Shown: in pieces, positions 1 through 44,839 of the stretch | Numbering within the stretch: position 1 is the stretch's first letter | How the letters are laid out: every line of letters begins with the position of its first letter | Origin: a virus | DNA length: 44,839 nucleotides | Direction: 5' to 3' (one strand) | Virus record (IMG/VR): IMGVR_UViG_3300036845_000316 | Location: 1 to 44,839 of that record | Translations under genes and position numbers: made by a program | The notes under the pieces: model-generated | The model's input: only the letters and a program-made list of their open reading frames with translations | What the model was told of the DNA's origin: nothing | Database searches by the model: none

Positions 1-127
1 CGATAATACGAGCTTTAACACCGACTTAGCTTCAACTGCCCGGCTATTCGCTAATCTTTATACGAACTGGCACGCCCAGGGCGGCGAGGCGTGGATGCTT
101 GGCAATTCGTTCAGTAATATCGCCGGG
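1..127. repeat. Left copy of 127-bp terminal direct repeat
   Basis: Bases 1-127 are identical to 44713-44839. The spike reading frame continues unbroken across the join, so the two copies are one locus seen twice. An exact odd-length overlap of 127 is typical of a k-mer assembly overlap on a circular or circularly permuted molecule, not of a biological terminal repeat. Confidence 0.95.
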
Positions 128-991
128 CCGCCATTCGGCGGCGGGGGATGTCAGGGAACGGCGTCTCTGCTCCAAACCCCCCTTATTTTCCCTTCCGGAT
201 GGGTAGGAAATGGCGCATCGGCGCTGATGGTCTTTGACGCAATAGACACGGTCACTGGCTGGATCACCCCTGCCGCTGCGCCAAACGGTTCCGGCACACA
301 GCCGGGATATCAAACAACCATACATACAACGCAGTTGTTAGCCGACACGACCCTAACCTACGACCCGCCTATTAATGGCACTTCAAATGTGACGCTTGTT
401 GGAGCAGGGGGGGAGTGGGAGCTTTACACGACGAGCGCTGGCGGTAATACGTACAACGTTACTCGCGCAATTCCATCCGCAGTAACGGGCGGTTCCAGCA
501 CACAAGCTCAGCATAATGCCGGTGAGCCGATTACAGATAGCGGCGTCCCGTCAATAACCCTTGGAGACGCCGTTGTTATCCCGACGATAGGTCAGGGTAG
601 TTCTCAGGTCATCCCCACCGGGTTCACGGCCGACGCAACCTATTGCGTAGTCGCGATTGATAGCACTCGACCGCTCTGGGCGTTCAAGCTTGGTACTTGC
701 CCAAGCGGATCGCCGATCATCTACAGCGGTACGTCAACCGGGTTCTCACTCGGGCGAACCGTGTTCCAAGCAGCCCCCCTCGGGCGAAGCTCGCAGATTT
801 CGAGCGATCCTGGATTTGATTATGTTAAGACGTTAAACGGCCTCGACGCTATGATCGCGGCGGGCGTCACGGATGCCGACATGGCAGCCCTGCAAACCGA
901 TGCTGATGGCCGCTACGGTGCGATCACGGCGCTGCAAGTGCCGGCAGTTAACTGGGCCGCGCGCCCCAACTATCGGTTTGTTACGCAATAA
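2..991 (+). CDS. C-terminal part of 1358-aa tail spike (continues from 41627)
   Basis: This is the 3' portion of the large spike gene that starts at 41627 and crosses the contig junction. Read on the circle the gene is 4077 nt (1358 codons) with the stop at 989-991. The first part completes a helical region rich in Trp, His and aromatic residues. It is followed by Gly/Ser/Thr-rich beta-type sequence with many NG and GT turns, as in phage fibre tips. An ATG at 95 opens the frame in the linear contig but is internal and not the real start. The C-terminal end is the likely receptor- or glycan-contacting part; that is inference. Confidence 0.85.
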   Translation, partial: DNTSFNTDLASTARLFANLYTNWHAQGGEAWMLGNSFSNIAGPPFGGGGCQGTASLLQTPLIFPSGWVGNGASALMVFDAIDTVTGWITPAAAPNGSGTQPGYQTTIHTTQLLADTTLTYDPPINGTSNVTLVGAGGEWELYTTSAGGNTYNVTRAIPSAVTGGSSTQAQHNAGEPITDSGVPSITLGDAVVIPTIGQGSSQVIPTGFTADATYCVVAIDSTRPLWAFKLGTCPSGSPIIYSGTSTGFSLGRTVFQAAPLGRSSQISSDPGFDYVKTLNGLDAMIAAGVTDADMAALQTDADGRYGAITALQVPAVNWAARPNYRFVTQ

Positions 992-1040
992 GCAGGGTTA
1001 CAACTCTTTACGGAAACCTCCTTGATCCAGCGTGTTGGTA

Positions 1041-1289
1041 ATGCGAAACACCCACCCACAACAGGGTCAACTCGACACGAGGGCGCTGGAAATGGCGACC
1101 GCTGTCAACGCCGTGCTAAACCAGCATCTGACCGAGTGCCGCGACCGCTACGTCGCGACCGAGAGCAAGCTCGATCTGGTGGCGAAGGAGATCAAGTCGC
1201 TGGTCTACAAGATCGGCGGCTCGACAATCGGGTTGCTGATCGCGATCATCAGCTACCTGCTCGTCCACAGCGGGCTCACGCCCCACTAG
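1041..1289 (+). CDS. Small one-TM membrane protein, lysis-accessory type
   Basis: An 82-residue protein: an amphipathic, probably coiled N-terminal half (about residues 15-55, with CRDRYVATESKLD), then one hydrophobic helix (IGLLIAIISYLLV) near the C-terminus. This helix-plus-TM layout resembles small phage haemolysin-XhlA-like or holin-associated proteins; that is analogy, not a family match. ATG at 1041 is preferred over GTG at 1032, but neither has a clear ribosome-binding site. It lies between the spike and an acetyltransferase frame that begins right after its stop. A role in lysis or as an inner-membrane partner is possible but unproven. Confidence 0.6.
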   Translation: MRNTHPQQGQLDTRALEMATAVNAVLNQHLTECRDRYVATESKLDLVAKEIKSLVYKIGGSTIGLLIAIISYLLVHSGLTPH

Positions 1290-1291
1290 CG

Positions 1292-1747
1292 ACGTTCCAG
1301 TGGGAACCGATCGCCTCGATCCGTTCCGAGCCTAACCTTCGCGATCTCGTCATCGAGCACTGGCGCGAGCTAGGCCGCTTTCGAGGGACGCAGAAGCCGG
1401 CCCTCAATTTTGGGCTGATGGAAGCCTGCGAGAAGAGGGGCGAGTTCAGGCTGTGGACGGCGCGCGTCGACGGCCTGCTGGCGGGCGGCATCATGTGGTG
1501 GATCGCGCCGCACCCGAACTTCGCCAACTCGGGCAAGCGAGCGATGGATGGCGGTCACTACCTCGCGCCGCAGTTTCGTGGTAAAGGGCTGATTGGTCTC
1601 CGCATGTGGCGTGCGGTCATCCCCGAGTTGAAGGCGATGGGCGTGACTTTCATCAACGCACACGAGAACAGCGAGATGCCGCTGCCGGCGTTCTTCAGGC
1701 GCCTCGGGTTCGAACCGTTCGCCGTTCATTACGGCATGGAGATCTAG
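1292..1747 (+). CDS. GNAT-family N-acetyltransferase, non-canonical start
   Basis: About 151 residues with a GNAT fold signature: a central strand, then QFRGKGLIGLRMW, matching the acetyl-CoA-binding R/Q-x-x-G-x-G/A loop, and a C-terminal FFRRLGFEPF strand-helix seen in many GNATs. Acetyl-CoA-dependent transfer to an amine is the family reaction; the substrate is unknown. The conserved N-terminus (FQWEPIASIR) begins two bases after the upstream stop, yet there is no ATG, GTG or TTG in frame there. The frame upstream of it is only the shadow of the membrane-protein gene. ACG at 1292 is where Met is expected; the next usable starts are CTG 1415 and ATG 1418, which would remove the first strand. 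Frameshift fusion with the previous gene is the alternative. Confidence 0.7.
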   Translation, partial: TFQWEPIASIRSEPNLRDLVIEHWRELGRFRGTQKPALNFGLMEACEKRGEFRLWTARVDGLLAGGIMWWIAPHPNFANSGKRAMDGGHYLAPQFRGKGLIGLRMWRAVIPELKAMGVTFINAHENSEMPLPAFFRRLGFEPFAVHYGMEI

Positions 1748-3136
1748 ATGCCCAGCAGCGGCGGAGCGCCAGCGGGCGCCAGCACGAATTTTCCGGGGGC
1801 TTCGGCGTCTGTGTACACGCCTGCGGCGCAGCCGCAAGCCGACATGATGTACCAGAACATCCTCAACAATGTTCTGGGCCCGCTGGCGATGAACCCGTCG
1901 CAGACCCCGGCGGGGCAGAACCTGCCGGCGGCCCAGGCGGCGACATACAACAACATCGTCAACAACCCCGGCTTCGGCGGCGCGCTCGGCGCGATGCAGA
2001 CCGCCTACTCGCCGTCGTTCAACGCCTATCAGAACGCGATTGATGAAATGCCGTTCCTACAGGGCGGCGGGTCGGATCTCGTCAATCAGGCGCGCAACAA
2101 CCCCTTCTACCAACAGGCGCAGGGGGGTGCCCAAACCGCCGCGCAGATCGGTGGGCAGGCTGCTCCGCTGGCCGCCAACGTAGGCAATTCTCTGTTCAAC
2201 CTGATGCCGCAATACTACGGTCAGATCCCTGGATTGCAGGCGGCGGGGAACCAGATCCTGCAGACCGGGTTCGACCCGCAAAACGCGCTCTACGACCGCA
2301 CACTCAACCAGGTACGCAACCAGACTGGGGTCAACAACGCATTCTCAGGCGTCAACAATTCGCCCTACGGCGCCGACGTCACCGGCAACGCGCTGAGCAA
2401 CTTCAACATCGACTGGCAGAACAACCTGCTCAATCGGCAGGCGACGGCGGGGCAGGCGGACAACGCGCTGCAACAGGGTGCGCTGGCCTTGGGCACGGGC
2501 ATCGGCAATCTGGGACAGCAGGGGCTCGGCATCAACCAGGGGGCGGCGAACCTTGCCGCCGGCAGCGCCGCGCTGCCGAGCAACGTCTTTACCGGCAACC
2601 AGGCGCAAATCGCGCAGGCGTTGCAGCAGGCCGGGAACCTTTATTCCGGGTCGCAGTCGTTGCAGGGACAGGGGTTGCAGAACCTTCTTCAGGGCACCTC
2701 CCCCGCCTTCAACCTCTATAACACCCAGGGCGGCAACGTCCTGTCGGGGTTGTCGAACCTGACGAACCTGGGCAACAACCAGTACCAGTTGCCGCAGCAG
2801 ACCCTCAACGACCTGCAAAGCTACCTGCAACTCGGTCAGGCCGCGTCTGGCATCAGCGGCAACCTTGGGTCGCTCGGCCTGCAGGAGCAGCAGAACGCGA
2901 TGTCCGGCTTTGGGCAGTTGGCGGGCGGGGCGAACAACGTGCTCTTTGGAAGTCAGGGCATCGGGGGTGCCAACGGTCTCTTGGGGGGCGCGGGGGGATT
3001 GTTCGGGGGTGGCGGCGGCATTCCGGTGTTTAGCGGGGATCTGGGCGCTACCGCTGCTGCTGCTGGTGACTTTGCCGGCGCTGGGGGCGCTGGGGATGTG
3101 GCCGCCAGCGCGCTCCCCTTCGCGGCAAGTGCGTAA
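1748..3136 (+). CDS. Q/N/A-rich internal virion protein (putative)
   Basis: A 462-residue protein very rich in Gln, Asn, Ala and Gly, with repeated Q-x-x-A-Q-A patterns and a Gly/Ala-rich C-terminus. There are no enzyme motifs. ATG follows the acetyltransferase stop directly, with GGAG six bases upstream. Composition, position before two larger proteins (one with a lysozyme-like domain) and head-to-tail spacing match the internal virion or DNA-ejection protein block of podoviruses. Assignment is by context; a structural linker is an alternative. Confidence 0.7.
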   Translation: MPSSGGAPAGASTNFPGASASVYTPAAQPQADMMYQNILNNVLGPLAMNPSQTPAGQNLPAAQAATYNNIVNNPGFGGALGAMQTAYSPSFNAYQNAIDEMPFLQGGGSDLVNQARNNPFYQQAQGGAQTAAQIGGQAAPLAANVGNSLFNLMPQYYGQIPGLQAAGNQILQTGFDPQNALYDRTLNQVRNQTGVNNAFSGVNNSPYGADVTGNALSNFNIDWQNNLLNRQATAGQADNALQQGALALGTGIGNLGQQGLGINQGAANLAAGSAALPSNVFTGNQAQIAQALQQAGNLYSGSQSLQGQGLQNLLQGTSPAFNLYNTQGGNVLSGLSNLTNLGNNQYQLPQQTLNDLQSYLQLGQAASGISGNLGSLGLQEQQNAMSGFGQLAGGANNVLFGSQGIGGANGLLGGAGGLFGGGGGIPVFSGDLGATAAAAGDFAGAGGAGDVAASALPFAASA

Positions 3137-5173
3137 ATGGCTGGCCTTCTCAGCGCCGGCACTGGCCTCGCCGGCTTTATGCAGGGGCTGCAACAGTACC
3201 AGCAGCAGGCGCAGCAGCGGCAGGCGCAGCAGCTTCTCATGACGCGTCAGCAACAGCAGATGCAGGACGAGCAGCAGCAGAACCAGGCGCTCGCCGGGTT
3301 GATACCCTCGCTCCTGGCTCTGCCGCAACAGAATTACCAGCCGCCGCAGGCCGGCGGTGGTGCGCCGATGCCGAGTCCGGGCATGTTCTCGCCCAACCAG
3401 ACCCCCGCGCTGTCTCGACCGGCGCCCCAGATGTCAGGCACGCCGGGGATGACCCAACCCGGGATACCGCCGCGGCAGAGTTATGGGATGCTGGGTGAGG
3501 GCACGATCGACAATCCCGCAATGTCGCAGGGGGCGCAGGTCGGCCCTTCACCCGATCAACTGGCGAGCAACTCCCAGACCGACACTCGATACACGGGAGG
3601 TGGCGGCACCGAGGATTACATCCGCCAAGGCGCGACGGCTCGCGGCCTCGATCCCGACTACATTGTGCGCGGCGTCAACACCGAGGGAGGGACAGGCGCG
3701 TTCAAGGCTGGCGACAGCGGTACATCCGGTGGCCCGTTTCAGCTTCACGTCGCCGGCACCGCGCCGGGGACAACTGTGCGCGGCCTGGGTGACGACTTCA
3801 AGCGGGACACGGGTCTCAACCCGCTCGACCCGGCAAACGAAAACGCCACTATCGACTATTCGCTCGACTACATCGCCGCGCACGGCGGGAGGATGGACCC
3901 GAGCATCTGGCATGGTGTCCGTTCGCTCGGCCCCGGCGGGCAGAAGGTCGCGCAGGCAGGTGAGCAGGTTCAGCAGCAGATTGGCCAGACCGCCACCCGC
4001 GCGGCCAACGCCGTCCCGACCGGCATGTGGGGCGGCGCCAGCATCCAGCAACTCGCACAGGCGGTTGAGAAGGCGAACCCCAACGCATCGCCAGCGGTCA
4101 AGGGGGCGACGCTGATGATGATGCAGAAGATGATGGCCCCCGACCAGCAGCAGATGTTCCAGGTCTGGATGCAGGATCGCCGGGAGGCCTTTCAGGAGGC
4201 GCTGCGGCTTGAGACTGAGCGGTTGCTGCGGAGTAGGCAGGCCGAGGGACAAGAAAACAAGGGCTACACAATGGTTACGCCTGAAGGCGGGCAGCCCTTC
4301 TTCGCGAAGCCGGGAGCGCCATCCTTGCCGGTGACTGGCCCGGGCGGCCAACCGTCTGGTCCTGTTGCTCGTGTTGGGACGAAAGCGGCGGGTGGCAGCG
4401 GCGGGCCATTGAGCGAAGCCGCCGCCGATCGCTACGCCAAGATTTTCCAATCCAGCGGCTATCTCCCGCCGGGCATCGCCCGCAGTTCAGCCGCCATTGC
4501 GCAGATCATGAACAAGACGGGAGACATGGGAACTCCAGGCGAGTTCGTTGCCAACATGGCGACACGACAGGCGGATACCAAATCGCTCGCCAATATGACG
4601 AAGATAGCTGACGCCGCGACGGCCTATGAGAACGTGGCGATCAGAAACTTTGATCAGGCGATGAAGTATGGCGAGCAGCTAAAATCGACTGATATGGGGC
4701 CATGGCTCAATAAGTGGGTGCTGGAAGGCGAGAAGGCCATTGGCGATCCAACGGCTCCCGCCTACGTGACCGCCCTCATCACGGCGGCTAACGAATACGC
4801 GAAAGTGATGGGCGGCTCGACTGGTTCGCAGGGTTCAACAGTGGACGCCCGTCGCGAGGCAGCGGAATTGTTCTCTCCGTATCTGTCGCAGGGCCAGATC
4901 AACGAGGTCGTCAAGGTCGCCCGAGCCGAGATGGAGAATCGCCGACAAGAAGCCTATGCGGCGGTCGACGACATCAAAGGCCGGTTGCGGGAGCCGACTG
5001 CCGGGCCTATGTCGCGCGGGCATGAGCCGGGGGCAAGTAGCGGAACCACGCCGCAAGCAGGGCTGCCGACCGACCTGCCCGATCCCGCGGGTCAACCTGA
5101 GGGCGCGGTTGCCAAGGACGAAAACGGCAAGCCGGTCGCGAAGATCGTCAGAGGTCAGTGGGCGCTACCCTAA
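3137..5173 (+). CDS. Internal virion protein with lysozyme-like domain
   Basis: 678 residues. Residues 1-150 are Gln/Pro-rich. About 155-275 form a phage-tail-lysozyme-like domain: YIRQ...RGLDPDYI, then N-T-E-G-G with E183 as candidate catalytic acid, then SGGPFQLH, and a later NPLDPANENATIDYSLDYIAAHGG. This pattern is known in virion-associated peptidoglycan hydrolases of the lysozyme-2 type. The remainder is helical. The likely role is local peptidoglycan cleavage while DNA is ejected. It starts directly at the upstream stop and overlaps the next gene as TAATG. It is the only clear muralytic domain found in the genome. Confidence 0.8.
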   Translation: MAGLLSAGTGLAGFMQGLQQYQQQAQQRQAQQLLMTRQQQQMQDEQQQNQALAGLIPSLLALPQQNYQPPQAGGGAPMPSPGMFSPNQTPALSRPAPQMSGTPGMTQPGIPPRQSYGMLGEGTIDNPAMSQGAQVGPSPDQLASNSQTDTRYTGGGGTEDYIRQGATARGLDPDYIVRGVNTEGGTGAFKAGDSGTSGGPFQLHVAGTAPGTTVRGLGDDFKRDTGLNPLDPANENATIDYSLDYIAAHGGRMDPSIWHGVRSLGPGGQKVAQAGEQVQQQIGQTATRAANAVPTGMWGGASIQQLAQAVEKANPNASPAVKGATLMMMQKMMAPDQQQMFQVWMQDRREAFQEALRLETERLLRSRQAEGQENKGYTMVTPEGGQPFFAKPGAPSLPVTGPGGQPSGPVARVGTKAAGGSGGPLSEAAADRYAKIFQSSGYLPPGIARSSAAIAQIMNKTGDMGTPGEFVANMATRQADTKSLANMTKIADAATAYENVAIRNFDQAMKYGEQLKSTDMGPWLNKWVLEGEKAIGDPTAPAYVTALITAANEYAKVMGGSTGSQGSTVDARREAAELFSPYLSQGQINEVVKVARAEMENRRQEAYAAVDDIKGRLREPTAGPMSRGHEPGASSGTTPQAGLPTDLPDPAGQPEGAVAKDENGKPVAKIVRGQWALP

Positions 5174-7008
5174 TGCCGTACACCATCGAAGCGCCGGCGC
5201 AGGACGCCCCGCCGCCAATCGCTAAGGGCAAATACACTATCGGACCGCCAGAGGATGGCCCGGGCGTGCTGACGCGCATGTGGAACGGCTTGCTTGGCCG
5301 TGACGCCTCGGGCGCGGGCAGCGTCGGCATGGGCATGGCCGACCCCTTCTACGGGCAGGCGCAACTCGGCGCGCACACGCCAATCTCCGCCGGGATGCCC
5401 GAAGTGACGGGCATCGACCCGCAGGAAACGGCAATACCCAAAGAGACGACGGAAACCGTCGATAAGGCGGTGCGGGAGCGTGAAGCGCGTTACACCGAGG
5501 GCCGCAGGCAGGCCACTCCAGGCATTAACGACCCCGAGGTCGGCATGACCCCGCCAGACCTTGGGACCGACTGGTATCGCCTGCTGGGCAACGTCGCCAG
5601 CCCAGTCAATCTTGCCACCGCTGCGGCGACTCCCGCTGGCGGCGCTGTCTCCAAGGGTTTGCCGCTCGCCCAGCGGTTTGCGACCGGTGCTGGACTCGGC
5701 GCTGGCGCTGGCGCTCTCGGCGGTGCAAGCCAACCCGTCACCGGCCCGAACTTCGCATCCGAGAAGGCGAAGCAGATTGGGGCCGGGGGCCTCGGGGGCG
5801 CTGTCGTCGGGCCGGCGGCGAGCGAGGTGGGTGGCCTGGCGCAGCGCGGAGTGGCCGCGCTCAAGGGGGTGCTCGGGCGCACGCCCGAAGCCGCTCAGGC
5901 GGCGGCAGGGCCGCAGATACAGCAACGCTTCAATCAGTCAATTCCGCCATCGACGCGGGGCATTGGCAGTGAAGCGAACATCGCAGACCAGCAGGCTAAC
6001 CGTCTTGAAGCGGTCAAGACGATTGCCGAGAATCAGCAGGGTCTCAAGGTCGGCCCCAATGTCGGGTGGGACTGGAACCGTCTGCCCAAGACCCGCATGG
6101 AGATGGCGCGGGCCGTCAGCCAGGTCAAAGATCGACTGTTCCAGAAATGGGATCCGATGGTCGGCGAGGCCGAGCAGGCCGGCGGGCGGGTCGAGCTGCA
6201 ACCGCTTGTCGCTGATTTGCAGAACTTCGCCGATCAGGAATCGACCCAGCTTAGCGGCAACAAGTCCATCGAAAATTACCTCAAAGACCGCATCGGCACC
6301 TATACCGAGATGGGGGCGGCCTCGCCGCGAGCGGTTCAGGATGCGATCAAGAACTTCAACCGCTCGCTAGAGTCGTTCTACAAGAATCCGAGTTACGAAA
6401 CGACCGCGCACGCCTCCATCGATGCCATGATAGCCAACCGCTTGCGGAAGGGGCTGGATGAGGTTGTCACCAACTATGTCGGTCCCGGCTATCAGGCGCT
6501 GAAAAACCAGTACGGCGCACTTTCCTCCATCGAGGGCGATGTTGCGAAGTCGGCGATCAAAAGCCTGGGCAACACCCCGCAGGCCGCATCGCTTGAGCAT
6601 CTGATGAGCGTCAGCACGACCGAAGAAGTCATGCGCGGTCTCGCGACGATGCGGATAGACCCCATTGCTCGCGGCGTCATGTTCGGTGCCGCTCGTGCGA
6701 TGAACCGGCTGTATAGCAATCCCGACCGGCAGATCCGGCTGATGTTTCAGCAGGCGCAGCGCGCCTTTGGCGCCACACCGGAAACGATGTCGCGGCGCGG
6801 CGGCCTCGCGCCAACGGCGGCAGGGTCTGCGGCTGCGGCAGGACCGGGCACCCTTCAGTACGGCGGCCCGCCCTCACGCGATGTCCCCGCCCGTGAGCCG
6901 ACATGGGCGCAGCGCCAGCGCCGCCAGCGGGCGGCTTCCGACATCGACCGGGAGAAGCAGGCGATGCGGTACGAGGTTGCTAACCCACCGCCGGGGATCG
7001 GGCCGTGA
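5173..7008 (+). CDS. Large internal virion / DNA-ejection protein
   Basis: 611 residues from ATG 5173, which overlaps the upstream TAA; GTG 5158, with GAGG close upstream, would add five residues. A central Gly/Ala-rich hydrophobic stretch (about residues 150-215, including GAGLGAGAGALGGAS) could insert in membrane. The second half is helical with charged heptad-like segments. Such proteins form the trans-envelope ejection channel in podoviruses; here this follows from position and composition. The C-terminal tail is Pro/Arg-rich. Its 3' end overlaps a possible small leftward gene. Confidence 0.7.
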   Translation: MPYTIEAPAQDAPPPIAKGKYTIGPPEDGPGVLTRMWNGLLGRDASGAGSVGMGMADPFYGQAQLGAHTPISAGMPEVTGIDPQETAIPKETTETVDKAVREREARYTEGRRQATPGINDPEVGMTPPDLGTDWYRLLGNVASPVNLATAAATPAGGAVSKGLPLAQRFATGAGLGAGAGALGGASQPVTGPNFASEKAKQIGAGGLGGAVVGPAASEVGGLAQRGVAALKGVLGRTPEAAQAAAGPQIQQRFNQSIPPSTRGIGSEANIADQQANRLEAVKTIAENQQGLKVGPNVGWDWNRLPKTRMEMARAVSQVKDRLFQKWDPMVGEAEQAGGRVELQPLVADLQNFADQESTQLSGNKSIENYLKDRIGTYTEMGAASPRAVQDAIKNFNRSLESFYKNPSYETTAHASIDAMIANRLRKGLDEVVTNYVGPGYQALKNQYGALSSIEGDVAKSAIKSLGNTPQAASLEHLMSVSTTEEVMRGLATMRIDPIARGVMFGAARAMNRLYSNPDRQIRLMFQQAQRAFGATPETMSRRGGLAPTAAGSAAAAGPGTLQYGGPPSRDVPAREPTWAQRQRRQRAASDIDREKQAMRYEVANPPPGIGP

Positions 7009-7174
7009 TTTTTATGGCCGTGAGGTTTGCCGGAACGGTTTCAAGGTAATTCCCGGATTTTTCGCTGTAATAGAAAACCCGATTGGCGCAGTAGATGACC
7101 TCTGGCACATCTTCATACTCAGAAAGTTCCACCGTGAAGACGGTGCCATCAGTGCCGTATAGGGACCATTCCAT
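6980..7174 (-). CDS. Possible 64-aa leftward hypothetical protein
   Basis: The frame encodes a plausible small beta-rich protein (GTVFTVELSEYEDVPEVIYC...). The VPEVI-x(5)-RVF pattern resembles short phage proteins of unknown function. Its codons look more protein-like than the opposing frames. Against it: no ribosome-binding site upstream of its ATG, and its 3' end overlaps the ejection-protein gene by 29 bases. It lies alone on this strand between two rightward genes. Confidence 0.4.
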   Translation of the reverse strand: MEWSLYGTDGTVFTVELSEYEDVPEVIYCANRVFYYSEKSGNYLETVPANLTAIKITARSPAVG

Positions 7175-7188
7175 CGCGGGAGGCTACC

Positions 7189-8517
7189 ACGCGCGTCCTC
7201 ATAATTGAACCCCACGCGGACGGGCTGCTCGACCTCGCGCTGCGGGCGCAAGCCAACGGCCATCATGTGTGGTTTTGGTGCGGCGATTATTCCAAAGATA
7301 AGTGCCCGGTGGGGCGCGGCCTGGTCGAGCGCGTTCTCGACTGGCGTCAGAAGTTCCGTCAGGCCGATCTCGTGCTGCTCGGCTCCAACGGCAAGTTCAT
7401 GCGCGAGATCGACAGCTACAGCGAGCAGTACGGGGTTCCGGTCATCGGCGCGGGTGCCGACGCCGCCAAGCTTGAGCTCGACCGGCTGTTCGGCATGGCG
7501 GCGTTCAAGCGGTGCGGCATCCCCGTGCCGCCATTCCGGCAGTTCTCCAACATCGACCAGGCGCTCGACTACGTGGCAAAGCGCGACGAGGGCGGCGCGG
7601 TCAAGCCGTGCGGCGACGTCACCGACAAGTCGCTGTCGTTTGTCGGCAAGGACGGGCGAGAACTCGCCTGGCGGCTGCAATCGTGGAAGCGCGAGGGCAA
7701 GAAGTTCCCCGACGGTCTCTTGATCCAGGACAGGATCGAGGGTGTCGAGTTCGCGGTCGGGGCGTGGGTGGGTCCGAACGGGTTCTGCCCAGGGTGGGAG
7801 GAGAATTTCGAGGAGAAGAAGCTGTTCGCCGGTCACCTCGGGCCCAACTGCGGCGAGGCCGGTACCGTCATGCGGCTGGTCGACAAGTCAAAGCTGGCGA
7901 GCAAGGTGCTGGCGCCCTGCGAGGATCTGCTGGTGCGGCTGGGATACGTCGGCAATGTTGACGTTAACTGCATCGTGGACAGCGATGGCAACCCGTGGCC
8001 GCTCGAATGGACGGTGCGTTTTGGCTACCCCGCAATCGACATCGAGATGGCGCTGCACGATGGCGATCCCATCGAGTACCTGGCTGGGGTGGCAGAAGGA
8101 AAGCCGCCCAAGACCCGCATCTTGGATCAGATCGCGGTCGGCGTGGTGATGGCGCTGCCGCCCTACCCCTTTGGGCACGAGAAGACCGACGAGGTGGTCG
8201 AGGTGCCGATCTGGGAGGTGACATCGGGGATGATGCGCAAGCTGCACTTCGCGATGGTCGCGGCAGGTGAAGCGCCTTTGATCGAGGGGGGCAAGATCGG
8301 CAAGACACGCAGCCTCGTGACGGCGGGAAGTTACGTGATGGTGGCGACGGGGGTCGGGGATAGCGTCGTCAAGGCGCGCGGTCAGGCGATGCGGCTGCTC
8401 GATCGGGTGCGGATACCGGCGTCGCCGTTCTGGCGGGTGGACATCGGGCAACGGCTCAGAGCGCAGCTGCCAGAGCTTCGGTCGCACGGGTACGCGACGG
8501 GAATGGTCTACGCGTAG
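7189..8517 (+). CDS. ATP-grasp enzyme, PurD-like ligase, probable ACG start
   Basis: About 442 residues resembling phosphoribosylamine-glycine ligase and other carboxylate-amine ligases. Visible are an N-terminal Rossmann-like strand (RVLIIEPHADGLLDLALRA), a central GGAVKP lysine segment, LLIQDRIEGVEFAVGAW with the EG-x-E-F-A motif of ATP-grasp enzymes, and the metal-binding NVDVNCIVD...PWPLEWTVRFGYP. The first ATG (7267) would delete the N-terminal domain. The true N-terminus has ACG at 7189 exactly where Met is expected, five bases after a perfect GGGAGG. Glycinamide or another amide ligation is the family reaction; the phage role (nucleotide supply or virion modification) is unknown. Confidence 0.75.
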   Translation, partial: TRVLIIEPHADGLLDLALRAQANGHHVWFWCGDYSKDKCPVGRGLVERVLDWRQKFRQADLVLLGSNGKFMREIDSYSEQYGVPVIGAGADAAKLELDRLFGMAAFKRCGIPVPPFRQFSNIDQALDYVAKRDEGGAVKPCGDVTDKSLSFVGKDGRELAWRLQSWKREGKKFPDGLLIQDRIEGVEFAVGAWVGPNGFCPGWEENFEEKKLFAGHLGPNCGEAGTVMRLVDKSKLASKVLAPCEDLLVRLGYVGNVDVNCIVDSDGNPWPLEWTVRFGYPAIDIEMALHDGDPIEYLAGVAEGKPPKTRILDQIAVGVVMALPPYPFGHEKTDEVVEVPIWEVTSGMMRKLHFAMVAAGEAPLIEGGKIGKTRSLVTAGSYVMVATGVGDSVVKARGQAMRLLDRVRIPASPFWRVDIGQRLRAQLPELRSHGYATGMVYA

Positions 8518-8544
8518 GTTGTGACACGTTTTAGAAATCCATAG

Positions 8545-8949
8545 TTACGACAGGTTGATTAGCTTGGCGACGGTCTTCAGAGCCGCGCCCGCGAGGACGT
8601 TGTACGGCGTCATATCACTCCCGGTCGGGTCTTGCAGGTCTTCCACGAACCACTCAACCCGTAGCGTGCTCATTTCAGCGCGGATGGCCTCTCCGACAGC
8701 GTGAAGTATGGCAACGGCGCAGGTAATCTCAACCGGCGCTGCTTCATCGTCCATAGCCTTGTCGGGGCGCGCTTTAAACGTGACATTGTGCCGATCGATT
8801 AGACTGGCAATCTCGTTGGTTACGTCAAATTTCTCGTCGGTAATTATGACAAGACCGTCGCCTTCTTCGCGATAAGCACGGGAGGCATAAAATCTACGGG
8901 TAAGTTCAGAGAAAAAGATGCGGATAGGTTTGGCTTGTCTCTGTGACAT
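8545..8949 (-). CDS. Conserved-type phage hypothetical protein, 134 aa
   Basis: No family recognised. The N-terminal segment (PIRIFFSELTRRFYASRAYR followed by GLVIITDEKFDVT) looks like a small conserved phage domain; the C-terminal half is helical. Start M at 8949 is preferred because it lies five bases after GCAGG in the shared leader; upstream Met codons lack such a site. It is the last gene of the long leftward early block and faces the ATP-grasp gene tail-to-tail over a 27-base gap with no visible terminator hairpin. Confidence 0.75.
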   Translation of the reverse strand: MSQRQAKPIRIFFSELTRRFYASRAYREEGDGLVIITDEKFDVTNEIASLIDRHNVTFKARPDKAMDDEAAPVEITCAVAILHAVGEAIRAEMSTLRVEWFVEDLQDPTGSDMTPYNVLAGAALKTVAKLINLS

Positions 8950-8983
8950 AAAAACCTGCCTCAAGTCAGTTGTTGTGACGCTT
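8950..8983 (-). promoter_or_regulatory. Early leader copy A
   Basis: On the minus strand this intergenic piece reads AACTGACTTGAGG then CAGGTTTTT directly before ATG. It is the most divergent of five copies (also 9380, 9957, 13757, 14154). Confidence 0.5.
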
Positions 8984-9379
8984 TTATGATTTTGGCCGCC
9001 ATTCCTCCATGACCTCATCCTCGTATTCGGCGAGTGAGCAATCCCATTCCCATCGCCGCATGATTGACGGCATGGTTAGCCCAATAGGCTCGACCACAAC
9101 CGGCCGGTATCCGGCACTGCGAATGTCGCTGACCAATTGCTTGAAGATGCCACGGCCCTGTTCCTGGGCATAGATCGCGACTATGCGGATTTCCTTCTTC
9201 GCCTCGTCGATGGAAAGAACGCCGTCATGCCAACTGAATTTCCCAAACGTGATAGGGAACGTTGCCCCCCAGGGGATCACGGAAAATCCCTTCGCCGCCT
9301 CCATGTCCTGCATGTTGCCGATTACGCCGCGAGGGTGAGCGGCAATCTTGGCTAATTCGGCGGCGATATCGATCATCAT
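8984..9379 (-). CDS. GNAT-like hypothetical protein, 131 aa
   Basis: The C-terminal half carries RIVAIYAQEQGRGIFKQLV, compatible with an acetyl-CoA loop (Q-x-x-GRG). It is followed by GYRPVVVEPIG and MPSIMRRWEWD, a pattern seen in short GNAT-like phage proteins; the N-terminal half is less typical. Activity is uncertain because the fold appears minimal. Met-Met start sits after GAGAGGTTT in leader copy B. Neighbours are unknown early proteins. Confidence 0.7.
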   Translation of the reverse strand: MMIDIAAELAKIAAHPRGVIGNMQDMEAAKGFSVIPWGATFPITFGKFSWHDGVLSIDEAKKEIRIVAIYAQEQGRGIFKQLVSDIRSAGYRPVVVEPIGLTMPSIMRRWEWDCSLAEYEDEVMEEWRPKS

Positions 9380-9414
9380 AAACCTCTCAGAACATACAGT
9401 TTATGGCGTGTTTT
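9380..9414 (-). promoter_or_regulatory. Early leader copy B
   Basis: Minus strand reads AAACTGTATGTTCTGA then GAGGTTTATG. It fills the whole gap between two leftward genes and contains the ribosome-binding site of the downstream gene. Confidence 0.6.
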
Positions 9415-9723
9415 TTAGAGCGCCGGCTTTTGATATTGCACTTCGGCATCAGCCATTGCGCGATCTAGAGCGCGCTCAAGCCGAGCCTTGTCGCCCTCAT
9501 GAGCTGGCCCGATGCGGCCAAGGTAGAGGCCGACCGCCCCCACTAACTCGTAGAGCACGCGCGGCATTTCTGGCAACGGATCGTCCCACCACGTTTGCTC
9601 GCGCTTGCCACGCGGGCCGTCACGCATCCCGACGTTGGTTACGCAGTTACAGGGCTTTTTCTTTCCCTCCGCTGGGGCGCCGCAACCTGCGCAGTGCCAG
9701 ATCATAAAATCAGGAACACTCAT
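9415..9723 (-). CDS. Zinc-ribbon-like small protein, 102 aa
   Basis: The N-terminus has a four-cysteine knuckle (WHCAGCGAPAEG then PCNCVTN; C-x2-C...C-x-C), suggesting one structural zinc. The rest is helical with charged residues and no enzyme motif. Its ATG overlaps the upstream stop as ATGA. Nucleic-acid or protein binding is a reasonable guess only. Confidence 0.7.
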   Translation of the reverse strand: MSVPDFMIWHCAGCGAPAEGKKKPCNCVTNVGMRDGPRGKREQTWWDDPLPEMPRVLYELVGAVGLYLGRIGPAHEGDKARLERALDRAMADAEVQYQKPAL

Positions 9724-9956
9724 CTTGCTTTCGCCATCTCCGCCTCGGCTTCAGCACGAGGAAGCCATAGTACCAGTCCAATCTTTTTTGATTTTCCGCC
9801 GGGTAAAAGTTCATGCGGCGAAAGGTTGGCCGGATCAGTGTAAAATGTGATCTTAGTGCCTTGCTTTGTCACATCGACAGCGGACAGATCATTAAGCAAA
9901 ACCTGGAATGCAACATTATCGTCCCCGACCGCAGCAATCAGTTCAGACAGTTTCAT
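9720..9956 (-). CDS. Hypothetical early protein, 78 aa
   Basis: Starts MKLSELIAAVG at 9956, five bases after GGGAGG in leader copy C. A short alpha-beta protein with no recognised motif. It overlaps the next gene by four bases (ATGA), so the pair is probably co-translated. Confidence 0.75.
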   Translation of the reverse strand: MKLSELIAAVGDDNVAFQVLLNDLSAVDVTKQGTKITFYTDPANLSPHELLPGGKSKKIGLVLWLPRAEAEAEMAKAR

Positions 9957-9990
9957 AAAAACCTCCCACAAACGTACTGTTCCGACGTGT
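9957..9990 (-). promoter_or_regulatory. Early leader copy C
   Basis: Minus strand reads AACAGTACGTTTGT then GGGAGGTTTTTATG. With copy E it shares AGTACGTTTGT exactly. It fills the gap between two genes. Confidence 0.65.
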
Positions 9991-10161
9991 TCACTCGCGC
10001 ACCGCTTCCTCTAGGCGCGCTATCTCAGCATCACGTCTCGACAGTGCGCGCAGCAGAAGCGCCACGTCCTTGTGTTCGGTATCGACGATTTGTCGCAACC
10101 GAATTGTCGGGAGATCGTCAAGCGACTCTCTCGGCGACCTCATCCCAATAATCTGCGTCAT
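9991..10161 (-). CDS. Hypothetical early protein, 56 aa
   Basis: Start at 10161 is chosen because AAGGGAG lies seven bases upstream, inside the 3' end of the preceding gene (44-base overlap). The earlier Met at 10197 lacks a site. The C-terminus (LRALSRRDAEIARLEEAV) is a short coiled coil. Function unknown. Confidence 0.65.
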   Translation of the reverse strand: MTQIIGMRSPRESLDDLPTIRLRQIVDTEHKDVALLLRALSRRDAEIARLEEAVRE

Positions 10162-10312
10162 ATTCAAATACTCCCTTTCTCCTGGCGCTTTGGGCAACCC
10201 AAGTTTCGCGCGATGGCTCCCATTTGGCGCACGTCCAGTGGCGCCGCAGCCGCACCGCGTAATATCCAGGAGGAAGGTCCAATACCTTCATCGTAGCGGC
10301 GAGAGACATCAT
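10118..10312 (-). CDS. Hypothetical early protein, 64 aa
   Basis: Trp/Arg-rich small protein (PPGYYAVRLRRHWTCAKWEP). ATG overlaps the upstream stop as ATGA; a second in-frame Met at residue 8 is an alternative start. No family recognised. The overlap chain with both neighbours supports a real gene. Confidence 0.65.
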   Translation of the reverse strand: MMSLAATMKVLDLPPGYYAVRLRRHWTCAKWEPSRETWVAQSARRKGVFEYDADYWDEVAERVA

Positions 10313-10407
10313 TCCCCCGCTTCCTCTAGGGCAGCGCGGCCGGCGCGAAAGATAATCTCGCCGAATGCCTGCTCGGCTTGGGCGTCGGTCTTGCTGTTCT
10401 CGGTCAT
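10309..10407 (-). CDS. Tiny 32-aa hypothetical protein
   Basis: MTENSKTDAQAEQAFGEIIF... is a short acidic helical peptide with GAAGGG ten bases upstream and ATGA coupling to the next gene. It fills an otherwise empty gap in a fully packed operon. Function unknown. Confidence 0.5.
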   Translation of the reverse strand: MTENSKTDAQAEQAFGEIIFRAGRAALEEAGE

Positions 10408-10411
10408 GTGG

Positions 10412-10540
10412 TCAGAACCCTTCTCGGTGTAACAGCCAGTTAGTCACTAAAATGACACCCGCAAATATACAAGCCAGAACTCCATAGACAACCCCGGTGC
10501 CTATAGCGGCACCAATCATGACGGCCTCATAGATGCTCAT
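10412..10540 (-). CDS. Small membrane protein, 42 aa
   Basis: One hydrophobic segment, perhaps two short helices (AVMIGAAIGTGVVYGVLACI then GVILVTNWLL), with a basic C-terminus (HREGF). Start at 10540 overlaps the upstream stop and has GAGAGG upstream. An inner-membrane early protein; exclusion or host-takeover roles are possible but unsupported. Confidence 0.65.
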   Translation of the reverse strand: MSIYEAVMIGAAIGTGVVYGVLACIFAGVILVTNWLLHREGF

Positions 10541-11172
10541 CACTCGCCTCTCGGTGTGGGTGTGGACGACGCTGGGGCGATCCTGGCTATGGTGGAGGGC
10601 TTGTTGAGCGCGCGGATTTGCGCTGCTACGCTGTTGCCGCCAATTCCACGATGGCCCTCGAACCAGAGCGCGGCGGTCTCCTGCATGGTGTCCCATCCCT
10701 CGCTGCGGCCTTGGGCGAGGGCTTCGGCGCGGACGGTGGTGAAAGCGATAAATGCCGCATGTACTAATTCAACAGCACGGTTCCATTTGGAAGCTGGAAC
10801 CTCCAAGATATGTTGGGCGTCGAGTTTGTTCAGCAGCGCACCCGCCGCGTCCTTCGCCCTCTCCAGATCGCTCGCCTCTGGCTTCATGGCGTCGGGAGGG
10901 AGAGCCCGAGGGCCAATTTCCCAGGCATCCAAATTTATATGTGCGCCTTGATGCCACCAAGCGTTTGTCGGACTTAGGTAGCAAATCAGCCACCCGGACT
11001 GCTTCGTCGCACCCTGTTCTTTAACGCGACACCAATAGAACCCCGGCACTCGATCAGCCATATCCGTTCTCCAGTCATCCAGCGCCAGCGCAACCAGCAC
11101 CACTTCCCAGGGCTTGCGGCCCAGGTTCAGCGCCTTCGCGCGGGCTTCGGGGGTAGGGGTGCGGTCAGTCAT
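10540..11172 (-). CDS. Hypothetical early protein, 210 aa
   Basis: Start MTDRTPTPEARAKAL at 11172 (GAAGGG eight bases upstream) overlaps the previous gene; upstream Met codons lie in that gene. The N-terminal half is Trp-rich (VPGFYWCRVK, PTNAWWHQGAH) and beta-like; the C-terminal half is helical. It ends in a Pro/Thr tail. No family assigned. Confidence 0.75.
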   Translation of the reverse strand: MTDRTPTPEARAKALNLGRKPWEVVLVALALDDWRTDMADRVPGFYWCRVKEQGATKQSGWLICYLSPTNAWWHQGAHINLDAWEIGPRALPPDAMKPEASDLERAKDAAGALLNKLDAQHILEVPASKWNRAVELVHAAFIAFTTVRAEALAQGRSEGWDTMQETAALWFEGHRGIGGNSVAAQIRALNKPSTIARIAPASSTPTPRGE

Positions 11173-11401
11173 GGTTGGTGCCCTTCGGAGCAGGCTGGAA
11201 ATCCCAATCCCATTCGTCGTAGAGAAAGTCGATACACTCGCTTTCATCCTCGGTTACGGCATGGCCGAGCGGTGGTCGAATAATGAAGTGAGGCGAGGTG
11301 TATCCACGATCCTCTAGGAACTTCCACGGCTTTTGATCGTCGATAGCGTCACCGAAACGTTCAAGCATCCGGGCGCGTAGATAGTCACTGGCTTGGGGCA
11401 T
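11165..11401 (-). CDS. Hypothetical acidic protein, 78 aa
   Basis: ATG at 11401 overlaps the upstream TGA and follows a purine-rich GGGAGAGGGG. Acidic, with ESECIDFLYDEWDWDF near the C-terminus. No enzyme motif. Possibly a small DNA-mimic-like or protein-binding factor; this is only a charge-based remark. Confidence 0.7.
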   Translation of the reverse strand: MPQASDYLRARMLERFGDAIDDQKPWKFLEDRGYTSPHFIIRPPLGHAVTEDESECIDFLYDEWDWDFQPAPKGTNHD

Positions 11402-12204
11402 CACCCCTCTCCCTCTGTGTCGGCGGGGCGTAGGAGGGCGCGGATGTCTTTAGCGATGGGTGCACCAAAGTCCCAGCCATCCGCAATCTGCGCGCATTCC
11501 TCCATCGCCACGTAGCGGATTAAGTCGCCTACTGGACAAGTCTTATGAAGGTCAGCAGGCTCGACATCACCGTCGCGCTCGTATGCGCATTCCTCCACCA
11601 CCGCCGCTCGGGCGTCTTGGGTGTCGATCAGGCTGATGGCAGCGCGCGCCATAGCCAGTATCTCAGCATCGTCCGGCTCAAACGGGCAGCGCGGAAACCC
11701 ACTTATCGCTTCTATGTCCTCTCTGGCCTCCCATAGTACTTTTGCCATCTCCGCCAGCCGCTTCGCATCCGGGGCCGAGAGGGGCTGCCGCGAGGTCAAT
11801 GCTGCCAACCGTCGATACTTCTCCGGCGTATCATGCCCATCCCACGCCCCCGCATACGGCGGCAGATCGTCAAATAGGTGGCTGTGGCTATCGTGATAAT
11901 GCCAAGAGACTTGACCTGTCGGCAGGTCGATATAGACGCAACCGTGCCACTCTGCGTCCCACCCCTCAATGCTGGTGCGCGCAATGCCGCTAGGGAACAG
12001 TTTGGCAAGAGCGGCGACAACCTGATTGCGCTCGTTGTACGCCTCGTCTTTGCGGCGCCGCATACCAGTCACAGCGGCGTCGAGGGCAAAAGCTATGTCG
12101 CGGTGAGCATCATCACGCAGGACTAACTTGCCGTCAGACGGGCGGAAATAGAGGAGATTTATTTTGTCCGAGACCTTGGTGGCCTCCGCGCTCGGGTCAG
12201 TCAT
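11401..12204 (-). CDS. Phage protein with WDGH-type motif, 267 aa
   Basis: The centre carries a recurrent phage signature: VYIDLPTGQVSWHYHDSHSH, then a leucine segment and AWDGHDTPEKYRRLAAL. This pattern (IDLP-G-Q-x-S-W-H-x...WDGH...KYxR) occurs in many siphovirus and podovirus hypothetical proteins; no function is established that I know of. Flanking regions are helical. Start overlaps the preceding small gene (CAATGA). Confidence 0.75.
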   Translation of the reverse strand: MTDPSAEATKVSDKINLLYFRPSDGKLVLRDDAHRDIAFALDAAVTGMRRRKDEAYNERNQVVAALAKLFPSGIARTSIEGWDAEWHGCVYIDLPTGQVSWHYHDSHSHLFDDLPPYAGAWDGHDTPEKYRRLAALTSRQPLSAPDAKRLAEMAKVLWEAREDIEAISGFPRCPFEPDDAEILAMARAAISLIDTQDARAAVVEECAYERDGDVEPADLHKTCPVGDLIRYVAMEECAQIADGWDFGAPIAKDIRALLRPADTEGEG

Positions 12205-12302
12205 TGCGGCACTCCTGATGGTGCGACGCCCTTAACCGGCATGTCGAACCGCAGCAAATAGCTGTCCTTGTCCGCTTCAAGATCAAATGTTTCGGCTGTC
12301 AT
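12201..12302 (-). CDS. Tiny 33-aa hypothetical protein
   Basis: MTAETFDLEADKDSYLLRFD... fits exactly between two genes with ATGA overlaps at both ends, the main support. It has a beta-strand-like centre and no motif. Confidence 0.55.
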   Translation of the reverse strand: MTAETFDLEADKDSYLLRFDMPVKGVAPSGVPQ

Positions 12303-12487
12303 GTCTCACCCCTCTTGTGCGGGCAATCGTCCCTCATGCATGTGCCCCAGTGCGGGCGCTCAAAGCCGCACTGCCGCCGGCCCATGCCGTCGACCACATG
12401 CTCACAGCGAGCGACCTCGGCACGCGGGGCATTGACCACCCGCATCGCCTCGCGGATTGCCCGGTAGTCGTCAGCGGCGCGGGTCAC
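12299..12487 (-). CDS. Cys-rich probable zinc-binding protein, 62 aa
   Basis: Start GTG at 12487 (GGAG eight bases upstream) makes a GTGA overlap with the upstream gene. The C-terminal half has C-x11-C-x10-C-x4-C (RCEHVV...QCGFERPHWGTCMRDDC) with His residues, consistent with a small zinc site. An earlier ATG at 12532 in the same frame is possible but lies inside the upstream gene. Confidence 0.6.
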   Translation of the reverse strand: MTRAADDYRAIREAMRVVNAPRAEVARCEHVVDGMGRRQCGFERPHWGTCMRDDCPHKRGET

Positions 12488-12624
12488 TTTGCCCGCTCCA
12501 CGCGCTTTCGGAGAGCGGCGAGGGCAAGACACATACCGGCGTGGCGATCGCTCGCTAGATGAGCAACGTGCTGTCGAGGTTCATGGTATGCTTTGACCAT
12601 CACATCCACGGCTTCCGACGCCAT
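12484..12624 (-). CDS. Small hypothetical protein, 46 aa
   Basis: MASEAVDVMVKAYHEPRQ... followed by a basic helix (ALAALRKRVERAK). It overlaps the next gene as GTGA. No clear ribosome-binding site, so confidence is moderate. A rightward TTG-initiated frame on the other strand overlaps its 5' end (see rejected list). Confidence 0.5.
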   Translation of the reverse strand: MASEAVDVMVKAYHEPRQHVAHLASDRHAGMCLALAALRKRVERAK

Positions 12625-12695
12625 CGCGCGCGTCGTGCTGGCCTATCATCCCAAGCCAAAGTCGAAGGCCGCGAAGAAGCGGAAACGCTCATTAG

Positions 12696-13265
12696 TTAAT
12701 CTTTCCGCCGGCAAATCCGCCGAAAAATCAAAACGACAACGGCTAAAAACGTAACTATTGCTCCAGTGGATTCAATCCTATGGTGCCTTTGCAGGATCTC
12801 GTCTTCACGACCTGCTGATACCATTTTCGCAGAAATTCGACTGAAGTCACTTTGGGAATGCCAATCATCGCTCGATACCTGGCTAGGGGGAATTGTTGGC
12901 CCATTTGATAAAAACGGGCCAGATTTTACCGACGCAGCCATGAATCTCCAAAACGCACTTTTGGGATCACAATTCTGCGTGTATTTCAAAGTACCGCGTC
13001 CGTTATGGGGACTTGCTGATCCAGATCCAGACACGATATCGCTTATTATAGGCGGGCAAGATCGATATGCAGGAGCGAATTGCAGATAAGGATCTGCTTT
13101 CGCACTATTGACGGACCAAACCATGATCAACGCAATAATGGACTTAAATATATAAGTCCCTTCGCAAACATCATAGCAATTTTGGTTGGGACAAGTGCCA
13201 AAATCCTCGCCGTAAGTCGCGAAGCATCCGACCCTGATCGCCGCGTCTATTGCCTTGTCGCTCAT
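12696..13265 (-). CDS. AT-rich exported/membrane-anchored moron-like protein
   Basis: From ATG 13265 the frame is 189 aa, but it looks chimeric. Residues 1-38 (MSDKAIDAAIRVGCFATYGED...) look like an ordinary cytoplasmic early gene. From about 13151 the sequence becomes clearly less GC-rich than its neighbours and begins a textbook signal peptide (FKSIIALIMVWSVNSAKA, cleavage before DPY). It ends with a C-terminal TM helix (TGAIVTFLAVVVLIF) and basic RRICRRKD. GAAGGG lies six bases before an ATA codon at 13151, which may be the true start of an inserted exported protein. The periplasmic part has several Cys. Possibly an envelope-acting or superinfection-exclusion factor. Confidence 0.6.
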   Translation of the reverse strand: MSDKAIDAAIRVGCFATYGEDFGTCPNQNCYDVCEGTYIFKSIIALIMVWSVNSAKADPYLQFAPAYRSCPPIISDIVSGSGSASPHNGRGTLKYTQNCDPKSAFWRFMAASVKSGPFLSNGPTIPPSQVSSDDWHSQSDFSRISAKMVSAGREDEILQRHHRIESTGAIVTFLAVVVLIFRRICRRKD

Positions 13266-13756
13266 TTCGCCTTCTCCCGCCGGCGCACGTCCATGATGAG
13301 ATGGATACGGCTGTCCTCGCCCAGATTGAGCGAGCAGTCCGGCCGCGCCTGCGTGATCCACCCTGGTGCCGGACTCGCGACCTCGGCCCCGGCATAGAGG
13401 AAAGCGCGCGGATTGGTGCGCAGCGCCAGATGCACCCTGATCCAGTCGTCGGTGATCTCGGGTTGCCAGCGGCGGGTCGCGGCGGGGTCGAGCATCTCAA
13501 GGAAGATGCGCCCGCGCTGCAACGGACCCAGCAACTGCTCGCCGATCTCGCCGATGCGGCGCAGCGTCGTGGTGAGCTCGGGCCACACCTTCGGCGCAAG
13601 CTGTTTCCAGCCCGTCGCGGAGTTGTCGTCGGGCCAGCGCACGCGGTACTCCCGCACGCCCTCGTCCACCGTCTCGAAGCGGTTGAGCCGCGACAGCAGC
13701 GACGACGCCAGGTACAGCGTGTCGATGAAGGCGATGGGTTGGAACGCGCCAGGCAC
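13262..13756 (-). CDS. Hypothetical early protein, 164 aa
   Basis: Begins VPGAFQPIAFIDTLYLASSL from GTG 13756, ten bases after GGAGG in leader copy D. An ATG at 13831 is in frame but would run back through the leader and into the neighbouring gene. Mixed alpha-beta with an arginine-rich C-terminus; no motif recognised. Confidence 0.65.
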   Translation of the reverse strand: MPGAFQPIAFIDTLYLASSLLSRLNRFETVDEGVREYRVRWPDDNSATGWKQLAPKVWPELTTTLRRIGEIGEQLLGPLQRGRIFLEMLDPAATRRWQPEITDDWIRVHLALRTNPRAFLYAGAEVASPAPGWITQARPDCSLNLGEDSRIHLIMDVRRREKAK

Positions 13757-13797
13757 TGACCAAAAACCTCCTACAAAATACAGTTTCAGTTGCTTTT
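13757..13797 (-). promoter_or_regulatory. Early leader copy D
   Basis: Minus strand reads AACTGTATTTTGTA then GGAGGTTTTT, followed by GGTCAGTG instead of an immediate ATG. A T/A-rich run (AAAAAAG) lies just upstream. Confidence 0.6.
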
Positions 13798-14058
13798 TTA
13801 CGGCTGATCGCCCTGTTTCTTGTTTTTCCAAGCGATGGCGTAGTGTTCCATTTCGTCAGCGCACGTCTGCGCCTCGCGCACCATCGCCATGTCGCTTTCG
13901 GGTTTCTCGCCCATGTAGATCATGCCTATACGGTCGGCTGCCCAGCGGCGGACAGCGTGGTGCGCGTGCGGATCGCGACCAAGCAGAATAAACATTGGCT
14001 CGTCCGGCCCCGCATTGGCGTAGCAATCGAACGTGCCGGGATTATTTTTGGTGCCCAT
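13798..14058 (-). CDS. Conserved phage hypothetical protein, 86 aa
   Basis: MGTKNNPGTFDCYANAGPDEPMF... belongs by eye to a widespread phage/prophage family of unknown function recognised by NPG-x-FDCYA...DEPMF-x-L-x-RDP. The middle has an HAVRRWAADRIG helix and the C-terminus is helical. ATG 14058 is chosen over ATG 14064 because GGAG is then well spaced. Confidence 0.75.
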   Translation of the reverse strand: MGTKNNPGTFDCYANAGPDEPMFILLGRDPHAHHAVRRWAADRIGMIYMGEKPESDMAMVREAQTCADEMEHYAIAWKNKKQGDQP

Positions 14059-14060
14059 TA

Positions 14061-14153
14061 TCATATCTCCGTGAAAATGCCGAGAAGGATAAACGATCCC
14101 ACGGCGGCGGGAATAGATGCCCACACAAGCAACGCGATAAGAAACCAGATCAT
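14061..14153 (-). CDS. 30-aa single-TM peptide
   Basis: MIWFLIALLVWASIPAAVGS... is almost entirely one membrane helix. Its ATG lies a few bases after AGAGGGTTTTT in leader copy E, and its stop is two bases before the next gene. Too short for most annotation pipelines. A tiny membrane regulator or exclusion peptide is conceivable. Confidence 0.6.
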   Translation of the reverse strand: MIWFLIALLVWASIPAAVGSFILLGIFTEI

Positions 14154-14187
14154 CTCAAAAACCCTCTACAAACGTACTTTTCTGGCA
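14154..14187 (-). promoter_or_regulatory. Early leader copy E
   Basis: Minus strand reads AAAAGTACGTTTGT then AGAGGGTTTTTGAG before ATG. It shares AGTACGTTTGT with copy C. The 11-mer CTTTTCTGGCA on the plus strand here (14177-14187) recurs at 20167-20177. Confidence 0.65.
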
Positions 14188-14625
14188 TCACGCAGGCCGA
14201 TCCTGCGGTGGAGCTTCTGCCAGCACCGAATCACCGCAACGCAGCATGTTGCAGTCGATGTTCGCCTCAGTTAGCCCACATTTGACGCACGCCCTATCCT
14301 TGAACTCCTCTCGGAAACGGATGTCGTGCGTGTCCTTAAATGGAACCTCGGGCGGCGTCTCCACCGCGTGCAGCGACACGACCTTGCCGCTCTCGCCCCG
14401 CATGATCGACAGCACGTTGAGCAGCATCGGCTCCGTGACCTGGATCACCGACACGGTGTCGAGCGGCCACTCGGTCTTTGTTGCCTGCAACATGCGCGCA
14501 ATCACCACCGCGACCGCAATGGCTTCCGCGTTGCCGTAGCCGATGTCGATCGCATGGATGGCCTGGCCCTCGGTCGAGCGAAACGTCGCCGACACGATCC
14601 ACGCGCCCATCTTCTCGTCAGGCAT
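14188..14625 (-). CDS. Hypothetical protein with four-Cys knuckle, 145 aa
   Basis: Start M at 14625 (GAGGTACGTCAATG) overlaps the Erf gene end. An alpha-beta core is followed by a C-terminal knuckle ACVKCGL...DCNMLRC (C-x2-C-x8-C-x4-C), probably zinc-binding. It is translationally coupled to the annealing protein, so an accessory role in recombination is possible. Confidence 0.7.
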   Translation of the reverse strand: MPDEKMGAWIVSATFRSTEGQAIHAIDIGYGNAEAIAVAVVIARMLQATKTEWPLDTVSVIQVTEPMLLNVLSIMRGESGKVVSLHAVETPPEVPFKDTHDIRFREEFKDRACVKCGLTEANIDCNMLRCGDSVLAEAPPQDRPA

Positions 14626-15481
14626 TGACGTACCTCGCGTTCCCGGCCTCGCCCAGCAGCAGATCGCGCCGGCTCTCAAGATGATCCTTGAGCCGCCTCA
14701 TCACCTTGTCGGCGATGGTGGGGTCGGCCTCGTGCGTCAGCGCCGCAAGGTCTTTCCAGTCCTGCGACGCCTCGATCTGCTCCAGCACCGGAAGCTCGAT
14801 CGCCTCGGCGATCTGACCCCAGATGATCTTGTACTCGGCCTGCGACCGCGCCTTTGTGCCAACGACATCGGATAAAGAGGCGGCGGGCGCTGGCGATAGG
14901 TCGGCTGGAGCAGCCTTGGCCGCCGCCTGCCGAGGCCCGCGCGTTGCAGTGGTCGTCGCTGGCTGACCGTCCGCCATGTTCGCGTCGTCGTCATCCTCGG
15001 CGGCGATCCCCAGCGCCAGCATCAATCCATAGCGGCGCGCGTAGGTAACGCCCGAGGCAAATCCCTGCATCCCCCGGGCCTCGTCCCAGAAGATCGGATA
15101 ATCCGCCCCGAACCACTCGCCGCTCTTGTGCGCGACGACGGTGCGCATGATCCATTGACCGTTGCGCGAGGCGAGAAACTGCCGATAGGCAAGGTCGGCC
15201 TGCGCCATCGGCGTCTTGACTGCGGTGATGATCTCCTCCAGCGGCGCATACTTGTACGTATAGTCGTATTCTGAGCCGCTCTTGGTGCGCCCTTTGACTT
15301 TGGCCTCCTTGGTACGCTTCGGAGCCTCCATCGCGCCCTGCATGGCGCAGAGCGCACCAAACACCTGTCCGCACTCGGGCGAGGCAAAGATCAGGTTCTG
15401 CGGCCGGCTGTCCGCCGTGGGAATGGCGGGCATCGAGCGCGCCGGCTCCAGCACTTCGCCCTGATCGTCGTAGCTGTCCAT
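14618..15481 (-). CDS. erf: Erf-family single-strand annealing protein
   Basis: 287 residues matching the Erf pattern: YDYTYKYAPLEEIITAVK, then the SGEWFGADYP segment and GFASGVTYARRYGLMLALGI followed by a D-rich DDDDAN. The tail is Ala/Pro-rich and then helical. Erf-type recombinases pair complementary single strands. A 5'-3' exonuclease encoded about 1 kb upstream in the same operon fits a two-component recombination system, and may also circularise a permuted genome after entry (known for phage P22 Erf; inferred here). ATG 15481 has GGAG six bases upstream. Confidence 0.85.
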   Translation of the reverse strand: MDSYDDQGEVLEPARSMPAIPTADSRPQNLIFASPECGQVFGALCAMQGAMEAPKRTKEAKVKGRTKSGSEYDYTYKYAPLEEIITAVKTPMAQADLAYRQFLASRNGQWIMRTVVAHKSGEWFGADYPIFWDEARGMQGFASGVTYARRYGLMLALGIAAEDDDDANMADGQPATTTATRGPRQAAAKAAPADLSPAPAASLSDVVGTKARSQAEYKIIWGQIAEAIELPVLEQIEASQDWKDLAALTHEADPTIADKVMRRLKDHLESRRDLLLGEAGNARYVNA

Positions 15482-15490
15482 CACTCGCTC

Positions 15491-15649
15491 CTATCGATGA
15501 AAAGTTGCCCATATGCCCGCATAGATCAGCCAGATATCGAAGATTACGACACCTGCACAAGACAGCCGCGAGGGCGCGGGATTGGCTAACTCTCGCTTGA
15601 TTGATAAAATGGCGATCAACCAAAAGGTGATGGCAAGGGCAATGCCCAT
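15491..15649 (-). CDS. Two-TM small membrane protein, 52 aa
   Basis: MGIALAITFWLIAILSIKRE... with a second hydrophobic helix (GVVIFDIWLIYAGIWATF). Ribosome-binding GGTGG precedes the ATG, which overlaps the KTSC gene stop by one base. Located between recombination genes; function unknown. Confidence 0.65.
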   Translation of the reverse strand: MGIALAITFWLIAILSIKRELANPAPSRLSCAGVVIFDIWLIYAGIWATFHR

Positions 15650-15870
15650 CACGCCACCTTTGTAAAAGAGAAACGATTGCGGATATTGCGGGCGAAAAAC
15701 TCCCCCGCGCTCGGAGCCGCCAGCAGCGCGTCGTAAGTGGCGCGGCTGACCCCAGCGTAGTCATAAGCGCTGCCAGTCACGAACTCGATGCGCATGGTCT
15801 GCGCCTCCTCGTCAAACCCCGCGCTCGCCAGATTTGAGCTGCGGACTGGCACCATCTCGATCTCAGCCAT
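15649..15870 (-). CDS. KTSC-domain protein, 73 aa
   Basis: KTSC pattern: VRSSNLASAGFDEEAQTMRI, a GSAYDYAGV strand-turn, PSAGEFFARNIRNRF. The family is named for its K-T-S-C residues, is often found alone, and is tied to nucleic-acid enzymes such as lysyl-tRNA synthetase fusions. Here it lies between the exonuclease and annealing genes, so a nucleic-acid-binding accessory role is plausible. Start M at 15870 has AGGAG. Confidence 0.8.
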   Translation of the reverse strand: MAEIEMVPVRSSNLASAGFDEEAQTMRIEFVTGSAYDYAGVSRATYDALLAAPSAGEFFARNIRNRFSFTKVA

Positions 15871-16102
15871 CGGTTTGCTCCTGTTCATCAAGAATTGACA
15901 TAATGCAGGCGTTCATCGCGTCCATGACGACACACAGCGTCGCAGGAAGTTCGAAGGGAGCGGTCCCCACAAATCCATGAAACGCCATCATAACCCCCAA
16001 AATTGCGCCAACTGGCGAGAAGTCCTGCTTCTTCATTTCCTCATTCAGCATATCGATCACGCGATCGCTGATATGGTCGCCAAACTGGATTATTTTGCTC
16101 AT
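15863..16102 (-). CDS. Hypothetical protein, 79 aa
   Basis: MSKIIQFGDHISDRVIDMLN..., helical with a hydrophobic middle (VGAILGVMMAFHGFVG). It overlaps the exonuclease stop as ATGA and the KTSC start. No family recognised. It may be a small partner of the exonuclease. Confidence 0.65.
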   Translation of the reverse strand: MSKIIQFGDHISDRVIDMLNEEMKKQDFSPVGAILGVMMAFHGFVGTAPFELPATLCVVMDAMNACIMSILDEQEQTDG

Positions 16103-17025
16103 GCTCGATCCAAAGTCATGGTTAATGCCCCGTTGCTCGATCGCTTCAGCCGGAATAAGCCACGCGAGGTCTGGCGCGTCGCGGAGCCCACATCGTCCGG
16201 CACCAGCGCCTTGATCTGCTCGCGCGCGACAGCGTGCGCCTTGAACGCGCCCTCGGTCTCGGCAAAGGCGGCGATCTCGTTGGCGCAGTCCACCGCCCAA
16301 TTTTCCCGGCGGCATACGGCACCCCATTCCTCGCTGCCGAACTCGCCCGCCAGATCGACGTTGCGCAGGCGCGGCGGGGCCTTGGGGACAGGCTGTGGCG
16401 TCATGTCGGGCGGCTCGGTGCCCGCGACCACGTACTCCCAGAACTCTTTCTCCTGCTCGATCAAGCGCTCGCGGAAGAAGACATCGACCTCTTGCTCGAC
16501 GATCTCGAACCTGTTGGTGCCGACCAGCACGGCCAGCGCCCACCAGTCCACATTCGCGACAATCGCCTGATGTGTCATGGCTGGCGTGTATCTCTCCACG
16601 ATCTCCTCGTAGCGAAACTGGCCGACGTGCTTGGCATCAAGAACGCAGTTTAGGCCGCCGCTGGTCATGGAGTAGCCGTCCATGTGCGCCGCCATCCACG
16701 GGTATTCCTTGGACACGACAAGCTCTGGCGTCACGGCATATAACGAGGTCATTTCGCGCCACGCAAAGGCCGCCATTGGGGTGTCGGTAAAATATTGAAA
16801 GACCGAGCGCCCAGTCTGCTGAACGTACCACGCCAGGATGAAGGGTTCGGTAAAGCTGCCGAGCTGCACGTTCAGCTTGCCCGACAGGTCTTCCGGCTCG
16901 TCGATACCCATCTTCTCGCGATATAACGCGGGCCAATCTCCCTCGAGCACGCGCTTCGCGTCGCCTGCCGCGACGTACTTGCGGCGGCGCTCAAGCTGTT
17001 CAGCGGTCAGTCCCAACCCACGCAT
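16099..17025 (-). CDS. YqaJ/lambda-exonuclease-like nuclease
   Basis: 308 residues. PD-(D/E)XK-type pattern of the YqaJ family: an N-terminal helix pair, LGSFTEPFILAWY, MAAHMDGY followed by a Cys-Val-Leu-DAKHVG active-site strand (D and K), then HQAIVANVDWWALAVLVG. The family degrades 5' ends to give 3' overhangs for annealing. Start at 17025 is chosen over 17073 because GGAG is six bases upstream and a sigma-70-like promoter (TTGACA, 17-bp spacer, GATAAA) overlaps the longer version. It heads the leftward recombination operon. Confidence 0.8.
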   Translation of the reverse strand: MRGLGLTAEQLERRRKYVAAGDAKRVLEGDWPALYREKMGIDEPEDLSGKLNVQLGSFTEPFILAWYVQQTGRSVFQYFTDTPMAAFAWREMTSLYAVTPELVVSKEYPWMAAHMDGYSMTSGGLNCVLDAKHVGQFRYEEIVERYTPAMTHQAIVANVDWWALAVLVGTNRFEIVEQEVDVFFRERLIEQEKEFWEYVVAGTEPPDMTPQPVPKAPPRLRNVDLAGEFGSEEWGAVCRRENWAVDCANEIAAFAETEGAFKAHAVAREQIKALVPDDVGSATRQTSRGLFRLKRSSNGALTMTLDRA

Positions 17026-17052
17026 GACCATCTCCGTATGTTCGTTGCATGG

Positions 17053-17081
17053 TTTATCGGCTCTTGCAATCATCCTGTCAA
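17053..17081 (-). promoter_or_regulatory. Leftward sigma-70-like promoter for recombination operon
   Basis: Minus strand TTGACA (17081-17076), 17-bp spacer, GATAAA (17058-17053). It would start transcription about 20 bases before the ATG at 17025. It overlaps the rightward promoter for the HTH gene. Confidence 0.65.
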
Positions 17082-17092
17082 CACGGTAATGA
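17064..17092 (+). promoter_or_regulatory. Rightward promoter for HTH gene, possibly leaderless
   Basis: TTGCAA (17064-17069), 17-bp spacer, TAATGA (17087-17092). The predicted start falls at or next to the ATG at 17100, which has no ribosome-binding site. ATCAT/ATGAT arms at 17069-17073 and 17089-17093 form a weak dyad. Confidence 0.45.
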
Positions 17093-17099
17093 TAATTTT

Positions 17100-17555
17100 A
17101 TGGAAGACGAGCGACTTTGCGAGAAAGCGGCGCAGGAGTGGCTGGCGGAACAGGGCATTACCGCCGTGCTGCGCCATTACCGCAAGCTGGGCAAGGGGCC
17201 GGCCTATACCAATGGCGGGCGCGGCGCGCTCTACCTCAAGGAAGACATCCAGGCGTGGCTGGCAGACGGCTATCATGGGCATCTGCGGGTTGACCACGCG
17301 ACGCTCGCGCGCACCACGCTGGGGCGCTGGATCAAGGCGCAGGGGCTCACGCCGCAGGGCTTTGCCGAGCGGGCCGACCTGCTGCCGCCGGGGCGCTATC
17401 TCTATCCGTTCCTCGGCCTGAGCAACGCCGCCACGCGCCTGCGCGGAGTGCCTGGAATCGATGTGGTGCGGCTGATCTCGCTGGAGACCGGCATCGACAT
17501 GGACACGCTCATCATCGACGCGGAGAGGGCACGTAATGGAACCGATAAGGCTTGA
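17100..17555 (+). CDS. Two-domain HTH transcription regulator
   Basis: 151 residues. The N-terminal part (EKAAQEWLAEQGI ... GGRGALYLKEDIQAWLA) resembles MerR/excisionase winged-helix proteins. The C-terminal part (TTLGRWIKAQGLTPQGFAERA, ending LISLETGIDMDTLI) resembles a Cro/CI-type helix-turn-helix. It diverges from the exonuclease operon across overlapping promoters, the usual place of a phage switch regulator. ATG 17100 follows the -10 element closely and lacks a Shine-Dalgarno, so a leaderless transcript is possible. It overlaps the resolvase gene. It could repress or activate the leftward early block; direction is unknown. Confidence 0.65.
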   Translation: MEDERLCEKAAQEWLAEQGITAVLRHYRKLGKGPAYTNGGRGALYLKEDIQAWLADGYHGHLRVDHATLARTTLGRWIKAQGLTPQGFAERADLLPPGRYLYPFLGLSNAATRLRGVPGIDVVRLISLETGIDMDTLIIDAERARNGTDKA

Positions 17556-17886
17556 GTTCAGGAAGCCGCCCTCGACCAACCAGCTATTCGCCAACGTTCC
17601 CGGCAAGGGGCGGGTGCCGACCTCGCACTACAAGCAGTGGCGCGTGGCGGCGGGTTGGGAACTTGGCCTCCAGTGGCGCGGGCGGGCACCGCTCGACTAC
17701 CGCGCCGACATCTCGCTATGGGTGCCTGGGCGGGCGGATCTGGACAACATGCTGAAGGCCACGATTGATCTGCTCGTGACGATGCATGTGCTGCACGACG
17801 ACAACCGCAAGCACGTCGCCGCCTATCATATCTACGACGCGCCCGAGCACGGAAATGTGGTTGTCGAAATCAGGAAAGCGGCGTAA
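17536..17886 (+). CDS. rusA: RusA-like Holliday-junction resolvase
   Basis: 116 residues with RusA signatures: PSTNQLFAN near the N-terminus, RVPTSHYKQWR, and the acidic RADLDNMLKATIDLLV...HVLHDDNRKH core that supplies metal-binding Asp residues. RusA dimers cut four-way junctions, fitting the adjacent recombination genes. GAGAGG precedes the ATG, which lies inside the regulator gene's end. Length is normal for the family. Confidence 0.85.
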   Translation: MEPIRLEFRKPPSTNQLFANVPGKGRVPTSHYKQWRVAAGWELGLQWRGRAPLDYRADISLWVPGRADLDNMLKATIDLLVTMHVLHDDNRKHVAAYHIYDAPEHGNVVVEIRKAA

Positions 17887-17896
17887 ACCGGATAGC

Positions 17897-17948
17897 CACG
17901 TCGCCGACGTGCGAACGCCCCGAACCGGTTGCACGGGCCGAGGCGTTC
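17897..17948. promoter_or_regulatory. Perfect dyad and hairpin before helicase gene
   Basis: 17897-17911 is a perfect inverted repeat (CACGTCG-C-CGACGTG). 17913-17919 GAACGCC pairs with 17942-17948 GGCGTTC to form a stem around a G/C-rich loop. No T-run follows, so an operator or attenuator is more likely than a terminator. Confidence 0.45.
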
Positions 17949-17977
17949 TAGCCAAACTCCGACCGACCGGAGCGTGA

Positions 17978-18895
17978 ATGGCAACACCAAACTTAGCCGC
18001 CAATCGTGACAATTTCAAGCCGCGCTCGGTTCAGGAGCAGGTAGCCGACGCGCAGGCCAAGACGCAATTCGCCGATCTTCTCGAAAAATCCGCGCTCGAC
18101 GACCTCGGCATTGCGCCGCTCTCGTGGTGGCACGACCGCGCCCCGCCGTGCCGCGACTGGATGGTCGAGGGGCTGTTCCTGCGCGGCACCGTGGGGCTGA
18201 TCGCCGGCGACGGGGGGGTGGGCAAGAGTTTGATCTGCCAGCAACTCGTGACGTGTGCGACGATGGGCAAGCCGTGGCTAGGGAAGATCATATCCGCCGG
18301 CAAGGCGCTCTACATGGCGTGCGAGGATTCCGCCGACGAGCTCTGGCGGCGCCAGGTGGACATCAACCGGCATTACGGGGTCGAGATGCTCGACCTGTCG
18401 GAAGGCGGGTTGCAGCTGTGGCCGCGTGTCGGCCAGGACAATTCGCTGATGTACCTCGAGCGCAGCGGCTGGAAGATGGCGAGGACAGAGTTGCTCGATC
18501 GGCTGGCGCTCCGCTGCTCGAAGCACGGCATCCAGTACGTGGTGATCGACACGGCGACGCAGACCTTCCGTGGCAACCAGAACGACGAGATCCAGGTCAT
18601 GGATTTCATCACAGAGTTGCGCAAGCTCGCGGTTCGCATCCAGGGCATCGTGCTGCTGACCAAGCACCCCAGCCTGTCGGGGCGGGCTCTCGGCACAGGG
18701 GAGAGCGGCAACACGGCTTGGACGAACAGCGTTCGCTCGCGGTGCTATCTGCACAAGGACAAGAGCGGGCAATTGATGCTCGACGTGCTCAAGAGCAATT
18801 ACGGGCCTCGCGGCGACGGGTTGCCGCTCAAATGGAGCGATGGCGTATACGTTCTCGACGTGCCCGAGGAAAGCTATAGCCAGCGGTACTATTAG
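17978..18895 (+). CDS. RepA-like RecA-fold replicative helicase/ATPase
   Basis: 305 residues: Walker A GDGGVGKS (about 77-84), an ACED segment near residue 115, Walker B YVVIDTATQTF (about 187-197), then VLLTKHPSLSGR. This is the layout of plasmid/phage RepA hexameric helicases (AAA_25 type). It would unwind DNA at the phage origin and use host polymerase. GGAG lies five bases upstream of the ATG. It converges with the next leftward gene over a four-base TTAG stop overlap. Confidence 0.8.
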   Translation: MATPNLAANRDNFKPRSVQEQVADAQAKTQFADLLEKSALDDLGIAPLSWWHDRAPPCRDWMVEGLFLRGTVGLIAGDGGVGKSLICQQLVTCATMGKPWLGKIISAGKALYMACEDSADELWRRQVDINRHYGVEMLDLSEGGLQLWPRVGQDNSLMYLERSGWKMARTELLDRLALRCSKHGIQYVVIDTATQTFRGNQNDEIQVMDFITELRKLAVRIQGIVLLTKHPSLSGRALGTGESGNTAWTNSVRSRCYLHKDKSGQLMLDVLKSNYGPRGDGLPLKWSDGVYVLDVPEESYSQRYY

Positions 18896-19293
18896 CGGTC
18901 CGGATCGTCCAGCAGCACCGCGATGCGCATCAGCGCGGCGTGCGCGTTGGCGCGGTACAGCGCGGGGTCGATACGCATGTGCGCAATCTGCCGCAGCGCC
19001 TGGCGGGCGATGTCGAGCGCGGCCTCATTGCGGGTGCGGGGGTCTTTCTCCAGCGCGGGGCTCATGGCGCTTCTGCCTTCGCGAGCGCGGCGGCGGCATT
19101 CATCTAATAGGCCCCGCAGCGCCGCGATCAGCTCGTCTCGCTCGTTGACTGCGCGGACGATCAGGGCGGCATCACCGGGTTCCAAAGAGCCGGCAACAAG
19201 AATATCGTTCGCCGCGACAATCTTTCTCATCCGCGACCATCTATCCGTTCGTTCCATTCGCCACGGCGTGGGGAGCTGTGTCGCCTTCCTCAT
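18892..19293 (-). CDS. Helical hypothetical protein, 133 aa
   Basis: Start M at 19293 follows GGAGG with good spacing and overlaps the upstream stop (ATGA); longer in-frame versions lack this. Mostly helical, Ala/Arg/Glu-rich (AALRGLLDECRRRAREGRS). No motif recognised. Confidence 0.65.
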   Translation of the reverse strand: MRKATQLPTPWRMERTDRWSRMRKIVAANDILVAGSLEPGDAALIVRAVNERDELIAALRGLLDECRRRAREGRSAMSPALEKDPRTRNEAALDIARQALRQIAHMRIDPALYRANAHAALMRIAVLLDDPDR

Positions 19294-19415
19294 GTCACCC
19301 TCCAAAGCAGCAGCAGGATCAGCGCCCACAGCGCGGCGGAGATGGCGAGCGCCCACTTCACCCGGCTCAGCCGGAAGACGGGCGGATTGTGTGGGTGGAA
19401 GCGTGTTTCGTGCAT
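19290..19415 (-). CDS. Small single-TM protein, 41 aa
   Basis: MHETRFHPHNPPVFRLSR... then a strong TM helix (WALAISAALWALILLLLW). M at 19415 has GGGAGG four bases upstream. An ATG at 19478 in the same frame overlaps the previous gene's stop and would add 21 residues. It overlaps the next gene as ATGA. Confidence 0.6.
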   Translation of the reverse strand: MHETRFHPHNPPVFRLSRVKWALAISAALWALILLLLWRVT

Positions 19416-19474
19416 GGTGCCTCCCGTTGGTTCTGCGTTGAGCATGTGCACCGCGAGGGCGCGGCCAAAGGTTT

Positions 19475-20119
19475 TCATGGCTGCGTATCCGCAAAGAGAG
19501 CGGCAACCATTTCCCTAAACAGAGTTTTGGCGGCGGCCCTGGCGGCGTCCCCGGAGGCGGCCCTGGCGGCGTCCCCGGAGGCGTCCCCGGCGGCGGCCCT
19601 GGCGGCGGCCCAGGCGGCGGCCCCGGCGGCGGCCCAGGCGGCGGCCCCGGCGGCGGCCCTGGCGGCGTCCCCGGAGGCGGCCCAGGCGGCGGCCCAGGCG
19701 GCGTCCCGCTTACTCTCGTTACCCGTTTCCAAATACTCCCGCACGACCGCGGGCGCGTCCCACAAATGGATAACGGATAGAGCCATTTTTCGAGCGAACT
19801 CGCGCAGGGTCGGCGTGGCGTCTCGAACGGCGATTACGGTGCGCTCGCTGGCCGCGTGCTTGTCCGTCTCGTGCGCCACGATCTCACCAGAGAGCACGAC
19901 CTTGTAGAGCATGGGACCCGGCGCGTATTGCAGCGCGTCGAACGGATCGACGCTGGCGTGCAATCCTCGCTCGCACGGAATGATCGGCGGGTCGACGGTC
20001 AGTTTTTCGCCAAGGATGATCTTGCGCCCGTCGCCGTGCGGCAGCGTGTCGCCGGCGGCAAACCACCAGGCGTCCAGGGTTTTGGGTGTTTTTGCGCTCC
20101 TGCGAGGATGATTTGCCAT
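19475..20119 (-). CDS. Ala-rich tetrapeptide-repeat protein, 214 aa
   Basis: The N-terminal half (TLDAWWFAAGDTLPHGDGRKI, CERGLHASVDPFDALQYAPG, KVVLSGEIVAHETDKHAASE, then a conserved helix) matches a phage/bacterial family of unknown function, often labelled DUF7666 or putative immunity. The C-terminal part is 15 tandem four-residue units of the type A/D-A-A/S-W/R/G, giving a long helix with periodic Trp/Arg/Gly. SD GGAGAAAG precedes ATG 20119. Repeat number may vary between isolates. Confidence 0.7.
   Translation of the reverse strand: MANHPRRSAKTPKTLDAWWFAAGDTLPHGDGRKIILGEKLTVDPPIIPCERGLHASVDPFDALQYAPGPMLYKVVLSGEIVAHETDKHAASERTVIAVRDATPTLREFARKMALSVIHLWDAPAVVREYLETGNESKRDAAWAAAWAASGDAARAAAGAAAWAAAGAAAWAAARAAAGDASGDAARAASGDAARAAAKTLFREMVAALFADTQP
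19529..19708. repeat. 15 tandem 12-bp GC-rich repeats (coding)
   Basis: Plus strand shows 15 consecutive 12-mers of the form GGCGGCG[G/T]CCC[N] or GGAGGCG..., all in frame with the leftward gene. Slippage would change protein length by whole tetrapeptides. Confidence 0.85.
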
Positions 20120-20153
20120 CGTCTTTCTCCGCCCCTGATGCCCCGAGGCGCGG

Positions 20154-20165
20154 GTGTTTAAACAC
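20154..20165. promoter_or_regulatory. 12-bp perfect palindrome GTGTTTAAACAC
   Basis: Intergenic, about 35 bases upstream of the tetrapeptide-repeat gene start on the minus strand. Followed on the plus strand by CTTTTCTGGCA, which also borders leader copy E. Possible operator. Confidence 0.4.
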
Positions 20166-20179
20166 TCTTTTCTGGCACG

Positions 20180-20359
20180 TTATCGCGAAAAGACGGTCAC
20201 GCTGTCGGCTCCGTCGCACCACGTGAGCGCGTCGCCAAGGTCGTCCCAGTAGCTGACGCAATCGGGCCACATCTGTGCCGCCATGCCGCCATCGTCGCAC
20301 GGGGAGAGGCGCCACACATACCAGCGCCGCCCCACCCAGCGGATCACGTACTCAGACAT
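20180..20359 (-). CDS. Trp/Asp-rich small protein, 59 aa
   Basis: MSEYVIRWVGRRWYVWRLSP... ending in VTVFSR. Small, aromatic-rich. It starts two bases after the upstream gene's stop. A weak GGA lies six bases upstream. Function unknown; placement in a continuous leftward operon supports it. Confidence 0.6.
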   Translation of the reverse strand: MSEYVIRWVGRRWYVWRLSPCDDGGMAAQMWPDCVSYWDDLGDALTWCDGADSVTVFSR

Positions 20360-20361
20360 GG

Positions 20362-20592
20362 CTATTCCAAGCCCGCGAGCGCTTCACGCACGCAGGTCAG
20401 ATTGTATTTCGCACCATCTGGCGTTGTGGCTGGCAGGTCACGCAGGAAAGCGCGAGCGGCGGCACCGAGCGTCTTGAACCGGCGCCGATAATCGAGCGCG
20501 GCACGATAAAGCGGCTCATCGTTCGCTATCCATAGCGAAACATTCCAGGCGTTCCAACTGCGATGTCCGTTGTAAGGCTTTGGCTTTGCCAT
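20362..20592 (-). CDS. Hypothetical protein, 76 aa
   Basis: MAKPKPYNGHRSWNAWNVSL... is a helical small protein with a pattern (YNGHRSWNAWNVSLWI...D) seen in phage hypotheticals of unknown role. GAGGAG precedes ATG 20592, with a promoter just upstream. Confidence 0.7.
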   Translation of the reverse strand: MAKPKPYNGHRSWNAWNVSLWIANDEPLYRAALDYRRRFKTLGAAARAFLRDLPATTPDGAKYNLTCVREALAGLE

Positions 20593-20618
20593 CACTCATC
20601 TCCTCGTCTGATGAAACG

Positions 20619-20647
20619 AGGGTACGGCAGACGTATGATAATGTCAA
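20619..20647 (-). promoter_or_regulatory. Leftward promoter upstream of 20592 gene
   Basis: Minus strand TTGACA (20647-20642), 17-bp spacer, TACCCT (20624-20619). Strong -35, weak -10. The TTGACA context (TGTCAACA on plus) is shared with the 17076 promoter. Confidence 0.5.
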
Positions 20648-20672
20648 CAGGATAATGTGGAGGATTGCAGAT

Positions 20673-21158
20673 TTATGGTGCGAGCAGAAGTGCGTTGGTG
20701 TCCCACCTGAAGCGCGTCGGAAGTGCTTCGAGGTAGGCCCGATCAAGCCCGGCCCATATTCCGCCGAAACTCTCGAAGTCAGCGATGACGCTTAGGGTGG
20801 GTTCGCCCTTGACCAGCATACGATAGGCCGCGATCGCCACACCCGTGCGGTTTTGCCCCGAGACGCAATGCACGAACGTGGGCGGTGCGACGCGCGCCAC
20901 AGTCTCAAGAAAGCGCTTTACATGGCTGTCAGCGATGCCCGGCACAAATGCCGGCAATGGCTCAAAGTCTGGCAGCCGGATCAGCGTGACGCCATCGCTT
21001 GGGACAAACAGGCTGTCGTCGCCTTGTTCCCATTCGAGATCGATGTCGGTAGCCAAGCCCCTCGCCCGCAACCATGCGGCGCCCGCTGTATCTGGTCTAG
21101 CCCCTCGCCAAAGCCGCACATCGACGATCTGAAATCGCTGGATCGGCGCGAAACTCAT
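20673..21158 (-). CDS. Protein-tyrosine/dual-specificity phosphatase-like enzyme
   Basis: 161 residues containing FVHCVSGQNRTGVAIAAYR: the H-C-x5-R phosphate loop with C98 as nucleophile and R104. Upstream acidic residues (LPDFEPLP) could supply the general acid. This is the layout of small cysteine phosphatases that remove phosphate from Tyr/Ser/Thr or other substrates. ATG directly follows the upstream stop, with GAGG before it. Phage examples are uncommon; it may counter host phospho-signalling or process nucleotides or glycans. Confidence 0.75.
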   Translation of the reverse strand: MSFAPIQRFQIVDVRLWRGARPDTAGAAWLRARGLATDIDLEWEQGDDSLFVPSDGVTLIRLPDFEPLPAFVPGIADSHVKRFLETVARVAPPTFVHCVSGQNRTGVAIAAYRMLVKGEPTLSVIADFESFGGIWAGLDRAYLEALPTRFRWDTNALLLAP

Positions 21159-21767
21159 CTAGTCCTCGGGCGCCTCGAGCTCGGCGGCCTTCAGCTGCTC
21201 GATCAGCCGCGGCAGATCGCCCGCCTGCTGCATCCGAAAGGCAAGGCTGTCGGCGCGCTGCTTAGCCTTGATTATATCGCTCGCGACCTCTTTCTGGATG
21301 CGTAGCCGCCCGGTGTTCTCCGCGTCGCTCTCGTCCAATTCCCAGTCGAGAATACGGTCGGTAACCCGCAGCGCCTTGATGGTCTGCCGATGCAGCTCAA
21401 GCGCCACCGAATCCGCCGGCGCGATGACCTCGACCTGCGCCAGTTCCGCCTCGGCCTTCGCAATCTCGGCTGCCATGTGCTTTCTCGCCGTGTCGACCAG
21501 GTACTGGTGATAAGTACCGCCTTTGCGCGTGCGACGCCAGCCGACAGGTATCCGCTTGATGATCCCGGCCGCCTTCGCCGCCTTCATGCGCGCAAGATAC
21601 TTCGCGCGGCCAGCAACCCCAACCGCGCTAAAGGCCAGCTTTTGCTCGGTCGTCAGGTGCACGTTGCCGCGATGATACCAGCAGCGCCCATGCGACTTCG
21701 AACGCAGTGCCCACGCTCGGCAAGTGCCAACCTTATTTGCTAATCGAGCACCACAGACCCTACCCAC
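21159..21767 (-). CDS. Cys/His N-terminal, coiled-coil protein, 202 aa
   Basis: GTG start at 21767 after AGGGGG. Residues 1-35 hold a C...C...CWYHRG segment (RVCGARLANKVGTCRAW, then a HGRCWYHRGN motif), reminiscent of phage proteins with a C-R-x-H-GG start. The rest is helical and rich in Ala, Lys, Glu. It could be a small terminase-like or DNA-binding protein; not proven. No separate small terminase was recognised elsewhere. Confidence 0.65.
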   Translation of the reverse strand: MGRVCGARLANKVGTCRAWALRSKSHGRCWYHRGNVHLTTEQKLAFSAVGVAGRAKYLARMKAAKAAGIIKRIPVGWRRTRKGGTYHQYLVDTARKHMAAEIAKAEAELAQVEVIAPADSVALELHRQTIKALRVTDRILDWELDESDAENTGRLRIQKEVASDIIKAKQRADSLAFRMQQAGDLPRLIEQLKAAELEAPED

Positions 21768-22284
21768 AAAACCCCCTATGCGCGCGTGCGTGGATTAACG
21801 ATGGTGAAGGTGATATTCGCATATTCCGATTTTAGCATCAACCGGTGCTTTGCAGCGTTCTAACGCTGCGGCAGTTGCGTCGGTCGCAACCGGCGCTGGC
21901 GCGAGATCGCTGCTGGCGGCGGAGGTAGCGTCCGCCTCTAACAGCTAATACATAAGCATTATCAATGCTGTATGCAGCTTCTCTGCCAGCAACCCATACT
22001 CCCGCCCATCCATCTGCATAGCAGACGGCTGAGCTGGCGGCTAAGTCGGGTAACCCCCCGGGGGGCGGGGGAGGGGTCGGTGAAAATTACCACCCCCTTC
22101 AAAACCGCGCACGAAATTGGGATTTCGTCCTCGGTCTTCCTGCCCTTTGTAGGCCCGGGAGGACTTCGCGGGGCTACGTCCTTGAAGGTGGGGTTTCGGA
22201 GAGGTTCTGACCCAAAACCCCCTATCACACAGAAGACAGAAAGGAAAGTGGTGTAAGTCATTGATCTGCATGAAGCCGAGTATC
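21768..22284. other. Non-coding, structured region; possible replication origin
   Basis: No convincing gene. Contains a GGCGGA/TCCGCC hairpin near 21920-21940, a perfect CCCCCCGGGGGG palindrome at 22054-22065, a GTAG-CCC/GGG-CTAC stem near 22158-22185, and AAAACCCCCTAT twice (about 21769 and 22214). It lies upstream of a RepL-like gene, a common origin position. Short opposing frames here look random. Confidence 0.45.
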
Positions 22285-22313
22285 TTGACAGAGACCTGTG
22301 AGGCCTCTATAGG
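22285..22313 (+). promoter_or_regulatory. Strong sigma-70-like promoter before RepL-like gene
   Basis: TTGACA (22285-22290), 17-bp spacer, TATAGG (22308-22313). The palindrome GAGGCCTC (22300-22307) abuts the -10 and could be an operator. Confidence 0.7.
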
Positions 22314-22342
22314 GGTCGATGTTTCCATTGTGGGGGCCTTCG

Positions 22343-22801
22343 ATGCGGACCATATCTAGGCACAGGCAGGTTAACGGTGTTGAAACAGTTGAAGAAACCC
22401 ATATCCAGTGGCGCCGCTATGTCGGCCCGTGGGGGTGTCTGATGCAGTTCTCGGGCGAGGGTTTGGTGGAGTTGCGGCTCCGGATGTCGGACGGGTCGAT
22501 TGGTATGCAGGCGATGAGGGTTCTGCTGGCGTGCTGCGAGCATACCGACAAGCAGAACCGGGTCGAGGCGGGCCGGAAGGATCTGTCGCGCATCCTTGAG
22601 ATGCCGGAGTCGAACGTGGCACGGGCGCTGAAGGCGCTGGTTGACTGCGGTTTTCTGGAGCCACCTGACCTGCGGCACCGGCCCTACGTCGTCAGTCCTC
22701 GCTTCTTCTGGCGCGCGAACACGGGGGACCTAAAGCGCGCGCTGGCGGCGCGCGGGATGCTCGGCAAGGACGGGATGATGAAGTCGAGGGAAGCGGCTTA
22801 G
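22343..22801 (+). CDS. RepL-like winged-helix replication protein
   Basis: 152 residues. Core: MQAMRVLLACCEHTD, then RKDLSRILEMPESNVARALKALVDCGFLE (winged-helix recognition), then VVSPRFFWRANTGDLKRAL, a C-terminal pattern like RepL replication/maintenance proteins. Start 22343 has GGGGG six bases upstream and follows the promoter; ATG 22319 would sit on the transcription start. It likely binds the adjacent structured region. It converges with a leftward gene through a TTAG stop overlap. Confidence 0.7.
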   Translation: MRTISRHRQVNGVETVEETHIQWRRYVGPWGCLMQFSGEGLVELRLRMSDGSIGMQAMRVLLACCEHTDKQNRVEAGRKDLSRILEMPESNVARALKALVDCGFLEPPDLRHRPYVVSPRFFWRANTGDLKRALAARGMLGKDGMMKSREAA

Positions 22802-23025
22802 GATTTGTCGAAGAGCGTGTCGGGGTGGTCGATGCGGGCGGCGGACTGCCGGGCTTCGGAGAGGCCGCCCCAGCGCTTGCCGACATGCCACTGGGGTTTG
22901 TCGTACTTTGGCGGTGGCAGCTTCTGGTTCGGCATCGCGGCGATCTCGGCCAGGGTCTCGTTGAACCAACGATGCAACGCGTCGAGGCGCGCGTCAAGAG
23001 TGCGCGTCGCGCCGGGCTCACTCAT
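22798..23025 (-). CDS. Hypothetical protein, 75 aa
   Basis: MSEPGATRTLDARLDALHRW... helical then basic (KLPPPKYDKPQWHVGKRWGG). ATG overlaps the stop of a 14-codon upstream frame that has a good ribosome-binding site, suggesting translational coupling. Function unknown. Confidence 0.6.
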   Translation of the reverse strand: MSEPGATRTLDARLDALHRWFNETLAEIAAMPNQKLPPPKYDKPQWHVGKRWGGLSEARQSAARIDHPDTLFDKS

Positions 23026-23066
23026 CTGCGGCGTTGCCTTGTCGGTGCCGAGGGTGTATGTGCCAT
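23022..23066 (-). CDS. Possible 14-codon leader peptide
   Basis: AAGGAG lies six bases before ATG, followed by MAHTPSAPTRQRRR and a TGA that overlaps the downstream ATG. The downstream gene has no good site of its own. May be only a translation-coupling device. Confidence 0.4.
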   Translation of the reverse strand: MAHTPSAPTRQRRR

Positions 23067-23249
23067 GAGATCTCCTTGGTCTCGACCCCGTGGAGATAGC
23101 ACAAGACCGGGCGGCACGCCAAGGTCTTTGCAGGCACCCCGCCCCTGTCCCCTTGTGGCGGGGTGTTGCATTTTAGGGAGAAGTTCTCGGAAAGCAGGTT
23201 GACCGCCCTCGCGCGCGCGTGCATACGTATCTAAATAGGGAGAAGTTGC

Positions 23250-23441
23250 ATGGGCGGTCCGTGGACGGCTGAGGCGATACAGAGGCAGGCGCAAAGTGGC
23301 CGGCGGCAGTATGTCAAGGATTGCGTCCTGGCGCTGCGGCAGGCTCTGGAGATCCGGCGCGACCCGGAGTTGATGGCGGAGATCCGGCAGTATTTGCGGA
23401 CTGAGCAGGCCCGCCTCCTCGAAGATCTGGACGCCTTGTGA
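23250..23441 (+). CDS. Small helical protein, 63 aa
   Basis: MGGPWTAEAIQRQAQSGRRQ..., charged and helical, ends in LLEDLDAL. GGGAGA seven bases upstream; the motif TAGGGAGAAGTT occurs both here and about 64 bases upstream. First gene of the rightward late block. The preceding 180 bases hold only a weak TTGACC-based promoter candidate near 23199. Confidence 0.7.
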   Translation: MGGPWTAEAIQRQAQSGRRQYVKDCVLALRQALEIRRDPELMAEIRQYLRTEQARLLEDLDAL

Positions 23442-23611
23442 TGCCGAACAAGGCGATGGCGGCGGGTGCGGCGGGGGCTGTGACCGTTATCCTGGTGTGG
23501 GTCTTGGGGACTTTCGGCCACATCGTGGTGCCGCCCGAGGTTTCCTCCGCCCTGACGACCATCATCTCGTCGCTGGCTGCCTACGCGGCGCCGCACGAGT
23601 CGGCGTCATGA
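23441..23611 (+). CDS. Holin-like one/two-TM protein, 56 aa
   Basis: MPNKAMAAGAAGAVTVILVW... a hydrophobic helix (GAVTVILVWVLGTFGHIVV), then a PPEVSSALTTIISSLAAYAA segment seen in small phage holin-like proteins. It overlaps the upstream stop by one base and the next ATG by four. Membrane permeabilisation at lysis is likely from form and place, not proven. Confidence 0.65.
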   Translation: MPNKAMAAGAAGAVTVILVWVLGTFGHIVVPPEVSSALTTIISSLAAYAAPHESAS

Positions 23612-23997
23612 GGGGCTACGCCTGGATGTACTCGGCGGATCGCGCGTTGATCTGGATTTCGGCGGCGCTGATGGCTGCGGTTGCGGTGTATGGCGCGACC
23701 GGGTGCTCCGCGCAGCAGATCGTGGGCGGGTCGGCGGTGGTGAGCGAGACGGTGCTGCCGGCGGCTGACCTGCAAAGGATACGCGGCATCTGCGCGAGCG
23801 CGGAGCCGCCGCTGACGACCGCCTCGCAGTCCACCAACAAGGCAGTGGCGGCGACCGCGCAGTACGGCGTTGCCTACTGCCAGGCGCTGGGTGCCGCCCC
23901 GGCGGGGTGGGTGCCGGCGACCACGACGTCGACGACCCTGGCGTGGCTGCAAACGGTGATCCAACTCGCCGGTATCATCCTGCCGCTGGTGCTTTGA
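23608..23997 (+). CDS. Envelope protein with N- and C-terminal hydrophobic segments
   Basis: 129 residues: N-terminal export signal or TM (LIWISAALMAAVAVYGATGC, Cys in a weak lipobox-like A-T-G-C), an Ala/Thr-rich periplasmic part, and a C-terminal TM (TLAWLQTVIQLAGIILPLVL). It sits directly after the holin-like gene with ATGA overlap. A spanin or lysis-accessory lipoprotein is possible. Confidence 0.65.
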   Translation: MRGYAWMYSADRALIWISAALMAAVAVYGATGCSAQQIVGGSAVVSETVLPAADLQRIRGICASAEPPLTTASQSTNKAVAATAQYGVAYCQALGAAPAGWVPATTTSTTLAWLQTVIQLAGIILPLVL

Positions 23998-24071
23998 GGA
24001 TACTTTGCAGGCTGTGGCGTTGGTTGAGGACGCCGGTCGAATTTGGTGCCGATGACCTATAGGAGAAGATG

Positions 24072-24341
24072 ATGGCTGAGATTGACGAGACCGCACCCGC
24101 GCAGCCCGACCTCGTGGCGCACGCGCAACTCCACCACAGCGTGACGCAGATGATCCTGGCGGCGCTGGAGGGGTTGATGCAGACGATGCCCGCCGCCGCC
24201 GGCATCCGCGCCACGGTCGACCGGGCCCGCCAGATGCTCGACCGCGCCGACACCTTTATCAAGACCGAGGTGGAACCGGCGGTGCCGCCTCCCGTTGGCG
24301 AGGCGCCGTCTTCGTTCAAGCCGGCCAAGACCGCGCCTTAA
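24072..24341 (+). CDS. Hypothetical protein, 89 aa
   Basis: MAEIDETAPAQPDLVAHAQL... is a helical core with a Pro-rich C-terminal tail. AGGAG is six bases before ATG 24072 (ATG 24069 is too close). Located between lysis-type and packaging genes; no family recognised. Confidence 0.7.
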   Translation: MAEIDETAPAQPDLVAHAQLHHSVTQMILAALEGLMQTMPAAAGIRATVDRARQMLDRADTFIKTEVEPAVPPPVGEAPSSFKPAKTAP

Positions 24342-24467
24342 GGTTTTCCAATGGTTTTCTGGACATGCTGGTGGCACCCTCACCGCAAGCACCGCCGGCA
24401 GCGTGTCCACCCTGTCCTGCGCATCGGCAATGTCGCCGTTGAGCTCATCGCTTGGGAGACAATCCAC

Positions 24468-24782
24468 ATGGCACTCACCGAAAACGTCGGCCAGACCTCC
24501 ACCCTCTCGATCCACTACTGGGACGCGACCGGGGCCGAGATCACCGCCCCGGTGCTCGACAGCCCGGCCTCGTGGTCTCAGACCACGCCCGCGACCGACA
24601 CCCTGACCGCGAGCGCCGACGGCAACAGCGCGACGGTGGTCGGGCTTGCCGCCGGCAGCGACACGGTGCAAGTGCAGGTCATGGTCGGTGGCAAGCAGTT
24701 CTCGGCGACCATCGACGTGACGGTGGCGGCGTCCGCCCCGGCGCTCGACCACATCACCATCGAAGCCTCGACGCCTGCCTAG
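24468..24782 (+). CDS. Ig-like (BIG2-type) domain protein, 104 aa
   Basis: MALTENVGQTSTLSIHYWDA... then a bacterial-Ig-like sequence: ASADGNSATVVGLAAGSDTV and VMVGGKQFSATIDVTVAA. Probably a small decoration or minor virion domain. SD GGGAGA. An in-frame ATG at 24351 would add 39 basic residues without a good site. Its stop overlaps the presumed CTG start of terminase. Confidence 0.7.
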   Translation: MALTENVGQTSTLSIHYWDATGAEITAPVLDSPASWSQTTPATDTLTASADGNSATVVGLAAGSDTVQVQVMVGGKQFSATIDVTVAASAPALDHITIEASTPA

Positions 24783-26796
24783 CGGTCCCGCGCCCGACCG
24801 CATCGACGAGCACGTCGCGGCGATCGTCACCGCGGCGGCGAAAGACCCGTGGGTCGCGCATAACTATTTCTGGCCGGTCGGCAGCGCCCGCCGTCCGTCG
24901 AAGTCGTGCGCCGCGCAGAAGCGCATCATCGAACTGGTCCACGGCCCCTTTCCGCGTCAGGTGATCGAGGGCTTTCGCGGCATCGCCAAGACCACGATCC
25001 TCGAAGAGACCGCCATTATTCGGGCGCTCTACTCGCGGTTCCGCTTCATGGTGATCCTGTCGGCGTCGTACCACCTCGCCTGCCAGCGGCTCGACACCAT
25101 CAAGAACGCGCTGACCATCAACCCCGCCATCACCAGCGTCTTCGGGCCGCAGGAAGGCGGCACCTGGCAGGAGGGCCGCATCATCCTCGCCAACGGCGCC
25201 TGCATCCAGGCGCTGGGGCGCGGCCAGAAGATGACCGGGATGAAGTACCGCGACTGGCGCCCTGACGCGGCGCTGGTCGATGACGTGGAAGACCCCGAGG
25301 AGACGCTCGACGATGCCGACCGCGAAGAGATCTGGCGCTGGTTCCTGCGCACCTTCATACCGAGTCTTGATTCCCCTAATGCCACTTGGGTCAGGGTGCT
25401 CGGTACTCGGCGCGGCAACGGAAGCCTACCTGATCGTCTTGAGAAAATCGGATGGCCCAGCGCCCGATTTCCTATCGAGTATGTCGATGGTGAAGGGGCG
25501 CGGCGTGCCACTTGGCCGGCCAAGTTCCCGCTTCGCGAGATTGACGAGCTGAAGCGGCTCTACCGCGGCGACATGCACACCTTCATGCAGGAATACATGT
25601 GCGAGGCGGTGAGCGTTGGCGACCGCGACTTCGAGGCCCAGGACTTCCGCACGGTGTCGCGCACCCGCACCTGGGAGGCGGTCTATGCGTGGTACGACCC
25701 GGCCCGCACCATCCACCGCACCAGCGCCACCACCGGGCGCGTCATCTTCAGCTGGATCGGCTCGCGCCTTGTCGTCTGGGAATCCTCGGGCGAGCGGTGG
25801 CAGCCCGACCAGATCGTCGCCGCCATCCTTAACGACATGCAGAACTACAACCTTGTCTGGGCCGGGGTCGAGATCGACGGCCTCGAAGAGTTCATCAAGC
25901 AGCCGCTGCGTCAGGAGCAACTGCGCCGCAACGTCTTCATCCCGGTCAAGCCGATCCGTGCGCCGCGCGACAAATACCGCTTCATCCGCGCGCTGCAACC
26001 GTATTTCAAGGCGGGCGAGATCGAGTTCGCCGGCGGCGGCCACCAGGCGCTGATCGAGCAATTGACGAGTTTCCCCAACGGCGACATCGATATCCCGAAC
26101 GCCTTGGCCTACGCGCTGCCGCTGCGCCCCGCGGCGCCGGTCTATGACGGCTTCCGGCCCGAGCACGTGTCGGATCGCGCCATGATCGAGCGCAGCGGGT
26201 CGTGCTGGCTCGCCTGCAACGCGGCGCGCGTGCCGAACCAAGGCACGATGACCACGGTGGCGGTGTTGCAGTATCTCTATGGGCGGCTCAGCGTCGTCGC
26301 CGACTTCGCGATGGAGGGCGACCCGCGCGAGGTGGTGCCGCTGATCGTGCGCGAGGCGGCGATGCTGACGCGGCGAACGATGACCGCCTCCTGCGCGCCC
26401 GTGCATTTCGACCAGTACAACAATGTCGGGCTGGTGCAGGCGCTGAAGGCGTATCCGCTGGAGGTCGAGCGCGGCACCCCGCCGATGAAGGGGCGCGACT
26501 TCCTGCGCGATGAGTTGGGGCGGCTCCTGAAGGGCGACCCGTGCGTCCGGGTGGCGCGCGAGGCGGCGCTGACCCTGCGGGCGATGACCGGCGGCTATAC
26601 GCGAGTCGTCGAACGCAACGGCGGGCTTTCCTACGATGCGGAGCCGGGGGTTTACAAGGTGCTGATGGAGGGCATCGAGAGCTGCGTCGGGGTGATGGCC
26701 GTCGAACCGCTTGAGAGCGAAGGGAACTGGAGCGTGACGGCGGACGGCCGGCGGTATAGAAGGTACGCCAACGCGGTGCAGGAACGGAGAACCTAG
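24775..26796 (+). CDS. terL: Large terminase subunit
   Basis: About 673 residues. Conserved N-terminal region (WVAHNYFWP ... AAQKRIIELV) precedes Walker A GFRGIAKTT (about 66-74). Walker B is ALVDDVED (about 165-172). The C-terminal half has a nuclease-like VVADFAMEGDPREVV, a later FDQYNNVGLVQAL segment and an Arg-rich end. TerL powers DNA packaging and cuts the concatemer. The first ATG/GTG/TTG in frame is GTG 24961, just before Walker A, which would remove the adenine-binding part. CTG 24775, overlapping the previous stop, is the best natural start. The portal gene follows directly. Confidence 0.85.
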   Translation: MPSGPAPDRIDEHVAAIVTAAAKDPWVAHNYFWPVGSARRPSKSCAAQKRIIELVHGPFPRQVIEGFRGIAKTTILEETAIIRALYSRFRFMVILSASYHLACQRLDTIKNALTINPAITSVFGPQEGGTWQEGRIILANGACIQALGRGQKMTGMKYRDWRPDAALVDDVEDPEETLDDADREEIWRWFLRTFIPSLDSPNATWVRVLGTRRGNGSLPDRLEKIGWPSARFPIEYVDGEGARRATWPAKFPLREIDELKRLYRGDMHTFMQEYMCEAVSVGDRDFEAQDFRTVSRTRTWEAVYAWYDPARTIHRTSATTGRVIFSWIGSRLVVWESSGERWQPDQIVAAILNDMQNYNLVWAGVEIDGLEEFIKQPLRQEQLRRNVFIPVKPIRAPRDKYRFIRALQPYFKAGEIEFAGGGHQALIEQLTSFPNGDIDIPNALAYALPLRPAAPVYDGFRPEHVSDRAMIERSGSCWLACNAARVPNQGTMTTVAVLQYLYGRLSVVADFAMEGDPREVVPLIVREAAMLTRRTMTASCAPVHFDQYNNVGLVQALKAYPLEVERGTPPMKGRDFLRDELGRLLKGDPCVRVAREAALTLRAMTGGYTRVVERNGGLSYDAEPGVYKVLMEGIESCVGVMAVEPLESEGNWSVTADGRRYRRYANAVQERRT

Positions 26797-28986
26797 TTGG
26801 CGCGCAGCCGCATCGACCGCAACACCCAGTTGTGCCAGCGCGAGGAGGTGCGCGAGCAACTCCTGACGCACTACACCGCCATCGAGAAGGGCTTCAATGA
26901 CCAGGTGGGGCGGGCCGACGAGACGCTCGACTACTGGGACATCTACAACTGCAAGCTGGGCTCGAAGCAGTTCTACGCCGGCAACGCGCGCCTGTTCGTG
27001 CCGCTGGTCCACAACGCCGTCGAGGCGCGCAAGACGCGGCTGATGGGGCGGTTGTTTCCCGAGGCGGGGCGCTACCTCGACATCACCACCGAAGACGGCG
27101 ACATCCCGCACGCGGTCGTGGCGCTGCTCGAACTTTACGTCGAGCAGTCGGAGTTGCGGACCCAGGTCATCCCGCCGCTGCTGGTGGCGGGCGATGTCGA
27201 GGGCACCTACGCGGTGTGCGTGACGTGGCGCAGCCGCGAGAAGTACGTCGTTTCACGCGAAACATCTCCCGTGAGGGTCGGCGGCATCGAGCACCCCGAC
27301 CTCGAGCCGGTCGAGCGCATCAAATCGGAGAAAATCACCGACGCCTATCCCGTGGTCGAGATCATCCCCGACCCCGACCTCCTGATCCTGCCGGCGACCT
27401 CGGACAGCATCGAGGAGGCGCTCGACGCCGGCGGGTCGGTGACGACGATCTGCCGGTGGACCAAGGAGCGGGTGCAGGAGCAGATCGACGCGGGTGAGAT
27501 CGACGCCGAGTATTCGGCGCAGATGCTGGCGGCGATGAAGCGCGGCGATGCGGGGTCGTCCAAGCGCGACGTGCCGAAGAAGCTCGCCGAGTACGCCGGG
27601 ATCAAGGCCGGCGGCGGCTACGCCGAAATCTACCGGACCTGGCTCAAGATCAAGATCGGCAAGGAACGCCGCCTCGTGCTCGCCTATTTTGGCGGCGACG
27701 ACACGATCCTTGGCTGCAAATTGTGCCCGTACTGGTGCGACGACCCCGACATCATCTTCGAGCCGGTGCGCAAGTTCCCCGGGGTCGGCAAGGGGCCGAG
27801 CCAGATCAAGCCGTGCGCCGACATGCAGTACGCCGCCAACGACGCGATCAACGAAGGCATGGACAGCGCCACCTACTCGATGCTGCCGATCGTGATGACC
27901 GACCCGGAGAAGAACCCGAAGATCGGCACGATGGTGATGGATCTGATGGCGGTGTGGGAGACGAGCCCGCGCGACACCCAGCCGATCGCCTTCCCGCAAC
28001 TCTACCAGCACGCCTTTGACATCGTGCAGGCGGCGGAGCGGTACATCTCCCAGACCCTCGGGGTCAACCCGGCGATGATTGCGCAGTCGACCGGAGTGCC
28101 GGGGCGCAAGCGCACCCAGGCCGAGGTGGCGATGGAGCAGCAGGTCGATTTGATGTCGACCGACGCCAGCGCCACGGTGGTCGAGCGGGTGCTGACCAAG
28201 ATCATCAACAAATTCGCGCATTACGACGCGCAGTTCCGCGACGATGAGATTCTGGTGCGGAGCGTCGGCGAGCTCGGGGTCAAGGTCGAGATGCAGACGG
28301 TGCCGCCGTTGCAGATGGGAAAGCGTTGGCAGTTCAAGTGGCGCGGGGTCGAGGCTGCCCGCACCGTGCAGCAGGTCCAGCAGCAGATCTCGGCGCTCAA
28401 CGTCATCACCCAGATGGCGCAGAACCCGGCGGTGCAGCAGCAGGGGATGCGGGTCAACCCGGTGCCGTTTATCAGGACGCTGGCGGAGAACGCCTTTGGG
28501 CCGCGCATGGCTCCCGAGATCTTCGAGGACATAAGGGACAAATTCACCATCCCGGCCGAGCTCGAAAACATGATGCTTGACGAGGCGCAGGAAGTTCCGG
28601 TGTCGCCGCTCGACGACGACGCGATGCACCTGCAACACCATCTGCCGGCGGCGCAGCAGGCGGCGCTGAAGACGATCGATATCATGGGTGTCCCGGTGCA
28701 GTCGCCGGTGACGCTCGCCTACCAGCGGCACATACAGGCGCACCAGAAGCAATTGCAGGCCAAGGCGCAGGCGCAGCAGATGCAGCAGATGATGGCGCAG
28801 ATGCAGCAGGCGGCGGGCCAGGGCGGGCCGGGACAACCCGGCGGCGGCGGGCGGCCGGGGCCGCGCCCGGGGGCGCAGAACGTCGCGCCGCGGGCCAATC
28901 TGCAGCAGCCGCCGGGACGCATCGCGCCCGATCAGATGCGGGGGGGCCTCGTCCAGATGCCGCGGCAGCGCATCGGTCGCGCTTGA
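26797..28986 (+). CDS. Portal (head-tail connector) protein
   Basis: 729 residues starting at TTG with GGAG seven bases upstream, immediately after terminase. The N-terminal half (YNCKLGSKQFYAGNARLFVP, VEARKTRLMGRLFPE) and the central region fit large podovirus portals. The C-terminus is Gln/Met/Pro/Gly-rich. The portal forms the dodecameric DNA entry ring and docks TerL. A very long antisense frame here is an artefact of GC-rich codons. Confidence 0.8.
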   Translation: MARSRIDRNTQLCQREEVREQLLTHYTAIEKGFNDQVGRADETLDYWDIYNCKLGSKQFYAGNARLFVPLVHNAVEARKTRLMGRLFPEAGRYLDITTEDGDIPHAVVALLELYVEQSELRTQVIPPLLVAGDVEGTYAVCVTWRSREKYVVSRETSPVRVGGIEHPDLEPVERIKSEKITDAYPVVEIIPDPDLLILPATSDSIEEALDAGGSVTTICRWTKERVQEQIDAGEIDAEYSAQMLAAMKRGDAGSSKRDVPKKLAEYAGIKAGGGYAEIYRTWLKIKIGKERRLVLAYFGGDDTILGCKLCPYWCDDPDIIFEPVRKFPGVGKGPSQIKPCADMQYAANDAINEGMDSATYSMLPIVMTDPEKNPKIGTMVMDLMAVWETSPRDTQPIAFPQLYQHAFDIVQAAERYISQTLGVNPAMIAQSTGVPGRKRTQAEVAMEQQVDLMSTDASATVVERVLTKIINKFAHYDAQFRDDEILVRSVGELGVKVEMQTVPPLQMGKRWQFKWRGVEAARTVQQVQQQISALNVITQMAQNPAVQQQGMRVNPVPFIRTLAENAFGPRMAPEIFEDIRDKFTIPAELENMMLDEAQEVPVSPLDDDAMHLQHHLPAAQQAALKTIDIMGVPVQSPVTLAYQRHIQAHQKQLQAKAQAQQMQQMMAQMQQAAGQGGPGQPGGGGRPGPRPGAQNVAPRANLQQPPGRIAPDQMRGGLVQMPRQRIGRA

Positions 28987-29073
28987 CAAGTCCCCCGGAT
29001 TTGGTGCAAAGGGCAAAAAGCAGGTTTCGGCTGGTTGCTGATGCGACCGCCAGTTTACCGCGAGAGGTGAGAA

Positions 29074-29859
29074 GTGGCGGGTAATCCTGATCCTTCGGTC
29101 CCCGGCGACGGCGGGCCGGAACTGGAGTTGGAGAGCGACCTTGAAAGCCAAGATGCCCCGGATGGCGAAGAAGCCGAAGACGGTGAAGACCTCTTTGTCG
29201 AAGATGCCGATGATGAGGGCGATGGAGACGGGGATGACGGGCGGGATGGATCGCAAGAAAGGCAAGCGCCGGCCCAAAATGTAAGGCGTTCCTCGCGGCC
29301 GAACCCGCGTCAGCGGCTTCGCTCCGAGAACACCGAACTCAGGTCGCAGCTTACTGAAGTCCAACGACAGCTTCAGGAACTGGCGCGTCAGCGTCAGCAG
29401 CCCTCGCCCCAGGAGATCGCCGAGGCGCAGCGCCGGGAGGAAGAAGCCCTCTCGATGATGACGCCCGTCGAGATGGGGCGCTACTTCCAGCAACAGACAA
29501 ACCGCCAGGTGCAGTCTCAGGTGCAGCAGATCCAGGCTGCGCTGTTCGACCGTACCGACAAGCAGGAATATGACCGGATCGTCGAGGCCCGCCCCACGTT
29601 GCGGAAGTTCGAGGCGAAGGTCGAGGAACTGAGGGCGCAATCGCCCGGTGTGCCGCGCCGCTGGCTGTTGGCCGCGGCAATCGGCGACGCCGCCCTCAAC
29701 AACGAATCGGGTGCCCGCACCCGCTCCTCGCGGCAAACCGAGGAGCAGCGCCGGCGCCAGGCCGCAAGGCCTTCGAACGGTCGGGGCGATGTCCCCAACA
29801 CGCGCAGCCGAGGGCGCCAACCGGGCAACTTCGAACATCTGCGCAACGTCGTAATCTAG
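29074..29859 (+). CDS. Scaffold-like capsid assembly protein
   Basis: 261 residues, GTG start after GAGAGGTGAGAA. Residues 10-60 are strongly acidic (EAEDGEDLFVEDADDEGDG), followed by a basic patch and a long coiled coil (LRSENTELRSQLTEVQRQLQ). It ends in a basic, disordered tail. Acidic start plus coiled coil between portal and major capsid genes is classic for scaffolds. Confidence 0.7.
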   Translation: MAGNPDPSVPGDGGPELELESDLESQDAPDGEEAEDGEDLFVEDADDEGDGDGDDGRDGSQERQAPAQNVRRSSRPNPRQRLRSENTELRSQLTEVQRQLQELARQRQQPSPQEIAEAQRREEEALSMMTPVEMGRYFQQQTNRQVQSQVQQIQAALFDRTDKQEYDRIVEARPTLRKFEAKVEELRAQSPGVPRRWLLAAAIGDAALNNESGARTRSSRQTEEQRRRQAARPSNGRGDVPNTRSRGRQPGNFEHLRNVVI

Positions 29860-29870
29860 GCGGAGGCAGC

Positions 29871-29893
29871 ACCCTCCGCTTCTGACGGAGGGT
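29871..29893 (+). promoter_or_regulatory. Hairpin covering the capsid gene ribosome-binding site
   Basis: ACCCTCCG (29871-29878), 7-nt loop, CGGAGGGT (29886-29893): perfect 8-bp stem. GGAGGG in the 3' arm is the Shine-Dalgarno for ATG 29898. It could tune translation or protect the mRNA 5' end. No T-run, so not a terminator. Confidence 0.7.
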
Positions 29894-29897
29894 ATGA

Positions 29898-31229
29898 ATG
29901 GCCACGACGACCGCCAATTCGCTGCAAGGCGACGTACTTGCCTATCTCGCCGAGGAGGTTCTGCCTCTCTCGCAGAAAACGCTTGTCGTCCACCAGTTCG
30001 GGGTCAAGCACCGCATCCCCAAGGGGCGCGGGCTGACGATGATCTTCACCCGCTACAACCGGCTGCCGCTGCCGTTCGGTCCGCTGTCGGAAGGGGTGCC
30101 GGCGGTCTCGAACCAGTTGTCGATCCAGCAGGTGATCGGCGTGGCGCAGCAATGGGGCGGTCAGGTCACGATCACCGACGTGGCCGAGATGACGATCTTC
30201 CACGACCCGTTCCAGCAGGCGAAGCGCCTGGTTGGCTATCAGGTCGCCGAGACGCTCGAGCGCAACGACTTCCTGACGCTGCTCGGCGGCACACAGGTCA
30301 ACTTCGTCAATTCGCGCGGCTCGCGCGGCTCGCTCCAGGCGGGCGACGTGCTCGACCCCTTCACCGTACAGCGCACCCAGATCGCGCTGTCGCAGGGCGG
30401 GGCGCCGATGTTTGCCGGCCCGGAGGGCGTCGATGTCAAGAAGGACATCGCCAAGCTCTACCGCGGCAACCAGAACCCGGCGTCGCAACCGCATTTTGTC
30501 GCGGTCGGCTCGTACATCCCGATCGGCGATTTGCGGCAGAACCCGACGATCTCGAACGCCTGGTCGTTTAGCGAGGTCGAAAGCCTCTACAATTCGGAAG
30601 CGGGCCAGTGGTCCTCGATCCGCTTCTGCCAGTCGAACATGGTGCCGAGCTTTACCGGCGTCGCGCAGGTCAACGGCGCCAACGCCACGGGGTCGCTGGC
30701 CACGGGAACCTACTTCATCCAGGTCACCGGCTCCGACACGCAGAACCAGTACGAGAGCCGCATCTATCAGGTCTCCGCCGGGGTCAGCGTCACCACCGGT
30801 GGCATCTCGGTGACGCTGCCGAACATCGCCGGCTTTACCTTCAGCGTCTATGTCGGCACCACGTCGAGCCCGACGAACCTCGGCCTGTCGACCTCGGGGC
30901 CGACCAGCGGGCCGTTCACCGGGCAGGCGACGCAGCTTGCTGCGAACACCACCGTCACCATCACCGGCACCGGCCTCGCGCAGACGCCGCCGGCCGCCCC
31001 GAACACGGGCGTCACGGTCTACCCGGTCTTCATCTTCGGCGAAGGCGCCTTTGGCGTCGTCGAACTGGAGAACACCGAGTTCTTCTATCTGGCGAACGCC
31101 GAGAAGGCCGACCCGCAGAACCAGCTTCGCGTGGTGGCGTGGAAGACGACGGTGGGCGGAATGCTGCTCAACACCAGCTTTATGGCGCGCATCGAATGCA
31201 CCAGCGCCTTCTCGGCGACGTACGGCTAA
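29898..31229 (+). CDS. Major capsid protein, N4-gp56-like, with Ig-like insert
   Basis: 443 residues. N-terminal (SLQGDVLAYLAEEVLPLSQK, KHRIPKGRGLTMIFTRYNRL, PLSEGVPAV) matches the N4-gp56 major capsid family. About residues 253-372 are a Thr/Gly/Ser-rich beta domain (TGSLATGTYFIQVTGSD...) inserted before the last part (PVFIFGEGAFGVVELEN), probably displayed on the capsid surface. Located after the scaffold gene behind the SD hairpin. Confidence 0.8.
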   Translation: MATTTANSLQGDVLAYLAEEVLPLSQKTLVVHQFGVKHRIPKGRGLTMIFTRYNRLPLPFGPLSEGVPAVSNQLSIQQVIGVAQQWGGQVTITDVAEMTIFHDPFQQAKRLVGYQVAETLERNDFLTLLGGTQVNFVNSRGSRGSLQAGDVLDPFTVQRTQIALSQGGAPMFAGPEGVDVKKDIAKLYRGNQNPASQPHFVAVGSYIPIGDLRQNPTISNAWSFSEVESLYNSEAGQWSSIRFCQSNMVPSFTGVAQVNGANATGSLATGTYFIQVTGSDTQNQYESRIYQVSAGVSVTTGGISVTLPNIAGFTFSVYVGTTSSPTNLGLSTSGPTSGPFTGQATQLAANTTVTITGTGLAQTPPAAPNTGVTVYPVFIFGEGAFGVVELENTEFFYLANAEKADPQNQLRVVAWKTTVGGMLLNTSFMARIECTSAFSATYG

Positions 31230-31239
31230 CGGAGGCGAT

Positions 31240-31551
31240 ATGTCCTATCAGGTGAGATACCAGATCACGGTCGAGTACATCGGTGTCGGCCAGGGTCCGA
31301 TGTCGGTTCCGGCGCAGCAGATGCTGTTGCTGGGGCAGCTCGCCATCACCGGCCTGACCCCGGCGCCACGCACCGGCGGGCCGACCGGGGTGCAGCAGGT
31401 TCCGGGGGGCGAGTCGCCGACGCAGGCGAACTTCAACACCGCGATCAACGGCTCGTCCTCGACCGCGAGCGGGGGTCTGGCGCTCGACATCGAGAACGCC
31501 ATCGCCGCCAATCTCGGCCAGATCCAGGGCTTTGCAACCGGCGGAGGCTGA
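31240..31551 (+). CDS. Minor virion protein, 103 aa
   Basis: MSYQVRYQITVEYIGVGQGP... beta start, then Gly/Pro-rich, then a helical C-terminus (LDIENAIAANLGQIQGFAT). GGAGG precedes ATG 31240. Position after major capsid suggests a decoration, connector or tail-completion factor; no family named. Confidence 0.7.
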   Translation: MSYQVRYQITVEYIGVGQGPMSVPAQQMLLLGQLAITGLTPAPRTGGPTGVQQVPGGESPTQANFNTAINGSSSTASGGLALDIENAIAANLGQIQGFATGGG

Positions 31552-31554
31552 CCC

Positions 31555-32121
31555 TTGGCGCTTCATACTTTCGGGACAGCGGCGAACTCGTCTCTGCGGG
31601 CGCTGGCGTGGTCGCAGGGATTGTCGGACGCCGACATCGCGGCGATCTCGCAGACCGTGGTCGACGACGCGCAATTGGGGTCGATCCTCGGCAACGACGC
31701 GCCGGGGGCGACGGCGATGGCGGCGACCGGCTCGACGCACACCAACACCACGCTCGACACGCTGGTTGCGACCGGCACGATCACGCTGGCGTGGCTGACG
31801 AGCGCGCTTGCCGTTGGCCCGCCGCCGCTGGTGGTCGGCGCCGGCATCCCGCCAGGCACCTTTGTCACGGCCTTTAACGGCACGACAACGGTCACGCTGT
31901 CGCAGGCGGCGACAGCCACGGCGAGCGGCGTGCGGCTGTGGTTTGTCCCGGCCAACGATACGAGGCCGGCGCTCGACCGCACAGGACGGCTGTGGGTGCC
32001 GCGTCGCGGCTTTCTCACCGTGCTTCCAGGCGACGTGGTCGCGGTCGACACCTTCGGCGCGGTTATCCTTGTGCCCGGAAATATGGTAAGTGCCACGGGC
32101 AGTGTGTGGACTTTTACATAG
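31555..32121 (+). CDS. Virion protein with shared beta-insert domain, 188 aa
   Basis: TTG start, GGAGG upstream. About residues 59-130 are a beta module (TGSTHTNTTLDTLVATGTIT ... IPPGTFVTAFNGTTTVTLSQ AATATASG) like modules in the adaptor and tail-hub proteins. It ends with DRTGRLWVPRRGFLTVLPGD. Likely a head decoration or completion protein. Confidence 0.7.
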   Translation: MALHTFGTAANSSLRALAWSQGLSDADIAAISQTVVDDAQLGSILGNDAPGATAMAATGSTHTNTTLDTLVATGTITLAWLTSALAVGPPPLVVGAGIPPGTFVTAFNGTTTVTLSQAATATASGVRLWFVPANDTRPALDRTGRLWVPRRGFLTVLPGDVVAVDTFGAVILVPGNMVSATGSVWTFT

Positions 32122-32129
32122 GGTGATCG

Positions 32130-32819
32130 ATGGCTGACGAAAAAGAGACCCCGGCCGAGCGTCGGGCCAAGCGCATTGCGCGCCTGACGGCGAGCGAGGA
32201 GCGTCCCGGCGAGCCGATCATGCCATCCGATCCCCGGCCCCCAGTGCAGGAAGATCCGGTCGAGGGCGAGCCGCTCGACGACGACAGCGATGGAACCGAC
32301 GAGCCGGAACCGGAAGCCGCCGCGCCGTCGATTCTGACCGAGGCCGACTTTGAGGACATCCGCAAGCAGGCAGAAGTTCTCGTCGCCGAGGAAATGGAGG
32401 CGATCAACCAGCAGCATAAGAAAGCCGCCGTCGAATCGGCACTCGAAGCCGAGCTGCTGGCGCAGCGGCAGGAAGCCGGTCTGACCGACCATCGCGACGA
32501 CATGCTGCAAATCCTCGTCGACTGCCCGCCGTTCTCGCTGCAACTCGTCATCGATGGCAAAATCTACGAGCACGGGCGCTGGTACACGGTGTCGCGCCGG
32601 CTGCACGACACGATGCGCGAGATGATGGCGCGCGGCTGGGACGCCGAGGAGCGAGCCGGCAACCCGAACCACAAGTTCCGCCCGTACCGCGTCGCCGGGT
32701 CGATGAACCCGATGATGCGCGAAAACGTGGACTCGCAAGGCAACTACACGCTGGGGCTCGACAGCCGCGTCAACGCCAAGTCCGGCACTGTCGCCGGTAC
32801 GCCGACCGGGTGGCACTGA
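32130..32819 (+). CDS. Acidic helical virion-region protein, 229 aa
   Basis: Pro/Glu/Asp-rich N-terminus (about residues 25-70), helical middle, then VIDGKIYEHGRWYTVSRRLH and a C-terminal GWDAEERAGNPNHKFRPY. Unknown; possibly a head-completion or accessory protein. Its stop overlaps the next ATG by one base (TGATG). Confidence 0.65.
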   Translation: MADEKETPAERRAKRIARLTASEERPGEPIMPSDPRPPVQEDPVEGEPLDDDSDGTDEPEPEAAAPSILTEADFEDIRKQAEVLVAEEMEAINQQHKKAAVESALEAELLAQRQEAGLTDHRDDMLQILVDCPPFSLQLVIDGKIYEHGRWYTVSRRLHDTMREMMARGWDAEERAGNPNHKFRPYRVAGSMNPMMRENVDSQGNYTLGLDSRVNAKSGTVAGTPTGWH

Positions 32820-33451
32820 TGGCAACCCGCGAGCTTCCGTCGCCGCAGATCGCCTCGGCGATCGCCGACCCCGGCCTCATCCTGCGCGCCAGCATCTCGC
32901 TCGGCGAGCAGGATTGTGTCGTGCAGTACGAAGGCTATCTCGACCGCGACTGCTCGCAGCGCGAGGTCGATGCGCTGACCGACAAGATGATCCTCGCCGG
33001 CAAGCGGCAGAAGGCCAAGCACCAGTTGCCCGGCCTGCGCCGTCAGTTGGAGGACGCGCGGCACACTTTGGGTGAGAACAAGGTGCGGCTGGAAAAGCTC
33101 AACGCCTCGGAAAAGGCGGCGTTCGACGAGCGCAAGAACCAGGCGCAGCGTCTCACGGCGCAGGCGCAGGCGCTGGTCACCGCCGAGCAGGACGGCTGGA
33201 TCGCCTCGGGGCGCAAGGGAGACTTCAGGCTGCAAGGCTCGGCGAAATCTCGGGTCGACCGGATGAACGCCGAGATCGAGGCGCTGTCGTCGAACCAGAA
33301 CAAGGAATCGAGCGAGGCGCAGATCCAGCGTGGGCAGTTGGTGGGCGAGATCGAGGCGGGGGACCGCAAGGTCTACATGCTCGGCGTGCTGATCGAGGAG
33401 AATGAGCGGGCGGCGCACGGCGAGGACATCAGCGAGGTCAGGGAGGGATGA
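32819..33451 (+). CDS. Coiled-coil virion-region protein, 210 aa
   Basis: Beta-like first 60 residues, then a long coiled coil (LRRQLEDARHTLGENKVRLE; more heptads to about residue 190). No enzymatic motif. A structural assembly or tail-completion protein is likely from context. Confidence 0.65.
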   Translation: MATRELPSPQIASAIADPGLILRASISLGEQDCVVQYEGYLDRDCSQREVDALTDKMILAGKRQKAKHQLPGLRRQLEDARHTLGENKVRLEKLNASEKAAFDERKNQAQRLTAQAQALVTAEQDGWIASGRKGDFRLQGSAKSRVDRMNAEIEALSSNQNKESSEAQIQRGQLVGEIEAGDRKVYMLGVLIEENERAAHGEDISEVREG

Positions 33452-34426
33452 TTGCCGAGCGTCCTGTCGTCCAAGCAGATCATCACCCTGGCGCTGCAAG
33501 CCGCGAAGGCCGGTTCGTTTGACCTGAACGGCAACGCGACCGGCTTTGCTTCGCAGGCGGGGCAGCTGTTCAACGCGATCCTCGCGGGCCTCAGCGACGA
33601 CTACGACCTCGACATCACCAAGAAGACCTTCAACTTCACCTTTGTCCCGGCGACGGTTGCCATCGGCAACACCAACGTCTCGCTGGCCTCGGGGCCGTTC
33701 TTCCTGCCGCCCGACTACCTGCGCGCCAAGTTCGGCGACGTCATGTGGTTCAACAACAACTACCCCTATCAGCTTGTCCCGGTCGACCTGGCGGAGTTCG
33801 ACCAGTTCATCCAGCAGGCGGGGTTCCAGAATTTTCCGACGACGTTCGCGACCGATATGTCGCAGTCGCAGATCCTGACGACGACGGCGACCGCCAACGG
33901 CACCACGACCTTGACCGGCCTCGGCAGCACCGCCGGCATCGCGGTGGGACAGGTCGCGGTCTCGACCGGCATCCCCTTCAATACGGTGGTGACACAGGTG
34001 TCGCCGCTGGTGCTGTCAAACGCGGCGACGACCAGCGGCACGATAACCGTGACCTTCCAGAACCCGCCGCTGGCCTATGTCTGGCCGCCGGCGGGCGGCG
34101 CCTATCCGGCGATGGCGCGGTATTACTCGCGGATGCAGCCGATCACGACGCCCGAGTCGAGCGACGTCATCCCGTGGTTTCCCAACACGGACTTCCTGCT
34201 GCGCGAGTTGACCGGGCAATTGATGTTCCTGACCGGCGACGACCGCTGGCAGGCGACGCTCTCGGACAATGCCGATACCAACCCGGGCGGCTCGCGGGTG
34301 ATCCTGACGCGGTATCTGAAGTTGCAGAACGACACCGACAACCGGGCCAAGAAGGTGCAACTCGACGCCCGCCGCTTCGGCTACTGGCGCTCACAGCTGC
34401 CTCCGTCGAAGATCCTCGGCTACTGA
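33452..34426 (+). CDS. Head-tail adaptor, gp11/tail-tubular-A-like
   Basis: 324 residues, TTG start with GGAGG five bases upstream. Has the adaptor pattern: KQIITLALQAAKAGSF, then PPDYLRAKFGDVMWF and FDQFIQQAGFQNFPTTFATD. About residues 143-202 are an inserted beta module (TATANGTTTLTGLGSTAGIA...). The C-terminus (LTGQLMFLTGDDRW, LDARRFGYWRS) completes the tubular fold. It links portal to tail hub, which follows as TGATG. Confidence 0.75.
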   Translation: MPSVLSSKQIITLALQAAKAGSFDLNGNATGFASQAGQLFNAILAGLSDDYDLDITKKTFNFTFVPATVAIGNTNVSLASGPFFLPPDYLRAKFGDVMWFNNNYPYQLVPVDLAEFDQFIQQAGFQNFPTTFATDMSQSQILTTTATANGTTTLTGLGSTAGIAVGQVAVSTGIPFNTVVTQVSPLVLSNAATTSGTITVTFQNPPLAYVWPPAGGAYPAMARYYSRMQPITTPESSDVIPWFPNTDFLLRELTGQLMFLTGDDRWQATLSDNADTNPGGSRVILTRYLKLQNDTDNRAKKVQLDARRFGYWRSQLPPSKILGY

Positions 34427-36306
34427 TGCCCTATCCGCTCCGAGGCGTACCCGTTACGGTCAAGGCAAGAGGTCTGAGCGACACCATTGACTCGACCAAT
34501 CTCGGGCAGGGTCTGATGTCGGCGCTGACCAACCTCATCCCCGCGCCCAACACGCTCGACCTGTGGGTGCCGCGTCCGGCATCCATGCTCCTCACCTCGT
34601 TTGGCGGCTTTACGACCCCGAACATGGGCGAGGCGGTCTTCGGCCAGGGAAACCGCATCTACGGGTTTATCCAGACCGCCCGCTTTGCCGGTCACTCCGA
34701 GCCGTTTATCTGGGATCAGAACGCTTCGGCCTTTGTCGCCATAACCGGCGTCACCTCGGCTAATACCCCGACCTCGACCTCGAACACCGGGGATTGGACG
34801 CCGCCGACGATCTCGCCCAACGGCGCCTTTATCGTATTCACCCACCCCGGGTTTAATTTCTCGGGCGGCTATGCCTTTGGCTGGCTCGACATGACCGGGT
34901 TCACGTCGACCACCATCACCGGCAGCACGCACAGCAACACGACGGTCGATACGTTCTCGACGCCGGTTCTCGCCGCCGGTTGGCGTCCGGGGATGACCAT
35001 CAGCGACAGCGCGGGTGACATCCCGGCCAACACCACCATCCTGTCGATCAGCGCCGCCGGGGTCGTCACCCTCTCGGCCGCCGCGACCGGCTCGAACGCG
35101 GCAACCACCTTTACCGTCGGCGGTGGCACTTTCGCCGCGCCGCTATGGGCTGCCGGCAACATCGTCGACCATCCTCTGCTGGCGGTGCCGACCGCGGCGC
35201 TGCAATACGCCGGCTCGACCTGCTATGCGGTCAACACGACATCGCCGCCCTCCGCCGCGATCGTCTTCTCCGACGCGGGCGATCCGCTGCGCCGCACCGA
35301 TTCGGGCAAGGTGCAGATCACAACCTTTCAGAACGCGCTGCCGATTACCGTGCTGGCGGGCCTGCCGTTCACCAATCTCACGGGCGGCATTGTCCAGAGC
35401 CTCATTGCCTTCCAGGGCGACTCGGCGATCCAGCAGCTGACCGGCACGCCAATCCTCTCGGACCTGCAACAGAATGTGCTGTCGCCCTCGATTGGCACCC
35501 TAGCCCCGAACTCGCTGGCGACGAGCTCGACCAGAGGACTGTACTTTTCCGCGCCCGATGGGGTGAGGCTCATCAATCAGGCGGGCGTCGTCACGCCGCC
35601 GCTCGGGCGACTGGGTTCGGGCGTCACGACCCCGTTCATGTTTGCCCAGAACCCGACAAGGCAAGCCGCGGCGTACAACGAGAGCGTCTACCGCATCAGC
35701 GTGCAGAACGGGGCCAAGGTCGGCGTCCCGACAGAGGAATACTGGTATCACGAGGATGATGACCGCTGGACCGGGCCGCATACCTTCCCGGCGAGCGTCA
35801 TCACCCCGACAGCCGTTCCACACGGATTTGGTTTCTTTGCGGCGGGGATCGCGGCAAAGCTGTGGTCGGGATCATGCTACGCCTCGCTGTCGGCGACCTT
35901 TGTCGAGAACGGCGTGCAGATGACCTTCCTGTGGCAGACCTCGCGGATGCCCGACACGGCGGAAATGCAGGAAAACGCGATGGTGCAGACCGCCATCGCC
36001 ATCGCGGTGCCCGCATTGCAGAACATCCAGGTCACCTTTTACAACGACACGTCGCAGGTTCTCGACCAGCCGCAGCTCGTCGGCCCCGCCAACGCGCCCG
36101 CCGTGTGGGGTTCCTTTGTCTGGGGCGCGGCCAATTGGGGCGCTGGCCTGACGATGTACTACCAGCAGCGGATCAACTGGACACGGGTGCTGATCTTCAA
36201 GCAGGGGACGATGTCGCTGTCGGGGAACTGCGCGGCGGGTCTGGTCATCGGCAACGTCTATATGCGATACCAGCCGCAGAACTACTTGCTTCAGCATGCA
36301 GGATAA
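34426..36306 (+). CDS. Large tail hub / tubular-B-like protein
   Basis: 626 residues. Starts MPYPLRGVPVTVKARGLSDT with IPAPNTLDLWVPRP, as in large podovirus tail-nozzle proteins; many blade-like beta repeats follow. About residues 165-233 hold a beta insert (TGSTHSNTTVDTFSTP ... IPANTTILSISAAGVVTLSA). It probably forms the short-tail nozzle on which fibres sit. TGATG coupled to the adaptor. Confidence 0.75.
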   Translation: MPYPLRGVPVTVKARGLSDTIDSTNLGQGLMSALTNLIPAPNTLDLWVPRPASMLLTSFGGFTTPNMGEAVFGQGNRIYGFIQTARFAGHSEPFIWDQNASAFVAITGVTSANTPTSTSNTGDWTPPTISPNGAFIVFTHPGFNFSGGYAFGWLDMTGFTSTTITGSTHSNTTVDTFSTPVLAAGWRPGMTISDSAGDIPANTTILSISAAGVVTLSAAATGSNAATTFTVGGGTFAAPLWAAGNIVDHPLLAVPTAALQYAGSTCYAVNTTSPPSAAIVFSDAGDPLRRTDSGKVQITTFQNALPITVLAGLPFTNLTGGIVQSLIAFQGDSAIQQLTGTPILSDLQQNVLSPSIGTLAPNSLATSSTRGLYFSAPDGVRLINQAGVVTPPLGRLGSGVTTPFMFAQNPTRQAAAYNESVYRISVQNGAKVGVPTEEYWYHEDDDRWTGPHTFPASVITPTAVPHGFGFFAAGIAAKLWSGSCYASLSATFVENGVQMTFLWQTSRMPDTAEMQENAMVQTAIAIAVPALQNIQVTFYNDTSQVLDQPQLVGPANAPAVWGSFVWGAANWGAGLTMYYQQRINWTRVLIFKQGTMSLSGNCAAGLVIGNVYMRYQPQNYLLQHAG

Positions 36307-36318
36307 GGGCGGAAATAA

Positions 36319-37131
36319 ATGAGTATTATTGCTCCTCTCCCGGACACGCTGACAAACGGCACGACCGCGGACGCCACGCAGGTCATGGCGAACTTTAACC
36401 AGATCGTCGCCAATGTAAACGCCAACGCTGCCGAGAACGGGGCGAACTCAAGCATTACGTCGATACTCGGGTTGACGACGCCGCTTGCGGTCAGCGAGGG
36501 TGGCACCGGGCGCACCGCCAAATACCCAAAGACCCGCACGGTTTTGACCAGCGGAGGTGCCGCCACCTACACGGTGCCGGTGGGGGTGACGGCGATCAAT
36601 GTTCGTGCCATTGGCGGCGGCGGTGCTGGTGGTGGAACGGGGGCGGGGGCTGGGAACGGCGGCGGTGGCGGCAACACGACCTTTGCCGGAACGGGAACAA
36701 GCATCACGGCGGGGTTGGGCTTTGGGGGCGTCGGGGCGGCGGCGGTCAGCGGCAATGGTGGGGCGGCTTCTGGGGGCGACATCAATATCGCCGGCTCGTC
36801 GGGCGACAATGGTGTGGACAATACGACCATCGGCCGCGGCGTCGCCGGGGCGGCGGGCCCTTATGGTGGAGCAGGGGCGGGCGGTGGAGCCAGCGCCAAC
36901 GGTAACACCGGTGCCGCGAACTCGGGCGCGGGAGGCGGCGGGGCAGGAGCCTCGGGCGGCACGGCGCAGGCCGGCGGCGGTGGCTCCGGCGGGTATGTCG
37001 AAAAGCTCATAGCCTCACCTGTTGCCAGCTATACCTACACGGTCGGCGGTGGCGGCACGGCGGGGACCGGGGCAGCCACGGGTGGAGCTGGAGCCGCGGG
37101 GATCATCATCATCGATGAATATTATTACTAG
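36319..37131 (+). CDS. Glycine-rich tail fibre/adhesin, no signal peptide
   Basis: 270 residues: helical N-terminal linker (residues 1-45), a GLTTPLAVSEGGTGRT fibre motif, then a sandwich start (TYTVPVGVTAINVRAIGGGG) and about 170 residues of polyglycine-like loops. Glycine-rich loop domains of this type are receptor-binding tips of phage fibres. Ends overlapping the next gene by 17 bases. Confidence 0.75.
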   Translation: MSIIAPLPDTLTNGTTADATQVMANFNQIVANVNANAAENGANSSITSILGLTTPLAVSEGGTGRTAKYPKTRTVLTSGGAATYTVPVGVTAINVRAIGGGGAGGGTGAGAGNGGGGGNTTFAGTGTSITAGLGFGGVGAAAVSGNGGAASGGDINIAGSSGDNGVDNTTIGRGVAGAAGPYGGAGAGGGASANGNTGAANSGAGGGGAGASGGTAQAGGGGSGGYVEKLIASPVASYTYTVGGGGTAGTGAATGGAGAAGIIIIDEYYY

Positions 37132-37642
37132 ATGCGCCGCCGCCCTGGCGGCAATGGTGTTTTGCGCTCCCGCGATGGCCGGGGGGCCGGGCTCGATCTA
37201 TTGGATCACCGAACCCATGGATTGCGGTGTTGGGTGGGGCGCCCCGATGATCTCGACCTACGTCGCGTACTGCCCGATGGGCGGGGTCTTTGTCTCGATC
37301 TGCCCCGGCGCACCGGCGCCGGGCTTGCCCTACGGCTACTATACCTTCTCAAATGGTCTGTGGGAGGCGGGTGCTCCGGTGACGATTGTGGGCGTTTCCG
37401 CGACGCACGTGCTGAGCAATGCAGCATCGTCGGGACATTTTGTCATCGGCTCGGCGCACAATGCCGATGGGCCGGACGTGTTTGTCACGGGCGGCGGTCA
37501 GGGCACGACGCAGACGACCAAAATCCTTGCCAACCCGTTTCCGCAGGGTGGCGACGCACCAGGCGCTCACATTGACGTCTACGCCCATTGCGACAGTGGC
37601 ACGCACTGGATGCTTCTCGAAATCGACTACGTGCCGCGATGA
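37115..37642 (+). CDS. Secreted beta-sandwich-like protein, 175 aa
   Basis: Start ATG 37115 gives a clear Sec signal peptide (MNIITRCAAALAAMVFCAPA then MAGGPG; cleavage after AMA). Mature part has Cys pairs and repeated G/T/V strands, no known enzyme site. Weak ribosome site; overlaps the fibre gene. First of a series of exported proteins in a tail locus, where virion proteins normally stay cytoplasmic. Confidence 0.65.
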   Translation: MNIITRCAAALAAMVFCAPAMAGGPGSIYWITEPMDCGVGWGAPMISTYVAYCPMGGVFVSICPGAPAPGLPYGYYTFSNGLWEAGAPVTIVGVSATHVLSNAASSGHFVIGSAHNADGPDVFVTGGGQGTTQTTKILANPFPQGGDAPGAHIDVYAHCDSGTHWMLLEIDYVPR

Positions 37643-37708
37643 TGAATGCGGCTATGGCGGAAACGCGCGTTACGGTGTAAAGGGGCTTGACTTGCGAGGG
37701 AGAGCGGG

Positions 37709-38110
37709 ATGAGGGATTTTGTTCGTTCGGCGCTGCGCCGGTTCTTCAGCGGGATGATTGTCGGTGCCGGCATGATCGCCGCGGTGGCGATGGTCCCCTA
37801 CGGGTATGCCGCCTTCCAGACCTTTACGGGTGTCGGCGGGTCGTTCCCGATGGTTGGCCCAACCGCCAATTTTGCCGACTTCAACAACATGATTACCAAC
37901 ATGAACAACGAGGTCGGCAGCTTCCTCCAGTTCGGCGTTGCCGGCGACCCGGGCGAGCCGCAGTTCCTCAACGCCGCCTCGTTTGCGGCCAACGGCACGG
38001 TGGCGACCGCGATGTCGTCGCTCGGCCCCCCGGGTTCGCACACGACGGTTCAGAAATGGCTGCTCGTCATCGATCAGGCCGGCGCGCAGTTTTTTGCTCC
38101 CCTTTTCTGA
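37709..38110 (+). CDS. N-terminally membrane-targeted protein, 133 aa
   Basis: GGGAG precedes ATG. MRDFVRSALRRFFSGMIVGA then a hydrophobic stretch; the RRFF just before it resembles a twin-arginine signal. The remainder is soluble (TFTGVGGSFPMVGPTANFADF...). It ends in a 37-base overlap with the leftward O-antigen-ligase-like gene. Confidence 0.65.
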   Translation: MRDFVRSALRRFFSGMIVGAGMIAAVAMVPYGYAAFQTFTGVGGSFPMVGPTANFADFNNMITNMNNEVGSFLQFGVAGDPGEPQFLNAASFAANGTVATAMSSLGPPGSHTTVQKWLLVIDQAGAQFFAPLF

Positions 38111-38964
38111 CGTGACCGATAGATCTGCGGCGGAACCTGAGCCAGTTCCGCCAGCAGCGTCACCAGCGGCAAATACACGACCCACGTCCCGTACAGAAAC
38201 ATCCCCTGCACCGCGAACGCCGCCAGAAACCCAAGAGCGGCGCGGTCTCTCCGGGCTGCCCGCACGCCCTCGCCATAGACCCATAGGGCCGCGCTAAGCC
38301 CAATTACACCAGCCGCCGCGAGCCACTCGATCGCGATATTGTAGAAGACGGTCAGGCCGGTATATCCGGCCATGAGACCGCCCTGCCCCCAGCCGAGCCA
38401 CGGGCGGGCAAGGGCACCGTAAAACCCGATCCGCCACAGGCCGAGACGCGGATCGTCGGTGCCGCGGTGCAGCGTTGCAACGACAACAAAATTGATGCAG
38501 ATCAATAATCCGAGGACGACAACCCACGGGAACCGTCGCCACAGCATGATGACGCCGGATACGGCGGCGGCGGCGAAGGCTCCCCGGCTTTGCGCCAGTG
38601 TGAGCGAGATCACATTGGCGATGAGCGGGACGATCGCTACCCAGCGCGGGGATTTGTCGATGCGGCGCATCGCAAGGCAGAGATTGAGCGCCGCGTAGGA
38701 GCCGAGGAAGTTGGCGCTGAGAAAGACCCCGTGCGCGCGCTTCATAAAGAACATCTGGATAACGGAGATTGCCGCGACCGGCACGCTCAGCCAGAGCCAG
38801 TTGATCCATATCAAGTCCCATTGGCGGGGCTCGAAATGCGACCAGCAGGTGAGAAACCACAGCGTTGCGCAAATGATCCAGAGGTAGCCGTGCCCCCAAC
38901 CGTGGAGATCGGCGACGCCGACGATGGCGACAAACACCAGAAAGGAAATGACGAGGCGCGGCAT
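38074..38964 (-). CDS. Degenerate O-antigen ligase/polymerase-like membrane protein
   Basis: 296 residues, about eight TM helices. Wzy_C/WaaL family features: GVFLSANFLGSYAAL (about 79-93), the signature LAQSRGAF (about 123-130), RIGFYGALARPWLGWGQGG, and FYNIAIEWLAAAGVIGL. In the last motif family enzymes usually have His before Asn (H-N-x-x-L); here it is Tyr (Tyr208). It is also shorter than typical (usually about 400 aa). Start at 38964 is preferred because upstream Met codons overlap a good rightward gene. A lone leftward gene in the tail locus is a moron. Likely effect: alteration or inhibition of host surface polysaccharide assembly. Confidence 0.7.
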   Translation of the reverse strand: MPRLVISFLVFVAIVGVADLHGWGHGYLWIICATLWFLTCWSHFEPRQWDLIWINWLWLSVPVAAISVIQMFFMKRAHGVFLSANFLGSYAALNLCLAMRRIDKSPRWVAIVPLIANVISLTLAQSRGAFAAAAVSGVIMLWRRFPWVVVLGLLICINFVVVATLHRGTDDPRLGLWRIGFYGALARPWLGWGQGGLMAGYTGLTVFYNIAIEWLAAAGVIGLSAALWVYGEGVRAARRDRAALGFLAAFAVQGMFLYGTWVVYLPLVTLLAELAQVPPQIYRSRQKRGAKNCAPA

Positions 38965-39001
38965 TGGTGTTATCTCGCAAAGGGCGTTCGGGGAGTATGC
39001 C

Positions 39002-39217
39002 ATGAACTTGAGCCAGAAGACGGTTTTCGATGCAAAGGTTCGCGAACTCGCGATGAGCCGTGTCGGCCCCGCACCGCCGAACAGCTTCATATACGGCGCG
39101 TATGAAATGGCGCTCCGTCGCGAGATGGACATCTGCCGCGCGGAACTGAGGGGCGTCGAATTTATGTCGGATTACGACCCCAGGCTTCGCTCGGTCGGGG
39201 GGGCCGATGGAGGGTAA
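39002..39217 (+). CDS. Hypothetical protein, 71 aa
   Basis: MNLSQKTVFDAKVRELAMSR...; GGGGAG six bases before ATG. Helical then acidic. It lies just upstream of, and divergent from, the ligase-like gene start, so promoters may be shared. Overlaps the next gene by 11 bases. Confidence 0.7.
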   Translation: MNLSQKTVFDAKVRELAMSRVGPAPPNSFIYGAYEMALRREMDICRAELRGVEFMSDYDPRLRSVGGADGG

Positions 39218-39356
39218 GAGCAAAGTCCGCAAGGTGCTTCACGAGTTCAAGGAAGGCTCGCTGCATAGCGGCTCCAAGAGCGGTCCCAAGGTGCGCAACA
39301 GAAAGCAGGCGGTGGCAATTGCTCTGTCAGAGGCACGGAAAAAGAGGGCGCGCTGA
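39207..39356 (+). CDS. DUF6496-type small basic protein, 49 aa
   Basis: MEGKSKVRKVLHEFKEGSLH then SGSKSGPKV..RKQAVAIALSEA: the clear pattern of the small DUF6496 family (VMHEFKxGxLxSGSxxGPKVxxRxQAIAIALSEA), widespread in phages and bacteria. Function unknown; very basic, DNA-binding or packaged-protein role possible. Stop overlaps next ATG (TGATG). Confidence 0.85.
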   Translation: MEGKSKVRKVLHEFKEGSLHSGSKSGPKVRNRKQAVAIALSEARKKRAR

Positions 39357-39703
39357 TGCTGAAAATTCTCACGGCTTTTGTGTTGGGCGCGCTGGTCTTG
39401 TCGGCCCCGGCGCTCGCGGGCGCTCCGTCGCCTTGCGGCGGGACGGTCGGGACGGGCTCGGCGCTGGTCGTCTTCCCGGCGTCCGGGCATGGCCCATCCA
39501 AACCCACGCAATACGTAACGATCTCCAACCCTGGAACGAATACCCTCTACGTCAACGGGCATGGCAGCACCGCAACCTCCAGCGATATGCCGCTGTTGAC
39601 GGGCGGATACATAACCTGGGCCTTTCCCGCGTATCCGCCGCCCGCTGTCATCTCAATCATAGCCTCGGGATCTTCGTCGCCTTACGCATGTGAATACCAA
39701 TGA
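39356..39703 (+). CDS. Signal-peptide-bearing small beta protein, 115 aa
   Basis: Signal peptide MLKILTAFVLGALVLSAPAL, cleavage near ALA-GAP. Mature part: PSPCGGTVGTGSALVVFPAS, TQYVTISNPGTNTLYVNGHG, a beta-sandwich-like pattern seen in fibre accessory domains. ATGA overlap with the next gene. Confidence 0.7.
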   Translation: MLKILTAFVLGALVLSAPALAGAPSPCGGTVGTGSALVVFPASGHGPSKPTQYVTISNPGTNTLYVNGHGSTATSSDMPLLTGGYITWAFPAYPPPAVISIIASGSSSPYACEYQ

Positions 39704-40584
39704 GACTTCTCTCATGCGCGCTAGTGGCGCTGGCTCTGATCTCGGGGAGCGCCCATGCGCAGCAGGGGTGGAACCCGGGTGGGGGCGGCGGCGGCGGATC
39801 AGGCACCGTTACCAGCGTCGGCCTTAATCCTGGGCTGACAAAAACCATTGGCACCCAGAATACCGGTTCCGACGCGATCACAACGACCGGCACGATATCG
39901 GGTCAAACATGGCCTGTCCTTGTCGCAGGCTCCTGCACGGTCAACACCAACTGCAACGGCGGCAACACCAACGAGACCGGCGAGTTGCTGATCGCCAATG
40001 CCGCCAGCATCACATTCACGCTTCCTAATCCCGCAGCTGGGACCGAGGGCAGCAGTTATTTTTTCGGCAGTGACGGGACCAACGGCTACACGCTGACAAC
40101 GGCGGGCGGTGCCAAGACCCTGTATGGCTGCCCGCAGGGCGGCGGCACGTCACTCGTTGTCCAGGCCGATTTCGATGTGGTCGTGACCGACGACGGGACG
40201 AACTATAAATGCACGCTGGCAGGCAGCCCGGTCATCCCGCTTCCAATTACCTATGCGCCCGGGATCAATCCCAATAATCTGCCGATCGCCAATATCAACC
40301 AGCCGCGAACGATCGTCGGCATTCGATGCAATCCCGAAGTTGCGGCGGGTGGGTCGGCGACGATCACGTTTGTCAAGGCCGCGAGCGGCACGGCTCTCAG
40401 CGCGGGCACAGCGCTTCATAGTGGAAGCTGCAACGCCAACGGCACCGCGGCGACGGATCAGACCCTCACTGTGACCGTGACGACCCTGGCGGCCGGTGAT
40501 CGCCTAGGCATCACGACAACCGGCACGACGATCTGGACATCAAGCGGCATCGCGGCAGGCGTAGGCACGGTGTTCGTCCGGTGA
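39700..40584 (+). CDS. Tail-fibre-like protein with signal peptide, 294 aa
   Basis: MRLLSCALVALALISGSAHA signal, then Gly-rich linker and GSGTVTSVGLNPGLTKTIGT, a typical phage fibre motif (GTVTSVGL). Further beta repeats (ASITFTLPNPAAGTEGSS) run to the C-terminus. It couples as ATGA upstream and GTGA downstream. Export of a fibre-like protein is unexpected. Confidence 0.75.
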   Translation: MRLLSCALVALALISGSAHAQQGWNPGGGGGGGSGTVTSVGLNPGLTKTIGTQNTGSDAITTTGTISGQTWPVLVAGSCTVNTNCNGGNTNETGELLIANAASITFTLPNPAAGTEGSSYFFGSDGTNGYTLTTAGGAKTLYGCPQGGGTSLVVQADFDVVVTDDGTNYKCTLAGSPVIPLPITYAPGINPNNLPIANINQPRTIVGIRCNPEVAAGGSATITFVKAASGTALSAGTALHSGSCNANGTAATDQTLTVTVTTLAAGDRLGITTTGTTIWTSSGIAAGVGTVFVR

Positions 40585-41618
40585 TTCTCGCGCGGCTTCT
40601 CTTTGCGCTCGGCCTTGTTCTCGCCGCCGTCAACCATGCGCCCGCCAATCTCATTCAGGCCGGGACAAGTGCGGGTGGCTGTGCCGCATCGCCAACGCTC
40701 GTCACCGCCACGGGCAACGGTGTCTACACGATGCCGGCAGCGTGCAATCATCTCACAATTCGGGCAATTGCCGGGGGCGGCGGCGGTGCGACAGCGACGG
40801 CGGCAATTGCCGGGGGCGGCGGCGGTAGCGGCGAGTTCCGTGAACAAGACACCGTCTCGATCTCCGCTGGCACGAACGTCAATTATTCAAATGGAGCTGG
40901 CGGCGGCATCTCTGCGGCAGGCACCAAGAGTTGTGTTGGTGGCTCGGGAGCTGATGGCTGCTCCAGCCCAACCGTTCAAGCGAATGGGGGCGCAGGTAGT
41001 GCTGCGAACACCGGTGTCGGCGGGGCTGGTGGCACTGGAGGCACGGGATCGAGTGCCAGCAACGATGGTGGCGCTGGAGGGACTTGTGGCGGCAGTAGCG
41101 GCGTTGGAGCCTGCGGCGGAGCCGGAGCCGGTGGGCCTGATGGCGTGGGCAAGGCGGGGGGCAGTTCAAACGCTGCCGGAAATTCTGCGGGTGCCGGAGG
41201 TGGTGGCTCTGACGGTGGAACGGCGGGCGGCACCCCCAACGCCGCCATTACGAGCGGCGTTGGGGGTAATAACTTCGCCGGAACTGGTGGTGCCGCCGGA
41301 GTCGCGCAAGATACGCCGGGCATCAATGGAACGAATGGCGGCGGCGGTTCAGGTGGTGGCGCTGAGATTGCAAGCACGACCGGACTGATGGTCGGAGGCA
41401 ACGGCTCGCTTGGTGCGATAGCTGCTTTTGGTGGATCAGCCGGCCCTGGTGGCGGCGGCGGCGGGGGCGGGGGAGTCAACGGCCCGGGAACAGGTGCCGC
41501 TGGGGGCATCGGTGGCGGCTGTGGTGGTGGTGGTGGTGGTGGTGCTTTTGGCGTCACAGCAAAGGGCGCCGGTGGGGTTGGCGGCGCTGGTTGCCTTTAT
41601 CTGGTTCCATCGACTTAG
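40581..41618 (+). CDS. Exported glycine-rich fibre protein, 345 aa
   Basis: GTG start. Signal peptide MILARLLFALGLVLAAVNHA. Then TLVTATGNGVYTMPAACNHL, a sandwich start like that in the 36319 fibre, followed by about 250 residues of polyglycine-like loops. A 25-bp repeat at 40763 and 40802 duplicates 13 residues. Probably a paralogue of the 36319 fibre with an added export signal. Confidence 0.75.
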   Translation: MILARLLFALGLVLAAVNHAPANLIQAGTSAGGCAASPTLVTATGNGVYTMPAACNHLTIRAIAGGGGGATATAAIAGGGGGSGEFREQDTVSISAGTNVNYSNGAGGGISAAGTKSCVGGSGADGCSSPTVQANGGAGSAANTGVGGAGGTGGTGSSASNDGGAGGTCGGSSGVGACGGAGAGGPDGVGKAGGSSNAAGNSAGAGGGGSDGGTAGGTPNAAITSGVGGNNFAGTGGAAGVAQDTPGINGTNGGGGSGGGAEIASTTGLMVGGNGSLGAIAAFGGSAGPGGGGGGGGGVNGPGTGAAGGIGGGCGGGGGGGAFGVTAKGAGGVGGAGCLYLVPST

Positions 41619-41626
41619 GAGTTCTC

Positions 41627-44600
41627 GTGCGCGCTGTTCTGGCGTTCCTGCTAGCGGTTTTCTTTGTAGTTCCGTCCTCCGACGCACGGTTCTTCGGCCG
41701 TTCCGCAGGTGGTGGCCCCACAGCGATCACATGCACGATCTCGGCGGTCACGCTAACCGGCAACTCGTTCCTGGGTGGGTCGGGCACGGGCACGACAGTC
41801 GGAACGATCACGGTCACTGACAGCGGTACATGCGGCACGCCGTCGCTTGCGCTCACTGGGACTGATGCTGCGCATTTTCAGATCACTGGATCGTCGCCGA
41901 CGTGGACGCTGAAGACTTTCGGCACCGTCTCACCGGGAAGTTACTCGATCACGATCACTGCCTCGGCGACCGGGGCTGCGCCCTTCCCGCAGGCCGAGTC
42001 GATCACCGGAACCGGCATCACCGGGGTCACGCTCAGCAACAACAGCTTTACGGGCGGGTCGCCCTCAGGAACGGTTGTCGGCGCTGTCGGCGTCACCGAG
42101 CTCGGCGGCACGTTTGGCGGCACGCTGGCAATCAGCGGTGCCGATGCAGCTAGTTTTCAACTCAGCAGTTCGTCGCTGCCGAGCAATCTCGAAACCAACG
42201 GCATTGTCCCGAGCGCGACCTACAGCATCAACATTGTCGCGACGCAGGGCGGCGTCGGTGGCTCGCCCTTCACGCAAGCGCTGACGATCCACGGCAACGG
42301 CGGCGACACGCTGCTGACCACGCGGACACCGACCAATGTTGATCCGCAAGGCACGACCGTCGCCAGCGGTGACGCCATCCGCTTTGGGGCTGGCTTTGCG
42401 CGCGCCGATGTGCCCAGCGGCTCGATCCTCAAGGTCAAGGACGCGGGCGGCAACACGCTGGGGTGCCAGTACGACGCGCGAGTGACGTGGCCGGACGGCT
42501 CGCTCGCCTTCGCCGAGGTGCTTTGCTACACGGCGCGGTCGATCTCCACGACCGAGACACTCTCGATCTACAAGGACGGCACGCCAGCCGGGTGGCCGAC
42601 GACGCTGCCCGGCAGCAAGACCAAAGCACAGCTCATCACTGACTTGGCATCTTTCACCGGGGCGCAGAGCCTCAATCTGCAACTCACCAGCGTCGCGATC
42701 CTGTCAGGGAACTCGCCCACAGCGGGGACAGTTGGATCGGGCACCTGGGACTGCAACGTCAATGACCTGCTAAACCCCGGCAACAACGCCGCCGTGGGTG
42801 CGGTCTTCGAAGTCATCAACCAAGGCTCGAATGCCATCGGGTTCAAGGCTTACGGAAAGTACACCGACGACTCGACACCCTCTCAGGCGCACGACCATCT
42901 GCGCTGTGAGTTTCAAATCTGGCTCTGGCTCAATCCTTCGACCGGCGCAATCGTCGATGTCGAGTACATGCCGATATGGCACAACTGCCCGATCATCGCG
43001 ACGAGCCAGTGCGACCGCTACAACTTCAACTGGGCGCTGCGCAACGGCTCGACGGTCATCGACAGCGGCGCGACACCGCACGGCGCTCCGTTGGTCAATG
43101 TTTCGTCGGTTAACGTCTCTGGCACGACGGCAACGATTGTCACGGCAGCCTCGCACGGAATGGTCACGGGGGACTGGACATGCATCCAAGGCACTCTCTA
43201 TGCGCCGATAAATAGCTCAATCTTATGCGAAGGGCCGCTTCAAGCAACTGTTACGAACGGCACGACCTTCACGGTTCAAGTGCCTTCGGCCACGGCCAGC
43301 GTCGGAGCGCAAGGTACGATTGAAGGGTACGGTGGTCTGTCGGGCCGCATGGGTATGCTGCTGGCGACCGCTGACGCTAGGCCCCGATGGATTAACGGTT
43401 CCACGATCACGCCGACGCTGGAATACGGTCTCGATCAGAGCGCGCGGCATTATTATTCTGCCTCGACCATGCTGCCGGCGTGGGACTCAACGGTAGTTTC
43501 GACGACGGCTCGCGCCGTTACCTATCTGGCATCATCGATCACGTCGGGGGCAGGAAGCGCGACACTCCACAGCAATACTGGCTTCCCCTGCAACAATCAG
43601 GGGGCATTTGAGATTTACATCGAACAGGAAAGCATCGGGGTCGGCAACTGCAACAACACCACGACATTGACGCTGAACACGCGAGGCGCGAACTCCACTG
43701 TTGCAACGGCGCATTCGGCCGGCGCTCCCGTCACAGTTCAGGATATTCCCTATACGCCATTCTTCAAAGCGAACTGGACTGCACAGCAGGTAGACGGAGT
43801 AAATAGCTCATTCACTCATGCTGGACCGTATTATTTCATAACAGTTGTGGATGCGCCGGGTGAAGCGTGGTGGCTCGGTGTTACTGATGAAATATCAGCC
43901 TATAGCTTCTCTAATATTACATGGAAGCGGTATGCTCGCACGAGTGCATTGGCTGAGTCGTATTCATTGGCGCATGAGTATTTCGACGATGCCACAGGAC
44001 GCTCGCCGGTTACTCTATCTGGCAGTTATACAGGGCTGACGAATGTTGGAACGAGTACTTATTACCAAAAACCGTCTAACTTCACGAATGTCACTGATTG
44101 GGTAACGGCCTACAATGCCGACATTGTTTTTGTCGGCCTCGCCGTTGGCACTACTGCCGCGCCTAATTATCACGATACGACGCACCAGCCGCATCCTGCG
44201 GTCACGATGTATGCGACTGAGGGTTATCGTTACAACCTCGATCTCGTGTTCCGCGAAGCGAATGCCTCGTTTGCTTGGGGATTTGCAGAGCCAGATGGCC
44301 TGAGTGGGACAAACCGGGTTCGCAGGAAGCCCGGCCACGCCAGCGGCACAATCTACAACAACGTTGTGCTCGGCAGCGCGACGGCTGCGCGTGACGACGC
44401 CTGGGGCTTTATGTCGGTCGTGTGGGCCGCGACCTTCGCTCCCGATACTTTCGCTGATGGTAGCGCGGCCAGTGAGCAGGCGTATTTCCGGGACTCGATC
44501 AAGCAGACCGTCGCCTGGGTCAGCGATCTTGTTACTAATCAGTACACCACGCCGATGAAGACAGGCGGCGTCTGGAACTTCCCGCATCAGGGCGGAACAG

Positions 44601-44839
44601 CATCTGGCTGGGGCGGCCCTTGGGATTTGCGCGGAGCTTATGAGTGTACTGATGAGCTGTGGTTGCATGGATATCTCATAGCCGCCACAGCGCAGGCACA
44701 ACGGACGTTCAGCGATAATACGAGCTTTAACACCGACTTAGCTTCAACTGCCCGGCTATTCGCTAATCTTTATACGAACTGGCACGCCCAGGGCGGCGAG
44801 GCGTGGATGCTTGGCAATTCGTTCAGTAATATCGCCGGG
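41627..44839 (+). CDS. Giant tail spike with signal peptide and possible depolymerase domain
   Basis: GTG start with AGGAG five bases upstream; runs off the contig and resumes at base 2 (1358 aa). Signal MRAVLAFLLAVFFVVPSSDA. Two tandem cadherin-like modules (VTLTGNSFLGGSGTGTTVG and VTLSNNSFTGGSPSGTVVG, with GADAASFQL). Later a TAASHGMVTGDWTC module and one with IEQESIGVGN...TRGANSTVATAHSAG, both common in tails. A C-terminal third with NYHDTTHQPHPAVTMYATEG, ARDDAWGFMSVVWAATFAPD and GPWDLRGAYECTDELWLHGY resembles alpha-toroid glycan-degrading proteins. Likely attacks host capsule or O-antigen; the catalytic site is not proven. Confidence 0.75.
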   Translation, partial: MRAVLAFLLAVFFVVPSSDARFFGRSAGGGPTAITCTISAVTLTGNSFLGGSGTGTTVGTITVTDSGTCGTPSLALTGTDAAHFQITGSSPTWTLKTFGTVSPGSYSITITASATGAAPFPQAESITGTGITGVTLSNNSFTGGSPSGTVVGAVGVTELGGTFGGTLAISGADAASFQLSSSSLPSNLETNGIVPSATYSINIVATQGGVGGSPFTQALTIHGNGGDTLLTTRTPTNVDPQGTTVASGDAIRFGAGFARADVPSGSILKVKDAGGNTLGCQYDARVTWPDGSLAFAEVLCYTARSISTTETLSIYKDGTPAGWPTTLPGSKTKAQLITDLASFTGAQSLNLQLTSVAILSGNSPTAGTVGSGTWDCNVNDLLNPGNNAAVGAVFEVINQGSNAIGFKAYGKYTDDSTPSQAHDHLRCEFQIWLWLNPSTGAIVDVEYMPIWHNCPIIATSQCDRYNFNWALRNGSTVIDSGATPHGAPLVNVSSVNVSGTTATIVTAASHGMVTGDWTCIQGTLYAPINSSILCEGPLQATVTNGTTFTVQVPSATASVGAQGTIEGYGGLSGRMGMLLATADARPRWINGSTITPTLEYGLDQSARHYYSASTMLPAWDSTVVSTTARAVTYLASSITSGAGSATLHSNTGFPCNNQGAFEIYIEQESIGVGNCNNTTTLTLNTRGANSTVATAHSAGAPVTVQDIPYTPFFKANWTAQQVDGVNSSFTHAGPYYFITVVDAPGEAWWLGVTDEISAYSFSNITWKRYARTSALAESYSLAHEYFDDATGRSPVTLSGSYTGLTNVGTSTYYQKPSNFTNVTDWVTAYNADIVFVGLAVGTTAAPNYHDTTHQPHPAVTMYATEGYRYNLDLVFREANASFAWGFAEPDGLSGTNRVRRKPGHASGTIYNNVVLGSATAARDDAWGFMSVVWAATFAPDTFADGSAASEQAYFRDSIKQTVAWVSDLVTNQYTTPMKTGGVWNFPHQGGTASGWGGPWDLRGAYECTDELWLHGYLIAATAQAQRTFSDNTSFNTDLASTARLFANLYTNWHAQGGEAWMLGNSFSNIAG
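44713..44839. repeat. Right copy of 127-bp terminal direct repeat
   Basis: Identical to 1-127; marks closure of the circular assembly. Confidence 0.95.

Follow-up and report, generated by a model that had tools for sequence, protein, structure and literature searches.

The window, which is the whole 44,839-nucleotide stretch analysed here (IMG/VR virus record IMGVR_UViG_3300036845_000316), encodes at 38074-38964 a membrane protein that is related to Wzy_C proteins (O-antigen ligase or inverting Wzy polymerase), in which the catalytic His of the HX10G motif is replaced by Tyr. The replacement dates far back and is conserved across a small phage family, and the likeliest role of the protein is changing the host surface polysaccharide during infection. 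Phage wzy genes are active polymerases in temperate serotype-converting phages. The His-to-Tyr subfamily, found in phages with no detected integrase, may represent either a pseudoenzyme that inhibits surface-glycan assembly or an inverting GT-C enzyme that uses a base not described before, and either outcome would help to define the job of the HX10G residue.

Wzy_C (PF04932) was the sole Pfam family found for the window protein, with a match under the cut-off (E 0.003, or 3.6e-5 when the search was limited to the window; 17.7-18.9 bits against a gathering cut-off of 31.7 bits). Five of the six family members matched Wzy_C (best E 1.8e-5), and two sister members reached the gathering score when neighbouring in-frame segments were included (G002, 32.8 bits; G064, 31.7 bits). 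Alignment of the family with bacterial Wzy_C domains by hhalign gave an E-value of 2.7e-9, or 6.3e-12 with the Wzy-beta of phage D3 as master. None of 20 block-shuffled controls did better than 2.7e-5, and reversed alignments gave 0.13-0.19; the profile-profile homology to PF04932 thus exceeds the composition controls. The first-pass annotation, made from the letters alone, had read this minus-strand ORF as a short phage homologue of Wzy_C/WaaL carrying the SRGA and R...G-G-G signatures, and this description is borne out by the profile matches and by QSRGA (R127), an Arg (R173) before GWGQGG and YX10G (Y208...G219) in the translation. The protein is indeed short, at 296 aa versus 386 aa for D3 Wzy-beta, yet hydropathy and a rough AlphaFold model (pLDDT 57) suggest about 10 membrane helices, roughly as many as in D3 Wzy-beta; roughly 10-12 helices and a large outer loop ahead of the HX10G helix are expected for Wzy_C. 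The AlphaFold models, built with 6 and 7 sequences in the alignment, had pLDDT values of 57 and 52, respectively. A PDB structure search with the first of them returned only noise, the PDB sequence search matched no solved structure, and searches of NCBIfam and PHROGs gave nothing and no meaningful family, respectively.

Bacterial domains read R...PLxGxGxG...HNX9G in the motif region, and the window protein reads R173...PWLGWGQGG...FY208NIAIEWLAAAG219. Y208 was aligned with the motif His when the template was an HX10G protein; with D3 Wzy-beta (HX9G) as template, the aligner inserted a gap and shifted the position by one, to F207. Neither residue beside Y208/F207 is H, D or E, and a one-residue shift therefore brings no candidate base. 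The replacement of the motif His by Tyr, originally noticed in the window protein, holds and is more general than stated: all six family members have Tyr, encoded by TAC, where inverting GT-C1 enzymes have the HX10G His (or Asp/Glu). In a census of 65 bacterial Wzy_C domains, picked across the score range within one phylum, this position was H in 57, D in four, E in four and Y in none, and the phages D3 (IHNI), epsilon15 (VHNL) and VarioGold (AHNI) have His. The surroundings of the motif are conserved, with N or S after the motif position in the family and in 56/65 bacterial domains, and Gly 11 residues past it in the family and in 65/65 bacterial domains.

All five full-length members keep R127 and R173, which align with conserved Args and are taken as the equivalents of the two diphosphate-binding ones. 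In D3 Wzy-beta, R254, R270, R272 and H300 are all needed, and H300R fails to restore function (PMC4815439). Judged from the alignment, the donor-binding side of the phage protein looks kept while the usual base is missing. Other residues invariant in the five full-length members are D19, H25, R47, R76, R143, R167 and R235, of which D19 and H25 lie in the predicted first outer loop, and positions 170, 171 and 213 are acidic in every full-length member. Acidity at position 213 is not special, because it also occurs in 14/65 bacterial domains, that is, in ordinary enzymes of the family. A base to replace His could come from D19 and H25 or from the acidic residues at 170, 171 and 213.

Table 1. 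Features of the Wzy_C-like locus in the window
Feature	Position	Strand	Remarks
Tail-region structural protein	34426..36306	(+)	Query for finding related phages
Glycine-rich tail-fibre-like protein	36319..37131	(+)	PHROG 863
133-aa protein with N-terminal hydrophobic segment	37709..38110	(+)	Convergent with the Wzy_C-like gene; 37-base overlap at its 3' end
Wzy_C/WaaL-like multi-helix membrane protein	38074..38964	(-)	296 aa from ATG; stop codon within coordinates
Tyr208 codon (TAC) at the HX10G catalytic-His position	38341..38343	(-)	From reading frame
Arg173 codon, second diphosphate-binding Arg equivalent (R270 of D3 Wzy-beta)	38446..38448	(-)	Invariant, aligned
Arg127 codon of QSRGA, probable first diphosphate-binding Arg equivalent	38584..38586	(-)	Aligned with D3 GARSEF
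71-aa ORF	39002..39217	(+)	Divergent; its start lies 37 bases from that of the Wzy_C-like gene
DUF6496 protein, 49 aa	39207..39356	(+)	Divergent conserved neighbour; one of three sequences in profile

The gene lies on the minus strand inside the plus-strand structural module, 3' of the tail proteins (Table 1), and it is antisense to tail genes throughout the family. Small proteins similar to the convergent 133-aa protein occur at the same place and orientation in L002, L029, L088 and L090. In the relatives L001, L029, L088 and L090, the gene adjoins a DUF6496 gene, as it does in every locus that can be read on that side (15861-16067 in L029, which matches PF20106 at 4.4e-16; 5721-5930 in L088; 5718-6143 in L090). 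A single other DUF6496 copy was found among 80 tail loci, in the 4.8-kb fragment L014, and a functional link between DUF6496 and the Wzy_C-like gene is possible.

The parallel with phage D3 that had been drawn at the outset extends to gene order. D3 itself has a Wzy_C polymerase gene, wzy-beta, antisense to its late genes, directly after a tail gene and close to iap and the O-acetylase gene. An O-antigen ligase family gene is likewise antisense between the tailspike and lysis genes of epsilon15, adjoining a polymerase inhibitor gene, and antisense to the lysis cluster of VarioGold (PMC9658991). Because LPS-conversion genes of D3, epsilon15 and VarioGold have this antisense layout, it supports a surface-conversion role. 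D3 Wzy-beta (O-antigen beta polymerase, NP_061525) shares with the window protein the Wzy_C domain, the multi-helix membrane character, the equivalents of R127 and R173 and the Gly of HX9-10G; it differs in having the catalytic H300 and in belonging to a temperate phage and acting in lysogens. The epsilon15 and VarioGold proteins differ by the motif His, both phages encode an integrase, and the separate inhibitor gene of epsilon15 is a further difference. The O-antigen ligase WaaL (CAZy GT121; PDB 7TPG/7TPJ) shares the diphosphate-binding Args and the overall order of motifs, whereas its acceptor-activating residue is His-313 and the phage family, which has no sequence match to solved structures, has Tyr.

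The reading that we tentatively favour is a substrate-binding pseudoenzyme; the first-pass suggestion of a catalytically dead, dominant inhibitor is thus plausible. As a member of the Wzy_C kind (WaaL/inverting Wzy, GT-C1), the phage membrane protein would act on lipid-linked surface-polysaccharide precursors of the host, presumably an LPS-bearing cell. With the Args that hold undecaprenyl diphosphate kept and the acceptor-activating base lost, it would most likely occupy the lipid-linked O-unit, or the polymerase/ligase complex of the host, and carry out no catalysis. The O-antigen or another surface glycan would then become shorter or thinner, and the infected cell and its debris would stop capturing further phages. 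Such interference is supported by the combination of retained lipid-diphosphate Args and lost base, and by the inactivity of the H300R form of D3 Wzy-beta (PMC4815439). One phage product, Iap of D3, is already known to stop the host from polymerising its O-antigen; this inhibitor, however, is a 31-aa Wzz-mimicking peptide and not a dead polymerase (PMC12004945), and it is unrelated to the Wzy_C-like protein in sequence and size. In the literature searched, with most subscription journals outside it, no Wzy_C protein is documented as a dominant inhibitor. The pseudoenzyme is not rated higher mainly because Tyr and D19/H25 are invariant. With some more reserve, we put forward the wider possibility that phages which seem not to integrate use a conserved family of inactive O-antigen ligase/polymerase homologues to block, with a single gene, the assembly of host surface glycans during infection, for superinfection exclusion or to shield progeny from debris.

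An active enzyme whose base is unusual or has moved elsewhere comes close to the pseudoenzyme in likelihood, though it is still doubtful in itself. Such a glycan polymerase or ligase would remake the O-antigen linkage as the Wzy-beta proteins of D3 and epsilon15 do, the position of its gene resembles that of these active phage genes, and its base could be (i) Tyr208 itself; (ii) D19 or H25 in the first outer loop; or (iii) one of the acidic residues at 170, 171 and 213. D19 and H25 are invariant, and so is the Tyr over 35-80% identity, unlike a merely degenerate site, since a dead site usually drifts; a chemical role for the Tyr is therefore possible. The inverting Wzy polymerases of clan GT-C1 (such as GT125, GT126 and GT127) share the conserved Args, and their base position is not always His. 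According to the part of PMC10920833 drawn on here, the clan uses H, D or E at the site, with Asp in SEDS enzymes and Asp or Glu in most inverting polymerases, the likely catalytic acid (Glu) of GT127 lies elsewhere than the usual site, and the retaining clan GT-C2 has a conserved Arg/Lys and Tyr; Tyr at the GT-C1 site is not reported in that part. On the other hand, Tyr is a poor general base, and acidity at 213 is also common in ordinary family enzymes. The active enzyme is not rated higher chiefly because D3 Wzy-beta loses function with the substituted base H300R and because Tyr is absent from the census of bacterial domains, which covers one phylum.

Both ends of the window carry an exact 127-base repeat, so that the assembly is most likely circular and complete. 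Among its products are a large terminase, a head-tail adaptor, a major head protein, Erf and RecE-like recombination proteins and a primase/helicase-type ATPase. No tyrosine integrase (PF00589) or serine resolvase (PF00239) was matched in the five family-carrying records scanned (G000, G002, G003, G063 and G064), two of which look complete by terminal repeats; these records include the window and three relatives of 45-47 kb, one of which carries a 60-bp terminal repeat. The PF01381 repressor domain was also absent from the window, with other repressor families and plasmid-like prophages outside the scope of the scan. Should the phages be virulent, the protein would have to do its work during the infection itself. 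These absences argue against a lysogenic (moron) conversion gene, expressed by the prophage as in D3, which we consider rather unlikely even though the antisense position beside the tail/lysis module is moron-like and the more distant relatives L057 and L058 have integrases. Lysogenic conversion concerns the timing of gene action, and its probability therefore overlaps with those of the enzyme and the inhibitor.

A membrane protein unrelated to O-antigen, binding lipid II/Und-PP to help lysis or serving in the virion or its assembly, is improbable. Such a role would suit a gene that sits in the tail region, next to DUF6496 and to a small protein that looks exported, in phages where no integrase was detected; the SEDS enzymes, which polymerise lipid II, are also members of this clan (PMC10920833). 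However, the gene lies on the strand opposite the late genes, which lysis and virion genes do not, its product has the full Wzy_C signature apart from the His, and the known phage Wzy_C genes at this position are LPS-conversion genes.

ORF length is no evidence of a real gene here, because the window has 63% GC and many long spurious antisense ORFs; the Wzy_C-like gene is regarded as real because of homology and selection. Homologues were found in L001, L002 (a fragment), L029, L088/L089 and L090, making six distinct sequences including the window (L088 and L089 differ by one base over 12.9 kb), with 35-44% identity to the window protein and up to 80% among the other members. Pairwise dN/dS was 0.22-0.58, with dS near saturation in pairs including the window, and the gene is under purifying selection. 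A chance antisense ORF, or a His-to-Tyr change by sequencing error, can be dismissed, since, for all the spurious ORFs of the window and the weak Pfam score of its member, six distinct homologues share the same Tyr and the same locus, dN/dS is below 1 and the profile matches are significant. Upstream of the ATG at 38964 the frame remains open as far as 39171, but in all four relatives whose 5' end is complete the start codon corresponds to 38964, which makes the 296-aa form the right one; a longer N-terminus from 39132 was rejected for this reason and for its overlap with the plus-strand ORF at 39002-39217. A minus-strand sigma-70 promoter match was not found within 37600-39500.

Among the 80 loci that the tail-protein search recovered, the gene occurs only in L022 and L024 (the contigs of L001 and L002) and in L029, and none of seven other related records, each scanned whole, has a Wzy_C match; it is therefore an accessory gene of a subgroup. 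No relatives were found in 50,697 phage records and 72,556 plasmids, and the genome_contigs search gave only one cellular match (L003), which is distant (27%) and has the normal His.

Several further features of these genomes were recorded. In L001, a methyltransferase-like protein (8806-9339, minus strand; a weak Pfam match under the cut-off) and an apparent glycosyltransferase recognised by eye (9650-10393, minus strand) lie beside the Wzy_C-like gene, which again hints that this phage has a surface-glycan locus. Just past the Wzy_C-like gene, on the structural strand, L088 (7163-8023, minus strand; without a Pfam match) and L090 (7157-8095, minus strand) encode a second multi-helix membrane protein, the two copies sharing the stretch HYIWLxWHLGRQNFGLYALVAGGAS. 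The Wzy_C-like frame of L029 (14665-15870) runs on for about 115 codons after the point where the conserved part ends, opposite a 109-aa gene on the other strand, and represents either a genuine C-terminal extension or a chance read-through. In the window, the tail-region ORFs at 36319-37131 and 40581-41618 are strongly glycine-rich, a phosphoribosylglycinamide synthetase-like protein (GARS ATP-grasp and C domains, just under the Pfam cut-offs) is encoded on the structural strand at 7267-8514, and a dual-specificity/tyrosine phosphatase-like protein (PTP-NADK family match, 1.9e-12) lies among minus-strand genes at 20673-21158.
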